Assembly (NCBI GenBank): GCA_013151015.1
Contig: JAADJA010000225.1
Coordinates: 1-59,510, forward strand
Direction: 5' to 3'
Length of the DNA stretch: 59,510 nucleotides
Origin: Chlorobiota bacterium
GTDB lineage: Bacteria; Bacteroidota; Bacteroidia; Bacteroidales; JAADJA01
Shown here: positions 1-59,510 of the stretch, in pieces
Position numbering within the stretch: position 1 is the stretch's first letter
Layout: each line of letters begins with the position of its first letter
The notes under the pieces: generated by a model
Seen by the model: only the letters and a program-made list of their open reading frames with translations
Told to the model about the DNA's origin: nothing
Database searches by the model: none
Translations under genes and position numbers: made by a program

Positions 1-27
1 GTTGCAACCAAGGTTCTGGTTGCAACC
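1..27. repeat. Inverted repeat/hairpin gttgcaacc-N8-ggttgcaac at window edge, downstream of the T9SS CDS (possible terminator or REP-like element)
   Basis: 9-nt arms are reverse complements; lies 3' of the minus-strand CDS ending at 40. Confidence 0.5.
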
Positions 28-39
28 AATTAATAAGTA

Positions 40-3000
40 TCAATCAATTATCGTAAACTTCAAGCTTTCAACAAGCATACCATTGCTTTTTAATGTTACG
101 ATATACACTCCGGGCTTCCAGTTTCGTGTATCGATGGTAATTCGGTCTTGCCGGTTTGTAAAACTGTCCGAATATTTCAAGTTGCCCGATATATCATATA
201 TTTCGATATTGGAAGCAACTTCCCGCTCAAGCCCATATTCGATAATAACATAATCCTTTGCAGGCGTGGGCTTCACTTTTATATATCCGGGGGCGTCTTT
301 TGCCTTGCCCAGCAAATAGTTATATTCTTCCATTGCAGTTGTGGATTTCATCATATCGGGCATAAGAATTGGCTCGTCGTATTCCATTTCGTTCAATGCG
401 AGCAATATGTTCCGGGCATACACACTTGCCGGGCCATTTTGCGCTTCTTCAATATCAAATAAAGTTGCTATTTGTGCGCTATCTACCTCAACAATACTTT
501 TGCCCTGTTGCGCCATATCCGAAAGCAAGGCATAATAGGCCGTAAACCGGGTATGTGATTCCGTTTCGGCCAGTGCAAGGTCAAACTGGACAGGGATATT
601 GTTCAGTACTTCCAACCCTTCGTTCCAAGCCCCCCGCTCCCCTTTCAATATCGCCAGTTGGTATTTGGCCGGAAGGCTGTTTTCGTTTTGCAGCAATATT
701 GCCAGGCTGTCGAGCGATGCCTGTGGATCAATGGTGTCGTTGAGGTAATATCTGGCCAAAGCATTAAAATACTTTGCTTTTTCAAGTTTAAAAGCCGCAA
801 GCCTGCTTTCGGTCTCTTCCCTTATGGAAACAATACTCCTCCCTGCAAGTATCTGCCCTTTCATATAATCGGGCAGGGGGTCCCAACGCTCGTCCAGTTT
901 GTCCATCAGTTTATCCGACTTGGCCGCTTTTGGGTTGGCCACCATAATGTCGCGTATCATTGCCCCGGGCAATACCTCCTCTTTTTCGATGGCGGTGCTT
1001 ATCACCGTGTCGGAAAGGTAGGGCGATTTGGCCATCAGTTCGTTATACACCTGCATGGTCTCGGGCGGCATACTGTTGTCCACATCGGCCTGAACAGTTT
1101 CGGTGTTCCCTCCATCTATAAGCAAGGACAATAGGTTTTCGGTCGAATCGATCTTCTGCCCCGTATTTGCCATTTTTCCTTCGATATCGCCAATTTCTAT
1201 TCCACCTCCTCCTGTATTATCAGGTGGGGGACAGCCATCTTCATAAGTCCATTGAAATTCACCAATTTCTTCCAAAGTAACATTATCCGTGATATCTATG
1301 GGCTCTACATCGTTATTATTTGTATTTTCAGGATAGTAATAAACGATAGAGTTCCCTTCGTTAAGTATATCATCAAAGTTGCCATCCGCTATTTCACTGT
1401 CGATTTGGAAAAGGTTCCCTGCCATGTCCTTGGGGTCGGAGCCTGAGGAACCCTGGTTGGTGGCAATCCCATATCCTTTGCTTACGCTTTCTGTCAGTAT
1501 TAATTTATCGTAAGTTGTTTCATGGTAATTGTTGCACTTCAGCACCAGGCCGCTCTTTGTCCCGCCACCGTTTTTGTTTTGTGCCACAATCCCAAAATAC
1601 AGTCCGGTAAAGCTGTTGCGGTATATCCTGTTGGGGTCGCCCCCGGAATTGTTGACAATAAGGCCTATGCCGTCGCCATTGCCCTGCGAGAAGGTGTTTT
1701 CCTCGATGGTGTATGCGGTGGACCTGTCGAGGTAGATGCCATAACTCGACCCATCGATACTTGGGCCGGTGGTTATTTCGCAATTTGTTGCCGTCCCATT
1801 ATCCATAGCACTAAAATAAATAGCACGGTGGTTTCCCGTAAAAGATATATGATCAATCCCTGGAAAGTAAATTGCCCCACCGGAAGTAGCATATATGCCC
1901 CGTTTTAAATTCGCAAATTCGCCATTGACCCATTCCGTACATGGTTGCTGGCCACTTGCACATTTGCCCTTTACCGTGTAGCCCGAATTAAAGCTGTAAA
2001 TGCCGCTCCCGTTGCATTCCACATTGCTGCTGTTCATAAAGCGGCAGTAAGTAAACCCTATCCCGTGCACACCGTTCATCCTGACAAAATAATCAGGCCC
2101 TGGGGCATCTGGATAGAAAATATCGGTGATAAAATCACAATCGGTAAAACCGCTCTGGCTATTTTGCCCGTAATCATAAAAATAAATGGCTATCCTGTTG
2201 TTTTTGAACATGGCGCCCACTGCCTGCACAATGCCACCGGTGTAGTCGTAATCAAAGTAAGTTTTGGTTTCATCTACCACAACTTTTATGGTTCGCACCC
2301 CGACATCGGCATTTTCGACCAAACCCCCGTTTATTATCTTGATCCAGCCCTGGTCAACTGTGTTCTGTGCGGATGATGCCGTTCCCCATACTTCAATGCC
2401 CGGCCACATACCATTTTGCGTAGTAATAGTACCGCCATCGACTATCAGCTTGCCCCCGCGCTTAACTATTATTTTGGTATTGTTGCCTACCTCTAAAGTG
2501 TTTTTGATTTCCAATGTGGCCCCTGGCTCAATGCTGATCAAAGATCCTTGGAAATCAATTTCATTTTCCCAGGTCACAAATGGATCGTCGATTATTATCT
2601 GGTCAGATAAAAACTCCAATTTCAAGTCAGTTGACAGTCTGAAATTCCCACTGATATCATCCGGATAATAACGGACTGTTCCTGATCCGTTAATTTGTGC
2701 ATCCATTATCGTAACCCCTGGTTCGATGGTCAAGATATTATTTACAATATATTCGGTCAAAAAACCACCATCCTCGTCAATTTGATCGCTTGGGCATAAA
2801 ACATCCCTAAGGTCGTCATAACCGGGGTTGTTTTCTGTCACCCAGGCTTTGTCGGGATACTTTCCATATACCGTAAGGAATTTATAGTTTACAGGGAACG
2901 TTAAATCACAATCTATTTCAACTTTTGAAGGGTTATAGATTATTTTTTCGGAGGGGTTTATTTGTGTTAAATCGATTGATTGGTCAATTTCGTAAGTATG

Positions 3001-4014
3001 GGGTTTCCCCAACTGAACACTATTTGATATATTCCCATTATCATCGTAACCAGCATAAGCTGTACCATTGGCATTCCCAAGTGAGGGGACCAGTAGGACA
3101 TAGGGTGCAGGGTAATAATACAATCCGGGGAATTCAAAATTTGAATTAGGTATAGGATAAAACGGGGCTTCATTAACTACATCATCAAAATGAAAGTAGT
3201 TTATCGATCCCTGTGGTACAATATCAGGTGGACAGGCTCCTTGGAACCAACTTAAATTACTTGTCATGTTGTAAGTGTGTGATGTAGAATACGCAAAATC
3301 CACCAAAAAAACCACATCATATTTGCTTTTTTCATTTGTTACAGAATTATTGTTGTTAAAGGGATAGTTTTGCATTCTACCCCTGGTATTGTCATAAAGC
3401 CAAGATATATGTGCCTTAATTTCAGAATCAATAGAATTTCCTTCATGAACATTGAGTGTGATGCGTAAAACAGTATGCGGCAAAATCATTGTGCTATTAT
3501 CGAATCCATTAAACACATATGCACAACTGGCCAATGTAGCGCTATAACATAAATTATTATTGTAAATATTATTGTAAAATTGATGAGGATAGCTTTTTTT
3601 AAATACTGTATATCCTGTTTCTCCACCAATCCAACCATTTCCATTATAATTATAAATTCCGAAATTTTCAATTTCCAATTCGGGATCAAAAAAATCATCA
3701 GACAAGACCACGAAGTGACGATTATTACCAGTAGTACAATTTAAATTCTGTTGAGTAATATTGAAACAACTTGGCACAAAAGGAAAAGATACACACTCAA
3801 CGCTATAAGAAACCATATTACCTGGATATTCAGATTTCAAATCATACCAATACGAATGATTTAATACAACCTGATATTCACCATCATAATAATTTAATGG
3901 AGAATAGAGAATTTCCCCAAAAATACTGTTTTCATCATATTGATTTATTATGTTTTGTGAAAAGCAGATGGTTGAAGTTAAATAAGCTAAAAACAAAATT
4001 ATTATTTTTTTCAT
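40..4014 (-). CDS. Secreted right-handed beta-helix-type protein with T9SS type A C-terminal sorting domain
   Basis: N-terminal signal peptide MKKIIILFLAYLTSTICFSQ; central repetitive G/N-rich parallel beta-helix-like region; C-terminus IKVKPTPAKDYVIIEYGLE...YDISGNLKYS...GVYIVTLKSNGMLVESLKFTIID is T9SS CTD-like. Confidence 0.85.
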   Translation of the reverse strand: MKKIIILFLAYLTSTICFSQNIINQYDENSIFGEILYSPLNYYDGEYQVVLNHSYWYDLKSEYPGNMVSYSVECVSFPFVPSCFNITQQNLNCTTGNNRHFVVLSDDFFDPELEIENFGIYNYNGNGWIGGETGYTVFKKSYPHQFYNNIYNNNLCYSATLASCAYVFNGFDNSTMILPHTVLRITLNVHEGNSIDSEIKAHISWLYDNTRGRMQNYPFNNNNSVTNEKSKYDVVFLVDFAYSTSHTYNMTSNLSWFQGACPPDIVPQGSINYFHFDDVVNEAPFYPIPNSNFEFPGLYYYPAPYVLLVPSLGNANGTAYAGYDDNGNISNSVQLGKPHTYEIDQSIDLTQINPSEKIIYNPSKVEIDCDLTFPVNYKFLTVYGKYPDKAWVTENNPGYDDLRDVLCPSDQIDEDGGFLTEYIVNNILTIEPGVTIMDAQINGSGTVRYYPDDISGNFRLSTDLKLEFLSDQIIIDDPFVTWENEIDFQGSLISIEPGATLEIKNTLEVGNNTKIIVKRGGKLIVDGGTITTQNGMWPGIEVWGTASSAQNTVDQGWIKIINGGLVENADVGVRTIKVVVDETKTYFDYDYTGGIVQAVGAMFKNNRIAIYFYDYGQNSQSGFTDCDFITDIFYPDAPGPDYFVRMNGVHGIGFTYCRFMNSSNVECNGSGIYSFNSGYTVKGKCASGQQPCTEWVNGEFANLKRGIYATSGGAIYFPGIDHISFTGNHRAIYFSAMDNGTATNCEITTGPSIDGSSYGIYLDRSTAYTIEENTFSQGNGDGIGLIVNNSGGDPNRIYRNSFTGLYFGIVAQNKNGGGTKSGLVLKCNNYHETTYDKLILTESVSKGYGIATNQGSSGSDPKDMAGNLFQIDSEIADGNFDDILNEGNSIVYYYPENTNNNDVEPIDITDNVTLEEIGEFQWTYEDGCPPPDNTGGGGIEIGDIEGKMANTGQKIDSTENLLSLLIDGGNTETVQADVDNSMPPETMQVYNELMAKSPYLSDTVISTAIEKEEVLPGAMIRDIMVANPKAAKSDKLMDKLDERWDPLPDYMKGQILAGRSIVSIREETESRLAAFKLEKAKYFNALARYYLNDTIDPQASLDSLAILLQNENSLPAKYQLAILKGERGAWNEGLEVLNNIPVQFDLALAETESHTRFTAYYALLSDMAQQGKSIVEVDSAQIATLFDIEEAQNGPASVYARNILLALNEMEYDEPILMPDMMKSTTAMEEYNYLLGKAKDAPGYIKVKPTPAKDYVIIEYGLEREVASNIEIYDISGNLKYSDSFTNRQDRITIDTRNWKPGVYIVTLKSNGMLVESLKFTIID

Positions 4015-4439
4015 GTCTTTACATTTTTAAATTTAGTTTATCTGGATTTTGAAGTCAAGTTTTACTGAAACCTAGATGCAAATATAATCAATTGTCGGCA
4101 ATGATCCATTTCAAAATCAATGAAGATTGATTGTTGGCCAATGTTTAAATGCAGGCCCATGGTATTCGGTTTTACATCGTTTCAATTTCGTGGGGACTCC
4201 ATATTTTGATATGGTTTAGTGCTTGTGTGTCGCAATTATACGGAAAGAAGCCAGATTTGCCAGCCTCCATCTCGCAGGCAAAAGCTTTAACCTCATTCTT
4301 TCGGGAATAACCGGTTCCAAGAACGTTCGTTTTTGCAAACCTATCAAGAACGAGTATAATAAAAGAGCAAGATTGATGCGTTTTTAACAAGATGTTCAAA
4401 AACCAACACTTTCTAAATACATTCTAAATAAGGATTCCA

Positions 4440-4470
4440 TTTGCAAACAAATCATTTTTAAATACCTTTG
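4440..4470 (+). promoter_or_regulatory. Bacteroidota-type promoter upstream of feoAB: TTTG (4440-4443), 19-nt spacer, TACCTTTG (4463-4470)
   Basis: Matches the -33 TTTG / -7 TAnnTTTG consensus with typical spacing, ~33 nt before the CDS. Confidence 0.55.
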
Positions 4471-4502
4471 CCGTAATTTATAATGAATCTAAATTACAAG
4501 GG

Positions 4503-7031
4503 ATGACATTATTTGACCTGGAGCAGGGGGAACATGGCGTAATTTCAAAGGTGAGGGGGCGCGGTGCGTTCAGGAAGCGGATCACGGAAATGGGATTTGT
4601 AAAGGGAAAACTGGTCACGGTAGTAAAAAAAGCCCCTTTGCGCGACCCCATTGAATACCAGATAATGGGCTATGAAATTTCGCTGAGGCACAGCGAAGCA
4701 CGCTTGATCGAGGTTATTACAACGAATGAGGCCCGCGAAATCGTAGGAAAATCCGAGGGTTTTAACGGAACCATTGATGAACACCAATTAAAAACCACTG
4801 CACGGAAAAAGGGGAAGGTGATCGACATTGCCCTCGTTGGAAACCCAAATTCAGGAAAGACCACCATTTTCAATTATGCATCCGGCTCAAAAGAAAGGGT
4901 TGGTAATTACAGCGGTGTGACCGTGGATTCCAAACAGGCCAAATTCAAACTCAACGGCTATACATTTAACATCATCGACCTTCCGGGAACTTATTCCATG
5001 ACAGCCTATTCGCCGGAGGAACTTTACGTAAGGAAATACATCCTCGGTTTTCATCCCGACATTGTCATCAATGTATTGGATGCCTCCAACCTGGAAAGAA
5101 ACCTCTACCTCACTACGCAGCTTATCGACATGGACATCAAAGTAGTGGTGGCCCTGAACATGTTCGACGAACTAAAGGCCAAAGAGGACAAATTCGATTA
5201 TGATTCCCTTGGGAAAATGATCGGCATCCCGTTTATCCCCACCATTGGCTCAAAGGGCACGGGCATAACCGAGCTTTTTGAAAAGGTGATACAGGTTTAC
5301 GAAGACAATGAACCCACTGTCCGCCATATCCACATCAATTATGGGAAAGGGGTTGAAAATGCCATTCGAGGTTTACAGGAAATAATCCGTGAAAACAAGG
5401 GGATGACCGATAAGGTATCCTCCCGTTTTTATGCGATAAAACTACTTGAAAAGGACAAGGCGGCCAATTTCTCGCTTTCGCGGACAAAAAACTACAAACG
5501 GATAAAAGAGAAGACAGAAGAAGAAATATCAAAACTGGAAACTTTTTTCAAAGAGGACAGTGAAACATTGATAACCGATGCGAAATATGGTTTTATTTCA
5601 GGAGCCCTGAAGGAAACTTACGAACCCAACAAATTCAAACGGAAACTAAAAACCGATACGGAAATAATCGACACTTTCCTGACCCATAAAATTTTCGGTT
5701 TTCCCATTTTTATCTTTTTCCTGTGGGTGATGTTCCAGGCCACGTTTAAGCTGGGCGAATATCCCATGACCTGGATCGAAGCCCTTGTGGGACTTATAGG
5801 CAAAGGCTTTTCGATTATACTGCCCGAAGGGATTTTGAAGGACCTTGTTATTAACGGGATTATAGATGGTGTGGGCGGTGTTATAGTTTTCCTCCCCAAC
5901 ATCCTCATCCTCTTTCTTTTTATTTCATTAATGGAAGATACGGGATATATGGCCCGGGCGGCTTTTATCATGGATAAATTGATGCACAAAATAGGTTTGC
6001 ACGGAAAATCCTTTATCCCACTGATAATGGGATTTGGCTGCAACGTCCCGGCGATAATGGCAACCCGAACGCTCGAAAACCGTCAAGACCGCTTGCTCAC
6101 CATGCTCATCAACCCGTTTATGTCGTGCAGTGCAAGGCTCCCGGTCTATATCCTGATTATTGCCGCTTTTTTCCCGGGGAAAGAGGTCAGTATTTTATTT
6201 TCGGTTTACGGCATCGGGATATTTTTTGCGGTTTTTTTCGCCGTCATTTTCAAGAAAACACTTTTCAAATCGCAGGAAGCCCCTTTTGTAATGGAACTCC
6301 CACCTTACCGCATCCCAACCGTGAAGGCCACAACCCGCCATATGTGGCATAAAGCTTCGATGTATGTAAAGAAAATGGGCGGGGTGATTTTAATAGCTTC
6401 CGTAATCATCTGGGCTTTGGGGTATTTCCCAAGGACTTCTGAAAAAACAGTATCGTTTGACAAGGAAATCGCCCAACTGGAAAACCGCGTTCGGGATAAA
6501 CTAAATGACAATGGAACCCAGGAATCAGAAAAGGCAGAATTGGAAAACCAATATAATTTGGAAAAAGCCGAACTACTTTATAAAAGGGAAAGCGACCGGC
6601 AGGAAAATTCCTATATCGGCCGTCTTGGGAAATTTGTGGAACCGGTAATGCGCCCCCTCGGCTTTGACTGGAAAATGAGCGTAAGCCTTTTGGCGGGGGT
6701 GGCCGCCAAGGAAGTGGTGGTAAGTACGATGGGTGTTTTGTACCAGGCAGATGGAGACCCTAATGAAGTTTCAGGGGCCTTGGTATCCAAATTACGAAAT
6801 GCGTCTCATACAACTGGGGAACATGCCGGGGAACCTATTTTCAATACGGTAAATGCCTTTGCTTACCTGATGTTCATTTTGCTTTACTTTCCGTGTGTGG
6901 CCGTGGTGGCCGCTGTCAAAAAGGAATCAGGGAACTGGAAATGGGCTGCTTTTATGGTTATCTATACAACGTCCATTGCATGGATAGTGGCATTTTTGGT
7001 GAACCAAATCGGTGGATTGTTTGTACACTGA
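4503..7031 (+). CDS. feoB: Fused FeoA-FeoB ferrous iron transporter
   Basis: FeoA SH3-like N-terminus followed by G-domain GNPNSGKTTIFN, DLPGTYS and FeoB gate motifs GFGCNVPAIMATRTLE. Confidence 0.95.
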   Translation: MTLFDLEQGEHGVISKVRGRGAFRKRITEMGFVKGKLVTVVKKAPLRDPIEYQIMGYEISLRHSEARLIEVITTNEAREIVGKSEGFNGTIDEHQLKTTARKKGKVIDIALVGNPNSGKTTIFNYASGSKERVGNYSGVTVDSKQAKFKLNGYTFNIIDLPGTYSMTAYSPEELYVRKYILGFHPDIVINVLDASNLERNLYLTTQLIDMDIKVVVALNMFDELKAKEDKFDYDSLGKMIGIPFIPTIGSKGTGITELFEKVIQVYEDNEPTVRHIHINYGKGVENAIRGLQEIIRENKGMTDKVSSRFYAIKLLEKDKAANFSLSRTKNYKRIKEKTEEEISKLETFFKEDSETLITDAKYGFISGALKETYEPNKFKRKLKTDTEIIDTFLTHKIFGFPIFIFFLWVMFQATFKLGEYPMTWIEALVGLIGKGFSIILPEGILKDLVINGIIDGVGGVIVFLPNILILFLFISLMEDTGYMARAAFIMDKLMHKIGLHGKSFIPLIMGFGCNVPAIMATRTLENRQDRLLTMLINPFMSCSARLPVYILIIAAFFPGKEVSILFSVYGIGIFFAVFFAVIFKKTLFKSQEAPFVMELPPYRIPTVKATTRHMWHKASMYVKKMGGVILIASVIIWALGYFPRTSEKTVSFDKEIAQLENRVRDKLNDNGTQESEKAELENQYNLEKAELLYKRESDRQENSYIGRLGKFVEPVMRPLGFDWKMSVSLLAGVAAKEVVVSTMGVLYQADGDPNEVSGALVSKLRNASHTTGEHAGEPIFNTVNAFAYLMFILLYFPCVAVVAAVKKESGNWKWAAFMVIYTTSIAWIVAFLVNQIGGLFVH

Positions 7032-7106
7032 TAATTGGACGATGATTGCTTGAAACTATTTTAACAGTGCGGACGCTTGAAACATAACTAAGTGCCTGGG
7101 CTGATT

Positions 7107-7703
7107 TTACTTCAAAATTAATTCCTTTAATAATTTATCAAGTGTTTTCAAATCACCTGTCTTCCTATAAATTATCCTCAAGGAATCATCCAATACCAAT
7201 ACTGATGGGAATCCAAGTATTTCATTACAATCGTCACAAATCTGATTACGAAATTTCACAAATCTCTTTTTTACATTTCCTTTGTACATATCGTCTAAAA
7301 TGAATGTCGGAACAAAAATCCCATTTTCATTAAGGTATCTCGATAGGATATTTAGGTTTTTCTTCCTGTCTGGATAAATATAGTAAATATTTATATCCTC
7401 AAATTTTTCAGCAAAGCCCTTAATTATTGGCATGCTTTCAGAACAAGGTTTACACCAATCAACATAGAAAAGGATTAAATGATATTCTATATCTGAACTA
7501 AATAAAATCTCTTTAAATAATGAATCATTTAGTTCATACACATCAATGGAATTATAGTTTACAACTCTTGAATCAAGTAATTCTGACAACGAATCCGCAT
7601 TATTAATTTGTTTTAAATTCAATAAAGCTTTCTGCTGTGCAAAAAGACTTATAGAAAAAAATAAAAATAAAGCAACTTGATATATACTTGTTCTTTTCAT
7701 CAT
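7107..7703 (-). CDS. Exported thioredoxin-like protein
   Basis: Signal peptide; YVDWCKPCSESMPII (CxxC thioredoxin motif). Confidence 0.75.
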   Translation of the reverse strand: MMKRTSIYQVALFLFFSISLFAQQKALLNLKQINNADSLSELLDSRVVNYNSIDVYELNDSLFKEILFSSDIEYHLILFYVDWCKPCSESMPIIKGFAEKFEDINIYYIYPDRKKNLNILSRYLNENGIFVPTFILDDMYKGNVKKRFVKFRNQICDDCNEILGFPSVLVLDDSLRIIYRKTGDLKTLDKLLKELILK

Positions 7704-8148
7704 TCGCTTTTAAAAATTTCAGGAATAAACTGTGAAGTGGAAAACGACTTCACAGTTTTTAATGATATACTCAAGGTATCTTTACTAATACTTCGGTAAA
7801 TTTTTTGTCGCGCAACGCCGCAAAGATCGCAAAGTTTTGATTCACTACAATGTGCTTAATAAATGCACCAAATCACAAACATATAGCAATCAATAAGTCG
7901 TAATTATTTACCAAACTATTGAAGAATAATTAACAAATAAAAACGATCATAATATTTTATAGACAAAAAGCCTTTTGAGATACAAAATCACTAATTTGTT
8001 GCAATCAACAAAACATAAGCGAATCAAAATTACACATACTGGTACTTAATGCCTATTAAGGTATTCTCCAAAATATGGCAATCATCGCAGCTTGCACTCC
8101 TATTTAAAACGAACAATGGTAAAAATGACATATGTCGTAAACCAAGGA

Positions 8149-9237
8149 TTACTTCCCTTCCAATTCATCGATCCTGTTCATGCCTTCAATTGCTTTTTCA
8201 TAATTGGGGACCAGCTCAAGGGCTTTCTTGTAATCGCTTTTCGAATGTTGAATATCACCCGATAATTCGTAAGCAAATCCCCGGTTATAGAAAGCATCTG
8301 TGTATTGAGGATTTTGCTCAATTGTTTTATTGAAATAATCAATTGCCACAGGATAATCTTTCAGGTAAACAAGGTTAATGAAACCGAGGTTGTACAATGC
8401 AAAATAGAAATCCGGTTTGTTTTCCAGGATCGTATTGTAAATCTGAACGGCTTTTTCGTAGTTACCGGTTTCCTGGTAATACATCCCGAGATAATAGGTC
8501 ACTTCAGGGTTTCCCGGGCTAATATTTAGCGCATTGTTCAAGTAATCAACAGCGAGCTTGTTCTTTTTGCCGAGATATAAAAGCCCAAGCTTTAAATGGG
8601 CATCAAAAAAACCCTGGTCCACATCAATGGCTTTTTGGAAATTCCGTACCCCGTGGACAGTATCACCAATTTGCAACATGACAATCCCGCGCATAAAATA
8701 AGCTTTGGGTTCAAGATCGTCGATTTTCATCACCTTGTCAATGTATCCAAGGGCCTTTTTTGAATCATTGACCGCAATGCTGATTTCAGCAAGTTTCAGA
8801 TAAGCTTCTTTATTATTGGGATCCAATTTAATGGCCCTGTCAAAGGATTCCACACAATTCTTAAACCTGCCCATCCCAAGGAAGATTTCGCCCAATGTGA
8901 CATAATAAGGGGAATAAGCAGAATCAATGATGATGGATTTCCTAATATCCTCCAAGGCTTTGCGGTACTCTTCCTTCTCAAGATAAAACCCGGCCCGGTC
9001 GCGATAAGAGTCCCCATTCAGGGAATCTTCCCTGATTTTCTTGTTCAGGGCATCGATGCGGGCAAGTTCCTGGTCATTTATTTTAGTTGTTTCTTCTTGC
9101 TTTTTCGATTGCCCTTCACTTTCTTTTTTGGAAGTTTCGTTGCAAGCGATAAAGCCAATAACAATAATAAAGGCAATAAATGTATTTTTAATCAAATATT
9201 TCATATCCTCAGATTTATATGCTGGTTTGACAATCAC
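8149..9237 (-). CDS. TPR-repeat lipoprotein
   Basis: Lipobox-like IGFIAC; multiple TPR repeats (e.g. AYLKLAEISIAVNDSKKALGYIDKVMKIDD). Confidence 0.85.
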   Translation of the reverse strand: MIVKPAYKSEDMKYLIKNTFIAFIIVIGFIACNETSKKESEGQSKKQEETTKINDQELARIDALNKKIREDSLNGDSYRDRAGFYLEKEEYRKALEDIRKSIIIDSAYSPYYVTLGEIFLGMGRFKNCVESFDRAIKLDPNNKEAYLKLAEISIAVNDSKKALGYIDKVMKIDDLEPKAYFMRGIVMLQIGDTVHGVRNFQKAIDVDQGFFDAHLKLGLLYLGKKNKLAVDYLNNALNISPGNPEVTYYLGMYYQETGNYEKAVQIYNTILENKPDFYFALYNLGFINLVYLKDYPVAIDYFNKTIEQNPQYTDAFYNRGFAYELSGDIQHSKSDYKKALELVPNYEKAIEGMNRIDELEGK

Positions 9238-9317
9238 CTTATTGGCATGTGATTTCTAATACGGTTGTTTTTTTTGGCAAGAAACCACAAAACCCAAAGC
9301 AAAAAAACAAACCTGTC

Positions 9318-9351
9318 CTTGCCGCCCGCCTGCCGGAACGGGCAGGGCAAG
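9318..9351. repeat. GC-rich palindromic repeat, copy 1 (cccgcctgccggaacgggcaggg)
   Basis: Arms cctgcc/ggcagg; core shared with 35864-35900. Confidence 0.5.
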
Positions 9352-9554
9352 TGGATAAATCCCAATGAAAAGAAACCAAAACCCAAAACAGCTTATCTGT
9401 TTTTTTATTCTAACATTTGTGACATTTCAATACGGACAAGCCTTGAAATCCTGGTTTTGTCTTTACTGAATTATTCATCTCAGTTATGGAATTTTTTAAA
9501 ACAACAAACATTCACTGAATTGTGAACGCTCAGTTTCTTACAAGAATTAAAATC

Positions 9555-10565
9555 TTATGATGCTGAAATCTTTTCCCTGATCAATCCTTCGATCTCTTCG
9601 GCAAGTTCAGGGTTATCTTCCAATAAGTTCTTAACGGCATCCCGGCCCTGACCCAATTTCGTATCGCCATAACTGTACCACGAGCCGCTTTTCTTCACGA
9701 TTTCCATCTCGACACCGAGATCGATTATTTCACCCGTTTTTGAAATCCCTTTGCCATAAACAATATCGAATTCCGCCTTGCGGAAAGGTGGGGCCACTTT
9801 GTTTTTCACGACTTTCACACGTGCCCTGTTCCCTACGATTTCATCCCCCTCTTTTATCTGGCCAATCCGGCGAATATCCAGACGGATGGAAGAATAAAAT
9901 TTGAGTGCATTTCCACCGGTTGTTGTTTCAGGATTACCAAACATCACCCCGATTTTTTCCCGCAATTGATTGATGAAAACACAACATGCGCCCGTTTTGC
10001 TAATTGTCCCGGTAAGCTTCCGAAGGGCCTGCGACATCAACCTTGCCTGCAAGCCCATTTTGGAATCTCCCATTTCACCCTCGATTTCACTCCTTGGGGT
10101 GAGGGCAGCAACGGAATCAATCACGATGATGTCAATCGCCCCTGAACGAATCAGGTTTTCTGTAATTTCCAGGGCCTGTTCCCCGTTATCGGGTTGCGAC
10201 ACCAAAAGGTTCTCGATATCCACTCCAAGGTTTTTGGCATAGAATCGGTCAAAAGCATGTTCCGCATCAATGAAAGCGGCAATCCCACCGGCCTTTTGTG
10301 CTTCGGCAATGGCATGGATGGCAAGGGTCGTTTTTCCCGAGGATTCCGGGCCATAAATCTCGATTACCCTGCCCTTTGGCAAGCCACCAATTCCAAGTGC
10401 AACATCAAGGCCAATGGAACCTGTGGAGATGGAAGGCAAATCTTCGATGGCATTGTCGCCAAGTTTCATAATTGCCCCTTTACCATAAGAACGCTCTATT
10501 TTATCCAATGTAAGTTGCAGTGCTTTTAGTTTAGCTGCATTTTGATCGGTTTTTTCTTTTGCCAT
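9555..10565 (-). CDS. recA: Recombinase RecA
   Basis: [20 protein letters not shown] Walker A; conserved full-length RecA. Confidence 0.98.
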
Positions 10566-10654
10566 AATATTTTCCTTTATAATTTTAGATAGACACTGAT
10601 TTCACTAATAAACACGGATTTAAGATATCCAACAATTAAAATAAACTGCCAAAC

Positions 10655-11131
10655 CTATGCGTATTCCTCCAAAATCTGGGCAGCGTGGTCTTTGGTCTTT
10701 ACTTTTTCAAAGATTTTCTCGATCAAGCCATCTTCCGAAATAACAAATGTCATCCGGTGGATACCATCGTATTCACGGCCCATGAATTTTTTGCGGCCCC
10801 AAACACCGTAATCGTTCAAGACCTTTTTCCCCGTATCAGGGATAAGCCGATAAGGCAAGCCATGCTTTTCCTTAAACCCTTGCTGCTTTTTTTCATTATC
10901 GGCACTTGCCCCAATTACCGCAAAGCCCTTTTCGAGCAACAATTCGTAATTATCCCTTAAATTGCACGATTCGGCCGTGCACCCGGGCGTATTTGCCTTG
11001 GGGTAAAAAAACAGGATTGTTTTTTTCCCTTTGTAATCCTCTAACGATAGTTTGTTGCCATCCTGATCAATACTTTCGATGGCCGGGGCCTTATCCCCTA
11101 TTTTCAAGTGTTTCATTGTTGTATATTTCAA
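10655..11131 (-). CDS. bcp: Thioredoxin-dependent peroxiredoxin (Bcp/PrxQ)
   Basis: YPKANTPGCTAESCNLRD motif. Start may be internal (MKHLKIGDKAP). Confidence 0.93.
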   Translation of the reverse strand: MKYTTMKHLKIGDKAPAIESIDQDGNKLSLEDYKGKKTILFFYPKANTPGCTAESCNLRDNYELLLEKGFAVIGASADNEKKQQGFKEKHGLPYRLIPDTGKKVLNDYGVWGRKKFMGREYDGIHRMTFVISEDGLIEKIFEKVKTKDHAAQILEEYA

Positions 11132-11453
11132 GTTTCAGAGTGGGACAAAAGTACTTAAATATACGTTGGATGGTGAAAGGATAAAGTGAAAAATTATCAA
11201 CAAAAAACGGGGTTTTGTTTTTCAAGTTAGTGACAACACCTACTTGAGGCAGAACAAAGATCAAGTATCATTAATTACAAATTGTTTCTTCAGGTCTTCA
11301 ATTGTTAAAAATTTGGCCTTTCCTCATTTTATTTTTTGCATTCTTGTGCATAAAATACGTTCATGCCAAACAGGTGAGGCCATTTCGTTTTCCTTCACAA
11401 TCAAATTTTCCCAAAGCCTTGCCATAGCCGGTATATGATCGGCAGTTGACATC

Positions 11454-12089
11454 TTATCTATTTCCATAAAAACGACACAAGCCCCTCAACCCGCACTCCT
11501 CACATTTTGGCTTGCGAGCCTGGCAAACATATCGACCATGCAATATCAACCAATGATGGGCAATGGCGATTTTATCCTCGGGAATATACTTCACCAACTG
11601 CATCTCTGTACTAAGCGGGGTTTTGGAATCCGTTGTCAAACCCAACCGGGCCGAAACCCTGAAGACATGTGTATCGACTGCCATTGCCGGCTTATTGAAA
11701 TACACTGATGCAATCACATTCGCCGACTTCCTTCCAATTCCAGGTAATTTCTGTAGTTCGTTAATCTCTGATGGCATTACCCCTTTGAAATCATCTTTCA
11801 GGCCTTTGGCCATTCCGATAAGGTTCTTGGCTTTGTTATTGGGATATGAACAACTTTTGATGATATCATAAACCGAATCGGTTGTTGCTACCGCAAGGGA
11901 ATTCTCATCAGGGAACATGGCAAAAAATTTCGGGGTAATCAGGTTCACCCGAATATCTGTGCATTGCGCAGATAAAATCACAGCTACTGCCAATTGGTAG
12001 GGAGATGTATATTTCAGTTCCGTCTCGGCAACGGGCATATGTTCCTCAAACCAGGCAATGATCTTTTCGAAACGTTCTTTTTTCCTCAT
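11454..12089 (-). CDS. nth: Endonuclease III
   Basis: HhH LPGIGRKSANVIASV; VDTHVFRVSARLGL; C-terminal FeS cluster C-x6-C-x2-C-x5-C. Confidence 0.95.
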   Translation of the reverse strand: MRKKERFEKIIAWFEEHMPVAETELKYTSPYQLAVAVILSAQCTDIRVNLITPKFFAMFPDENSLAVATTDSVYDIIKSCSYPNNKAKNLIGMAKGLKDDFKGVMPSEINELQKLPGIGRKSANVIASVYFNKPAMAVDTHVFRVSARLGLTTDSKTPLSTEMQLVKYIPEDKIAIAHHWLILHGRYVCQARKPKCEECGLRGLCRFYGNR

Positions 12090-12127
12090 ATTAAAGTGTT
12101 TTTAGTCTTACCACACTACGACTCTTC

Positions 12128-12200
12128 CAGGTCGTGCCGACTCTGGAAGGTCTTCGTGCCGACTCAGAAAGGTCTTCGTGCCGATGCTGGAAGGTCTTGT
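12128..12200. repeat. Short degenerate tandem repeat (~22 nt unit aggtcttcgtgccgactcagaa)
   Basis: Three to four successive copies of aggtc(tt)cgtgccga...gga by eye. Confidence 0.6.
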
Positions 12201-13726
12201 CACCACACAAAAACATCTTCTTTCTTCACCGGCCTCCGTCCTTCTATCCATTTAAAATGTTTCAATTTCAATTCCGGGCCAGACAACTCCCCAACTGGGT
12301 ACATATGTGCATCAACATTAATAATTGGTGTGAGTATGCTGATTTCGTTGTTTTCAAGGTAAATATTCATATCGCTCGAAACCGATTTATTGATGCCCAT
12401 CAGGTTTTTGTCTTCGTCACGGACAAAATAAATGGACTCGGCATTTCCATTGATCATGATTTTCACCATTTCATTGTTCTTGAAATACCCTACAAGCGTT
12501 CGCCCTTTCACCTGATTGTAAGTTTGGTCAAGGGAATCATCAATGGAGATAATAAAAGCCGAACTGATCAACGCAAGGGAATCAATCTGGTTATTTGCCA
12601 GTGCTATCCTTACAGAATCTGCCGTAAGTTGATTGGCCTCGGACCACATGACAGGTGATTTGTACAGGTAAATCGTGGAATCGGCAAAACCATATACCAG
12701 CGAATCACATAATCCTTGCAAATCGTTTCGGAAAAACTTGGCATGGTGATAGGCCAATATGGATTTTATATTTTGATCCGAATCAAAAAGCATCCACAGC
12801 GTATCGGAATGCAAAAACAAAGAATCCCTCTCATCAACCATGATAGCCAGGGCGCTATCCGTTACAAATGAATAACCTGCGCGTTTTTTAAATTCGCCAT
12901 AATTCCCAAGGAGCATCATATTGTTAATGGTATCGGTCATAACCACATTTCCCCGTGCAACCCCGAAATCAGTGGTACGTTCATAGTAAAGGCTGTCGGC
13001 CTCCAATTTTTGTTCCCTCGTGATTATGTAGGAATTTATCCTGAAGAACGATTTGTCGTTTTCGGTATCGTACCAACCCCTTTCACAATAAATCAAATTG
13101 GAATCGCTCACAATGGTCGTGGGTGCAAAGAAATGGGAAACCTTAAAAGTGGTATTGTACATCATTGAATCCGAGTCCATGGTATATTTCTCATTTACCA
13201 ACTTTACACTTTCACTAAAATAAGCTTCGTTCCTGTCCGTAAAAAAATACCCCCTTTGACTTGTGAGCTGATTGGCCGTGTCCACAATTTTACCGCCCGT
13301 AAGATACCATGCGATTTTCGTATTCCGGTCATACCAAAGGTGTTCTGTGAACAAAGTGGCTTTCTTGTCCACCAAGCGGACATTCTTATCCAATTCGGCA
13401 ATCCGGGTATTCCCGTTGTAATTCAGCCATTCACTGTAAATATTCAAGGTATCGGACACCATGACCCGAACATTGCCAAAACCTTCAAAACTGTTTGTTT
13501 CATCGTTCAAATAGGCACTGTCGCAATACAGGTAGGTACTATCGTGCTTTAAAATGACATCGCCAATCAATCGTTGGATTTTTTCGCCAAGGCGTTTGTC
13601 ATGCTTCCATTCGTCTGCACGGATCAATTTCACCCTCGTTGTTTCCTGGGCAAACACGGAAATCCCATGTGCGAGAAAAACCAATAAAAACAAATACTTG
13701 AAATACCTTAAGAATGTCATATCCAT
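12200..13726 (-). CDS. OstA/LptA-like LPS transport organic solvent tolerance protein
   Basis: Signal peptide and OstA-like repeats (LIGDVILKHDSTYLYCDSAYLND... ANGNV/ARGNVVMTD). Confidence 0.8.
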   Translation of the reverse strand: MDMTFLRYFKYLFLLVFLAHGISVFAQETTRVKLIRADEWKHDKRLGEKIQRLIGDVILKHDSTYLYCDSAYLNDETNSFEGFGNVRVMVSDTLNIYSEWLNYNGNTRIAELDKNVRLVDKKATLFTEHLWYDRNTKIAWYLTGGKIVDTANQLTSQRGYFFTDRNEAYFSESVKLVNEKYTMDSDSMMYNTTFKVSHFFAPTTIVSDSNLIYCERGWYDTENDKSFFRINSYIITREQKLEADSLYYERTTDFGVARGNVVMTDTINNMMLLGNYGEFKKRAGYSFVTDSALAIMVDERDSLFLHSDTLWMLFDSDQNIKSILAYHHAKFFRNDLQGLCDSLVYGFADSTIYLYKSPVMWSEANQLTADSVRIALANNQIDSLALISSAFIISIDDSLDQTYNQVKGRTLVGYFKNNEMVKIMINGNAESIYFVRDEDKNLMGINKSVSSDMNIYLENNEISILTPIINVDAHMYPVGELSGPELKLKHFKWIEGRRPVKKEDVFVW

Positions 13727-13832
13727 GCTGAATAATAATCACCGTAAAAATAACACTAATTCGGCGGGAATAGTCTTGTTATCAATTTTTTTGCAAAAAA
13801 AAACAGCAAATAAATTTGCTGTTTTAGTTTCA

Positions 13833-14150
13833 CTATGCCTGGGCCGTTGGCCCACCAAGATTCAATGGCAGGTGTTCCGCCGCCGGGACCTTTATTTCCC
13901 CATGCAATCGTTCAAACTTTACGATATTGTCTTTCAAAGCTTTGAACAAGCGTTTCGCATGTTGAGGGGTAAGGATTATCCTCGACTTTACTTTTGCCTT
14001 GGGCGCACCCGGCATCATTTTAATAAAATCAACGATAAACTCGGAATGTGAATGGGTAATTATTGCCAAATTGGAATAAATGCCTTCGGCCATTTCCTCG
14101 CTCAGTTCAATATTGATTTTACTTTGTTGTGCTTGATCTTTCATAACCAA
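13833..14150 (-). CDS. DUF3467 family protein
   Basis: Short conserved protein directly downstream of rpoC; SEEMAEGIYSNLAIITHSHSEFIVDFIKMMPG. Confidence 0.8.
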   Translation of the reverse strand: MVMKDQAQQSKINIELSEEMAEGIYSNLAIITHSHSEFIVDFIKMMPGAPKAKVKSRIILTPQHAKRLFKALKDNIVKFERLHGEIKVPAAEHLPLNLGGPTAQA

Positions 14151-14170
14151 ATTTATTAATATGATTCAAA

Positions 14171-17100
14171 CTATTCAGTTGCAATATCCACCTTTGCAGA
14201 AGTCCCTTCAACAGAATCAACTTCCTCTTTGGCAGCAATAAGTGCTTCGTACTCCTCCTTGGAACCAACGATCAGGTTTTCATATTCGCGCAAACCTGTA
14301 CCTGCCGGGATCAAATGCCCAACAATTACATTTTCCTTCAAGCCCTGCAGCCCGTCCCGTTTCGCATTGATAGAAGCCATGGTAAGTACCTTGGTCGTTT
14401 CCTGGAAGGAAGCGGCGGAGATAAAACTACTTGTCTGCAAGGAAGCTTTCGTAATTCCTTGTAGCACCTGACGTGCAGTGGCAGGTTGGGCATCCCTTGA
14501 TTCGATCAATAACTTATCTTTTCTTTTCAACTGTGAGTTTTCTTCCCTCAGTTTACGTGCACTAACAATCATCCCTGCTTTATACAAGATGGAATCACCT
14601 GGCTCAACGACTACTTTTTTTCCAAAGACCTCATCGTTTTCTTCCATAAAGTTTATTTTGTTCACCAGCTCCCCTTCAAGGAATTTCGTATCGCCCGGAT
14701 CGGCAACTTCAACCTTGCGCATCATCTGGCGGACGATCACCTCAAAATGCTTGTCATTGATCTTCACACCCTGCAATCTGTAAACTTCCTGAATTTCGTT
14801 CACAATATATTCCTGAACCTTCATCGGCCCTTTAATTGCAAGGATATCAGCTGGTGTCATAGCTCCTTCGGACAAAGAAGTCCCAGCCTTGACATAGTCA
14901 TTTTCCTGGGCTAAAATTTGTTTTGAAGTAGCAATCAGGTATTTCTTCTGTTCGCCCGTTTTTGAAGTAATGATGATTTCCCTGTTCCCCCTTTTCAATT
15001 TCTTTCCAAAGGAAACAACACCATCGATCTCTGCAACTTTTGCCGGGTCGGAAGGGTTCCGTGCCTCGAACAACTCAGTCACCCTTGGCAGACCACCCGT
15101 GATATCGCCAGATTTTCCAATTGCCCTGGGGATTTTCACCAAAATATCACCTGCTTTCAACTTTGAACCTTCTTCAACAATAATATGCGCCCCAACAGGT
15201 ATATCGTAAGATCGGATTTCCTCATTGGTTTTTGACATTATTTTAATGGATGGGTTCATTGTTTTCTGGCGGGTTTCCACGATCACTTTATCATGGTAGC
15301 CCGTTTGTTCATCGGATTCTACCCTAAAGGTAACCCCTTCGATTATATTCTCAAATTTTGCTTTCCCGCCAAATTCCGACAAGATTACAGCATTGTATGG
15401 GTCCCATTCAGCTATCTTATCGCCTTTCTTGACTTCCCCCTCTTTAATAAACAATTTTGCACCATAAGGAATATTGCCAGACATAAGGATTACACTTGTT
15501 TTCTGGTCCAAAATCCTCAATTCGGCAGAACGGCCAATCACGATATTGTATTTATTTTTTTCAGAATCAACATAATCAACCACCCTTAACTCTTCGATGG
15601 AAAGAATCCCGTCAAACTTGGCAACAATTGTGGACGAAACCGTTACATTAGAAGCTGTACCACCTACGTGGAAAGTCCTCAAGGTAAGCTGTGTTCCCGG
15701 CTCTCCAATCGACTGCGCAGCAATTACACCAACCGCTTCACCTTTCTGTACCATGCGGCCGGTTGCAAGGTTACGTCCATAACATTTGGCACAAACACCT
15801 CTTTTTGCCTCGCAGGTAAGTACCGATCTGATTTCAACCCGATCAATAGAAGATTCATCAATTATCTTACAAGTAACCTCATTCATTTCCTCACCTCCTG
15901 CGACAATCAATTCTCCCGTCAAAGGGTGATAAATATCGTGCAGGCTAACCCTTCCAAGGATCCTGTCGTAAAGACTTTCAACTTCCTCTTCATTTTTCTT
16001 TAATGCAGTGGTCGTTAAACCCCGTAAGGTTCCGCAATCCCGTGTATTTATAACAACATCCTGGGAAACATCAACAAGCCTACGGGTAAGGTAGCCCGCA
16101 TCAGCAGTTTTAAGGGCGGTATCGGCCAAACCTTTACGCGCACCGTGCGTGGAAATAAAATACTCAAGGACTGAAAGGCCCTCTTTAAAGTTGGCCAAAA
16201 TTGGGTTTTCAATAATCTCACCACCTGTTGCACCAGATTTCTGCGGTTTTGCCATCAAGCCCCTCATCCCTGATAACTGGCGGATTTGTTCCTTGGAACC
16301 CCTTGCACCTGAATCAAGCATCATGTAAATCGGGTTAAATCCCTGCTGGTCCTTTTTCAAGGTATTCATCAATGTTTGGGTCAACCTTGAATTTGTATGG
16401 GTCCAGATATCAATAATCTGGTTGTACCTTTCATTGTTCGTAATGAAACCCATATTGTAATTGTTCCTTACTTCATCAACCTCTGCATTTGCACTAGTGA
16501 TGAGTTCCTCTTTGATATCGGGGATAATAACGTCACCAAGGTTAAAAGAGAGACCTCCTTCAAATGCCATTTTAAACCCAAGGTCTTTAATATCGTCAAG
16601 GAAATTTGCAGTTTTTGCGGTTCCGGTAACTTTAAGCACATCCCCAATAATATCGCGCAAGGCTTTTTTGGTCAATACACTGTTGATATAACCATATTCC
16701 TCGGGCACTACCTGATTGAAAAGAACCCTTCCAACGGTAGTTTCAATCATTTTTGTGACCGGTTTGCCATCTTCAACATCATTGAGCTTACACTTGATGA
16801 TCGCATGTAAGTCAACCCTTCCTTCATTAAAAGCAATAATAACTTCCTCTGGCCCGTAGAATGTCCCCCCTTCACCTTTCACAAGGCGTTCAGGAATACT
16901 CTTCCTTGACTTTGTGATATAATAAAGGCCCAAGATCATGTCCTGTGAAGGGACAGTGATAGGTGCACCGTTTGCGGGGTTCAGGATATTATGCGATGCG
17001 AGCATCAACATTTGTGTTTCAAGGATGGCGGCATTTCCCAGAGGAACGTGGACAGCCATCTGGTCACCATCAAAGTCAGCGTTAAAAGCCGTACACACAA

Positions 17101-18496
17101 GTGGGTGCAACTGGATAGCTTTCCCCTCGATCAGTTTAGGCTGGAATGCCTGGATACCCAATCTGTGCAAAGTAGGGGCACGGTTTAGCATTACAGGGTG
17201 TCCTTTTAGAATATTTTCGAGTATGTCCCAAACAACGGGATCTTTTCTGTCAACAATTTTCCGGGCAGATTTTACCGTTTTCACGATTCCCCTTTCCAGC
17301 ATTTTTCGGATGATAAAGGGCTTGAAAAGCTCAGATGCCATTCCTTTTGGCAATCCACATTCGTTCAATTTGAGGTAAGGGCCAACCACAATTACAGAAC
17401 GACCTGAATAGTCAACCCTTTTACCAAGGAGATTCTGACGGAAACGGCCTTGCTTACCTTTCAAGCTATCGCTCAAGGACTTCAATGCACGGTTCGATTC
17501 AGTTTTAACTGCATTCGATTTCCGGGAGTTATCAAACAATGAATCAACAGCTTCCTGGAGCATCCTTTTTTCGTTACGCATGATAACGTCAGGTGCCTTT
17601 ATTTCGATCAGGCGTTTCAACCTGTTGTTCCGAATGATAACCCTTCTGTAAAGGTCGTTCAAATCGGAAGTCGCAAACCTGCCTCCATCAAGGGGGACAA
17701 GTGGGCGTAGTTCAGGCGGGATCACCGGGACAATTTTCACGATCATCCATTCGGGCCTGTTCTCTATCCGTTTCATCCCGTCCCTAAAAGCTTCATAAAC
17801 CTGAAGCCTTTTCAAAGCTTCCTGTTTACGTTGTTGTGAGGTTTCGGTATTTGCTTTATGCCTCAATTCATACGACATCTTGTCCAAATCAAGACGGGCG
17901 AGCAAATCATGGATTGCCTCGGCACCCATTTTTGCAATAAACTTATCTGGGTCGGAATCGTCCAGATGTTGGTTATCTGCAGGGAGTGAATCAATAATAT
18001 CAAAATACTCTTCTTCCGTGAGAAAATCCAAATATTTAATATCATCGGCTTCTTTTACTCCCGCATTGATAACAACATATCTTTCATAATAAATAATTGT
18101 ATCCAGTTTTTTTGTCTGAAGGCCAAGCAATGCACCAATCTTATTGGGCAAAGACCTGAAAAACCAAATATGGACAACCGGTACAACAAGGTGGATATGC
18201 CCCATCCGCTCGCGCCTTACTTTCTTTTCGGTGACTTCAACACCACAACGGTCACAAACGATTCCCTTATAGCGTATCCGCTTATATTTACCACAATGGC
18301 ATTCCCAATCCTTAACAGGACCGAAAATACGTTCACAAAACAAACCATCACGTTCCGGTTTATAAGTCCGGTAATTAATGGTTTCAGGTTTTGTTACCTC
18401 ACCATGTGACCTCTCAAGGATCATTTCGGGAGAAGCGAGGCTAATTGTGATTTTTGAAAATTCACTGGGGATTTTTTCTTCTTTTCTGAATGCCAT
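14171..18496 (-). CDS. rpoC: DNA-directed RNA polymerase subunit beta'
   Basis: [12 protein letters not shown] catalytic motif; full length 1441 aa. Confidence 0.99.
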
Positions 18497-18548
18497 ATAG
18501 TATGTACTTTAATTCAGTTAAAAAATTACAAAAAACAGAATGTGAGAA

Positions 18549-21500
18549 TTACTTGTCGAAAGTAACGTTCAGGCCAAGGCCCCTCAATTCATGTACAAGA
18601 ACGTTAAATGATTCAGGAACATTTGGCTTGGGCATATTTTCACCTTTCACAATGGATTCATATGCTTTAGCACGTCCCACTACATCATCTGACTTAACGG
18701 TAAGGACCTCTTGCAGCACATTGGCGGCACCAAAGGCCTCGAGTGCCCAGACTTCCATCTCACCAAACCTTTGTCCACCAAACTGGGCTTTACCACCAAG
18801 TGGCTGCTGGGTAATGAGCGAATAAGGTCCAATGGAACGGGCGTGCATCTTATCATCCACCATGTGGTGAAGTTTCAGCATGTAGATATAACCAACAGTA
18901 GCCGGTTGATCGAATTTTTTACCGGTTCCGCCATCATAAAGATAAACCATCCCGTTGGATGGAAGTCCGGCATCTTTCATATATCCATCAATTTGTTCAG
19001 CTGTTGCACCATCAAAAATCGGTGATGAAAATTTAACTCCGAGCTTTATCCCAGCCCATGCAAGAATTGTTTCGTAAATCTGACCAAGGTTCATCCTAGA
19101 AGGAACACCCAATGGGTTAAGTACGATATCAACAGGGGTTCCATCTTCGAGGAACGGCATATCCTCTTCACGGACAATCTTTGCAACAATACCTTTGTTT
19201 CCATGTCGTCCGGCCATTTTATCACCTACGGTCAACTTTCGTTTTTTGGCAACAAAAACTTTCGCCATTTGCACAATTCCATTGGGAAGGTCATCGCCCA
19301 CACTTGCTACAAATTTCTTACGGTTATAAATTCCAAGATACTCCTTGTATTTTATGGTATAATTGTTAATCAATCGTTTGATTAACTCATTCTTTGCTTT
19401 ATCAGTAGTCCACTTTGAAGAGTTTACATTCAGGTAATCAATGCCCTGAAGCAGTTTCTGGGTAAACTTCGTTTTCTTGGGAATCTGTTCTTCCTTAAAC
19501 TTATTGAATACACCCTGGGATGTTTTTCCACTAACGAGTACTGTTAATTTATCAACAAGTTTATTCTTTAGTTCTTCGATATTTTTATTGTATTCAACGT
19601 CCAGGATTTCAATAATCTCTTTCTCTTTCGATTTAGCTTTTCTATCTTTTATAGCTCTTGAGAAAAGACGTTTGTCAATAACAACACCCTTCATTGAAGG
19701 AGGTGCTTTTAAAGATGCATCTTTCACATCGCCAGCTTTATCACCAAAAATAGCTCTTAAAAGCTTCTCTTCAGGTGTCGGGTCGGATTCACCTTTTGGG
19801 GTTATTTTACCAATAAGGATATCGCCTTCCTTCACTTCTGCACCAATCCTGATGATTCCATTATCATCCAAATCCTTAGTTGCTTCAGCACTTACGTTTG
19901 GAATATCAGCTGTTAATTCTTCAATTCCACGTTTTGTGTCCCTAACCTCCAAAGTAAATTCCTCAATATGGACAGAAGTAAATATATCTTCTTTTACAAC
20001 CTTTTCGCTAATAACAATTGCATCCTCGAAATTATATCCTTTCCAGGGCATGAAAGCAACCATCAGGTTCCTACCAAGTGCAAGTTCTCCATCCTGTGTT
20101 GCATATCCTTCGCAAAGAACCTGACCTTTTTGCACCTTGTCCCCTTTTTGAACAATTGGGCGAAGGTTGATAGATGTATTTTGATTTGTCCTTTTAAATT
20201 TTGTCAGATAATACGTTTTTTCATCATCTTCAAAACTCACCAGTTTTTCATCTTCGTGCCGTGAATATTTAATCCTTATTTCATTTGCATCGACAAATTC
20301 AACAACACCATCTCCTTCAGCATTGATCAAAACACGTGAATCACGTGCAAGTGGCCCTTCAATTCCTGTTCCGACAACCGGTGCTTCAGAGTTCAGAAGT
20401 GGTACGGCTTGTCGCATCATGTTCGATCCCATCAAAGCCCTGTTCGCATCATCATGTTCCAGAAATGGGATAAGTGAAGCGGCAATTGATGCAATCTGGT
20501 TAGGGGCAATATCAATTAAATTAACATTCGTTTTTTCAATAATCGGGTAATCAGCAAAAAACCTGACTTTAACCCTGTCGTTCACAAAATTACCATCATC
20601 TTCAAGCAAGGTATTTGCCTGGGCTATAATCTTATCTTCTTCTTCTTCGGCACTTAGGTAAATCGGTGGTTCATCCATTTGAACGATTCCGTCAACTACC
20701 TTCTTATAAGGTGTTTCGATAAATCCCAGCCTGTTGATCTTGGCATAAACACAAAGTGAAGAAATCAAACCAATATTCGGACCCTCAGGGGTTTCAATGG
20801 TACAAAGACGGCCATAGTGTGTATAGTGAACGTCACGTACCTCAAAGCCTGCCCGTTCCCTTGACAATCCACCAGGGCCCAAAGCGGAAATCCTTCTTTT
20901 ATGGGTCAACTCCGACAATGGATTTGTTTGATCCATAAACTGCGATAAAGCATTGGTGCCAAAAAACGAATTGATGACCGAAGAAAGTGTTTTGGCATTG
21001 ATCAGGTCAGTTGGTGTAAAAACCTCGTTGTCCCTGACGTTCATCCTTTCCCGGATAGTTCTTGCCATACGTGCAAGACCAACTCCAAACTGGGAATACA
21101 ATTGCTCACCAACAGTTCTCACCCTCCTGTTGCTCAAATGGTCAATATCATCAACATCAGTTTTTGAATTAACCAATTCAATCAGGTATTTCAGGATATC
21201 GATAATATCTTCTTTTGTAAGGACTTTGGTATTTGAATCAACGGATAAACCCAATTTTTTGTTTATCCGATATCTTCCAACCTCACCAAGGTCATATCTT
21301 TTATCGGAGAAAAACAATTTGTCAATAATACCACGTGCTGTTTCCTCATCGGGTGGCTCGGCATTCCTCAATTGCCTGTAAATAAATTCAACAGCTTCTT
21401 TTTCAGAGTTGGCCGTATCTTTTTGCAGGGTATTGAAAATAATGGAAAAGTCGGTAGCCGTTGTTTCGTCACGGTGCAAAAGAATTGTTTTCACACCGGA

Positions 21501-22358
21501 ATCAATTATTTGTGCAATATGGGCTGTTTCAAGTTCAGTTTCACGGTCAATGATTACTTCAGTCCTTTCAATTGAAACTACTTCACCTGTATCCTCATCC
21601 ACGAAATCCTCTACCCATGAACGTACGACCCTTGCGGCCAATCTTCTTCCGATAACCCTTTTTAACCCGGCTTTACTCACTTTGATTTCATCTGCAAGGT
21701 TAAAGATCTCAAGGATGTCTTTGTCGGTTTCATATCCAATTGCACGCAACAAAGTGGTTACAGGTAGTTTTTTCTTCCTGTCGATGTACGCATACATCAC
21801 ATTGTTGATGTCAGTTGTGAATTCGATCCATGATCCTTTGAAAGGGATAATCCTGGCTGAATACAGTGTTGTACCATTGGCATGTTTGTGCTGTCCGAAG
21901 AAAACACCCGGCGAACGGTGCAATTGCGAAACGATTACCCTTTCTGCCCCATTGACAATGAAGGTACCCTTGGGTGTCATATAGGGGATCATGCCCAAAT
22001 AAACATCCTGGATGATGGTTTCAAAATCCTCATGTTCCGGGTCGGTACAATAAAGTTTTAGTTTTGCCTTTAAGGGGACACTGTAAGTCAATCCCCTTTC
22101 ATTGCACTCCACGATTGAATACCGGGGGGGGTCAATGAAATAATCAAGGAATTCCAATACAAAGTTGTTCCTGGCATCGGTAATTGGAAAGTTTTCACTA
22201 AAAACCTTATACAATCCCTCGTTGATCCTGTTCTCGGGGTTGGTTTCCAACTGAAAAAAGTCCTGGAAGGATTTCACCTGGATATCAAGAAAATCGGGAT
22301 ATTCGTATTTTATTTTTGTGGAACTAAAATTGATTCTGTTGTTGTCGGAAATAGCCAA
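18549..22358 (-). CDS. rpoB: DNA-directed RNA polymerase subunit beta
   Basis: Conserved RpoB ([38 protein letters not shown]). Confidence 0.99.
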
Positions 22359-22470
22359 GGTTGTAAGTATTTAAAAGTTAAAAAAATAAGAACATACAAA
22401 TATAGAATTAGACCGCCAAACATTTTACAATGCAATAGCAGCCTAATTCCAGCAGCACAATCTAAAATCC

Positions 22471-22848
22471 TTATTTAATCTCAACCTCTGCTCCTGCTTC
22501 TTCCAATTGCTTTTGTAATGCGTCTGCTTCATCTTTTGTTACACCTTCTTTGATAGCTTTAGGTGCTGAGTCAACCAATTCCTTGGCTTCTTTGAGACCA
22601 AGGCTGGTAAGCTCTTTTACCAATTTCACAACGGCCAGTTTTGATTGGCCCGCTGCTGTAAGGACTACATCAAATTCGGTTTGTTCTTCGGCTACCGCAC
22701 CTTCGTCGCCTGCTGCCGGTCCTGCAATTGCAACTGCTGCTGCTGCAGGTTCGATTCCATATTCGTCTTTTAAGATTTCAGCTAATTCGTTTACTTCTTT
22801 AACAGTCAAATTAACTAATTGTTCTGCAAATGCTTTTAAGTCTGCCAT
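22471..22848 (-). CDS. rplL: 50S ribosomal protein L7/L12
   Basis: Conserved C-terminal domain ([33 protein letters not shown]). Confidence 0.98.
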
Positions 22849-22913
22849 TTTATATTCGTTTTTTTAATGTTATACAAATTGTTTTTTTACTAGTTGAAAT
22901 AATCTAAATTGCC

Positions 22914-23438
22914 CTATCCTTCTTTTTCCGATAAGGTTTTAAGAATTCCGGTAAGACTTTGACCACCTGATTGTAATGCCGAAATAACATTTTTGGCCGG
23001 GGATTGCAACAATGCAATCACGTCGCCGATCAGTTCGTTTTTCGATTTGATGTTTACAAGTGTTTCCAGTTGGTCGTCACCCAGATAAGTTGATTCTTCC
23101 ACATAAGCACCTTTTAACAAAGGCCTGTCCTTCGTCTTTTTCCTGAACTCCTTTATGAGTTTTGCAGGAGCATTTCCTGCCTCGGAAAACATAAGCGAAG
23201 TAGGGCCCTGAAGGATTTCATATAGATCATCGAGGTTCTTCCCTGATTTTTCCATCGCTCTTTTGAGCAATGTGTTTTTGACAACGGTCAACTTGATATC
23301 GTTTTTAAAACATAGCCTCCTCAGGTCGCTTGTATTTTCTGCATCCAGGTTTGAAATATCTGCCACATAAATATTGCTGCTCTGATTTAGTTGTTCGGTA
23401 AGGATATCTATCAGTTGATTTTTTTCACTTTTCTTCAT
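22914..23438 (-). CDS. rplJ: 50S ribosomal protein L10
   Basis: Synteny and L10 sequence. Confidence 0.96.
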   Translation of the reverse strand: MKKSEKNQLIDILTEQLNQSSNIYVADISNLDAENTSDLRRLCFKNDIKLTVVKNTLLKRAMEKSGKNLDDLYEILQGPTSLMFSEAGNAPAKLIKEFRKKTKDRPLLKGAYVEESTYLGDDQLETLVNIKSKNELIGDVIALLQSPAKNVISALQSGGQSLTGILKTLSEKEG

Positions 23439-23470
23439 TATGAAAGTCTTTTACCTTTAATCTGTTAATA

Positions 23471-24166
23471 CTATAAAGTAACTGATTTAGGATCGATTTG
23501 AATACCAGGACTCATTGTACTCGATAAATAAATACTCTTGACATAAGTACCTTTAGCAGCAGAAGGTTTTAACTTCATAATTGTATTAACAAGTTCTCTT
23601 GCATTATCAATGATCATATCTTCATTAAAAGATACTTTACCGATAGCTGCATGAATGATCCCGGTTTTATCAACCTTGAAATCAATTTTACCTGCTTTTA
23701 CTTCTTTTACTGCTTTGCCAATGTCCATGGTCACTGTACCGCTCTTAGGATTGGGCATCAGTCCCCTGGGGCCTAATATCCTTCCCAATGCACCTACTTT
23801 TGACATAACACTTGGCATTGTAATAACTATATCAATATCAGTCCATCCACCTTTTATTTTCTGGACGTATTCATCAAGTCCAACATAATCAGCTCCTGCT
23901 TCTTTAGCTTCTTCTTCTTTATCAGGACTGCACAGCACAAGTACTCTTATTGATTTACCTGTACCATGAGGAAGGGCAACTGTTCCCCGCACCATTTGAT
24001 TGGCTTTTCGGGGGTCAACGCCCAATCGAATATCCATATCGATAGATGCATCAAATTTGGTATATGTGATTTTTTTGACAATACCAGCAGCATCGGTAAT
24101 AGGATATATCCCTTCTTTATCGAATTTAGCTAAAACTTCTTTCTTATTCTTAGTTAATTTGGCCAT
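23471..24166 (-). CDS. rplA: 50S ribosomal protein L1
   Basis: [19 protein letters not shown]. Confidence 0.98.
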
Positions 24167-24252
24167 TTTACCTTTTTATTAATTAACTCTAGTTATATTT
24201 CCCCACAAATCACAATCACAATTAAATGATACAAATCCGTGAAATTGCAATT

Positions 24253-24696
24253 TTAATTACTTACCGGAAAAGCACCTTTAACCTTTATGCCCATACTTCT
24301 GGCAGTTCCTGCAACCATATGCATCGCAGACTCTACCGTAAAGGCATTCATGTCAACCATTTTTCCTTCGGCAATTGATTTTATTTGATCCCAGCTAACA
24401 GTGGCCACCTTTAACCTATTGGATTCAGGTGAGCCCTTTTTAAGCTTTGCCGCATCAAGTAACTGAACCGCAACCGGTGGAGTTTTGATGATGAAATCAA
24501 AGGATTTGTCTTTGTAAACACTGATAATCACCGGAAGTACTTTACCGGCCTTATCCTGCGTACGCGCATTAAACTGCTTGCAAAATTCCATTATATTAAC
24601 ACCTTTTGCACCCAATGCAGGCCCAACTGGTGGTGAAGGATTTGCAGCGCCTCCCCTGATTTGTAATTTGATTAATCCACTTACTTCTTTAGCCAT
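24253..24696 (-). CDS. rplK: 50S ribosomal protein L11
   Basis: [32 protein letters not shown]. Confidence 0.98.
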
Positions 24697-24778
24697 CTTT
24701 TAAAATCTAAACTTTAAATAAATAATTGTTTTGCGTAACAGCTTGAATTTATATTGTGTAACAGCTCAATATTCAATT

Positions 24779-25321
24779 TTATTCTTTTTCGACTTGCATA
24801 AAACCAAGTTCGAGTGGTGTTTTCCTTCCGAAGATCTTTACCATCACTTTCAGTTTTTTCTTCTCTTCGTTGATTTCCTCGATAACACCACTGAAGCTAT
24901 TAAATGGCCCATCGATAACAGTAACCGCCTCACCAATAATAAATGGTATGTTCACCTCTTCGCCCTGTTCTGCAAGTTCATCTACTTTACCAAGGATACG
25001 GTTTACCTCTGACATCCGCAAAGCATTAGGTTCCCCCCTTGTCCCTATAAACCCAATTACATTGGGGATACTCTTGATAATGTGGGGGATTTCGCCCACC
25101 AACGCAGCTTCAATAAGGATATAACCGGGATACAGGTTTCTCTCTTTACTGATTTTTTTCCCGTTCCTTACCTGATATACTTTCTCATAAGGAATGAGCA
25201 CCTTCGAAATGAAATCTTCCAATTTCAATCGCTTAATCTCGCTATCAAGATATTGCTTTGCCTTTTTCTCGCTTCCGCTAATGGCCCTTACAACATACCA
25301 CTTTTTAACTTGTTCGCTCAT
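24779..25321 (-). CDS. nusG: Transcription termination/antitermination protein NusG
   Basis: KWYVVRAISGSEKKAK; KOW domain VTVIDGPFNSFSGVIEEI. Confidence 0.96.
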   Translation of the reverse strand: MSEQVKKWYVVRAISGSEKKAKQYLDSEIKRLKLEDFISKVLIPYEKVYQVRNGKKISKERNLYPGYILIEAALVGEIPHIIKSIPNVIGFIGTRGEPNALRMSEVNRILGKVDELAEQGEEVNIPFIIGEAVTVIDGPFNSFSGVIEEINEEKKKLKVMVKIFGRKTPLELGFMQVEKE

Positions 25322-25383
25322 TTCTTAGGTAATGATTATCTTTAAATGCACAATTTGGTTTATCTACAATCAGGAATGCGATA

Positions 25384-25581
25384 CTAAAAATTATTATAAA
25401 ATAATTTCATTAGGCTCTGAAAAGAAAAATCCATTAAATAAACCACAAAGGCAATAATAAGGGAAGCCACCGAAACTACGATTGCGCTGTTCTGGAGCTC
25501 GCTCCATGTGGGCCACGATACTTTATGAACAAGTTCGTCATAACTTTCTTTTGCGTAACCTGATATACTGAATTTTGCCAT
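25384..25581 (-). CDS. secE: Preprotein translocase subunit SecE (start re-assigned to the internal Met)
   Basis: MAKFSISGYAKESYDELVHKVSWPTWSELQNSAIVV single-TM SecE; synteny. Confidence 0.93.
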   Translation of the reverse strand: MAKFSISGYAKESYDELVHKVSWPTWSELQNSAIVVSVASLIIAFVVYLMDFSFQSLMKLFYNNF

Positions 25582-25596
25582 TGTATTAAACTTTTG

Positions 25597-25669
25597 CACG
25601 GGTGGTAGGATTCGAACCCACGACTCCTGGTTTTGGAGACCAGAGCTCTACCAGCTGAGCTACACCCGT
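25597..25669 (-). tRNA. tRNA-Trp (CCA)
   Basis: Cloverleaf read from reverse complement: acceptor acgggtg/cacccgt, loop ctCCAaa, T-loop ggttcgaatcc. Confidence 0.95.
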
Positions 25670-25762
25670 TCGTAATTGATAAATATTCGCAATTTGCATA
25701 TAAAGGCATCCCGAAATTCTTACGGGATACCTTTATCAAACTTTATATCAAACAGGCTATTG

Positions 25763-26946
25763 CTACTCTATGATTTCGGTTACCTGACCAGCACCAACTG
25801 TACGGCCACCTTCACGAATAGCAAACCTCAGGTTTTTAGCCATTGCAATTTCAGTGATCAATTTCACTTCAATTGTAAGGTTATCACCAGGCATGATCAT
25901 TTCAACACCTTCTGGTAAAATAATCTCCCCGGTAACATCAGTTGTCCTGAAATAGAACTGAGGACGATAGTTGTTATGGAATGGGGTATGCCTTCCACCT
26001 TCTTCTTTCTTCAGGATATAAACCTCAGCTTTAAAATGGGTATGGGGTGTAATTGAACCAGGATGTGCGATTACCATTCCCCTTGTAATTTCGTTTTTAT
26101 CAATTCCCCTCAACAACAAACCTGCGTTGTCACCAGCTTCTCCCCTATCAAGGATTTTACGGAACATCTCAACTCCTGTACAAACTTAAGTTTTTCGGCG
26201 CCCAATCCGATAATATCAACTGCTTCACCAACTTTGATTACACCAGATTCGATCCTACCTGTTGCAACTGTTCCACGACCCGTAATTGAGAATACATCCT
26301 CAACAGGCATAAGGAACGGTTTATCAACATCACGCTCAGGTAAAGGAATCCAAGTATCACAAGCTTCCATCAGTTCATGGATTTGAGGAACCCATTTTGC
26401 TTCCTGGTTAAGTGCACCAAGAGCAGAACCTTGAATTATAGGGGTATTGTCGCCATCAAATTCGTAGAAACTCAACAATTCCCTGATTTCCATGTCAACG
26501 AGTTCAAGAAGTTCTTCATCGTCAACCATGTCAACCTTGTTCATGAAAACAACGATCTTAGGCACACCTACCTGACGTGCAAGAAGGATATGTTCCCTGG
26601 TTTGGGGCATAGGGCCATCAGTTGCAGCAACCACAAGAATGGCACCGTCCATCTGGGCAGCACCTGTTACCATGTTCTTCACATAGTCAGCGTGACCAGG
26701 ACAGTCAACGTGTGCATAATGCCTGTTTTTAGTTTCATACTCAACGTGGGCAGTATTAATTGTAATACCTCTTTCTTTTTCTTCAGGGGCATTATCAATT
26801 TCGTCAAACGACTTGAATGTCGCAAGACCTTCATCCTGCAGGTTTAATGTAATAGCAGCGGTCAATGTGGTTTTACCGTGGTCAACGTGACCAATTGTAC
26901 CAATATTAACGTGCGGTTTGGAACGATCAAATTTTTCTTTTGCCAT
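25763..26946 (-). pseudogene. tuf: Elongation factor Tu, frameshifted (apparent 1-nt deletion near 26185-26188)
   Basis: N-terminal ORF 26110-26946 ([29 protein letters not shown]...GLGAEKLK) continues in another frame as [27 protein letters not shown]... to 25763; together ~394 aa EF-Tu. Confidence 0.93.
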
Positions 26947-27000
26947 ATCAATTATTGTTAAAAATAGAGTTTACTATGTATAAAAAAGAATCAAACTAAG

Positions 27001-27072
27001 AGCCATTGATGAGAATTGAACTCATGACCTCTTCCTTACCAAGGAAGCGCTCTACCCCTGAGCTACAATGGC
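27001..27072 (-). tRNA. tRNA-Thr (GGT)
   Basis: Acceptor gccattg/caatggc; anticodon loop ttGGTaa. Confidence 0.93.
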
Positions 27073-27077
27073 CTTTG

Positions 27078-27150
27078 AGCGGGAGACCGGGCTCGAACCG
27101 GCCACCTATAGCTTGGAAGGCTATCGCTCTACCAAATGAGCTACTCCCGC
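27078..27150 (-). tRNA. tRNA-Gly (TCC)
   Basis: Acceptor gcgggag/ctcccgc; anticodon loop ctTCCaa. Confidence 0.95.
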
Positions 27151-27232
27151 TTAAGCAATTGCTGAACAATATAAGAGGAAACGACTTAACAATATAAGCA
27201 ATTCCCCGGTTTTACAATTCAACAAAGAAGAG

Positions 27233-27314
27233 TGGGGGGAGGAGGATTCGAACCTCCGAAGGCTTCGCCAACAGATTTACAGTCTGCCCCATTTGACCGC
27301 TCTGGAATCCCCCC
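27233..27314 (-). tRNA. tRNA-Tyr (GTA)
   Basis: Long variable arm, acceptor gggggga/tcccccc; anticodon loop ctGTAaa. Confidence 0.95.
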
Positions 27315-27345
27315 GTTTCTTAAGTTTTCATCATTTTAAAGAACG

Positions 27346-27419
27346 AGCCAATGGAGGGATTCGAACCCCCGACCGGCTGATTACAAATCAGCTGCTCTGG
27401 CCAACTGAGCTACATTGGC
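27346..27419 (-). tRNA. tRNA-Thr (TGT)
   Basis: Acceptor gccaatg/cattggc; anticodon loop ttTGTaa. Confidence 0.94.
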
Positions 27420-27518
27420 ATTACTGCTTTCCTGCAATAAAAAACAGTCCTCAAAAAAAGGACTGCAAAAGTATAAAACATAATTTGAATAATCAAAGAA
27501 AAAATAAAATAAATTTAT

Positions 27519-27818
27519 TTACCTCTTTTTGAACTTCTCCTTGTGCTTCGAAAGCTGCTTTCTCAGGGCATCTACAGCTATATCCGTGGCCTCTTCAAAA
27601 GTCTTGCATTGCTTCTTTGCATACAGGTTATTGCCCCTTACCGTTAACTTGATTTCGGTGATTTTGTTCTCAGGCGACTCAGTGTTGTCAACTTTAAGTG
27701 TAACATCACTTCCAATAACACCATCATACAAACCAGAAAGTTTATCGATTTTTTCGTTAATAAAAGTTTCCAGTTTGCTGTCAGCTTTAAAGTGAACTGA
27801 ATTAATTTTTACTTTCAT
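27519..27818 (-). CDS. hpf: Ribosome hibernation promoting factor (HPF/RaiA/YfiA family)
   Basis: 99 aa, VHFKADSKLETFINEKIDKLSGLYDGV...AVDALRKQLSKHKEK. Confidence 0.88.
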   Translation of the reverse strand: MKVKINSVHFKADSKLETFINEKIDKLSGLYDGVIGSDVTLKVDNTESPENKITEIKLTVRGNNLYAKKQCKTFEEATDIAVDALRKQLSKHKEKFKKR

Positions 27819-27838
27819 AGAATTGTCCTTTCATCATT

Positions 27839-28726
27839 TTATGCCCTGGGATGGGCTTGTTCATATATCAATTTAAGCTTGTCTATTGTATTGTGTGTAT
27901 AAATTTGTGTTGCTGCCAAATTCGAATGGCCAAGGAATTCTTTAATTGTGTTGAGGTTAGCACCATTGTTTAACATATGTGTCGCAAAAGTATGCCTTAA
28001 AACATGAGGGCTCTTTTTAGTTAATGTAGAAACCTTCCCAAGATACGAATTCACTATCCGATAAACAAGTTTTTTGTACATTTTGTTTCCACTTTCCGCA
28101 AGAAATAAAAAACTGACCGGCCCGGATTGCCCCACTTCTTTGTTCCTGATCTCGATATAATTCCGAATGGATTGGATGAACACCATGTTAATAGGGATAA
28201 TACGCTCCTTGTTCCTTTTTCCAAGTACTTTAATTTGTTGTTGGGACAAATCAACATTAGCATCTGTCATCTCAATCAATTCTGCTAACCTGACCCCCGT
28301 GAAATAAAACATCTCCAAGATCAACTTGTCCCTGCTTCCCACAAACCCCTGCCCAAATTCCACTTTTTCAAAAAGCAAATCCATTCCCTTCTTGTCCACA
28401 AACACCGGAAGGGGCTGGGCCGATTTTGGAGGGATTACTTTAGTGACCGGATTTACTTTTACAATATCCTCCCTGATCAAAAACCTGTACAGTGATTTCA
28501 GGCTTGAAAGCTTTCTGTTGATCGTCCGGGAAGATATCCCATTATCCATCATCGAAACAATCCATGAACGAATCATGGGAAGTTCTATTTCTGAGATTTC
28601 TTTAATATGGTATTGGGTTGAAATGAAACCAAAAAACCGCGTAAGGTCAGCTTTGTATGCCTTTAAGGTGTGAGGCGAGTATCTTTTCTCAGTCTCCAAA
28701 TATTGAAAAAAAAGTTGAATATCCAT
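27839..28726 (-). CDS. xerC: Tyrosine recombinase XerC/XerD-like
   Basis: Catalytic HVLRHTFATHMLNNGANLNTIKEFLGHSNLAATQIYTH; annotated start moved to MDIQLFFQYLE (ORF extends to 28750). Confidence 0.92.
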   Translation of the reverse strand: MDIQLFFQYLETEKRYSPHTLKAYKADLTRFFGFISTQYHIKEISEIELPMIRSWIVSMMDNGISSRTINRKLSSLKSLYRFLIREDIVKVNPVTKVIPPKSAQPLPVFVDKKGMDLLFEKVEFGQGFVGSRDKLILEMFYFTGVRLAELIEMTDANVDLSQQQIKVLGKRNKERIIPINMVFIQSIRNYIEIRNKEVGQSGPVSFLFLAESGNKMYKKLVYRIVNSYLGKVSTLTKKSPHVLRHTFATHMLNNGANLNTIKEFLGHSNLAATQIYTHNTIDKLKLIYEQAHPRA

Positions 28727-28819
28727 TAAAACAAAAAAGGAAGAAACCATTGTCTCAAAATTAATAAAAATTTTGATAACACAAGTATTTCTTCCTTAAA
28801 AAAAGTTAATTTCTTTATA

Positions 28820-29017
28820 CTACAAGCCTTCTTCCTTATCCCTAAGACCTTGTACGTATATGGCTTTCAACCTCTGCTCTCTGTTCTTTATAGAAGGTTT
28901 TGTGAATTTTTGCCTTTCACGCAACTCTTTTATAACTCCGGTTTTTTCAAACTTCCTTTTATACTTTTTCAAAGCCCTCTCGATGCTTTCGCCTTCTTTA
29001 ACAGGTACTATTATCAT
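28820..29017 (-). CDS. rpsU: 30S ribosomal protein S21
   Basis: MIIVPVKEGESIERALKKYKRKFEKTGVIKELRERQKFTKPS. Confidence 0.96.
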   Translation of the reverse strand: MIIVPVKEGESIERALKKYKRKFEKTGVIKELRERQKFTKPSIKNREQRLKAIYVQGLRDKEEGL

Positions 29018-29092
29018 TTTTCCGTTATTTAATTATAATGAATATTTCAAAATCGGGGTGCAAAAGTATAAATTTTAATTATAAAAGCAAAT

Positions 29093-31285
29093 TTATTCTT
29101 TTAATAATAAATTATCGTAAATAAAATCCGTGATCCTTGTATATAAATGAATGCGGGTATTTCTCCCTGTATAAATCCCATGGTTGCTATTGGGATAAAA
29201 CTGCATATCGAATTGCTTATTGGCCGCAACCAGCGCAGTGATCAAATCCATCGAATTCTGGATGTGCACATTATCGTCGGCAGTTCCATGAATCAAAAGG
29301 AATTTCCCTTTGAGGTTTTCTACATGGTTAATGGGTGAATTTTCGTCATATCCCTCAGGGTTTTCCTGTGGTGTCCTCATAAACCTTTCGGTATAAATGT
29401 TATCGTAATAACGCCAATTCGTCACCGGGGCCACAGCTACTCCCATACAAAAATAATCGGCTCCCTTGGTGAGGCATGAAGTGGACATAAAGCCACCGTA
29501 GCTCCATCCCCAGATTCCGACCCGGTCTTTATCGACATAATCGAGCGAAACAAGGTATTTGGCAGCCTCTATCTGATCTTCGGTCTCATATTTGCCAAGT
29601 TCGAGATAGGTCATCTTTTTGAACTCTTCCCCACGGGCACCCGTTCCCCGGTTATCCACCGAAACTATAATTATCCCTTTTGACGAAAGCATTTGATACC
29701 ATAAATTCCCGCCTCCCCAATTGTTCCTTACAGTCTGGGAACCCGGGCCTCCATAAACATACATCAACACCGGGTATTTTTTTGAAGGGTCAAAATCGAA
29801 AGGCTTGATCATCCAGCCATTCAAGTTCACCCCTCCCGTTGTTGTGAACGAAAAGAACTCACGATTGCTATATGTATAATTGTTTAACGTATCGATTAAA
29901 CCTGAATTATCCTTTAATACCCTTAACTGTTTGCCTTTTGAAGAATTGACAGTAATAATGGGCGGGCTTACGGCATCTGAATAAGTACTTATGTAATATT
30001 TGAATTTCTTGCTAAACTGGATTCTGTTATCACCTTCTTTTTCCGAAAGCAACTTCTTCCCTTTCCCATCAAAACCAATTTGATAGAAGTCCCTGTTAAG
30101 AGGGGACGATTCACTTGAGCCATAATAAATCACCTCCCTGTCTTCGTCTATCCCATATATGCTTGTCACATCCCATTTCCCCCGGGTAATTTGCGTTATC
30201 AAACTACCATCCATGCTATACATATATATATGGAGGTATCCATCTGATTCGTTTGTAAAAACAAATCGCTCGTTATCTTCCAAAAAGCTCAGGTTATCGG
30301 TAATATCAATATAATATTTGTTTGTTTCTATATAGATAGGTTTGGTTTTCCCTTCATTTACATCGGCAAGCAATATCTTCAATTCATTTTGCAAACGGTT
30401 CATCCATTGAATGGATAGTTTAGCGGGGTCATTGGTCCATTTGATCCTCGGAATATAAATATCGGTTTCCAATCCGGTATCCATCGTATTTATTTCACCG
30501 GTTTCAAGATCATAAACATGGATACTGACAATGGAATTGTCTTCGCCAGCCTTAGGGTATTTGTATTTATAGTACTCAGGGTACAAATCGCCCCAATGGG
30601 TCAGTTGATACTCTTTCACATTGCTTTCATCAAAACGGTAAAATGCAATCTTATTTCCATCAGGTGACCAAAAAAAGGCTTTTGTAAACCCAAACTCCTC
30701 TTCATAAACCCAATCGGTCGTGCCATAGATAATATTGTTGGTTTTTCCATCTTTCGTTACAGGGACTTCATATCCGGTGACTAAATCCTTGATGAAAATA
30801 TTATTGCCGCGAACAAATGCAACCTTTGAAGCATCCGGCGAAAAATCGGCCAGACGCTGTTTCCCGCTATTCGACAAAGGGGTCAATTCTTCATTTTCCC
30901 TGTCATAAATATAAAATTCAGCCTTTGTGGAATGCCGGTATATCTGCTCTGTTTTTGTGGAAAACAATATTTTTGATTCATCTTTGCTCAATTGAAAACC
31001 CCTCATCGAAATCGGAACCGTATCGCCATTTGGGATTAATTGAGCTTTGGTCACAATAGTCCCTGTTTTTTCCCCGCTCTTATAGTCATATATAATTATG
31101 CTGTCCGATTCCAGGGCACAATAACTTTCCCCATCATTCAACGGGACGATGCCATAAACCCCCTTCGGATAAAACTGGGGTGATTGAAATACACTTTGAA
31201 GTGTGAATTCCTTTTTTGCGGATTGTCCCAGTACGAAAACCTGAAACAGGGTAAAAACAAGGATAAGGATGGAAATTCTTTTCAT
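29093..31285 (-). CDS. Dipeptidyl peptidase IV family serine peptidase (S9B)
   Basis: Beta-propeller plus catalytic GIWGWSYGGFMS; LLIHGTADDNVH. Confidence 0.95.
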   Translation of the reverse strand: MKRISILILVFTLFQVFVLGQSAKKEFTLQSVFQSPQFYPKGVYGIVPLNDGESYCALESDSIIIYDYKSGEKTGTIVTKAQLIPNGDTVPISMRGFQLSKDESKILFSTKTEQIYRHSTKAEFYIYDRENEELTPLSNSGKQRLADFSPDASKVAFVRGNNIFIKDLVTGYEVPVTKDGKTNNIIYGTTDWVYEEEFGFTKAFFWSPDGNKIAFYRFDESNVKEYQLTHWGDLYPEYYKYKYPKAGEDNSIVSIHVYDLETGEINTMDTGLETDIYIPRIKWTNDPAKLSIQWMNRLQNELKILLADVNEGKTKPIYIETNKYYIDITDNLSFLEDNERFVFTNESDGYLHIYMYSMDGSLITQITRGKWDVTSIYGIDEDREVIYYGSSESSPLNRDFYQIGFDGKGKKLLSEKEGDNRIQFSKKFKYYISTYSDAVSPPIITVNSSKGKQLRVLKDNSGLIDTLNNYTYSNREFFSFTTTGGVNLNGWMIKPFDFDPSKKYPVLMYVYGGPGSQTVRNNWGGGNLWYQMLSSKGIIIVSVDNRGTGARGEEFKKMTYLELGKYETEDQIEAAKYLVSLDYVDKDRVGIWGWSYGGFMSTSCLTKGADYFCMGVAVAPVTNWRYYDNIYTERFMRTPQENPEGYDENSPINHVENLKGKFLLIHGTADDNVHIQNSMDLITALVAANKQFDMQFYPNSNHGIYTGRNTRIHLYTRITDFIYDNLLLKE

Positions 31286-31432
31286 AATACCAGATTTTGT
31301 TTATTTGGAAATGCCCAAACCAAGTCCTGAAATGGATCTAATTCAAAAGCATATACTTTTGACAAAAGTATAAAAACAAAGTAAATGATTGTGAATTTGA
31401 AATGATTTTCTATTTTTGCAGCAAATTACCAG

Positions 31433-31507
31433 GGGATATTAGCTCAGTTGGTTCAGAGCACCGCCTTGACAGGGCGGGGGTCAGTGGTTCGAATCCACTA
31501 TATCCCA
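31433..31507 (+). tRNA. tRNA-Val (GAC)
   Basis: Acceptor gggatat/atatccc; anticodon loop ttGACag; T-arm ggttcgaatcc. Confidence 0.95.
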
Positions 31508-31928
31508 CAAAAATGCAGGTTTTTTTTGGGAAAAGCGGAAACACGGCAAAATTTTTAAACCCGGCCCTACATCCAGGATTAATCAAAAAAAAACAATTAT
31601 AATTCAAGGCTTGCTTACTACTCGTGGGCCTTGTCCCCCGCATACTGCTCTTCAACCTCGACACAAAAGGTTTTCCACAATTTAGAATTACTTATAAATA
31701 TGCGCTTAGGCAAAATTTATACTTCTTCTAAATAAGAAATGTAATCTCCAAACCCCCAGTCCATTACATTCTCAAAGATATATGAAGCCAATATTTATGG
31801 TTTTGTGTACCAGCATTTTACAAAATAGACACTCAAGACATGGACATATGACATTTATCATAATTGTAACTATTTTTGCATCAACAAATACACTTATGTA
31901 GCTTATTACATATTTAAATGAAGTCGGA

Positions 31929-34190
31929 ATGAAAACAAATCGCAGACAGTTTATAAAAATCTCGACACTCGGTACAGGAGCCATGGCATTAGGTTTAAGT
32001 TCGCTGAACTTCAACGGGATAAATGCAGCCTATGCAGCCGAAAAAAACGAAGCGGTAAGTGACGAAGACATGACACCTTACCCAACCTTTTGTGAGGTTT
32101 GCTTCTGGAAATGTGCCGCCTGGACCTATGTTGACAAAAAAGGGGAGATAAGGAAAATCATTGGCAATAAAGAAGACCCACATTGCAACGGCAGGTTATG
32201 CCCAAGGGGAACAGGCGGAATAGGCATGTACCACGATGAAGACCGTTTGAAAACACCATTGATAAGGGAAACCAAAGAAGATGGCACACAATACTACCGG
32301 GAGGCAAGCTGGGAAGAAGCCCTTGATCTGATCGCAAATAAAATGTCGAAGATCAAAAAGGAACATGGCCCCGAATGTGTCGCCCTGTTTTCACATGGCA
32401 CCGGGGGCAAACTCATGGGACATTTAGTAAAAGCCTTTGGTTCCCCAAATATTTCCGCACCATCTTTTGCACAATGCCGCGGCCCTCGCGAAGTTGCATT
32501 TACGGCAACTTACGGTGAAGATGTCCAATCACCGGAAAGAACCGATATAAGGGACACCAAATGCCTGGTACTTATCGGATCACACATTGGCGAAAACATG
32601 CACAACGGCCAAATACAGGAAATGTCGGATGCCATTGATAATGGGGCGACAATCATTACCGTTGATCCCAGGTTTTCAACGGCCGCTTCCCACTCAAAAT
32701 ATTGGCTGCCCATTAAGCCCGCAACTGACCTTGCTTTACTTCTTGCCTGGACACATGTTCTTATCGAAGAAGAATTATACGACAAAGAATATATCAAGAA
32801 ATACGCATTTGGTTTTGATGAACTCAAAGAACATGTAAAAGACAAAACCCCTGAATGGGCCTTTGGGATCACCACCATCGAACCTGAGATAATAAGGAGA
32901 ACGGCACGTGAAATGGCCTATGCCTCCCCTGCTGTTATTGTACACCCTGGAAGGCATGTTACCTGGTACGGTGACGATACCCAACGGTCAAGGGCAATTG
33001 CTATTCTCAATGCATTGTTGGGTTCCTGGGGAAGAAGGGGCGGGTTTTACGTTCCTGAAAAAGTCCATCTCCCAAAATACCCTTCACCGCCTTATCCCAA
33101 ACCTTCCCGAACCTGGAAAGATGCTTATCCTCCGGGAAAATACAATCTTGTTCACGAAGTGCTGTCAACAGGGATTTGCGATGCAACCATCCCAAACCCG
33201 GACATGGATTGCCAATTGAGGGCTTGGATTGTTTATGGGACCAACCTGCTCGCTTCATTGCCTGACCAAAAGAAAACACTCGAAGCAATCGACAACCTGG
33301 AATTCCTGGTCGTTATCGATACCATGCCCATGGACATTACGGCCTATGCCGATGTGGTCCTTCCCGAATGTACCTATCTGGAACGTTATGATTTTGTAAG
33401 GACTTCGCCCCATCGAGAACCGTTTTTAGCACTTCGGATGCCAGCGGCCAAACCGAAATATGACTCCAAACCCAATTGGTGGATAGCCAAGCAATTGGGA
33501 AGCCGTTTGGGACTGGATGAATATTTTAAATGGGATTCGATTGAGGAAGTATTGGACTGGCAATTGAAACACGTGGGTTCATCCCTTGAGGAAATGAAAC
33601 GCATTGGTGTGAAGAAGTTTGACAGGGAATATGACGATCTTTATTTCCTGCAAAACCTTGAAGATTTTGAATTCAACACCAATACAGGAAAGATAGAACT
33701 TTACTCTACCGAACTTGATTATGAAGGTTTTGATCCTTTGCCCAATTACACTTCACATCCAGAGCCCCCTGAAGGATTTTACCGGTTGAATTATGGCCGC
33801 GCACCCATGCATACATTCAGTCGTACGACAAATAACCCCAACCTCGATGATTTAATGGACGAGAACAAATTATGGGTCAATCCAAGGGTTGCGGAAATAT
33901 GGGGAATCGAAAATGGCCAAAAGGTTTGGTTGAAGAACCAGGATGATGTTGTTTCCTCCTTCCCGATAAAAGTTCGCGTTACCGAACGTATCCGTTGGGA
34001 TTCGGTTTACATGGTCCATGGTTTCGGCCACAAAGAAAGGCGATTGTCGCGTTCCTATGGAAAGGGCGCAAGCGATTCGGAACTGGTGACACATGTTATG
34101 ACCGACCCTGTGATGGGAGGTACCGGGATGAGAGGGAATTTTGTTACATTTTTATTAGAGAACCCTAAAAAAGAGGAGGTTGAGTCATGA
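31929..34190 (+). CDS. Tat-exported molybdopterin oxidoreductase, PsrA/PhsA-like catalytic subunit
   Basis: Tat motif NRRQFIKIS; 4Fe-4S CxxCxxxC...C; putative Mo-Cys ligand region SAPSFAQCRGPREVAF; adjacent FeS and NrfD subunits. Confidence 0.9.
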   Translation: MKTNRRQFIKISTLGTGAMALGLSSLNFNGINAAYAAEKNEAVSDEDMTPYPTFCEVCFWKCAAWTYVDKKGEIRKIIGNKEDPHCNGRLCPRGTGGIGMYHDEDRLKTPLIRETKEDGTQYYREASWEEALDLIANKMSKIKKEHGPECVALFSHGTGGKLMGHLVKAFGSPNISAPSFAQCRGPREVAFTATYGEDVQSPERTDIRDTKCLVLIGSHIGENMHNGQIQEMSDAIDNGATIITVDPRFSTAASHSKYWLPIKPATDLALLLAWTHVLIEEELYDKEYIKKYAFGFDELKEHVKDKTPEWAFGITTIEPEIIRRTAREMAYASPAVIVHPGRHVTWYGDDTQRSRAIAILNALLGSWGRRGGFYVPEKVHLPKYPSPPYPKPSRTWKDAYPPGKYNLVHEVLSTGICDATIPNPDMDCQLRAWIVYGTNLLASLPDQKKTLEAIDNLEFLVVIDTMPMDITAYADVVLPECTYLERYDFVRTSPHREPFLALRMPAAKPKYDSKPNWWIAKQLGSRLGLDEYFKWDSIEEVLDWQLKHVGSSLEEMKRIGVKKFDREYDDLYFLQNLEDFEFNTNTGKIELYSTELDYEGFDPLPNYTSHPEPPEGFYRLNYGRAPMHTFSRTTNNPNLDDLMDENKLWVNPRVAEIWGIENGQKVWLKNQDDVVSSFPIKVRVTERIRWDSVYMVHGFGHKERRLSRSYGKGASDSELVTHVMTDPVMGGTGMRGNFVTFLLENPKKEEVES

Positions 34191-34720
34191 GATATGCAAT
34201 GGCTATTGACACGAAGAAATGTGTAGGCTGTGGTGACTGTGTGGTTGCCTGCCAAACAGAAAACAATGTCCCTCACGGATATTGCAGGGACTGGATCGTT
34301 GAAAATGTGAGCGGAAGTTATCCAAACGTGGAAATCGAATTGCGCTCGGAACGTTGCAACCATTGCGATAATGCCCCTTGCGTAAGATGCTGCCCAACCG
34401 GGGCGAGCCATATTGTGGAGGGCGGAATTGTTATGGTAACCCACAACGAATGTATCGGTTGCGGCGCCTGTATTGAATCATGCCCTTATGATGCACGTTA
34501 TTCCCATCCCGAAGGATATGTTGACAAATGCACTTTCTGCAAACATAGGCTCGACAAGGGACAAAATCCGGCCTGCGTGGAAGTTTGCCCAACGAAATGT
34601 TTGCATTTTGGCGACCTCGACGATCCCAACAGTGATGTTTCCAAAGCACTGAAGGACAGGAAATGGAAGGTATTGGCCCCCGAAGCCGGAACAAAACCTC
34701 AGTTATATTTCCTGACTTGA
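34187..34720 (+). CDS. 4Fe-4S ferredoxin-type electron transfer subunit (PsrB-like)
   Basis: Multiple CxxCxxCxxxC motifs (CVGCGDCVVAC, CNHCDNAPCVRCCP, CIGCGACIESCPYDA); 4-nt overlap with preceding CDS. Confidence 0.95.
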   Translation: MRYAMAIDTKKCVGCGDCVVACQTENNVPHGYCRDWIVENVSGSYPNVEIELRSERCNHCDNAPCVRCCPTGASHIVEGGIVMVTHNECIGCGACIESCPYDARYSHPEGYVDKCTFCKHRLDKGQNPACVEVCPTKCLHFGDLDDPNSDVSKALKDRKWKVLAPEAGTKPQLYFLT

Positions 34721-34847
34721 TATTGAACCTAAATCGAAATAAAATGAAAATCCATATTTGCATCCGTCTGACCAATGTCCCGGGCATTTGCCCTGTACAA
34801 AGTAGTCTGCCGAATACAATCATTAACGAATTATTAAATTATAACAG

Positions 34848-35789
34848 ATGAAAGAAGAATTATTTGTAAGCGGACGCAATATCCCCAACATAGATCCTTA
34901 TCTGCACATCTGGCACTGGCAAATCCCATTGTATCTGTTCCTGGGCGGCCTTGCTGCCGGAATATTGTTTTTTGCGGGGTATTTTGTTGTGATGCAAAAA
35001 GAAAAGGATATGCAGGCAAGCGTAAAGTGGGCACCTTTGCTCGCCCCGTTTGCCCTGGCCCTCGGACTATTTGCTTTGTTCCTCGACCTGAAACACCAAC
35101 TCTACTTCTGGAGGTTATATACCACGGTAAGGTTTACATCGCCCATGTCGTGGGGTGCCTGGACATTGATGTTCATAACACCCCTTTCAGTGATATGGGT
35201 AGCTTCGTACATGAAAGAGATGTTCCCCAGGTGGGACTGGAAATTTGAAATCCTGAACAAGTTCGAGGCATTTGCCATCAAATACAGGAAAACTATGGCC
35301 TGGGCAATCATGGTCCTTGCCATTATCCTTGGGGTTTATACAGGGATTTTATTATCTGCCTTTAATGCCAGGCCATTGTGGAACACATCCATTTTAGGGC
35401 CTCTATTTTTGGTTTCAGGGCTTTCGACCGGACTGGCCTTCACAATGATGATATCGAAGAGCAAATACGAAAGAAAAGTTTTGGGCCGTATTGATTTAAT
35501 ATTGATTACAGTTGAGCTTTTCCTCATTACACATATGTTCATGGGGTTCCTTGCAGGATCGGCAGCAAAAATCGAAGCGGCAGAACTATTCCTCGGAGGT
35601 GATTTCACGGTTACTTTCTGGGCATTTGTTGTAGTACTTGGGCTCATTTTCCCTGCCATAATGGAAATCCTTGAACTAAGGGGCTATCATGTGCCCATCT
35701 GGATCCCTTCAACTTTTATCCTTATAGGAGGTTTGGTTTTCAGGTTTGTAATGGTAGAAGCCGGTCAGATAACACGATTTTTATATTGA
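34848..35789 (+). CDS. NrfD/PsrC-like integral membrane quinone-interacting subunit
   Basis: Multi-TM; WHWQIPLYLFLGGLAAGILFFAGY typical of NrfD/PsrC. Confidence 0.92.
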   Translation: MKEELFVSGRNIPNIDPYLHIWHWQIPLYLFLGGLAAGILFFAGYFVVMQKEKDMQASVKWAPLLAPFALALGLFALFLDLKHQLYFWRLYTTVRFTSPMSWGAWTLMFITPLSVIWVASYMKEMFPRWDWKFEILNKFEAFAIKYRKTMAWAIMVLAIILGVYTGILLSAFNARPLWNTSILGPLFLVSGLSTGLAFTMMISKSKYERKVLGRIDLILITVELFLITHMFMGFLAGSAAKIEAAELFLGGDFTVTFWAFVVVLGLIFPAIMEILELRGYHVPIWIPSTFILIGGLVFRFVMVEAGQITRFLY

Positions 35790-35863
35790 CAAAAAATTAA
35801 TAAATGAACTATCCATATTTGGTTTAAGCATGCAAAACAATAAAAGGAAACCTTTGTGTCTTT

Positions 35864-35900
35864 AAACCCCCGCCTGCCAAAGTTTACAGCGGGCAGGTTT
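35864..35900. repeat. GC-rich palindromic repeat, copy 2 (cccgcctgccaaagtttacagcgggcagg)
   Basis: Shares cccgcctgcc...gggcagg core with 9318-9351. Confidence 0.5.
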
Positions 35901-35919
35901 GTGATGAAAATTCAAAAAA

Positions 35920-36453
35920 ATGAAAAAGCATAAAATAAAAAATTACCCGCATTACATCAACCCTTATTTTGGAGGTTTGTTATTGGGCATACTTATTATA
36001 ATTACAGTTTACATTACCGGACGTGGACTGGGTGCCAGTGGAGCTGTAAAAAGTGCGGTCGTAACATCGGTTGATGTGGTATCGTCGAGCCATGCCGAAG
36101 AGAGTGCCTTTTATAGCAAATTCATAAGCGACGACCATTCCCCCATGTATAACTGGCTGGTTTTTGAATCCTTTGGGATATTTATCGGGGGGTTATTGTC
36201 AGGTGCCATATTTGGCAGGATAAAAAAATTCAGGGTCGAACACTCACCAAAAATAACAAGTAAGACAAGATTGATCGGAGCGGCGGTCGGGGGCATCCTT
36301 TTTGGGTTTGGAAGCCAATTTGGAAGAGGTTGCACAAGTGGGGCAGCATTGAGCGGAACCGCCACATTTTCATTCGGTGGGATGATTGTTATGTTTGGGA
36401 TATTTGGGACGGGTTATGCCGTCGCCTATTTTTTCAGGAAACTTTGGATTTAA
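35920..36453 (+). CDS. YeeE/YedE (DUF395) half-size sulfur transporter-like protein, first partner
   Basis: GFGSQFGRGCTSGAALSGTATFSFGGMIVMFGIFGTGY. Confidence 0.87.
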   Translation: MKKHKIKNYPHYINPYFGGLLLGILIIITVYITGRGLGASGAVKSAVVTSVDVVSSSHAEESAFYSKFISDDHSPMYNWLVFESFGIFIGGLLSGAIFGRIKKFRVEHSPKITSKTRLIGAAVGGILFGFGSQFGRGCTSGAALSGTATFSFGGMIVMFGIFGTGYAVAYFFRKLWI

Positions 36454-36487
36454 TTTTTGATTATTCACATTTAAAAACATAGATATA

Positions 36488-37090
36488 ATGGGACCTTTAA
36501 TTCCTAATGGCATATTGACCGGAAACTGGGACTTCGTAATAGCCCTGCTTCTCGGTATTGCTTTTGGCTTTGTGCTGGAAGCTTCAGGCTTTTCTTCTTC
36601 AAGAAACCTTGCCGGAGTTTTTTATGGATATAACTTTGTTGTGCTCCGAGTATTCTTTACCGCAGTAATTGTAGCGATGGTAGGCCTTCTCTATTTTGAT
36701 TACTTCGGTTGGCTCGAAATGGACAAAATATTTATTCTGCCAACCTATCTCACACCTATGATAACAGGAAGTGTTATAATGGGGTTTGGGTTTATAATAG
36801 GGGGGTTTTGCCCGGGCACCAGCTATACGGCCATTGCCATTGGCAAACTCGATGCCCTTGTATTTACAGGTGGGCTTTTCCTTGGAATCTTTTTGTTTTC
36901 CGAGGCTTTTCCCCTATTTCAGGATTTTTATTATAGCGGGGACATGGGTTCGCCAACAATAACAGATATGCTTGGCATTTCGGCGCAATGGATTGCGTTT
37001 GCATTTGTGGTTATCGCCCTTGCAGCTTTCTGGATAACCTGGGTCATTGAAAAACGAGTTAGAAAAAACATTACACCCTATAAATTCTAA
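36488..37090 (+). CDS. YeeE/YedE (DUF395) half-size sulfur transporter-like protein, second partner
   Basis: GFGFIIGGFCPGTSYTAIAIGKLDALVFTGGLFLGIFLFSE. Confidence 0.87.
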   Translation: MGPLIPNGILTGNWDFVIALLLGIAFGFVLEASGFSSSRNLAGVFYGYNFVVLRVFFTAVIVAMVGLLYFDYFGWLEMDKIFILPTYLTPMITGSVIMGFGFIIGGFCPGTSYTAIAIGKLDALVFTGGLFLGIFLFSEAFPLFQDFYYSGDMGSPTITDMLGISAQWIAFAFVVIALAAFWITWVIEKRVRKNITPYKF

Positions 37091-37095
37091 GAATC

Positions 37096-37713
37096 ATGAA
37101 CAAAAATTATATTATCCTCACTGCTTTGATGATTGTTCTTGCCGGTGGATTGTTAATAGTTCCTGAACGACAAAAGTACCAGCAAATAGACCCGGATGAA
37201 CTATTATGGGAGATTATCCAGCCCACACGCTACGTAAGTACCGATAAGGTGGCCCAGTTAATCATTGAGGGTGACCCAAGCCTCGAACTGGTCGATGTAA
37301 GGCCTGCTGCAGATTATGAAAAATTTTCACTGCCCAAATCCATCAATATCCCTCTCGATAGTTTGCTGCAAGAATCCTATCAGGACTATCTTGGAATAGA
37401 TGGGATGAAAGTTTTGTTTTTCTCAAATGACGATATCAAGGCCGATCAGGCATGGGTACTTGCCAAAAGACTTGGGTACGACAATATATATGTCATGAAA
37501 GGGGGTCTTAACTGTTGGATAAGAACGGTAATCCAACCAAAAAAACCTTCAACTGACTCTCCTTCAACAGAGTTCGCCTTGTATGATTTCAGGAAAGGCG
37601 CCCAGATGTATTTTACCGGTGCCAAAACAGAAACATCCGGGAAGTCATCAAACAAAAAAGCGGTAAAGATTCAAAGGAAAAAGAAAAAAACAGCTGCTTC
37701 GGGCGGTTGTTAA
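37096..37713 (+). CDS. Membrane-anchored degenerate rhodanese-like protein with C-terminal RKKKKTAASGGC
   Basis: N-terminal TM; rhodanese fold residues (LELVDVRPAADYEKFSLPKSINIPLDSL...YDNIYVMKGGLNCW); active-site loop VLFFSNDDIKADQ lacks Cys. Confidence 0.85.
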   Translation: MNKNYIILTALMIVLAGGLLIVPERQKYQQIDPDELLWEIIQPTRYVSTDKVAQLIIEGDPSLELVDVRPAADYEKFSLPKSINIPLDSLLQESYQDYLGIDGMKVLFFSNDDIKADQAWVLAKRLGYDNIYVMKGGLNCWIRTVIQPKKPSTDSPSTEFALYDFRKGAQMYFTGAKTETSGKSSNKKAVKIQRKKKKTAASGGC

Positions 37714-37800
37714 GGAAACAAGGGTTCAAGGAATTCGAATCATACTTCTGACACGTTTTGCAAGAAAAAACAAAATCCAAAGTTCAAAAAGACAAACATT

Positions 37801-38442
37801 ATGCATGTACATGAATTAAACCCGAAAAAATCAATTATAACCCTTTCCATATTTTTTATCATCATCGTGGTTGGGTTCATAACTTTGAAAACCCCTTGGT
37901 TAACCTATAAACAAGTTCCTGAGCAAACTTTACGGATGATTTCGGAAAAGGGAAATTGCCTTTATCCATATGAGCTGGCCAGCTTTGTGGCCGGAACCGA
38001 TGACAATATCGTGTTAATTGACATCAGGGACAAGTTTACTTACAGCAGAGGCCATATACCGGGGGCGATCAACATTTCGGCCTATGATCTCACGAGGAAA
38101 GAAGAAATCAAACAACTCAAGGAGTTTAAAGATAAAGGTGTTTCTGTTGTCCTCTATGGCGATAATCAATTACAGGCAAATGGCCCCTGGATGCTTTTTA
38201 GGCAAATTGGTTATGATAACGTAAAAGTACTGGCCGGTGGATACGACTATTACAAAATGCACAAAGATAACCTGGCCGATACTGAAAATGACGATTCTTA
38301 TTTTAAGGGAACGGCAGACTTTGATTATGCAAAAGTTGCAGGAAGTACAGTTTCAACTTCAACAACCACGAACACAGATGCTAAAAAACCTGTTACGGTC
38401 CGCCGGAAGAAGAAAAAGGCAGCTGCATCAGGAGGATGCTAA
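37801..38442 (+). CDS. Membrane-anchored degenerate rhodanese-like protein with C-terminal RKKKKAAASGGC
   Basis: N-terminal TM; IVLIDIRDKFTYSRGHIPGAINISAYDL...YDNVKVLAGGYDYY; active-site loop VVLYGDNQLQA lacks Cys. Confidence 0.87.
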   Translation: MHVHELNPKKSIITLSIFFIIIVVGFITLKTPWLTYKQVPEQTLRMISEKGNCLYPYELASFVAGTDDNIVLIDIRDKFTYSRGHIPGAINISAYDLTRKEEIKQLKEFKDKGVSVVLYGDNQLQANGPWMLFRQIGYDNVKVLAGGYDYYKMHKDNLADTENDDSYFKGTADFDYAKVAGSTVSTSTTTNTDAKKPVTVRRKKKKAAASGGC

Positions 38443-38471
38443 TTTATTATTCGATCAAAATGACATATTCG

Positions 38472-38505
38472 AACGGTTAATGAAAAATACATTAACCGTT
38501 TTTTT
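38472..38505 (+). terminator. Rho-independent-type terminator after the sulfur island
   Basis: aacggttaat-N9-attaaccgtt followed by ttttt. Confidence 0.8.
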
Positions 38506-38779
38506 ATTCCCCCAATTGAATATCCCCTATTAAAGTAGGTTTCCTACGATAACGGAGAGAACAAATCGACTAAAAAAACCTCCCCGAAAACATCAACATA
38601 CTGTATTTCTGTACTTTAAATCAATTATCGCACAAGCAACAATCTATTCCCTTTTAAAACCACCCAAATATGGTGTCTGTATAAGGCTGGTTATCCACAA
38701 CTTAAACACTTTGGCACAAACATTGAGTACACGGTATGTCCACAATTATTTAAATCGATAATACCTTAGGTGTCTGATA

Positions 38780-39553
38780 ATGAAAAACGAAAATGGAAAT
38801 ATTAAAATTTTAGATAAGGCTAAAGCCATCCTGATTACGGTTATGGTTTTATTTCTATTTCAATCAATTTCCTTTGCACAGTACGACAGACAAAAATATA
38901 AGTGGTCCAACCTATTAAAACATTGGTCAATAGGAACATCTATTGGTCAAACTTCCTTTTATGGCGATGTAAGTTTATACGACAATGAACTTTCGGACAA
39001 ACTGTCAAAAGAAGGTTCCTGGTCTAATGGATTTAAACTTGCAAGACAGTTGACCCCGGTGATCGGCCTTCAGGGACAATTGCTTTTGGGAAAACTCAAA
39101 GGAAAGAATTCAGTATCCAATTTCGAAGCCAACATCAAGCAGGTATCGGTGAATTTCACATTAAATTTTGTAAACCTGCTTTTACCTGGAAACGATTCAC
39201 GCTTTTTTATTTTGGCAAAAATCGGCTTGGGTGAATATGTTTTCGACTCAAGGTTGATGTTCAATGACCCCAATAAGGCAGATATTACCATTAACCCTAA
39301 AACACCTGAGTTTTTGTTCTTGTTGGGCCCGGCAATCTATTACAAAATCAGCAACTCTTTTGATGTAAATGCTGATTTAGATGTACAGTGGGCCAACAAT
39401 GACAAACTGGACGGAACAACCAACAACAATAAAGATGATGATTATTACACTTTTTTATCGGTTGGGGTAACTTATAAAATAAACAACATAAACCGGTCAG
39501 CAAGGGGATTTCGCCATACTGGGGGAAGATTCTCATTGATAAAACGAAGATAG
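38780..39553 (+). CDS. Outer-membrane beta-barrel-like protein, paralog 1
   Basis: Signal peptide; alternating beta-strand pattern; GTSIGQTSFYGDVSLYDNELSDKLSKE motif shared with next CDS. Confidence 0.7.
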   Translation: MKNENGNIKILDKAKAILITVMVLFLFQSISFAQYDRQKYKWSNLLKHWSIGTSIGQTSFYGDVSLYDNELSDKLSKEGSWSNGFKLARQLTPVIGLQGQLLLGKLKGKNSVSNFEANIKQVSVNFTLNFVNLLLPGNDSRFFILAKIGLGEYVFDSRLMFNDPNKADITINPKTPEFLFLLGPAIYYKISNSFDVNADLDVQWANNDKLDGTTNNNKDDDYYTFLSVGVTYKINNINRSARGFRHTGGRFSLIKRR

Positions 39554-39632
39554 TTTACGGAAAGCACAATGTGCAATCCATTTAAATAAAAGCAAATTAG
39601 TCCTATTCAATACGAACATAAAACTTATAACA

Positions 39633-40397
39633 GTGAAAAAGCAAATCAAGGTATTACTCGCAGTAGTTGTCTTTACGACACTTGTTATTCCTGATACTAC
39701 ATCGGCCCAGGGTTGGGGAGGAAGATGGAAGCCTGGCTTTTGGGACATGTGGTCAATAAACATCAATGCAGGCCAAACATCCTTTTTTGGTGATTTAAGC
39801 CTTTATGACTCTGATATTATGGGAAAGCTCACCAACGAAAGCGGTTTGGCATACGGAGGTATTTTTTCCAAGCATTTTAGCGACAAGTTCAGTATGGGTG
39901 GGCAATTATTGTTTGGCAAGTTAAAAGGGGAGAATTCAAGTGCAACTTTTAATGCCGATGTAATGGAATATAACTTTCATGGTAAGGTAAACCTGGTAAA
40001 CCTAATTTTTCCCGAAAACTTAACAAACCTTGATTTTACCATGTACGCAGGTATCGGGCAATTCCGGTTTAAAAGTATCCAGGTAAACAAAAAGGAGGGA
40101 ACGACTTCCATAGAAGACACCGGCACGCCCGAATTTGTTTACTTTTTTGGAATGGGGCTGGATTATAAGATAACCGACAGGCTTGGGGTGAATATGGACA
40201 TGTCGATCCGCCAGGCCCAAAACGACAAGCTCGATGACCTAAAGAAAAACGATAATAATGATTATTATAGCTACATAAGTGTAGGGGTAACCTATTACAT
40301 CGAAAGCCTGTTTGGCGGAGGTGGCAAGAAAAAAGGCGGAAGCTTTGGAAGAAGCAGCCGTGGAGGTGGAAGGATGCCCATGATGAGAAGGCGGTAA
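39633..40397 (+). CDS. Outer-membrane beta-barrel-like protein, paralog 2, with Gly/Arg-rich basic C-terminal tail (GTG start)
   Basis: INAGQTSFFGDLSLYDSDIMGKLTNESG; tail GGGGKKKGGSFGRSSRGGGRMPMMRRR. Confidence 0.7.
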   Translation: MKKQIKVLLAVVVFTTLVIPDTTSAQGWGGRWKPGFWDMWSININAGQTSFFGDLSLYDSDIMGKLTNESGLAYGGIFSKHFSDKFSMGGQLLFGKLKGENSSATFNADVMEYNFHGKVNLVNLIFPENLTNLDFTMYAGIGQFRFKSIQVNKKEGTTSIEDTGTPEFVYFFGMGLDYKITDRLGVNMDMSIRQAQNDKLDDLKKNDNNDYYSYISVGVTYYIESLFGGGGKKKGGSFGRSSRGGGRMPMMRRR

Positions 40398-40540
40398 AAG
40401 TAAATTAATACAGCTTCATAGGTTAAGCATATCCACGATTTAAGGTTGAACCGGTTTTGTTCTTATTGATAGGATCAGAATACCAAAATGCGGTTCATTA
40501 AAGCAAGTTTCATCGTACAGGCCGTTCCCCAGTTTTACTT

Positions 40541-40582
40541 ACGGAAAATATCGACATAAATATTTTTGTCGATATTTTCCGT
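40541..40582. terminator. Perfect 16-bp AT-rich hairpin between convergent genes (possible bidirectional terminator)
   Basis: acggaaaatatcgaca-N10-tgtcgatattttccgt. Confidence 0.6.
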
Positions 40583-40800
40583 ATTCTGTTTTTGTCCACA
40601 AGTTATCAGTATTGATTTAGCTTTCAAAACAATTCCTGGACAAATCCGCGATTCGGGGTTCCACCAGCAACTCAATAAGTTATTGAAATGTCGTACAACC
40701 ATTTTGGAACAGGATTCTATAAGGGCTCAAGTTCTAAGCCCTACTGAACCGTTGGCATTAGATTAATCATCCGTTTTTGGAATTGTGTATTGGCCTGGGC

Positions 40801-42234
40801 TTAAAAACTATAACGGACACCCGTAAACCAGGTCAACGAATAGGGGTGGTAATTGAACCGGTTGTCCTTGTTGATGGGATTTAAGGAATACTTAAAAGTC
40901 GGTTCAAAGTTTAACGCAAGTTTTTTAGTGAAAGCATATTGGATTCCCAATGAGAAACTACTGTTCACGATCATTGAATTAATATTTGCCGAACTCCCAA
41001 TGTCGTGTTTTTGTTCGTCAGCTATTAGCGTTGAAGAATTATTGACAACATAAGCCGGGCTAAAACCTCCTGCCAAGTTCAAAGTTAATTTCCGATTTCC
41101 GATTTTATATCCAATCAAAAATGGGACTTCAAACAAATCAAATGTTTGCTCCACACGGATATCTTTTGAGATTTTCAGCTCTGTGGTATCCTTGGTATCC
41201 GAAAAACTCTTTATATCGTCAGGGATTTTATCAAAGGCAATATCTATCTCACCGGTTGAAGTGGTGACCTTAAACAACATAAAATTGTTATTTTCCTGCT
41301 TAAAAGCTAGTGCGTCATTGTTCACCTGTCCGATTCTGGAGAAATACACACCTGATTGAAAACTCCATTTGCTACTTATTTGATAACGGACATCAACACC
41401 ACCGGCATAAGAATTCAACTTGCCTTCCCTGTCGTTGAAATTTGATTCGGCGACAACCCCCTGTGTGAAATTTTCGTCACCTGCAAAACTAATCTCCCTG
41501 TATGATTGAATTGGCGCAACACGAGCACCTATGCCCCATTTGCTTTCAATGCCTTTTTTCCCGCCAAATCCATCCGGGATCCCGCTTTTATCAAAGAAGT
41601 CAACCTGGGCAAGTTCAGCGGTTTCAAGTTTGGTTTCTTCAACTTGATTGACTTCAACCGGTTCTGAAATGAAAATTTCATTATTTTGTACGGGCAGTAT
41701 TTCAATCATATCTTCCGATACATCTTTTGAAGTAACAGAGATTGAAGCAATTTCATTGTTTTCAATGTCCTCCTCGGAATTGGACAAGGAGGTGTGTTTC
41801 ATGTTTTTTGGCAACTTGTTGTTGTCCGCAACCAACTTTTCATTTTTGGCAGTAGTTTTTTGCGGAATGACAACTTTTTCATTCATCTGAATTTCATCTT
41901 TATTTCCCTCCTTCAAATTATCCTCAGCCTCGTCAATAACAATTGGCATATCATCATTTATTTCAGGGATATGGAAGTTTTCGACTGCGGGAGTAGCGTT
42001 GTCAGCAACTGAATCGTCAGAAATATTATAAACTGCATAAAAATACCCGGAACCAAATGCAAACAAAACCAATACAGCGGCAGCCATCCATTTCAGAAAA
42101 ACAACAGTCCTTTTTGGCCCCATCCCATCCAGGTTCCGGCCCAAACGGTTCCAGGCACCCGGTGAAGGTTTCTCCCGATAACCTTTCAGGACATTTTCAA
42201 AAAGCTGATCTATATTTTTCTTGTCACTATTCAT
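40801..42234 (-). CDS. Putative anti-sigma-like membrane protein fused to an outer-membrane beta-barrel-like domain
   Basis: N-terminal cytosolic-like segment, TM KWMAAAVLVLFAFGSGYFYAVY, long acidic linker, C-terminal barrel-like region ending SLTWFTGVRYSF; overlaps the upstream sigma gene by 8 nt. Confidence 0.7.
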   Translation of the reverse strand: MNSDKKNIDQLFENVLKGYREKPSPGAWNRLGRNLDGMGPKRTVVFLKWMAAAVLVLFAFGSGYFYAVYNISDDSVADNATPAVENFHIPEINDDMPIVIDEAEDNLKEGNKDEIQMNEKVVIPQKTTAKNEKLVADNNKLPKNMKHTSLSNSEEDIENNEIASISVTSKDVSEDMIEILPVQNNEIFISEPVEVNQVEETKLETAELAQVDFFDKSGIPDGFGGKKGIESKWGIGARVAPIQSYREISFAGDENFTQGVVAESNFNDREGKLNSYAGGVDVRYQISSKWSFQSGVYFSRIGQVNNDALAFKQENNNFMLFKVTTSTGEIDIAFDKIPDDIKSFSDTKDTTELKISKDIRVEQTFDLFEVPFLIGYKIGNRKLTLNLAGGFSPAYVVNNSSTLIADEQKHDIGSSANINSMIVNSSFSLGIQYAFTKKLALNFEPTFKYSLNPINKDNRFNYHPYSLTWFTGVRYSF

Positions 42235-42790
42235 TCTGTACTTTGGAAGATGATATGTAATAATGTTGTTTAACTTTTTTCTGCAAGATATATCTGGCCC
42301 TTGCCAAGTTCGATTTGGATGTCCCTTCGGAGATCCCCAACATATCGGCTATTTCCTTATGGGAATACCCTTCGATTGCATAAAGGTTAAACACCATTTT
42401 ATATTTTGGGGACAACTCCCTTATCAAATGAATTAAATCCTGGGCCGAAATGTCGTTGATTACGTTTGCCGTGTCAATATCTTCATAACACTCAAACTCA
42501 TCGCCCAGGGCATACATTTGCTGCTTTTTCCTAAACTTCTCAAGGGCCGTGTTCACCATGATTCGCCTAACCCAGCCCGCAAAAGAACCCTTTGCGCCAT
42601 ACTGCCGGATATTTTGAAAGACTTTCATGAAACCCTCGTGCAAAGTGTCCTCGGCATCAGTACGATCTTTGGAGTAATACATACATACCCCGAACATATC
42701 CTCCGAAAAAGCTTCGAACAAACGGGCCTGCGCCTTCCTTTTTCCAGCCACGCAACCTTTTAATATGTCACTGAGTTCACTTTTGTCCAC
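42227..42790 (-). CDS. ECF-type RNA polymerase sigma factor
   Basis: Sigma2 region ARLFEAFSEDMFGVCMYYSKDRTDAEDTLHEGFMKVFQNI; Sigma4 YSHKEIADMLGISEGTSKSNLARAR. Confidence 0.95.
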   Translation of the reverse strand: MDKSELSDILKGCVAGKRKAQARLFEAFSEDMFGVCMYYSKDRTDAEDTLHEGFMKVFQNIRQYGAKGSFAGWVRRIMVNTALEKFRKKQQMYALGDEFECYEDIDTANVINDISAQDLIHLIRELSPKYKMVFNLYAIEGYSHKEIADMLGISEGTSKSNLARARYILQKKVKQHYYISSSKVQNE

Positions 42791-43009
42791 TGGTTCTTAC
42801 CTCAAAAAACATTATCAAGAGAAAAACCACTAATGTACAAAAAAATTGTATCACCATATTTAAAAGGTTATTTAGTAGATGGGAATTAAAAAGAAAGGGT
42901 TGCGTTTTCATTTATTTAATAGTTTCAAAAAAAGTTTATGGCCGCGCAACCAAAACGAATTTATCCCCATCTTACCGAAAAGAATTTATAAAGAAACATT
43001 AATTGCCCA

Positions 43010-43159
43010 ATGAAAAATCTGATGACCCTGTTTTTTGAAAAGGCCAAATTCCCGCTTTTAAAATTGAATCCAAATATCACTTTGCTTTTTCTTGTCATTG
43101 TTTTTTTCCTTCTTTTGATTGCTACCGAAAACGTGGTAAAACTCACGTTGCTCCCTTGA
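43010..43159 (+). CDS. Putative 49-aa single-TM small membrane protein
   Basis: Manual translation: MKNLMTLFFEKAKFPLLKLNPNITLLFLVIVFFLLLIATENVVKLTLLP*; absent from the supplied ORF track (below its size cut-off). Confidence 0.4.
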   Translation: MKNLMTLFFEKAKFPLLKLNPNITLLFLVIVFFLLLIATENVVKLTLLP

Positions 43160-43198
43160 TTGCACATAATGATGTGAACCAGATAATAAGTCTTCTTC

Positions 43199-43234
43199 AA
43201 AAAAAGCACTCTTTTAATAGCTGGGGTGCTTTTT
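43199..43234. terminator. Terminator-like hairpin aaaaaagcac...ggtgctttttt
   Basis: Inverted repeat followed by T-run. Confidence 0.6.
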
Positions 43235-43274
43235 TGTTTTCACCCTGTATTTTGTAGTTTTGCGGACTGGTTTT

Positions 43275-44255
43275 ATGAAAATCCAAAGAAAAACATATCA
43301 GCTCGGAATTGTTATTGCCCTTTTCTTTTTCATGTCCTGCAAAAAAGACACGATAGAAATTTCTGTTGAAACTGTTCCCTTCCCCTTAAAAACCGACCTT
43401 TTCTCCGCACATTTTCTTGATGGGCAAAATGGCTTTGTGTGTGGCGGGATAAAAAGCGAATCCGGATATATTTTCAAAACAACTGATGGTGGGAATTCAT
43501 GGGAAGAAGTTTATTCCTCTGACAAGTTCCTGAAGGATATTTCGTTTCTAAACATGGAAATTGGCTATGCCTGCGGCGACAGTATCCTGATCCTCAAAAC
43601 TGAAGATGGGGGAAATTCCTGGTTTAAGATGGAATACCCATGGATACCTGCACCAAATTATATTTTACCCCTGAACCATGTTGAGATTGTAAACGACAGT
43701 ATTGTTTATGTGACCGGCGGCGGGGAATTTGCAAAAGGCCTTGTTTTCAGGACAAGGAACTGGGGCTGGTGGTGGTATTTTGATTTGTTTGAAAATGAAT
43801 TATCCGATAGTCATTTTAAAACATATGACGAAGGGATTTTTTGTGGGTACGGTGCAATGGACAAAACCACCGATGGCGGGCAAAGTTACCAGCCCATTGA
43901 TATCAAAGGTGATTTTTACACGGCCATGCACTTTATCGATGACAATACCGGGTTCGCTTGTGGGTACAATGGAGGGATTTACAAAACAACAGATGGTGGC
44001 GACTCCTGGGAAAAAATCCACCGGACAAATTTTGTCGGAAAGCGGCTCCATTTTAACGATATTGCTTTTTCGGATACCAGAAACGGAATCATTGTCGGGA
44101 ACAATGGGGTTGCCCTTATCACAAATAATGGAGGAAATGATTGGAATGAAGTTTCTTCCTTTACCGATAAAAACCTTTTATCCGTCTTTTCGTCCATGGA
44201 TGGGTTTGTTTGGATTACTGCACAGAATGGATTGCTTTTTAAGTTCAAGTTATAA
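43275..44255 (+). CDS. YCF48/BNR-repeat (beta-propeller) lipoprotein
   Basis: Lipobox FFFMSC; repeats KTTDGGNSWEEV, KTEDGGNSW, KTTDGGDSWEKI, ITNNGGNDWNEV (ORF extends to 43260). Confidence 0.87.
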   Translation: MKIQRKTYQLGIVIALFFFMSCKKDTIEISVETVPFPLKTDLFSAHFLDGQNGFVCGGIKSESGYIFKTTDGGNSWEEVYSSDKFLKDISFLNMEIGYACGDSILILKTEDGGNSWFKMEYPWIPAPNYILPLNHVEIVNDSIVYVTGGGEFAKGLVFRTRNWGWWWYFDLFENELSDSHFKTYDEGIFCGYGAMDKTTDGGQSYQPIDIKGDFYTAMHFIDDNTGFACGYNGGIYKTTDGGDSWEKIHRTNFVGKRLHFNDIAFSDTRNGIIVGNNGVALITNNGGNDWNEVSSFTDKNLLSVFSSMDGFVWITAQNGLLFKFKL

Positions 44256-44268
44256 AACTTTTTTGGGT

Positions 44269-45465
44269 TTAAAACGCATAGCCGATATTCACCTCTACAA
44301 AGTCGGCCTGCCCTGCAACGGTTTTGATAAGCAGGCCAATATATGGTTTTTTACTTGCTGACCGGGTGGCATCCACTAAATAATACTTTACGCCCAACCT
44401 GTTTGTATTTACCCTTTTAAGGTAATTGTTCTTTCCTCCGGTCTCTTTAAAATGCTCATTCATGTCATTTACAAAGGGATTATAGGCATAAATCCCAAGT
44501 TGGCCCGTAAAGCCCAACCTGCCCACGAGCAGTTCGGCCCCCACAAAAGGGGTAAGCGTAAAAGCCTTAAGACGCTGCTTCGAGGCATAAAAATCATTCG
44601 CAATAATGTAATCATAAAAGCTTGCATAATAGTTAATATGGAAACCCAATTGCAAGCCCAGGATCATCCCAAGCCTTTTTGACAAAAACAAAGCACCTCC
44701 ATAGATGGGATATTTGGGTCCGCCCGTGGCAAAAGTGGTAGAAGCATATTCATGTACGCCCAATCCCAATTGCAAATTAAAAAGAAGCCTTTTATCAACC
44801 GTAAATACCGTATCGGTGTAATGTGAGCGATCCGGGATCTTGGTTGGATAAAAAACCAGCCCCAGGTTAAAACCCGGTATGTTCACCCCAATATTCGGTA
44901 TTTGCACATGGCCCGTTGAATAATGATGAAACGAGACACCCGAAGTCAGCAACACCTTTTCGGAAAGCTTAATGTTTCCTTCCAGTGTAAACTGTGAATA
45001 CTGCGTTATGCGGGAACCAATAAATTTATTCTCAGGGTTTGTGATCCGGTCATAAGGTTTTAAAAACCATGAGAAACCCAAACCAATCCGTCCTCTAAGC
45101 GAGAACTTTTCATTTCCGGTAATCTTCAATGACATATTTGGCAAGATGGAAATATTGCTCCCAAGTACATCCTTGTTTCCCAAATAAGCATATGACAGCA
45201 AAACGCCAACCCTGGGATAATTATAATAACTGTTCCACCATTGTTTTCCTGTTGTTTGATAACCCAAATTGATTTCCGTAAAATAAGAATCCGTTGCAGA
45301 GGGCACACCAGGGAAAATATCTATCATCCTGCCCATTTTAAATCCAGGTTCCACAAAGAACACATTTTTCACGGGAACCCGAACATCTTGGGCAAACGAA
45401 TCCCTAACCATAAAACAGATGGCAAGAAAAAACAAAAGCCCAATATGTATTCCTGTAATTCTCAA
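44269..45465 (-). CDS. Acyloxyacyl hydrolase/PagL-like outer-membrane protein
   Basis: Motif LTSGVSFHHYSTGHVQIPNIGVNIPGFNLGLVFYP resembles the acyloxyacyl hydrolase family in Bacteroidota. Confidence 0.65.
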   Translation of the reverse strand: MRITGIHIGLLFFLAICFMVRDSFAQDVRVPVKNVFFVEPGFKMGRMIDIFPGVPSATDSYFTEINLGYQTTGKQWWNSYYNYPRVGVLLSYAYLGNKDVLGSNISILPNMSLKITGNEKFSLRGRIGLGFSWFLKPYDRITNPENKFIGSRITQYSQFTLEGNIKLSEKVLLTSGVSFHHYSTGHVQIPNIGVNIPGFNLGLVFYPTKIPDRSHYTDTVFTVDKRLLFNLQLGLGVHEYASTTFATGGPKYPIYGGALFLSKRLGMILGLQLGFHINYYASFYDYIIANDFYASKQRLKAFTLTPFVGAELLVGRLGFTGQLGIYAYNPFVNDMNEHFKETGGKNNYLKRVNTNRLGVKYYLVDATRSASKKPYIGLLIKTVAGQADFVEVNIGYAF

Positions 45466-45572
45466 TCAATTAATATTTTCAGAAAAAAATCACCCTCCGT
45501 TGGCCTGTTTACTTAAAATATTTTAAGTAAATTTGAAAGCAATATTAAACAACATATTTGACAAATCAAGTT

Positions 45573-46349
45573 ATGGAATATAAAATTTTAAAATTAGAAA
45601 TCAGGGACAGTATTGCCCTGGTAAAAATCAACCGTCCTGAAGCCATGAATGCACTGAACACACGGTTTTTCAAGGAAATGGACAATATGATTTCCGATGT
45701 ATCCGGAAAACCGGAAATAAAAGCAATGGTAATTACCGGAGAGGGAAAAGCCTTTGTTGCCGGTGCCGATATTGCCGAAATGGTTTCGAAAAACAAGGAA
45801 GAAGGAACGGCTTTTTCAAAAATCGGGCAGAACACGTTCCGCAACCTGGAGAAAATGGAAATCCCGGTCATAGCAGCCATTAACGGATTTGCACTTGGGG
45901 GCGGCCTGGAACTGGCCATGGGTTGCGATTTCAGGATTGCAAGTACCAAGGCCAAATTTGGCCAACCGGAAGTAAGCCTCGGGCTGATCCCGGGATATGC
46001 GGCCACACAAAGGCTCTCAAGGCTTGTTGGGTTGGGCGACGCACTTTACCTTTTGATGACAGCAGATATGATAGGTGCGGATGAGGCCCTCCGGATCGGC
46101 CTTGTACAAAAGGTTTTTGAACCGGAAGTTTTGATGGAGGAGGTAATGAAGATTGCCAAGACAATTACGAAAAAAGGGACGCAGGCCGTTAGAAAAGTAA
46201 AAGCCGTTACACGTCAGGGATTGCAATCCAACTTTGATGTGGGCTGTGGATTGGAAGCCCACGAATTTGGAAGCCTGTTCGGTCCAGGCAGCGAAGGCGA
46301 AGAAGGGATGAAAGCATTTCTGGAAAAAAGAAAACCGGAGTGGAAATAA
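45573..46349 (+). CDS. Enoyl-CoA hydratase/crotonase
   Basis: IAAINGFALGGGLELAMGCDFRIAS; FGQPEVSLGLIPGYAATQRL (start set at MEYKILKLE). Confidence 0.94.
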   Translation: MEYKILKLEIRDSIALVKINRPEAMNALNTRFFKEMDNMISDVSGKPEIKAMVITGEGKAFVAGADIAEMVSKNKEEGTAFSKIGQNTFRNLEKMEIPVIAAINGFALGGGLELAMGCDFRIASTKAKFGQPEVSLGLIPGYAATQRLSRLVGLGDALYLLMTADMIGADEALRIGLVQKVFEPEVLMEEVMKIAKTITKKGTQAVRKVKAVTRQGLQSNFDVGCGLEAHEFGSLFGPGSEGEEGMKAFLEKRKPEWK

Positions 46350-46401
46350 TAGTATATTTACCTAATTGTTTTGAACAATTGGTTAAGATACATAAAACAA
46401 A

Positions 46402-46668
46402 ATGATGAAAACTGCAAATATAAGCTATAAGATACCTGATTATCTTTTGACAACATTAAACCTTGATCGTGAAGAATTTTCAAAACAATCAAGGCTTTTT
46501 ACTGCCATTCAGCTATTTAAAGAGAACAAGTTATCTTCAGGCCAGGCCGCAAATATTGCTGGGATGGATAAATACACATTTTGGATGGAGTTAGGTAAAC
46601 ATGGGATTCCTTTAATTAATTATGAACCATCGGAATTATTGGATGAATTGAAACAATTTAACAAATGA
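46402..46668 (+). CDS. UPF0175 family protein (putative antitoxin)
   Basis: LFKENKLSSGQAANIAGMDKYTFWMELGKHGIPLINY. Confidence 0.85.
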   Translation: MMKTANISYKIPDYLLTTLNLDREEFSKQSRLFTAIQLFKENKLSSGQAANIAGMDKYTFWMELGKHGIPLINYEPSELLDELKQFNK

Positions 46669-47144
46669 TAATAGTTGCTGATTCTTCTCCTCTTATTTCT
46701 TTAGCAATAATTTCGAAATTAGATTTGCTAACTATACTTTTTGACGAAATATATATCCCAAAGGCCGTTTTTTCTGAGATTTCTGTTGCAAACAAACCAT
46801 ATTCTGACCTTTTCAGTAAATTAAGTAAAACAAGGATTTTGGATGTAAATAATAGAATTGCACTATTGATTTTAAATAAAGATTTGGATTTAGGCGAATC
46901 AGAAGCAATAATATTAGCAATGGAGAACAATATTGATAACATTCTAATTGACGAACAAAAAGGAAGGAGAATAGCAGTTTCCAGTGGTTTACATCCGATA
47001 GGTACAATTGGTGTATTGTTACAGGCAAAAAAATTGGGATTGATTAAAAATATTAAATCACACCTTGATAAATTAATTCAAAATAACATTTATATTTCCA
47101 ATAGATTATATAAGTATTCAATAAAACTTGTTGGAGAAGATTAA
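46665..47144 (+). CDS. DUF3368 PIN-like domain protein (putative toxin)
   Basis: IIVADSSPLISLAIISKLDLLTILFDEIYIPKAV...LGESEAIILA...LIDEQKGRRIA...IGTIGVLLQAKKLGLI; overlaps antitoxin by 4 nt. Confidence 0.85.
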   Translation: MIIVADSSPLISLAIISKLDLLTILFDEIYIPKAVFSEISVANKPYSDLFSKLSKTRILDVNNRIALLILNKDLDLGESEAIILAMENNIDNILIDEQKGRRIAVSSGLHPIGTIGVLLQAKKLGLIKNIKSHLDKLIQNNIYISNRLYKYSIKLVGED

Positions 47145-47161
47145 TAAAATAAAATAAAAAA

Positions 47162-48502
47162 ATGAATTACGACGAAAGACTTCAAAATGTATCGGTACTG
47201 GGTGCCGCAGGAAAAATGGGAAGTGGCATCCTGCTTCTGACGGCTGTTGAAATGGCCGACCTCAGCCTGAAACCCGAAAACAAAGGGAAAACATTTTGCC
47301 TCAACGCTATTGATGTTTCCCCGCAGGGACTTGCAGGCTTGATGAAATACCTTAAAGTACAGGTTCAGAAAATTGCGGAAAAGAAAACGGTAATGCTCAG
47401 GGAAATATATGCCGACCGGGCTGACCTGATCGAAAACGAGTGCATCATCAATGAGTATGTTTTTGATGTAATGAATATTGTCAGGCCGGTGACCACCATT
47501 GAATCTGCTTATGATTCTAACCTGATATTTGAGGCCATTGTCGAAAACCGGGATTTGAAAACAAGGCTGTTTTCACAAATCAACGAAAACAACAAAAACA
47601 AGCCCTATTTCTTTACCAATACGTCCTCGGTCCCGATCCACACTTTGGATGAAGGTGCAAAACTGGATGGAAGGGTTCTTGGTTTCCACTTTTACAATCC
47701 ACCTGCTGTCCAAAAGTTAGTCGAATTGATCAGCCTTGAAAACAACAGTGCCGAGATGACCGAATTTGCCAAAGCCTTTGCAAAAAACCTCCGCAAGATA
47801 ATTGTCCCTTCAAATGACAAAGCCGGTTTTATAGGGAACGGGCATTTCATGCGCGATGCACTTCATGGGATCCATGAAGTGGAAAGACTCTCGAAAGAGA
47901 TGCCTTATGCCGAAGCATTGTATATCATCAACAAAGTTTCCCAGGATTTCCTTGTAAGGCCAATGGGCATTTTCCAACTAATAGATTATGTTGGGGTGGA
48001 TGTGGTGAAATTTATTATGGAAGTGATGAACCCCTATCTCCCCGATGAAGATTTGCACAGTGACCTGCTCGACAAATTATTTGAAATGGGCGTAAAAGGC
48101 GGACAAAATTCCAATGGATCGCAAAAAGACGGTATCCTGAAGTATGAAAGGGGAAACCCGGTAGCCGTTTTCGATCCAGAGACAAAAGCCTATGTGGACA
48201 TTTCAGGGTTCAAGGAAAAATGCGATGAAAAGCTGGGTCCATTGCCCGGCTCATGGAAACCATGGAAAGCGGTAAATTTCAGCAGGGGCAAAAAAGAGGA
48301 AATGCTCAAAACCATTTTTACCGAAACCAATAAAATGGAAACTTTGGGTGCAGAATTAGCAAAAGCCTATAACGCAAAATCAAATGAAATTGGGAATTAC
48401 CTCGTTTCGAGCGGCGTTGCACATAATGTGGAAGACGTGAACACCGTTATGATGACAGGCTTTTTCCATGCTTACGGCCCGGTCAATAAATATTTGAAAT
48501 AA
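47162..48502 (+). CDS. 3-hydroxyacyl-CoA dehydrogenase
   Basis: GAAGKMGSGI Rossmann; NTSSVPI; GFHFYNPP; KAGFIGNGHFMRDA. Confidence 0.88.
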   Translation: MNYDERLQNVSVLGAAGKMGSGILLLTAVEMADLSLKPENKGKTFCLNAIDVSPQGLAGLMKYLKVQVQKIAEKKTVMLREIYADRADLIENECIINEYVFDVMNIVRPVTTIESAYDSNLIFEAIVENRDLKTRLFSQINENNKNKPYFFTNTSSVPIHTLDEGAKLDGRVLGFHFYNPPAVQKLVELISLENNSAEMTEFAKAFAKNLRKIIVPSNDKAGFIGNGHFMRDALHGIHEVERLSKEMPYAEALYIINKVSQDFLVRPMGIFQLIDYVGVDVVKFIMEVMNPYLPDEDLHSDLLDKLFEMGVKGGQNSNGSQKDGILKYERGNPVAVFDPETKAYVDISGFKEKCDEKLGPLPGSWKPWKAVNFSRGKKEEMLKTIFTETNKMETLGAELAKAYNAKSNEIGNYLVSSGVAHNVEDVNTVMMTGFFHAYGPVNKYLK

Positions 48503-48521
48503 AAAACAAAAAAATCATAAA

Positions 48522-49772
48522 ATGAAAAAGCTTAGACGAAAAGTATATATGGCGGCTGGCTACAATACGGTTTCCCTTGGTACCGGCAGAAAAGAATTCA
48601 ACCCTAAAAAGGAACGCCCGGGATTGGAACATTATATCAAAGAAGCAGGCCAAGGAACGCTGAAACAAATCGGTGGAGGGAAAAACGTGGACGAGGGAGC
48701 CATTGGGAATTTCATGGCATCCCGTTTCAATAAGCAGGGCCATCTTGCCGGGTTTATCCCAATGATTGACGAAGATTTACAATACAAACCCTGTATCCGT
48801 ACCGAAGGGGCTTGCGCCTCAGGAGCATTATCACTGGCCAGTGGGATTAAATCCGTATTGGCAGAAACAGCAGATGTGGTCCTGTCACTCGGAGTTGAAG
48901 TCCAAAATTCCATGAAAGCCATTTATGGTGCCGATGTATTGGCAGGAGCCGGTTGGTTCAAAAACAGGAAATCAGGTCATGCCTTCTTTTTCCCAGGCCA
49001 GTTTAGCGACAGGGCAGGTGCCTATTACGAAAAATACGGAATGGAATATGCCCGTTCGGGGATGAGGCAATGGTTTGTGAACGCTATCGAAAACGCCCGC
49101 CTCTGCCCTACTGCACAGGAATACGAAAACAAAGTGCCTGATTTGGCCGGGCTTTACGATAAGATGACCCCAAACGGGAAATCTTTTGTGGACAACCTAA
49201 ATGTACTCGACTGCTCCAAGGTCTCGGACGCAGCATCGGCCATTGCCATCCTTTCGGAAGAAGGGCTTGAAAGATGTGGTATTCCAAAATCCGAAGCCGT
49301 TGAAGTAATCAGCATCGCACAGGTTGAACGGAACATCACCAACGACCCTCCCGACAGGACAGAGTTGACGGCAATCAAAAAAGCCGTAAAACAAGCCCTC
49401 GAAATGGCAGGGATAACAAAAGACGATTTGGCAACCATCGAAGTGCACGATTGCTTTTCCATAGCGGGGATACTAACCACGGAAGCACTCGGATTTGCAA
49501 AACCCGGAAAAGGGGCGCAATTTGTGGCCGACAGGAACACGGCCCGTGATGGAAAAATCCCAATGAACACAACAGGTGGGTTGATTGGCTGGGGCCACCC
49601 GACAGGCGGGACAGGGGTCCATCAGGCCGTTACCATCTGGGAACAACTGACCGGGAAGGCCGGGGAAGCCCAAATCAAAATCCCAAAAGACCGCCCTTAC
49701 GGAATGACCATCAATATGGGTGGCGACGATGTAACAGTAGTGGCTATTGTTTATAAGCGAGGGGACTTGTAA
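48522..49772 (+). CDS. Thiolase family protein (SCP2-thiolase-like acetyl-CoA acetyltransferase)
   Basis: RTEGACASGALSLASG; EVHDCFSIAG; GWGHPTGGTGVHQ. Confidence 0.9.
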   Translation: MKKLRRKVYMAAGYNTVSLGTGRKEFNPKKERPGLEHYIKEAGQGTLKQIGGGKNVDEGAIGNFMASRFNKQGHLAGFIPMIDEDLQYKPCIRTEGACASGALSLASGIKSVLAETADVVLSLGVEVQNSMKAIYGADVLAGAGWFKNRKSGHAFFFPGQFSDRAGAYYEKYGMEYARSGMRQWFVNAIENARLCPTAQEYENKVPDLAGLYDKMTPNGKSFVDNLNVLDCSKVSDAASAIAILSEEGLERCGIPKSEAVEVISIAQVERNITNDPPDRTELTAIKKAVKQALEMAGITKDDLATIEVHDCFSIAGILTTEALGFAKPGKGAQFVADRNTARDGKIPMNTTGGLIGWGHPTGGTGVHQAVTIWEQLTGKAGEAQIKIPKDRPYGMTINMGGDDVTVVAIVYKRGDL

Positions 49773-49804
49773 ACAATTCCCTTTCCTAATAAAATCTTTT
49801 TACT

Positions 49805-49831
49805 CATCCGATGGCATGAAGCCATCGGATG
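49805..49831. repeat. 27-nt dyad element copy 1 (catccgatggc-atgaa-gccatcggatg)
   Basis: Perfect 11-bp inverted repeat, 5-nt loop. Confidence 0.75.
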
Positions 49832-50030
49832 ATTTTCAATATACAAAGCCAAACAGCCAAAATTGGTATTTTGTATTGAAACCCAACTTCAATCTCATCA
49901 GCAGCAATGAACGAGTTATCGGTCCCGATAATTTGTTTCTTGAAGTAATGAATTAATAGAAGTCCCCTAAAGTGTTGTTTTGAAACAACAATATCAACCC
50001 AAAAGTGTCTTTTTCAAAAAGCGATTTAAA

Positions 50031-50072
50031 AAACACAGGAAACGAAATAACATTTTTTTGTTTCCTGTGTTT
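50031..50072 (+). promoter_or_regulatory. 13-bp perfect inverted repeat overlapping the predicted tetR promoter (putative operator)
   Basis: aaacacaggaaac-N16-gtttcctgtgttt. Confidence 0.55.
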
Positions 50073-50089
50073 ACTTTTATTTATCTTTG
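50057..50089 (+). promoter_or_regulatory. Bacteroidota-type promoter: TTTG (50057-50060), 21-nt spacer, TATCTTTG (50082-50089)
   Basis: Matches -33/-7 consensus just upstream of the tetR start at 50110. Confidence 0.6.
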
Positions 50090-50109
50090 CTGCCCAATAA
50101 AAATTAGTT

Positions 50110-50739
50110 ATGGTCGAAAATGACGAAAAACTGGATCTTATCATCTCTGGATCCTATAGAATCTTCACGGAACAAGGCTTGCGCAATGTGTCCATGGACG
50201 ATATATGCCGAAGCATAGGGATTTCAAAAAAGACCCTTTACTTATATGTTGACAACAAACTTGATTTGTTAAAGAAAATCGTTGAGTACATCCGAACCCA
50301 GATACACCAACGGATCAAGGAGCTTGAAGGCAGGAATTTGAACGCCATTGATGTTTTGCTCGAAATGAGTAAAATTGCCAACACCAAACATTTCAGGATC
50401 AATCCGGTCATTTCATTTGAATTTCGAAAATATTACCCCAAAGCATTCGAGGAATTCATTTTCATGAAAAAGGAATTGATTATCGAGCATATCATCAAAA
50501 ACATCAAACAGGGAATAAATGAAGGGCTTTATCGCCATGATTTAAATATCGAAATCGTGGCACATCTTTATTTTCAAAAGATAGAGGATTTCCACAAACT
50601 CGAATTGGACGACCTGGAGGATTTCTCCTATCGAAAAGTATTTGAGGTGATGTTCGAAAACCATATACGCGGGATTGCCAATGCGAAGGGGATTGCATAT
50701 TTTGAGAAACAAAAAGAAAAATTAAACTTCAATATTTAA
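50110..50739 (+). CDS. TetR/AcrR family transcriptional regulator
   Basis: HTH IFTEQGLRNVSMDDICRSIGISKKTLYLYVDNKLDLLKKIV. Confidence 0.92.
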   Translation: MVENDEKLDLIISGSYRIFTEQGLRNVSMDDICRSIGISKKTLYLYVDNKLDLLKKIVEYIRTQIHQRIKELEGRNLNAIDVLLEMSKIANTKHFRINPVISFEFRKYYPKAFEEFIFMKKELIIEHIIKNIKQGINEGLYRHDLNIEIVAHLYFQKIEDFHKLELDDLEDFSYRKVFEVMFENHIRGIANAKGIAYFEKQKEKLNFNI

Positions 50740-50744
50740 CGAAG

Positions 50745-52094
50745 ATGAAAAACAACAATAAAAACTTTCTGATAATCATTTTGTTTTCTGTTCTGTTTTC
50801 GGTTGAAGGAATAGCACAGGAAACAATGCGATTTTCTTTGAAGGAAGCACTGGTTTATGCCCTGGAGAACAACTACGATATTATCAATGCCGCGACCGAT
50901 GTGGAAATAGCGCGAAAAAAGGTGAAGGAAAACCTGGCAATTGGGTTGCCCCAGATAAGTGGGAAAATTGGCTACAACAACAATCTGGTATTGCCCACCA
51001 CACTGCTTCCCGGGGAAGTTGTCGGCCAGCCCGGCAAGGATGTGGAAGTGCAGTTTGGCACACAACACAATGCCAATTGGGGCGCCGAGCTATCGCAATT
51101 GATCTTTAGCGGGACTTACTTAGTAGGCGTAATGGCCGCCAGGGCGTATGTGGACGTGGTGGAATCTTCCTTTGAAAAAAGTGAAATCGGGATAAAAAAC
51201 ACCATTGCAAAATCCTATTACCCCGTCATTATTTTACAGGAAAACAAAAAAGTATTCGACAGCACCCTTCTCAGCCTGAACAATATGCTGTACGAAACCG
51301 AAGCCTATCACAAAAGCGGTTTCATAGAAGATACAGACGTTGACCAGCTAAAATTGCTGATTTCCGATATGGAAACCACCATTACCAATATCAATAACCA
51401 ATTACAGATTGCGACCAATATGCTGAAATACCAATTGGGCCTGGATGCCAATGTGAAGATAGAAGTAACCGACAAAATGGATGATTTGCTGGCAGCAGTG
51501 GATCGCGAATTCCTCCTGGATTCCAAGTTTGATTACAGCCATCATGTGGATTATAAGATCTTAAAGGGGCAAAGGGAACTTTCCAGTCTTCAGCTAAAAC
51601 TAAACCAATCGGAATACTGGCCATCCCTTGTCGGTTTCTATTCCTACAACCAAAGTGCTTTTCGTGATGAATTTAATTTTTTTACCGACAATAAATGGTA
51701 CAACAGCCAGGTACTTGGATTTCAATTGGATGTACCAATTCTCAGCAGTGGAAACCGTAAATTCAAAGTGCAACAGGCTAAACTCGAACTGGAAAAAATG
51801 AATGTGTCGGAACATCAGTTGCAACAGGGTTTGTCTCTTAGGATAAAAACGGTAAAAGCCGATTTCAACAATGCCTACCTTATTTACATGAACCGGAAAA
51901 TGAGTGTGGGAAATGCGGAAAAAATCTATCAGAAAACTGAAATCAAATACAAAGAAGGGCTTTCAACAAGTTTAGACCTTTCACAAACATATAATCAATT
52001 TTTGAATTCCCAGATTTCGTACCTCACCTCCATCCTCGACTTGTTGATAAAGAAAGCCGACCTGGAAAAGGAATTGACAAAGGTGGATTATTAG
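50745..52094 (+). CDS. TolC-family outer-membrane efflux protein
   Basis: Signal peptide; RFSLKEALVYALENNYDIINAATDVEIARKKVKENLAIGLPQISG. Confidence 0.92.
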   Translation: MKNNNKNFLIIILFSVLFSVEGIAQETMRFSLKEALVYALENNYDIINAATDVEIARKKVKENLAIGLPQISGKIGYNNNLVLPTTLLPGEVVGQPGKDVEVQFGTQHNANWGAELSQLIFSGTYLVGVMAARAYVDVVESSFEKSEIGIKNTIAKSYYPVIILQENKKVFDSTLLSLNNMLYETEAYHKSGFIEDTDVDQLKLLISDMETTITNINNQLQIATNMLKYQLGLDANVKIEVTDKMDDLLAAVDREFLLDSKFDYSHHVDYKILKGQRELSSLQLKLNQSEYWPSLVGFYSYNQSAFRDEFNFFTDNKWYNSQVLGFQLDVPILSSGNRKFKVQQAKLELEKMNVSEHQLQQGLSLRIKTVKADFNNAYLIYMNRKMSVGNAEKIYQKTEIKYKEGLSTSLDLSQTYNQFLNSQISYLTSILDLLIKKADLEKELTKVDY

Positions 52095-52152
52095 CGCAGG
52101 GGCGATATGGGTAACAAGCGATTACCTTATGCGAAAACTTTGAAAAAACAAA

Positions 52153-52866
52153 ATGAGAACACGAAACGAAATATGGTTTTTGATTGCGGTTTTAATAGCT
52201 GTGTCTTTGCAATCCTGCACAAACCGAATGGAAGATACGGGTAAGATTAAATTAAAAAACAGGATGGACACCGTTAGCTATATCATTGGCCTTGATTATG
52301 GGATTGGGATAAACGAACAGGAAATCGACGTGAATTCCCTCGCTGTTTACAAAGGTTTGATCGATGGGCTAAAGGATACAAGCCTCCTGACAGATTCGCT
52401 TAAGCTAAAGATCATCGATGAATTCAACGAAGTGCTAAAAGGGAGAATGGAAGAAGAAGGGAAAATATTCCTCGACAGCAACAAAGCCGATGGTATCCGG
52501 TTTATGGCAGAAAACCAAAAAGCGGAAGGGGTCGTGGTATTGCCAAGCGGCCTTCAATACAAAGTCATGAAAGAGGGAAAAGGGAAGCAACCCAACTCCA
52601 CCGACAGCGTGCTGGTCCATTACCGGGCAATGTTTGTTGACCGCACTGTTTTTGACATGTCCTACGATCGTGGCCCGGCCGGCATCCGATTGAACAAGGT
52701 AATCCCCGGTTTATCGGAAGGGGTTCAATTAATGAAGCCGGGAGCCATTTACGAACTTTTCATCCCACCGGAACTTGCCTATGGCGATAAAACTTTTGCC
52801 AATGTCATCCCGGGAGGATCAACTTTAATATACAGTATCGAATTAATTGAAATTGTGAAAGAATAA
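52153..52866 (+). CDS. FKBP-type peptidyl-prolyl isomerase (lipoprotein, FKBP_N + FKBP_C)
   Basis: Lipobox SLQSC; GLQYKVMKEGKGKQPNSTDSVLVHYRA...VIPGLSEGVQLMKPGAIYELFIPPELAYGD. Confidence 0.93.
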   Translation: MRTRNEIWFLIAVLIAVSLQSCTNRMEDTGKIKLKNRMDTVSYIIGLDYGIGINEQEIDVNSLAVYKGLIDGLKDTSLLTDSLKLKIIDEFNEVLKGRMEEEGKIFLDSNKADGIRFMAENQKAEGVVVLPSGLQYKVMKEGKGKQPNSTDSVLVHYRAMFVDRTVFDMSYDRGPAGIRLNKVIPGLSEGVQLMKPGAIYELFIPPELAYGDKTFANVIPGGSTLIYSIELIEIVKE

Positions 52867-52877
52867 AATTTCAAACC

Positions 52878-52904
52878 CACCGGGTGACTTGAAGTCAGGC
52901 GATG
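52878..52904. repeat. 27-nt dyad element copy 2 (caccgggtgac-ttgaa-gtcaggcgatg)
   Basis: Same 11-5-11 layout as 49805-49831, imperfect arms. Confidence 0.5.
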
Positions 52905-52927
52905 GTAAAAAAGCAAACTTAGAAACT

Positions 52928-52954
52928 CATCGGGCGGCCCCAAGTCACCTCATG
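52928..52954. repeat. 27-nt dyad element copy 3 (catcgggcggc-cccaa-gtcacctcatg)
   Basis: Same layout, further degraded arms. Confidence 0.45.
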
Positions 52955-52969
52955 AATAAAACAAAACAT

Positions 52970-54106
52970 ATGAAAAAAGTATTATTTATTGCAGCAGTAA
53001 TTTCCCTCTCGGCTTGCAGCCAAAAACAGGGCTCGGAAAATAAGGATGACATTAATACCCAGATTTCCGAATACAAAACCCAGGTAAATGAATTAAACGG
53101 TAAAATTGCAAAGCTGGAAAAGCAGGTCCCTGAGGAAAATAATGGGGAAAACAGCGAAGAAACCGTTTCCGTGCAACAGAAAACAATGGAACTGGAACAT
53201 TTCAGCCATTATTTTGAAGCGACCGGAAATGTGAAAGCGGTTTACGAAGCCTATATCAGCCCACAAATCAACGGACAGATAACAGGGATTTTCGTAAAAG
53301 AGGGGGAAACCATCAAAAAGGGGCAGTTGCTTGCAAAGCTCAATACCGAAATTACCGACAACACCATCCAGGAGGTAAAAACCAGCCTCGATCTGGCCAC
53401 AACGGTTTACAATAAGCAAAAGGAACTTTGGGACAAAAATATCGGGTCGGAGATAGATTACCTTAGAGCAAAAAACAGCAAGGAAACCCTGGAGAGCAAA
53501 CTAAAAACACTACAGGCCCAGAAGGATATGGCCACGCTAAAATCCCCAATCAACGGGATTGTGGAAAAAATCAACCTGAAAAGGGGGGAAATCTCTGCTC
53601 CAGGAATGCAGTTTATGCAAATCGTGAACCTGGACGAACTTTATGTGGATGCCAATATTTCGGATGCCTATTTGTCCAAGATCAAAAAGGGGGACATCAT
53701 CGAAATTGGCTTTCCCTCCTACCCCGAAATTAAACTAAAAGTGCCTGTTTACCGCACCGGAAATGTTGTAAACCCGCAAAACCGGACTTTTCTCATCGAA
53801 GCGAAAATCAGCAACCCGGGGCACAAGCTAAAACCCAATATGTTGGCAACAATAAACATCAACGACTACTCGGCTGAAAACACATTGATAGTCCCATCTA
53901 TCATCGTAAAACAAGATATCAAAGGCAAGTTCCTCTACAAAATCGAGAAAAAGGATGGAAAGGATACCGCCCGCAAAGTGTATGTGGAAACCGGAATGTC
54001 GGAAGGGGACAAAACAATGGTGACAAAAGGCCTTAAAGAGGGCGACCGCATTATTGTTGCCGGATATAACCTGGTGACCGATGGGATAGAGGTAAGAGTA
54101 AAGTAA
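52970..54106 (+). CDS. RND efflux periplasmic adaptor subunit (MFP, lipoprotein)
   Basis: Internal start MKKVLFIAAVISLSAC (lipobox); lipoyl/barrel-sandwich GQITGIFVKEGETIKKGQLLAKL. Confidence 0.92.
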   Translation: MKKVLFIAAVISLSACSQKQGSENKDDINTQISEYKTQVNELNGKIAKLEKQVPEENNGENSEETVSVQQKTMELEHFSHYFEATGNVKAVYEAYISPQINGQITGIFVKEGETIKKGQLLAKLNTEITDNTIQEVKTSLDLATTVYNKQKELWDKNIGSEIDYLRAKNSKETLESKLKTLQAQKDMATLKSPINGIVEKINLKRGEISAPGMQFMQIVNLDELYVDANISDAYLSKIKKGDIIEIGFPSYPEIKLKVPVYRTGNVVNPQNRTFLIEAKISNPGHKLKPNMLATININDYSAENTLIVPSIIVKQDIKGKFLYKIEKKDGKDTARKVYVETGMSEGDKTMVTKGLKEGDRIIVAGYNLVTDGIEVRVK

Positions 54107-54371
54107 TTTTGTTTGCTTTGACTATAAGCTTAAAGGACAAAAGAAAAAAGCAAGGATTAATAACAATAACCAAATTTCAAATGATAAAACCCAAATAAAT
54201 TTCAAAGTAATCAATTTTCAAACCTGGCCTTTGGGATTTTGAGGTTCAATTTTGAGATTTATTTGATATTTGATTTTTGTGGTTTGTAATTTTCTCTATG
54301 GATACCAATTTCCGTAAACAATGAATATTAAAACCTAATAGGTTTTATAAGAAATAGAAAAAGAGAATAAC

Positions 54372-57300
54372 ATGGAACAAAAAGATAAAAGCAAAAGCGT
54401 AATACGGGAATTTTTCCTGACAAGTTTTTCCCTTAAAAACAAAAACACCATCTACCTGATGACTGTTATCCTTGTGCTGTTTGGGTTTTTCTCCTACCGA
54501 TCGATGCCAAAGGAATTGTTCCCGGAGGTGTTTTTCCCAACGGTGATGGTGAACACCATTTATCCGGGGAATCCGCCCGTTGACATTGAAAACCTTATTA
54601 CGAGGCAGTTGGAAAAGGAAATAGAAACCGTAAAGGGTGTCAAGAAAATAAGTTCCACTTCATCGCAGGATGTTTCGGCAATTATTGTGGAATTCAATAC
54701 CAATGTGGATATCGACAAAGCCGTTGATGATGTGAAAGATGCCGTTGACAAAGCCAAGAGCGATTTGCCCAACGACCTCGACAACGACCCCACCGTACAG
54801 GATATTGATTTTTCGGAATTCCCAATTATCAACATCAACCTTTCCGGTGATTTCAGTCTGGTGGAACTGAAACGCTATGCCGATTACCTTCAGGAAGAAA
54901 TAGAAAAAGTAACCGAGGTTTCCAAGGTAAATATCACAGGTATCAATGAAAGGGAAATCCTGATAAACGTGGATCCTTATAAGATGGATGCAATGGCAAT
55001 CAGCTTCAACAATATCGAAAATGCCATCACCTCCGAGAATGTTTCCATTTCGGGTGGTGATCTAAAAGCCAACAAAACGAGGCGTTCCATCCGTATCATC
55101 GGTGAATTTACCGATGTTGGCCAAATCCGTGACATTATTGTGAAGCATGAAAAAGGGAATATCGTTTATCTGCGGGATATTGCCGAAGTGGTGGACGGTT
55201 ATGCCGACCCGGACAATTATGCCCGTCTTGACAAACTGCCTGTGGTTTCGTTGCAAGTGGTGAAAAAAAGCGGTGAAAACCTCCTGAGTGCCACCGACAA
55301 GATTTTTGAAATCCTGGATGTAGCCCGTGAAACAAAAGCCATCCCCGAAAACCTTAGCTACACACTCACCAACGACCAATCGGACCAGGTGAGGAAACAA
55401 CTCGCCAACCTGGAGAACTCCATGATCATGGGGATTATTTTTGTGGTGGTTGTACTGTTCTTCTTTTTGGGCACGCGCAATGCAATCCTTGTCGGGATGG
55501 CGATCCCCATGTCGATGTTTCTGTCTTTCGTGGTGCTGAACCTTTTGGGTTACCGCATCAATATGATTATCCTATTTGCACTTATACTTGCCCTCGGGAT
55601 GCTGGTGGACAATGCCATTGTGGTCATCGAAAACATACACCGCTACATCGACCGGGGCGTTGATATAAAAACAGCCGCAAGTCAGGCCACCGGTGAAATC
55701 GCCATGCCCATTATTTCCTCAACGGCCACTACCCTGGCCGCATTCCTTCCTCTGGCATTCTGGCACAGCATGATGGGGGAATTTATGAAATACATGCCCA
55801 TTACGTTGATTATCGTTCTAACATCTTCCTTGTTTGTGGCCCTGGTGATCATCCCGGTTTTCGCAACCGACTTTCTAAAGAAAGATGCTCATAAGGAAAC
55901 CGTGAACCGTCGCCGTTCTTATATCATAGCAGGGGTAATGGTTTTGTTTGCCATTCTTTTTTACATTTTGGAGATAAATGTCCTGGGTTCGTTGCTCATC
56001 ATTTTTGCCCTGATCGGAATATCCAATGTCTTGTTCCTGAATTCCCTGGGAAAATGGTTCCAGGAGATTTTCTTGAAAAAATTGGAAAACTGGTACGAAG
56101 CCTTTATCCGCTTTGCCTTGAAAGGCTACAACCCCCATTTATTTGTACTCGGTGCTTTTGTATTACTGTGGCTAACACTTGTTTTCCTGAAAATAAGGCA
56201 ACCGGGCATTTCCTTTATGCCACACAACGATCCAAAATACATCAATATCATTGCGGAACTTCCCATTGGCACGGATATCCAAGCCACTGATTCCCTTATG
56301 AAAATCATGGAAGAAGATGTCTTCAGGGTTTTGGAGCCCAACAAAAAAATCGTCACTTCGGTAATGACAACGGTGGGTTCCGCTGCAAAGGGGGAAAACG
56401 AAAAGTTCAGTGTTTCCGAAAACCCCAATAAAGGGCTTATTACCGTCAATTTTGAGGATTACGAATTCAGGAACGGCATTGGAACAGATCTCATCATGCG
56501 GGATTTAAGTAACGAGTTGATTGGAAAATACCCGGGTGTTCAGGTTTCGGTGGAGAAAAACCGCATGGGGCCGCCAACCGGAAAAGCCATTAACCTTGAA
56601 ATCAGCGGAAAGGAATTTAACCAACTCCTTTACCTTACGGATACCATCCAACATGTTATCGACCATGCACACATCCCCGGAATCGAAGGTCTAAAGATCG
56701 ACCTTGACGTGGGAATGCCGCAGCTCATTATCCACATCGACCGCGACCAGGCACGAAGGCTTGGCATTTCGACCGCCCAAATTGCCATGACCATCCGAAC
56801 TTCCCTGTTTGGAAAAGAGATTTCGGATTTTAAGGTGGGCGAGGACAAATACCCTATCCAGCTTAGGTTTAAAGATAAATACCGCTACAATATCGCTTCG
56901 CTGATGAACAAACGGATTACATTCAGGAGTCAATCCTCGGGAAAGATAATCCAGATACCAATTTCATCTGTGGCCAGTTTTACATACAGTACCACTTATG
57001 GTGCGGTAAAACGGAAGGATATGGATAGGGTCATCACCATTTATTCCAATGTGATTGAAGGTTACAACGCGACCCAGATCAACGATGCCCTAAAACCCAT
57101 TTTGGCAGACTTCCCCTTTCCCGAAGGTTATGCCTATCAGTTTACGGGCGAACAGGAAGAGCAAAAGGAATCCATGGAATTCCTTACAAATGCACTCCTT
57201 ATTGCGATGTCCTTGATAATGCTGATACTCGTTTCCCAGTTCAATTCGGTGATAAAACCGCTGATCATTATGACAAGTGTGCTGCTTTCCACCATCGGTG

Positions 57301-57809
57301 TTTTTGGTGGAATCGCCACTTTCAATATGGACTTTATTGTTATACTTACCGGGATCGGGATTGTATCGCTGGCAGGGGTCGTAGTGAACAACGCCATTGT
57401 TTTGATCGATTACATCAACCTAACCAAGCTCCGCAAGAAAAAAGAACTGGGGATGGACGAACATGATGACCTATCGGTAAAAGATTCCTTGGAGTGCATT
57501 GTCCTGGCGGGAAAAACACGTCTGCGCCCTGTTTTGTTAACGGCCATCACAACGATACTTGGTTTGATGCCCATGGCCGTTGGATTCAACATTGACTTTG
57601 AATCAGCGCTTGCCGAGTTCAAGCCCCATATTTATTTTGGTGGCGACATGGCCAATTTCTGGGGGCCTTTTGCCTGGACAGTCGTTTTCGGGCTTTCCTT
57701 TGCAACTTTCCTCACACTTATCATCGTCCCAGCCCTTTACCATATTTTGTATATCGCAAAACTGAGGATGTTTAAGCGGAAGAAGGTGAAAAAAGTAGTG
57801 GTAAGTTAA
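54372..57809 (+). CDS. RND-family efflux inner-membrane permease (AcrB/MMPL-like)
   Basis: 1145 aa; ALILALGMLVDNAIVVIENIHRY; TGIGIVSLAGVVVNNAIVLIDYINL. Confidence 0.96.
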   Translation: MEQKDKSKSVIREFFLTSFSLKNKNTIYLMTVILVLFGFFSYRSMPKELFPEVFFPTVMVNTIYPGNPPVDIENLITRQLEKEIETVKGVKKISSTSSQDVSAIIVEFNTNVDIDKAVDDVKDAVDKAKSDLPNDLDNDPTVQDIDFSEFPIININLSGDFSLVELKRYADYLQEEIEKVTEVSKVNITGINEREILINVDPYKMDAMAISFNNIENAITSENVSISGGDLKANKTRRSIRIIGEFTDVGQIRDIIVKHEKGNIVYLRDIAEVVDGYADPDNYARLDKLPVVSLQVVKKSGENLLSATDKIFEILDVARETKAIPENLSYTLTNDQSDQVRKQLANLENSMIMGIIFVVVVLFFFLGTRNAILVGMAIPMSMFLSFVVLNLLGYRINMIILFALILALGMLVDNAIVVIENIHRYIDRGVDIKTAASQATGEIAMPIISSTATTLAAFLPLAFWHSMMGEFMKYMPITLIIVLTSSLFVALVIIPVFATDFLKKDAHKETVNRRRSYIIAGVMVLFAILFYILEINVLGSLLIIFALIGISNVLFLNSLGKWFQEIFLKKLENWYEAFIRFALKGYNPHLFVLGAFVLLWLTLVFLKIRQPGISFMPHNDPKYINIIAELPIGTDIQATDSLMKIMEEDVFRVLEPNKKIVTSVMTTVGSAAKGENEKFSVSENPNKGLITVNFEDYEFRNGIGTDLIMRDLSNELIGKYPGVQVSVEKNRMGPPTGKAINLEISGKEFNQLLYLTDTIQHVIDHAHIPGIEGLKIDLDVGMPQLIIHIDRDQARRLGISTAQIAMTIRTSLFGKEISDFKVGEDKYPIQLRFKDKYRYNIASLMNKRITFRSQSSGKIIQIPISSVASFTYSTTYGAVKRKDMDRVITIYSNVIEGYNATQINDALKPILADFPFPEGYAYQFTGEQEEQKESMEFLTNALLIAMSLIMLILVSQFNSVIKPLIIMTSVLLSTIGVFGGIATFNMDFIVILTGIGIVSLAGVVVNNAIVLIDYINLTKLRKKKELGMDEHDDLSVKDSLECIVLAGKTRLRPVLLTAITTILGLMPMAVGFNIDFESALAEFKPHIYFGGDMANFWGPFAWTVVFGLSFATFLTLIIVPALYHILYIAKLRMFKRKKVKKVVVS

Positions 57810-57924
57810 CCTGCTTCATTTCCACAAGGTCATCCTGAGCCTGTCGAAGGATAGACCGGGTTTTCTCTCCCCTCACAATTATAGAATGAAGTAATTACAT
57901 TTAAACCTGACAACGGATTAGTTT

Positions 57925-58283
57925 GCAATCCGGAGATTGCACACCCCTATCCCGGTGTAGTCTCCTGACTACGCCGTGTGGTGCCATAATCTTTGGATTA
58001 TAAAAACCCTACCCTACCCCAATTGGCGCAAGTCTGACGGGGAGCATTGCAGGTAAGGGACTTGTGCCTTGCTTTGTGGCAGTTTCCTCGTTTTATCCCT
58101 CCCCTTATGTCCAGGATTTACAATCCGGTTACCGTTTATTTCCTCCTCAACCCCCAATTGGCGCAAGTCTGACGGGGAGCATTGCGGGCAAGGGACTTGT
58201 GCCTTGCTTTGTGGCAGTTACCCTTTCTCGGCGTAGTCTCCTGACTACGCCATGTGGTGTCATAATCTTTGGATTATAAAAAC
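57925..58283. repeat. REP-like hairpin array containing two copies of a 51-nt repeat (57957-58007; 58233-58283)
   Basis: gtagtctcctgactacgcc(g/a)tgtggtg(c/t)cataatctttggattataaaaac twice, two mismatches; each holds two short hairpins. Confidence 0.85.
58017..58219. repeat. Two 68-nt direct repeats (58017-58084 and 58152-58219)
   Basis: ccccaattggcgcaagtctgacggggagcattgc(a/g)gg(t/c)aagggacttgtgccttgctttgtggcagtt, two mismatches. Confidence 0.9.
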
Positions 58284-58533
58284 TTTGCCCGGCAGGATTT
58301 GCAATCCTGATACCGATTGTTTTCCTTATCAACCTTCCGGGTCTCCACCGCTTTGGCCTGCTTCGACCCAAAAGGTTTGGATTCCTGTGCCGCCGGATGT
58401 ACGGGATTTCCATATCCCGAACCAATACTTTAAGGGGCTTACAATCCGTTTTCCCAAAAAACCGCTATCTTTACCCAACAAAACAATTAGCTTTTATCCT
58501 GACACGTAAATCCGTTAACTTGCACTCTACATA

Positions 58534-58553
58534 GTGTAGCCGGGAGACTACAC
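58534..58553. repeat. REP-like hairpin gtgtagccgggagactacac
   Basis: Outer 6-bp arms; same style as the gtagtc-tcct-gactac hairpins. Confidence 0.6.
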
Positions 58554-58919
58554 CAAGAATGTGAAAACCAGGAATTGGAAAATCATCAAAAAAGAATTGA
58601 AACAAGCACTTTGCAGGAAGGGGTTTATTTTGTCCGCTTTAGCATGGAAAGTTGTTCGTAAATAAAGAGAATTTGTATTGTTCGATAAAACCAAATCCGG
58701 CTTTCTGTCTTTCACACCATTTCGACAGGCTCAATGTGACCTTGGTGTTATCTATATACTATTGTTCTTCGCACCATTTTCGGCTGGTTCAATGAAACCT
58801 CTCCCAGACTGCACCAAGTCGGTGTTGTCACCAACTTGCTTCATTAACACATTTTAAAACTTCCTTTCCCCAACACAATCATTTCATTCGTACTTTTACA
58901 ACCTAAATTTGAATGTTCA

Positions 58920-59510
58920 TGAAATTTCATTTTTCTGTCTTCTTGTTCTCCTTTCTATCTGCCCTTACAGGTTTTAGTCAGATGGACTACAGGGTCACCT
59001 CCGGGATAATCGCTTTTAACCAGGAGGATTACAAAGCCGCCCTGAATGATTTGGACGAAGCCCTGGAAGACATTGGCAAGTTGAACACGAACAATATTTC
59101 CCAGGCTTTTCTGTTCCGGGGAAAAGCAAAAATGGAATTGTTGTTCAAGGCAACCACCAACAACGACCGGGAAGCCGTGGCCCTCTACCAAAATGCCCTT
59201 TTTGAGGCTTCCGCCGATTTCACCAATGCGTTGAAATATGACAATGGCAGAAACAAAGAGGCCATTTATAAAGAAATATCGGCTTTGTACAATCCATTGT
59301 TGCAATCGGGGCTTTCGATGTTGCAATCCGTTTACGACGAAACCTATACCGGAAATGAAACCCATGCTGTTTTGCAATATGCCAAAAAATCAATCAAAAC
59401 CGCACTTGAGATAGAAAAAACCTATGTGGCCTACGATATCCTAGCTCAAATTGAGTTGAATCAAAAGGACAGTCTGGCAGCACTTCAGGATTTCAAAAAA
59501 GCACGGGAAT
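58920..59510 (+). CDS. TPR-containing secreted protein, truncated by window end
   Basis: Manual translation MKFHFSVFLFSFLSALTGFSQMDYRVTSGIIAFNQEDYKAALNDLDEALEDIGKLNTN...; open to the last base, so absent from the ORF track. Confidence 0.85.

Follow-up and report, generated by a model that had tools for sequence, protein, structure and literature searches.

How sulfur might pass between a quinone-linked molybdoenzyme and a membrane channel, and in which direction, is the question raised by a seven-gene locus of a Chlorobiota bacterium (assembly GCA_013151015.1, contig JAADJA010000225.1). The direction of psr systems in Bacteroidota and Neomarinimicrobiota is openly disputed (PMC8359478). Their psr genes are often scored as those of sulfur or polysulfide reducers, and a tethered carrier combined with a split importer would provide a testable mechanism. 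The question also touches an ongoing debate, in the case of YeeE/SoxT, over the way in which sulfane sulfur gets across the inner membrane.

In the window (the whole stretch of DNA analysed, 59,510 nucleotides), seven co-directional open reading frames occupy positions 31929-38442: psrABC, a pair of genes for half-size YeeE proteins and a pair for GGC-tailed rhodaneses (Table 1). All the reading frames listed in the preliminary description are present, and profile searches give the domains claimed for them. The intergenic gaps are, in gene order, -4, 127, 130, 34, 5 and 87 bp. A probable terminator lies at the place proposed 3′ of the operon, although the total number of such sites across the region is no greater than what shuffles give. 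Dozens of genomes share the gene order, and the system is spread widely among Bacteroidota and related lineages. Because of this recurrence, and because the terminal Cys is kept in every intact rhodanese of the survey presented below, the operon is not a chance assembly.

Table 1. Features of the operon, with positions in the window.
Feature	Position	Strand	Basis
PsrA/PhsA-type Mo-bisMGD catalytic subunit, 753 aa, twin-arginine signal	31929-34190	+	PF00384/PF01568/PF04879; Thermus PsrA 2vpw; tree
PsrB-type ferredoxin-like [4Fe-4S] electron-transfer subunit, 177 aa	34187-34720	+	Fer4_11 and other Fer4 models
PsrC/NrfD-type quinone-interacting membrane anchor, 313 aa	34848-35789	+	PF03916 E=3e-48; 2vpw_C
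YeeE1, half-size YeeE/YedE, PmpA-type (C-terminal half), single Cys138 in GRGCTSG	35920-36453	+	PF04143 profile positions 177-308
YeeE2, half-size YeeE/YedE, PmpB-type (N-terminal half), single Cys108 in GGFCPGTS	36488-37090	+	PF04143 profile positions 4-159
Rho1, N-terminal TM anchor, rhodanese domain with Ser at the catalytic Cys site, disordered arm ending GGC	37096-37713	+	PF00581; AlphaFold2
Rho2, second tethered rhodanese, Gly at the catalytic Cys site, arm ending GGC	37801-38442	+	PF00581
Probable intrinsic terminator of the operon	38471-38501	+	12-pair stem, then T run

As judged from its sequence, the Mo subunit is a member of the Psr/Phs clade, and it is accompanied by PsrB- and NrfD-type partners. 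Its nearest solved relative is Thermus PsrA (2vpw, E=9e-201), which together with the PhsA model gives the best matches over the full length. In the tree, it joins this protein (99/98) and next PhsA (97/94), separately from the Dms, Fdh, Nap and Nar-type rows. It scores 476 bits with the NCBIfam PhsA model, under the model cut-off of 694, versus 257 for Fdh, 245 for DmsA/YnfE, 150 for ArrA and 86 for NapA; ArrA and TtrA were compared via profile scores only, neither being in the tree. An arsenate, nitrate, formate or DMSO family assignment is ruled out by the lower model scores and the tree. The placement among non-sulfur families, which had been named beforehand as evidence against a sulfur system, was thus not observed, and the Tat signal attributed to PsrA is present as a twin-arginine start, TNRRQFIK. 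Within the clade, Phs, Psr and Sre are indistinguishable by sequence (PMC8359478). In a plasmid collection, PsrA gives only distant PhsA/Fdh/Dms-type matches and YeeE2-Rho1 gives none.

The two YeeE proteins, which had been described as half-size, match the C-half and the N-half of PF04143, with both Cys motifs in place. One N-half, one C-half and one conserved Cys each is the composition that defines PmpAB, which is proposed to be a heterodimer equivalent to YeeE, its conserved Cys corresponding to the positions of TsuA Cys91 and Cys293 (PMC11582611). The motif Cys of YeeE2 is invariant among 18 homologues, and YeeE1 adjoins YeeE2 in most loci examined. Compared with PmpA/PmpB, the present pair differs in its company: it occurs with, and is often fused to, a terminal-Cys rhodanese, and a respiratory S-S enzyme stands alongside in most loci. 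The passage of sulfur from the SoxY cysteine to the SoxT channel has been called conceivable, whereas direct Cys-to-Cys transfer along the YeeE channel was doubted by the same authors, the cysteines being ~7 Å apart (PMC11582611).

The GGC tails noted on the two rhodaneses are indeed there, both proteins ending in KKKK-AASGGC, but the preliminary description had overlooked the loss of the canonical catalytic Cys, so that the word rhodanese needs qualifying; the Cys of the C-terminal arm is the one cysteine conserved throughout. Neither protein carries the Cys that marks a catalytic rhodanese, in the active-site loop which follows the central strand. Both carry what is expected of a SoxY-like protein, a C-terminal Gly-flanked Cys on a mobile arm, in the form of the GGC tail and a predicted disordered arm. 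The fold is supported by the PF00581 profile and by Foldseek matches to rhodaneses; Rhodanese is the sole Pfam family matched, no SoxY domain being found, and a search of viral structures returned ordinary rhodanese matches only. In the AlphaFold2 model of Rho1 (pLDDT 88), the rhodanese head is modelled with confidence, the N-terminal helix spans residues 3-21 and the arm, residues 178-205, has low pLDDT.

Among homologues, the terminal Cys is kept in 66/66 Rho1 and 53/54 Rho2 sequences, counts which rest on homology-selected sequences, and the canonical Cys is found in 1/66 and 0/54, respectively, as well as in 0/10 rhodanese-YeeE2 fusions. In a survey of 297 genomes of the phylum, a last or penultimate Cys occurs in all 52 intact rhodaneses accompanying the YeeE2 subtype and the canonical Cys in two of the 52, the active-site column count taking in the proteins ending in Cys, that is, all except one frameshifted. 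This apparent exception (locus L183) is a gene split by the frameshift, with a KKKKREGC tail downstream in another frame; two further loci, L065, which ends short, and L096, which has an ambiguous base, were not counted as tails. Rhodanese lipoproteins of a separate family (f7), in the loci of the homologue counts, keep the canonical Cys in 19/19 cases. Replacement of the arm Cys by selenocysteine was also considered and rejected, no convincing GG-TGA tail being found at any locus.

The YeeE2 of this module is present in 50 of the 297 genomes sampled. It co-occurs with PsrA in 23/23 genomes when PsrA is at least 50% identical to that of the operon, as against 0/11 for more distant PsrA; the distant psrA genes of the same phylum (44-46% identity) belong to genomes without the operon YeeE. 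The linkage for which a check had been suggested thus holds for every PsrA of at least 50% identity. A constant association with the split YeeE and the arm-bearing rhodaneses distinguishes the complex from PsrABC and PhsABC, the polysulfide and thiosulfate reductases. However, the module is not bound to Psr: out of 53 YeeE2 genes, 22 come after psrA and 25 after an octaheme tetrathionate-reductase-type cytochrome, which takes the place of Psr in about half of the loci. This cytochrome family is found in 41 genomes of the phylum, and was not found in the source genome. A PmpB-type YeeE together with a rhodanese ending in Cys may serve as a marker for the module.

From these observations, we infer carrier function, docking, channel substrate and direction as follows. 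The operon would be a periplasmic unit handling sulfane sulfur, in which a membrane-tethered, SoxY-like swinging arm probably carries sulfane sulfur between two partners, a split YeeE channel and an S-S redox enzyme linked to quinone. S-S bonds would be made or broken at the Mo site of PsrABC, two electrons being exchanged with menaquinone. Rho1 and Rho2 would be the tethered carriers, their rhodanese fold, devoid of a catalytic cysteine of its own, serving as a docking or binding head. Sulfur would be held as persulfide or S-thiosulfonate by the terminal Cys of a flexible and mostly basic arm. The arm may then visit in turn the Mo site and the outer opening of the channel, a putative PmpAB-type heterodimer of YeeE1 and YeeE2 that would pass sulfur across the membrane. 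The earlier suggestion that tethered carriers move sulfur between the periplasmic Mo enzyme and YeeE fits all the findings, and neither a non-sulfur Mo subunit nor homologous loci lacking the linkage, the two results named as telling against it, was obtained. Its domain and linkage parts are borne out; the transfer itself keeps the status of a proposal.

The arm would be comparable to that of SoxYZ, which delivers to SoxT, but on an unrelated fold. As in the SoxYZ/SoxT pair of Sox/sHdr oxidisers, the Cys of a C-terminal glycine-containing arm (GGCGG in SoxY; PMC6067878) would carry the substrate in the periplasm and be coupled to a sulfur importer of the YeeE family. In contrast, a degenerate rhodanese that has a membrane anchor of its own forms the head, YeeE is split in PmpA/PmpB halves, and the partner is PsrABC or the octaheme cytochrome instead of SoxXAB/SoxCD. 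The likeness is one of function only, not of homology; if true, the problem that SoxY meets with a swinging arm would have been solved a second time, in an unrelated protein. A limited literature search found no earlier description of an arm-cysteine rhodanese system.

As to direction, the likeliest net flow would be oxidative: sulfide or sulfane sulfur would be loaded on the arm, electrons would go to quinone, and sulfur would be imported for a cytoplasmic DsrE2/DsrC-type relay. The preliminary description saw no Dsr gene nearby, which is right for the window; however, a TusE/DsrC-DsrE2-SQR cluster, unlinked to the operon, lies on another contig of the same genome and leans towards sulfide/sulfane oxidation. 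Some genomes have the SQR-III, DsrC and DsrE2 genes right beside the operon. At the genome level, DsrE2 occurs in 8/50 genomes with YeeE2 versus 22/247 others (p=0.11), which is not significant. For this reason, the case for an oxidative direction is drawn from local clusters and lifestyle, and is of no more than moderate strength. It may be suggested, more tentatively, that a hitherto undescribed class of periplasmic rhodanese-fold carrier, whose reactive cysteine has shifted from the loop to a C-terminal arm independently of SoxY, works with a split and sometimes fused YeeE and with at least two unrelated quinone-linked S-S enzymes (PsrABC, or the octaheme cytochrome plus b561) as a route by which Bacteroidota, Ignavibacteria and Neomarinimicrobiota oxidise and import sulfur.

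The reverse flow, polysulfide or thiosulfate respiration, is possible, if somewhat improbable. The arm would bring sulfur to PsrA for release as sulfide, as Sud does for Wolinella Psr, and YeeE1-YeeE2 would move sulfur or thiosulfate so as to store, supply or remove it. Sud, a rhodanese-type protein thought to pass polysulfide sulfur to Psr, has a canonical loop cysteine, unlike the rhodaneses of the operon with their Cys on the tail. PsrABC is better known as a reductase, which counts against the oxidative reading: the characterised members of the Psr/Phs clade are reductases, and PsrA of the operon is nearest to Thermus PsrA. In five Neomarinimicrobiota loci, moreover, the operon stands beside genes read as hydrogenase maturation (hyp) genes. 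Respiratory reduction is less easily reconciled with the presence of the operon in Maribacter and Yeosuana, Flavobacteriaceae genera usually described as aerobic, or with the Type III SQR, whose gene is found beside the operon in some genomes and also occurs in the source genome. The psr genes of Bacteroidetes and Marinimicrobia are mostly taken as reductive, but the review concerned warns against presuming direction in these lineages (PMC8359478).

It is unlikely that the GGC, instead of carrying sulfur, is an assembly, metal-binding or disulfide tether by which YeeE or PsrA holds an inactive rhodanese domain acting as structural or sensory adaptor. A structural role is compatible with the loss of the canonical Cys and with the fusion of the rhodanese to a YeeE half, seen in about half of the surveyed cases. 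However, the natural YeeE2::rhodanese-GGC fusion retains the arm and its terminal Cys where a tether to YeeE is no longer needed, and the Cys is kept while the preceding residues vary (GG, EG, MG, DG), as for a reactive residue. The AlphaFold2 model of the fusion is weak in the YeeE part (mean pLDDT 66), too much so to serve for topology.

Selenium, tellurium or arsenic oxyanion metabolism, with selenite or tellurite reduced by the Mo enzyme and Se or Te bound by the Cys arms, would account for a multiheme cytochrome whose gene, in many loci, diverges from psrA and which resembles ExtM of selenite/tellurite operons (and ExtP in its N-terminal part in the source genome), and for the presence in the source genome of YedF and of neighbouring genes read as SelD, SelB and SelA, but is highly improbable given that the ExtM match is far under cut-off (204-236 versus 800 bits), that the ExtH and YedE-selenium matches are marginal, that a separate ArrA-like enzyme of the genome reaches the 1013 bits to ArrA which the operon PsrA does not approach, and that the partner genes elsewhere (SQR, DsrC, DsrE2, the octaheme tetrathionate-reductase family) concern sulfur.

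Two further systems may be compared with the tethered carrier. The YTD cluster of sulfur disproportionators (YedE, TusA, DsrE and hypotheticals; PMC12998232) likewise groups YeeE/YedE with sulfurtransferases. The operon differs in having neither tusA nor dsrE beside it, with rhodanese arms and Psr or the octaheme cytochrome instead; DsrE2 is on another contig, as is YedF, the TusA match of the source genome. In the ergothioneine synthase MES, a single biosynthetic polypeptide with a PLP desulfurase module, and in this unlike the operon, the penultimate Cys1135 is essential for sulfur delivery to the Mo-pterin site (PMC9516567), so that there too a metallopterin site of the DMSO-reductase family depends on a C-terminal Cys for the delivery of its sulfur.

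All seven ORFs of the preliminary description are present in the window, with the coordinates and strand that it had assigned, and the Tat signal that it attributed to PsrA is visible as a twin-arginine start. Rho1 and Rho2 carry near-identical tails, KKKK-T/A-AASGGC.

Features of the window and of other contigs of the same genome (domains of genes 1 to 7 from profile searches)
Feature	Location	Content
Operon	window 31929-38442	psrA-psrB-psrC-yeeE1-yeeE2-rho1-rho2
Gene 1 (PsrA)		Molybdopterin, Molydop_binding and Fe4S4 domains
Gene 2		Fer4 dicluster domains
Gene 3		NrfD
Gene 4 (YeeE1)		C-terminal half of YeeE family PF04143
Gene 5 (YeeE2)		N-terminal half of YeeE family PF04143
Genes 6 and 7 (Rho1, Rho2)		single rhodanese domain apiece
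Operon end	window 38471-38501	stem-loop and T run
Two tandem PorG-like outer-membrane beta-barrel genes	window 38780-40397	directly 3′ of the operon terminator; first gene a weak match to T9SS_PorG
L148	C186:6000-20000	type III SQR (NF049943), DUF1641 protein, TusE/DsrC, DsrE2, Crp/Fnr regulator, Rieske protein
L149	C55, 4832-5848	full-length TsuA-like YeeE, next to a transporter and a helicase
L150	C111:3000-14000	ArrA-like Mo enzyme (1013 bits to ArrA, cut-off 1600), Fe-S subunit, nitrate-reductase-delta/TorD-type chaperone
L151	C101:18000-26000	YedF; neighbours read as SelD, SelB, SelA

The two rhodaneses are the unusual component of the operon. In aligned homologues the canonical active-site cysteine is absent, being replaced by Ser in 64/66 Rho1, mostly by Gly in Rho2, and by Ala, Gly or Ser in proteins where YeeE2 and the rhodanese are fused. 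The terminal cysteine is retained in 66/66 Rho1, 53/54 Rho2 and 9/10 fusions; roughly half of the Rho1 proteins, and over half of the Rho2 proteins, have no other cysteine. A rhodanese lipoprotein family (f7) from some of the same loci has the canonical cysteine in 19/19 members. Eighty named loci contain 1805 complete ORFs of 100 residues or more, of which all that end in GGC or GGCG match the window queries or belong to a rhodanese family. In the AlphaFold2 model of Rho1 (mean pLDDT 88), a helix at the N-terminus (3-21) precedes a rhodanese head predicted with confidence, and the arm, from about 178 to 205, is of low confidence; Foldseek matches the model to ordinary rhodaneses. The 27 residues preceding GGC are rich in disorder-promoting residues, and their net charge, between -3 and +14, has a median of +4. 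Across 297 evenly sampled genomes of the phylum, 52 intact rhodaneses adjoining or fused to YeeE2 end in cysteine (last residue in 47, penultimate in 5), and the canonical cysteine is found in two of them. The preceding residues vary (GGC, EGC, MGC, DGC, one QC), so that the conserved element is the cysteine. The only apparent exception, L183, was rejected as a frameshift, KKKKREGC being read in the next frame.

The 80 named loci were obtained when 85,000 species genomes were scanned with an alignment of YeeE2, a query blind to Psr and rhodanese. In 65 of them psr genes and a rhodanese occur in the order psrA-psrB-psrC-yeeE1-yeeE2-rho1(-rho2); ten are without psr and carry the fusion, and the last five lie at contig ends. 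Hosts include Bacteroidales, Marinilabiliales, Prolixibacteraceae, Flavobacteriaceae (Maribacter, Yeosuana, Lutibacter), Ignavibacteria/Chlorobiota and Neomarinimicrobiota, whose loci (L079, L080, L083, L092, L116) have a single rhodanese. In the phylum sample, 50/297 genomes contain the YeeE2 subtype, with 53 copies in all. Of these, 22 have psrA 2.0-2.6 kb upstream and 25 have an octaheme tetrathionate-reductase-type cytochrome gene 0.6-1.7 kb upstream; a further copy is separated from its psrA by the ends of contigs, and the other five have neither neighbour. Homologous loci with unlinked YeeE and rhodanese genes would, according to the preliminary description, have refuted its reading; linkage holds for the clade, PsrA of at least 50% identity occurring in genomes with the YeeE2 subtype in 23/23 cases and PsrA of 44-46% identity in 0/11.

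The genes upstream in loci of the fused type encode an octaheme cytochrome (TIGR04315; 594 bits against a cut-off of 375) and cytochrome b561, and in L044 and L049 the same two genes directly precede the psrA operon. Therefore, the putative carrier/channel pair is common to both types, and the quinone-linked S-S redox enzyme can be exchanged. That the arm serves both partners is most strongly hinted at by this exchange and by the YeeE2::rhodanese fusion. Loci where an octaheme tetrathionate-reductase-family cytochrome precedes YeeE1 and a fusion ending in GGC (L082, L085, L101, L109, L115, L117, L124-L129, L138, L139), most with cytochrome b561 after the octaheme cytochrome, form a sister system. 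A third context, without psr or octaheme cytochrome, has YeeE2 followed by a rhodanese ending in VRMGC or MRMGC (L130, L132, L176, L182), with a secreted rhodanese also upstream in L130 and L132. Near the psr operon of L056, L059, L061, L062, L076, L089 and L095, a repeated rhodanese-lipoprotein/outer-membrane porin group, in some with a second rhodanese, is possibly an outer-membrane sulfur uptake route.

YeeE1 and YeeE2 correspond to the C- and N-halves of the YeeE family, with one cysteine each (Cys138 and Cys108), as in the PmpA/PmpB arrangement. PmpA/PmpB have been proposed to form a heterodimer equivalent to full YeeE, and the cysteines at both positions are indispensable in TsuA (PMC11582611). 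Half-size YeeE proteins as such are thus already known. Within the sequence read around the full-length TsuA-like YeeE of the same genome, there is no TusA gene beside it. In the proposed mechanism, the arm cysteine would ferry persulfide or thiosulfonate between the Mo site of Psr and the YeeE1-YeeE2 channel; the tethered rhodanese head would hold this cysteine at the membrane, and the basic arm may favour anionic sulfur species. Precedents exist: SoxY bears sulfur on the cysteine of its C-terminal GGCGG (PMC6067878), its passage from there through SoxT being called conceivable, yet doubted on distance (PMC11582611), and in MES a penultimate cysteine is essential for sulfur transfer to the metallopterin site (PMC9516567). 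An arm-cysteine carrier with a YeeE channel is of a known kind. The literature treats Psr, YeeE, PmpAB and rhodanese separately, and the rhodanese carrier family appears new to it; no description of GGC-tailed or cysteine-relocated rhodaneses with YeeE was found in open-access articles, although such absence is not proof.

As to the Mo subunit, the closest solved relative of the window PsrA is Thermus PsrA (2vpw, E=9e-201, end-to-end alignment), acetylene hydratase, formate dehydrogenases and ArrA lying about 500 bits below. PhsA is the top NCBIfam model, at 476 bits, below its equivalog cut-off. A 35-protein maximum-likelihood tree places PsrA of the window, along with homologous sequences, with Thermus PsrA (99/98) and next with plasmid PhsA (97/94), separately from Dms, Fdh, Nap and the three other Mo enzymes of the genome; for TtrA and ArrA the comparison was limited to profile scores. 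Placement of the Mo subunit in a non-sulfur family, which the preliminary description had named as refuting its reading, is thus not observed. Within the Psr/Phs clade, the substrate is not readable from sequence (PMC8359478).

Concerning direction, oxidation is placed somewhat ahead of reduction. Genes for type III SQR, DUF1641, TusE/DsrC and DsrE2 are neighbours of the operon in some genomes, as are those for a Crp/Fnr regulator, a Rieske protein and a multiheme cytochrome. The genome of the window carries this set on contig C186, unlinked to the operon; here TusE/DsrC has the penultimate cysteine only, and the multiheme protein is a 922-residue fusion of cytochrome b and multiheme c. A NapA-like enzyme, whose placement has full support in the tree, and another enzyme that reads as NarG are encoded as well, so that sulfur oxidation plausibly has an acceptor. 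Two observations count against oxidation: the association of DsrE2 with YeeE2 is not significant across the 297 genomes (p=0.11), and the operon of the Neomarinimicrobiota loci is next to what read as hydrogenase maturation genes (hypA, B, C, D, E, F).

Elsewhere in the genome, the ArrA-like enzyme and its accompanying genes may represent a separate arsenate or related respiratory enzyme, and YedF with the SelD-, SelB- and SelA-reading genes indicates that the organism probably synthesizes selenoproteins.

Follow-up and report, generated by a model that had tools for sequence, protein, structure and literature searches.

In Wolinella succinogenes, sulfur is carried by the rhodanese Sud on a Cys of the catalytic loop. 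It is a periplasmic sulfurtransferase able to hold a chain of polysulfide (PMC3397948). In SoxY, sulfur substrates are bound by the Cys of a C-terminal GGCGG motif (PMC6067878), and the passage of sulfur from SoxY to the cysteines of the YeeE-type channel SoxT has been judged conceivable, as a conjecture only (PMC11582611). For YeeE-YeeD, a cysteine relay through the channel has been described, to which the partner protein supplies a further Cys, and C22 of YeeE faces the cytoplasmic YeeD (PMC11073785). PmpAB is composed of two half-size YeeE proteins with a single Cys each, matching C91 and C293 (PMC11582611). Additionally, the passages on the Psr operon in the Desulfurivibrio dismutans study describe a triple-rhodanese sulfurtransferase, for which a lipoprotein nature was predicted (PMC12142623). 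No earlier description of tailed rhodaneses or of YeeE-rhodanese fusions was found in the open-access literature that was searched.

The window, that is, the whole stretch of 59,510 nucleotides analysed here, carries a seven-gene cluster, psrA-psrB-psrC-yeeE1-yeeE2-rhd1-rhd2, with two rhodanese-like genes at its end. The genes of the putative respiratory reductase are the following:

31929..34190, + strand: psrA/phsA-like molybdopterin oxidoreductase, 753 aa, with a TAT-like signal (Pfam Molybdopterin, 2.7e-42)
34187..34720, + strand: psrB-like 4Fe-4S protein, 177 aa (Fer4_11, 3.1e-22)
34848..35789, + strand: psrC/NrfD-like quinone-interacting membrane subunit, 313 aa (NrfD, 3.4e-48)

The best-scoring NCBIfam model for PsrA was PhsA, whose 476.5 bits lie under the cut-off of 694. 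The cluster was found again in related loci, within the reach of the contigs or fetched stretches and in some cases with a single rhodanese, and the psrA/phsA-like gene was conserved in it; the linkage of the rhodaneses to psrABC and YeeE genes, proposed for checking in homologues by the first-pass annotation, is therefore a recurrent one. Neither tusA nor dsrE was present among the window neighbours, and the locus is not the YTD cluster (yeeE, tusA and dsrE) regarded as a marker of sulfur disproportionation.

Some observations concern the surroundings of the cluster. After rhd2, two adjacent homologous proteins (38780-39553 and 39633-40397) with 36% mutual identity and signal-like N-termini are encoded, homologues of which also follow the cluster in the close relatives L002-L006, L008-L012 and L031; they may be outer-membrane proteins belonging to this system. 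At positions 3757-3759 of L031, a neighbour genome of 98-99% identity, an in-frame TAA interrupts psrA where the window protein reads through, which reflects a sequencing error or a pseudogene. On the reverse strand of the window (25763-26946), tuf, encoding EF-Tu, is read in two overlapping frames (278 and 134 aa); this frameshift may have arisen in the assembly of the draft genome. A MerR regulator gene lies upstream in locus L122 and also ahead of psrA in L125.

The two rhodanese-like proteins, Rhd1 and Rhd2, and the features discussed below were located as follows:

37096..37713, + strand: rhd1, transmembrane (TM)-anchored pseudo-rhodanese, 205 aa (PF00581, 1.7e-14; rhodanese matches in Foldseek)
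37108..37164, + strand: N-terminal TM helix of Rhd1, residues 5-23, N-in/C-out (hydropathy and charge; AF2 helix 3-20)
37423-37425, + strand: Ser110 (TCA) of Rhd1 at the place of the catalytic Cys (column of 58 orthologues)
37624..37710, + strand: disordered tail of Rhd1, residues 177-205, ending RKKKKTAASGGC (pLDDT <50 over 177-205)
37801..38442, + strand: rhd2, TM-anchored pseudo-rhodanese, 213 aa (PF00581, 8.4e-19; AF2 mean pLDDT 79)
37831..37887, + strand: N-terminal TM helix of Rhd2, residues 11-29 (sequence; AF2 helix 8-30)
38158-38160, + strand: Gly120 (GGC) of Rhd2 at the place of the catalytic Cys (column of 53 orthologues)
38344..38439, + strand: low-confidence tail of Rhd2, residues 182-213, ending RKKKKAAASGGC (pLDDT mostly <60)

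PF00581 matches, AF2 models (mean pLDDT of 80 for Rhd1) and Foldseek agree on a rhodanese fold for both proteins, neither of which has the catalytic Cys of the rhodanese active-site loop. In the AlphaFold models, Ser110 of Rhd1 lies between strand 105-109 and helix 113-125, which is the canonical catalytic place, and Gly120 of Rhd2 is equivalently positioned. The case that would have undermined the first-pass annotation, a catalytic Cys elsewhere in the loop, was looked for in the alignment, the sequences and the AF2 models of Rhd1 and Rhd2, and none was found; its description of two adjacent membrane-anchored rhodaneses devoid of the active-site Cys holds for both reading frames. The former active-site loop is acidic, with a mean net charge of -0.9 to -1.8 versus +1.1 in ordinary rhodaneses. 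Each protein contains two Cys (140 and 205 in Rhd1, 53 and 213 in Rhd2), of which only the terminal ones are conserved; since no internal Cys was conserved among the orthologues of either protein, the terminal Cys is indeed the only common one, as had been noted. The tail extends for about 30 residues from the last conserved domain residue (27-34 in Rhd1, 31-37 in Rhd2).

As for topology, the YeeE2 loops alternate in charge and its C-terminus is rich in Lys/Arg, which argues for a cytoplasmic C-terminus, so that the next TM helix, that of Rhd1, would lead out of the cytoplasm. Three Rhd2 orthologues (L014, L019 and L209) bear a lipobox in place of the TM helix. Given this orientation and these lipoboxes, the rhodanese domain and the tail are most likely periplasmic.

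The GGC ends of Rhd1 and Rhd2 are not due to chance. The terminal GGC was conserved in every orthologue, both for Rhd1 (G203, G204 and C205; 58/58) and for Rhd2 (G211, G212 and C213; 53/53), and the loss of the catalytic Cys accompanied it almost throughout, a co-occurrence that the first-pass annotation had proposed looking for. The catalytic column of Rhd1 was occupied by Ser in 50 orthologues, Gly in five and Cys in only three of the 58, and that of Rhd2 by Gly in 32, Ala in 14, Tyr, Cys and His in two each and Ser in one of the 53. Among 30 rhodanese matches of five genomes, whose catalytic residue was assigned by alignment, all seven GC-tailed proteins were devoid of the catalytic Cys, which was present in 22 of the 23 untailed ones. 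Where an extra residue followed the tail Cys (GGCE, GGCD, GGCG or GGCS), it was common to both copies whenever both were seen; the exact GGCGG end was not found among them, GGCG occurring in L030. A genome-wide C-terminal sorting signal was ruled out by GGC-stop scans: the host genome (4.32 Mb) has 33 such sites, and rhd1 and rhd2 were the only ORFs of more than 68 aa ending in this way, whereas of the 21 sites in a complete related genome, only those of the two homologues and of one 70-codon stop-to-stop frame ended an ORF of such length.

A few orthologues combine a catalytic Cys with the tail, and in genome G060 the end VPVKKKQVGGGCE was common to three different proteins. Additional rhodaneses with an intact catalytic Cys and a GGC or GGCE end were observed at L209 (1730-2824), L203 (87-1199) and L042 (1-462), the one in L209 being a lipoprotein-like tandem that ends with the same VPVKKKQVGGGCE as its Rhd1 and Rhd2; such proteins may load the arms. 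The coexistence of catalytic Cys and tail in some proteins indicates that the tail does not have to stand in for the catalytic Cys and is to be seen as a module of the system, not simply as a substitute. The loss of the active-site Cys, from which the earlier idea of a repurposed rhodanese domain had started, is widespread but not absolute, given the few orthologues and the tandem rhodaneses that keep both.

Both proteins of the window end in RKKKK(T/A)AASGGC, with 11 of the last 12 residues identical and only three codons identical, in line with what the first-pass annotation had observed. The same relationship was recovered across genomes. Over tail residues -12 to -4, the paralogues of one genome shared 7.0 of nine residues, against 3.8 of nine between different genomes. 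In 40 dereplicated genomes, each tail was compared with that of its own paralogue and with those of the nearest relative. The own paralogue was closer than the relative's paralogous tail in 29 cases and further in five (P 1.4e-5), and closer even than the relative's orthologous tail in 27 cases and further in seven (P 9e-5). None of 10,000 permutations reached the observed mean, and the match weakened upstream of about position -16. Shared composition was discarded as an explanation, since shuffling within tails gave an identity of 0.23 (maximum 0.31) versus 0.76 observed. Gene conversion was likewise ruled out: identical residues were encoded by identical codons 235 times versus 232.6 expected (176 versus 178.8 after dereplication), an agreement at chance level and no better than codon usage predicts. 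A recent duplication was excluded by the tree, in which Rhd1 and the YeeE fusions lie opposite Rhd2 and a group ending in EGC, with support of 95/95; the duplication is thus old and the tail match is not a remnant of recent common origin. With codons at chance and paralogues of old date, the claim of selection on the tail rather than recent duplication proved well founded. By these sequence comparisons, the Rhd1 and Rhd2 tails are co-evolving at the peptide level, the most natural reason being one common docking partner.

The systematic search, which covered Bacteroidota, returned Rhd1 profile matches at E 1e-15 in 52 of 396 genomes. A protein ending in GGC, GGCx or EGC was found in all 29 newly fetched loci, a set that had been listed by tail. 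In 20 more regions taken without a tail filter, nearly all closed homologues were tailed, with one MGC variant and two exceptions, a fusion ending in DGGVKR and a tailless second copy. Three layouts were recognized. In one of them, psrABC, yeeE1 and yeeE2 are followed by rhd1, with or without rhd2, and in another the same five genes are accompanied by a single rhodanese ending in KKKKREGC or similar. The remaining layout, found in several families, occurs without psrABC and combines yeeE1 with an octaheme cytochrome of the tetrathionate-reductase family, a cytochrome b561 and a fused YeeE2-Rhd1 protein that has a GGC end (for example, L122, 9154-11390); YeeE2 and Rhd1 were joined on one polypeptide in more than 10 genomes. 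The cluster was also observed, with Bacteroidota-like sequences, on contigs labelled Neomarinimicrobiota/Fidelibacterota (L038, a near neighbour, and L040), which may reflect horizontal transfer or mis-binning. Since the reductase is exchanged while split YeeE and tail remain constant, the tail is tied primarily to YeeE and secondarily to the reductase. Judging by these gene layouts, the constant partner of the tailed rhodaneses is the split YeeE pair and not the reductase. The earlier proposal of the Mo-enzyme and YeeE as joint partners was thus upheld for YeeE at the level of gene linkage, whereas the Mo-enzyme gives way to the octaheme cytochrome and cytochrome b in other Bacteroidota.

The channel features in the window are the following:

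35920..36453, + strand: yeeE1, C-terminal half of a split YeeE/YedE (PmpA-type; Sulf_transp, 7.5e-21, profile 177-308)
36331-36333, + strand: Cys138 of YeeE1, equivalent to C293 of S. thermophila YeeE (Cys in 70/70; alignment to 8k1r)
36488..37090, + strand: yeeE2, N-terminal half of the split YeeE (PmpB-type; Sulf_transp, 2.6e-14, profile 4-159)
36809-36811, + strand: Cys108 of YeeE2, corresponding to C91 of S. thermophila YeeE (Cys in 71/71; profile alignment to 6leo/8j4c)
36593-36595, + strand: Ser36 of YeeE2 at the place of C22 (profile alignment to 6leo/8j4c)

Cys138 and Cys108 are the only invariant Cys of YeeE1 and YeeE2, so that the invariant Cys of the four proteins amount to two channel Cys and two tail Cys. 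At the place of C22, none of the 71 YeeE2 sequences had a Cys, and Ser, Thr or Gly was found instead. TusA was not detected in the complete genome G232, nor in G113 and G419, all of which carry the system; therefore, a hand-over to TusA in the cytoplasm is probably not obligatory.

These findings are best accommodated by a model, to which a probability of about 60% is given, in which Rhd1 and Rhd2 would be membrane-tethered periplasmic sulfur carriers whose tail Cys acts as a SoxY-like swinging thiol for YeeE and the reductase. The rhodanese fold, having given up its own catalytic Cys, would provide the base for an arm, and the working thiol would be the Cys that ends this flexible arm of some 30 residues. 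By analogy with SoxY, whose role it would take on a rhodanese base, the tail Cys could take up sulfane sulfur as polysulfide, thiosulfate sulfur or a persulfide, offer it to the periplasmic mouth of the PmpAB-type YeeE1-YeeE2 channel, and either give sulfur to the cluster's respiratory sulfur reductase or receive it from there, this enzyme being PsrABC here and the octaheme cytochrome/cytochrome b pair elsewhere. The tails would co-evolve because the two arms share one docking site. In this model, the periplasmic location, the persulfide chemistry, the direction of sulfur flow and the docking partner of the tails are inferred. The catalytic-Cys orthologues, the active-looking tailed tandem rhodaneses, the DGGVKR fusion and the tailless second copy speak against the carrier model, as do the acidity of the former active-site loop, to which the model assigns no role, and the genomes in which TusA was not detected. 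A more far-reaching version, possible but rather doubtful, would see in the system a convergent Bacteroidota counterpart of SoxY, working without TusA or YeeD, in which the Lys-rich GGC arms of the emptied rhodaneses serve as a periplasmic "cysteine zero" for the split channel, the acidic, degenerate rhodanese pocket parks the basic persulfide arm, and the arm passes sulfur on to the Cys of the channel as well as to respiratory reductases that are interchangeable; that the acidic former active-site loop could park the arm is a speculation.

The same anatomy could serve other functions. A structural disulfide, in which the pair of tail Cys would lock Rhd1 to Rhd2, or homodimers, beside YeeE without carrying sulfur, would agree with the tail match within genomes and with the presence of a single conserved Cys in each Rhd protein. 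However, the systems with a single tail (the EGC group, the single-copy loci L128 and L133, and the fusions) are equally strict in it, a disulfide would not require matching Lys-rich flanks in the two chains, and one genome has three proteins sharing one tail, which makes this explanation unlikely. The co-evolution of the entire tail beyond the Cys, together with the end common to three different G060 proteins, would suit instead a docking or attachment tag, a Lys-rich GGC end read by a partner or a modifying enzyme, with a thiol that carries no sulfur; in a variant, the tag would anchor the protein to the membrane or mark its C-terminus for lipidation of the polybasic-Cys type. Nevertheless, TM or lipoprotein anchors are already present, the Cys is invariant while other tag residues vary, and one residue can stand behind the Cys. 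Moreover, GGC-stop is confined to the system, which makes a general modifying enzyme unlikely, and the cluster contains no modifying enzyme. Such a tag is accordingly considered rather improbable.

Sequence hardly separates persulfide carriers from thiol reductants, and a tail Cys that acts on PsrA or YeeE to resolve persulfides or disulfides, carrying no sulfur between the two, would display the same anatomy. With a single conserved Cys per protein, however, re-reduction would need another partner, and no conserved thioredoxin or Dsb gene was seen in the cluster, so that a reductant role has little probability. The least probable of these alternatives is the binding of a thiophilic metal or of selenium or tellurium species by the terminal Cys-carboxylate and the arm. 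The weak NCBIfam matches to putative selenium transporters, which are among the YeeE/YedE relatives, and the weak matches of the rhodanese domain to the TsoB and ExtH models point in this direction, but the linked genes encode octaheme cytochromes and reductases of the polysulfide/thiosulfate type, a Gly-Gly-Cys context is typical of sulfur carriers, and the residue tolerated behind the Cys also argues against a terminal Cys-carboxylate ligand.

For the preferred carrier model, the hand-over of sulfane sulfur from a periplasmic enzyme to a YeeE-type channel is of particular relevance, having only been conjectured in the SoxT work (PMC11582611). Since carrier and channel half are fused in some genomes and the putative thiol is one mutable C-terminal residue, this hand-over becomes directly testable. 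Additionally, a [G/E]GC-tailed rhodanese adjoining a split YeeE provides a signature for sulfur-respiring Bacteroidota.

Compared with the known systems, Rhd1 and Rhd2 share with SoxY a conserved Cys on a flexible Gly-rich C-terminal arm (111 proteins), and they co-occur with a split YeeE as SoxY does with the YeeE-type SoxT. Unlike SoxY, they match only rhodaneses in Pfam, NCBIfam and PDB, their arm is a Lys-rich GGC(x) or EGC on a membrane-anchored protein rather than GGCGG, and SoxZ, SoxXA and SoxB are not encoded near rhd1 and rhd2. With Sud (PDB 1qxn), which the Rhd1 profile matches at E 0.0014, they have in common the predicted extracytoplasmic location of a psr-linked rhodanese, whereas the loop Cys is lost in Rhd1 and Rhd2 and the tail Cys is kept. 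The D. dismutans Psr operon likewise unites Psr with an extracytoplasmic rhodanese, but that organism belongs to Desulfobacterota, its YeeE genes lie elsewhere, and the passages on the operon mention neither a tail nor a loss of the catalytic Cys (PMC12142623). YeeE1 and YeeE2 resemble PmpAB in that each is a Sulf_transp half with a single Cys, at the place of C293 and C91, respectively, although the halves are longer here (177 and 200 aa) and occur as partners of tailed pseudo-rhodaneses or in fusion with them. As in YeeE-YeeD (TsuA-TsuB), a Cys relay with a partner Cys is proposed; however, the partner Cys is here predicted to be periplasmic and not cytoplasmic, C22 is missing, and a YeeD/TusA gene is absent from the cluster. 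By this comparison, Rhd1 and Rhd2 would be swinging-thiol carriers of sulfur for which a pseudo-rhodanese provides the base.
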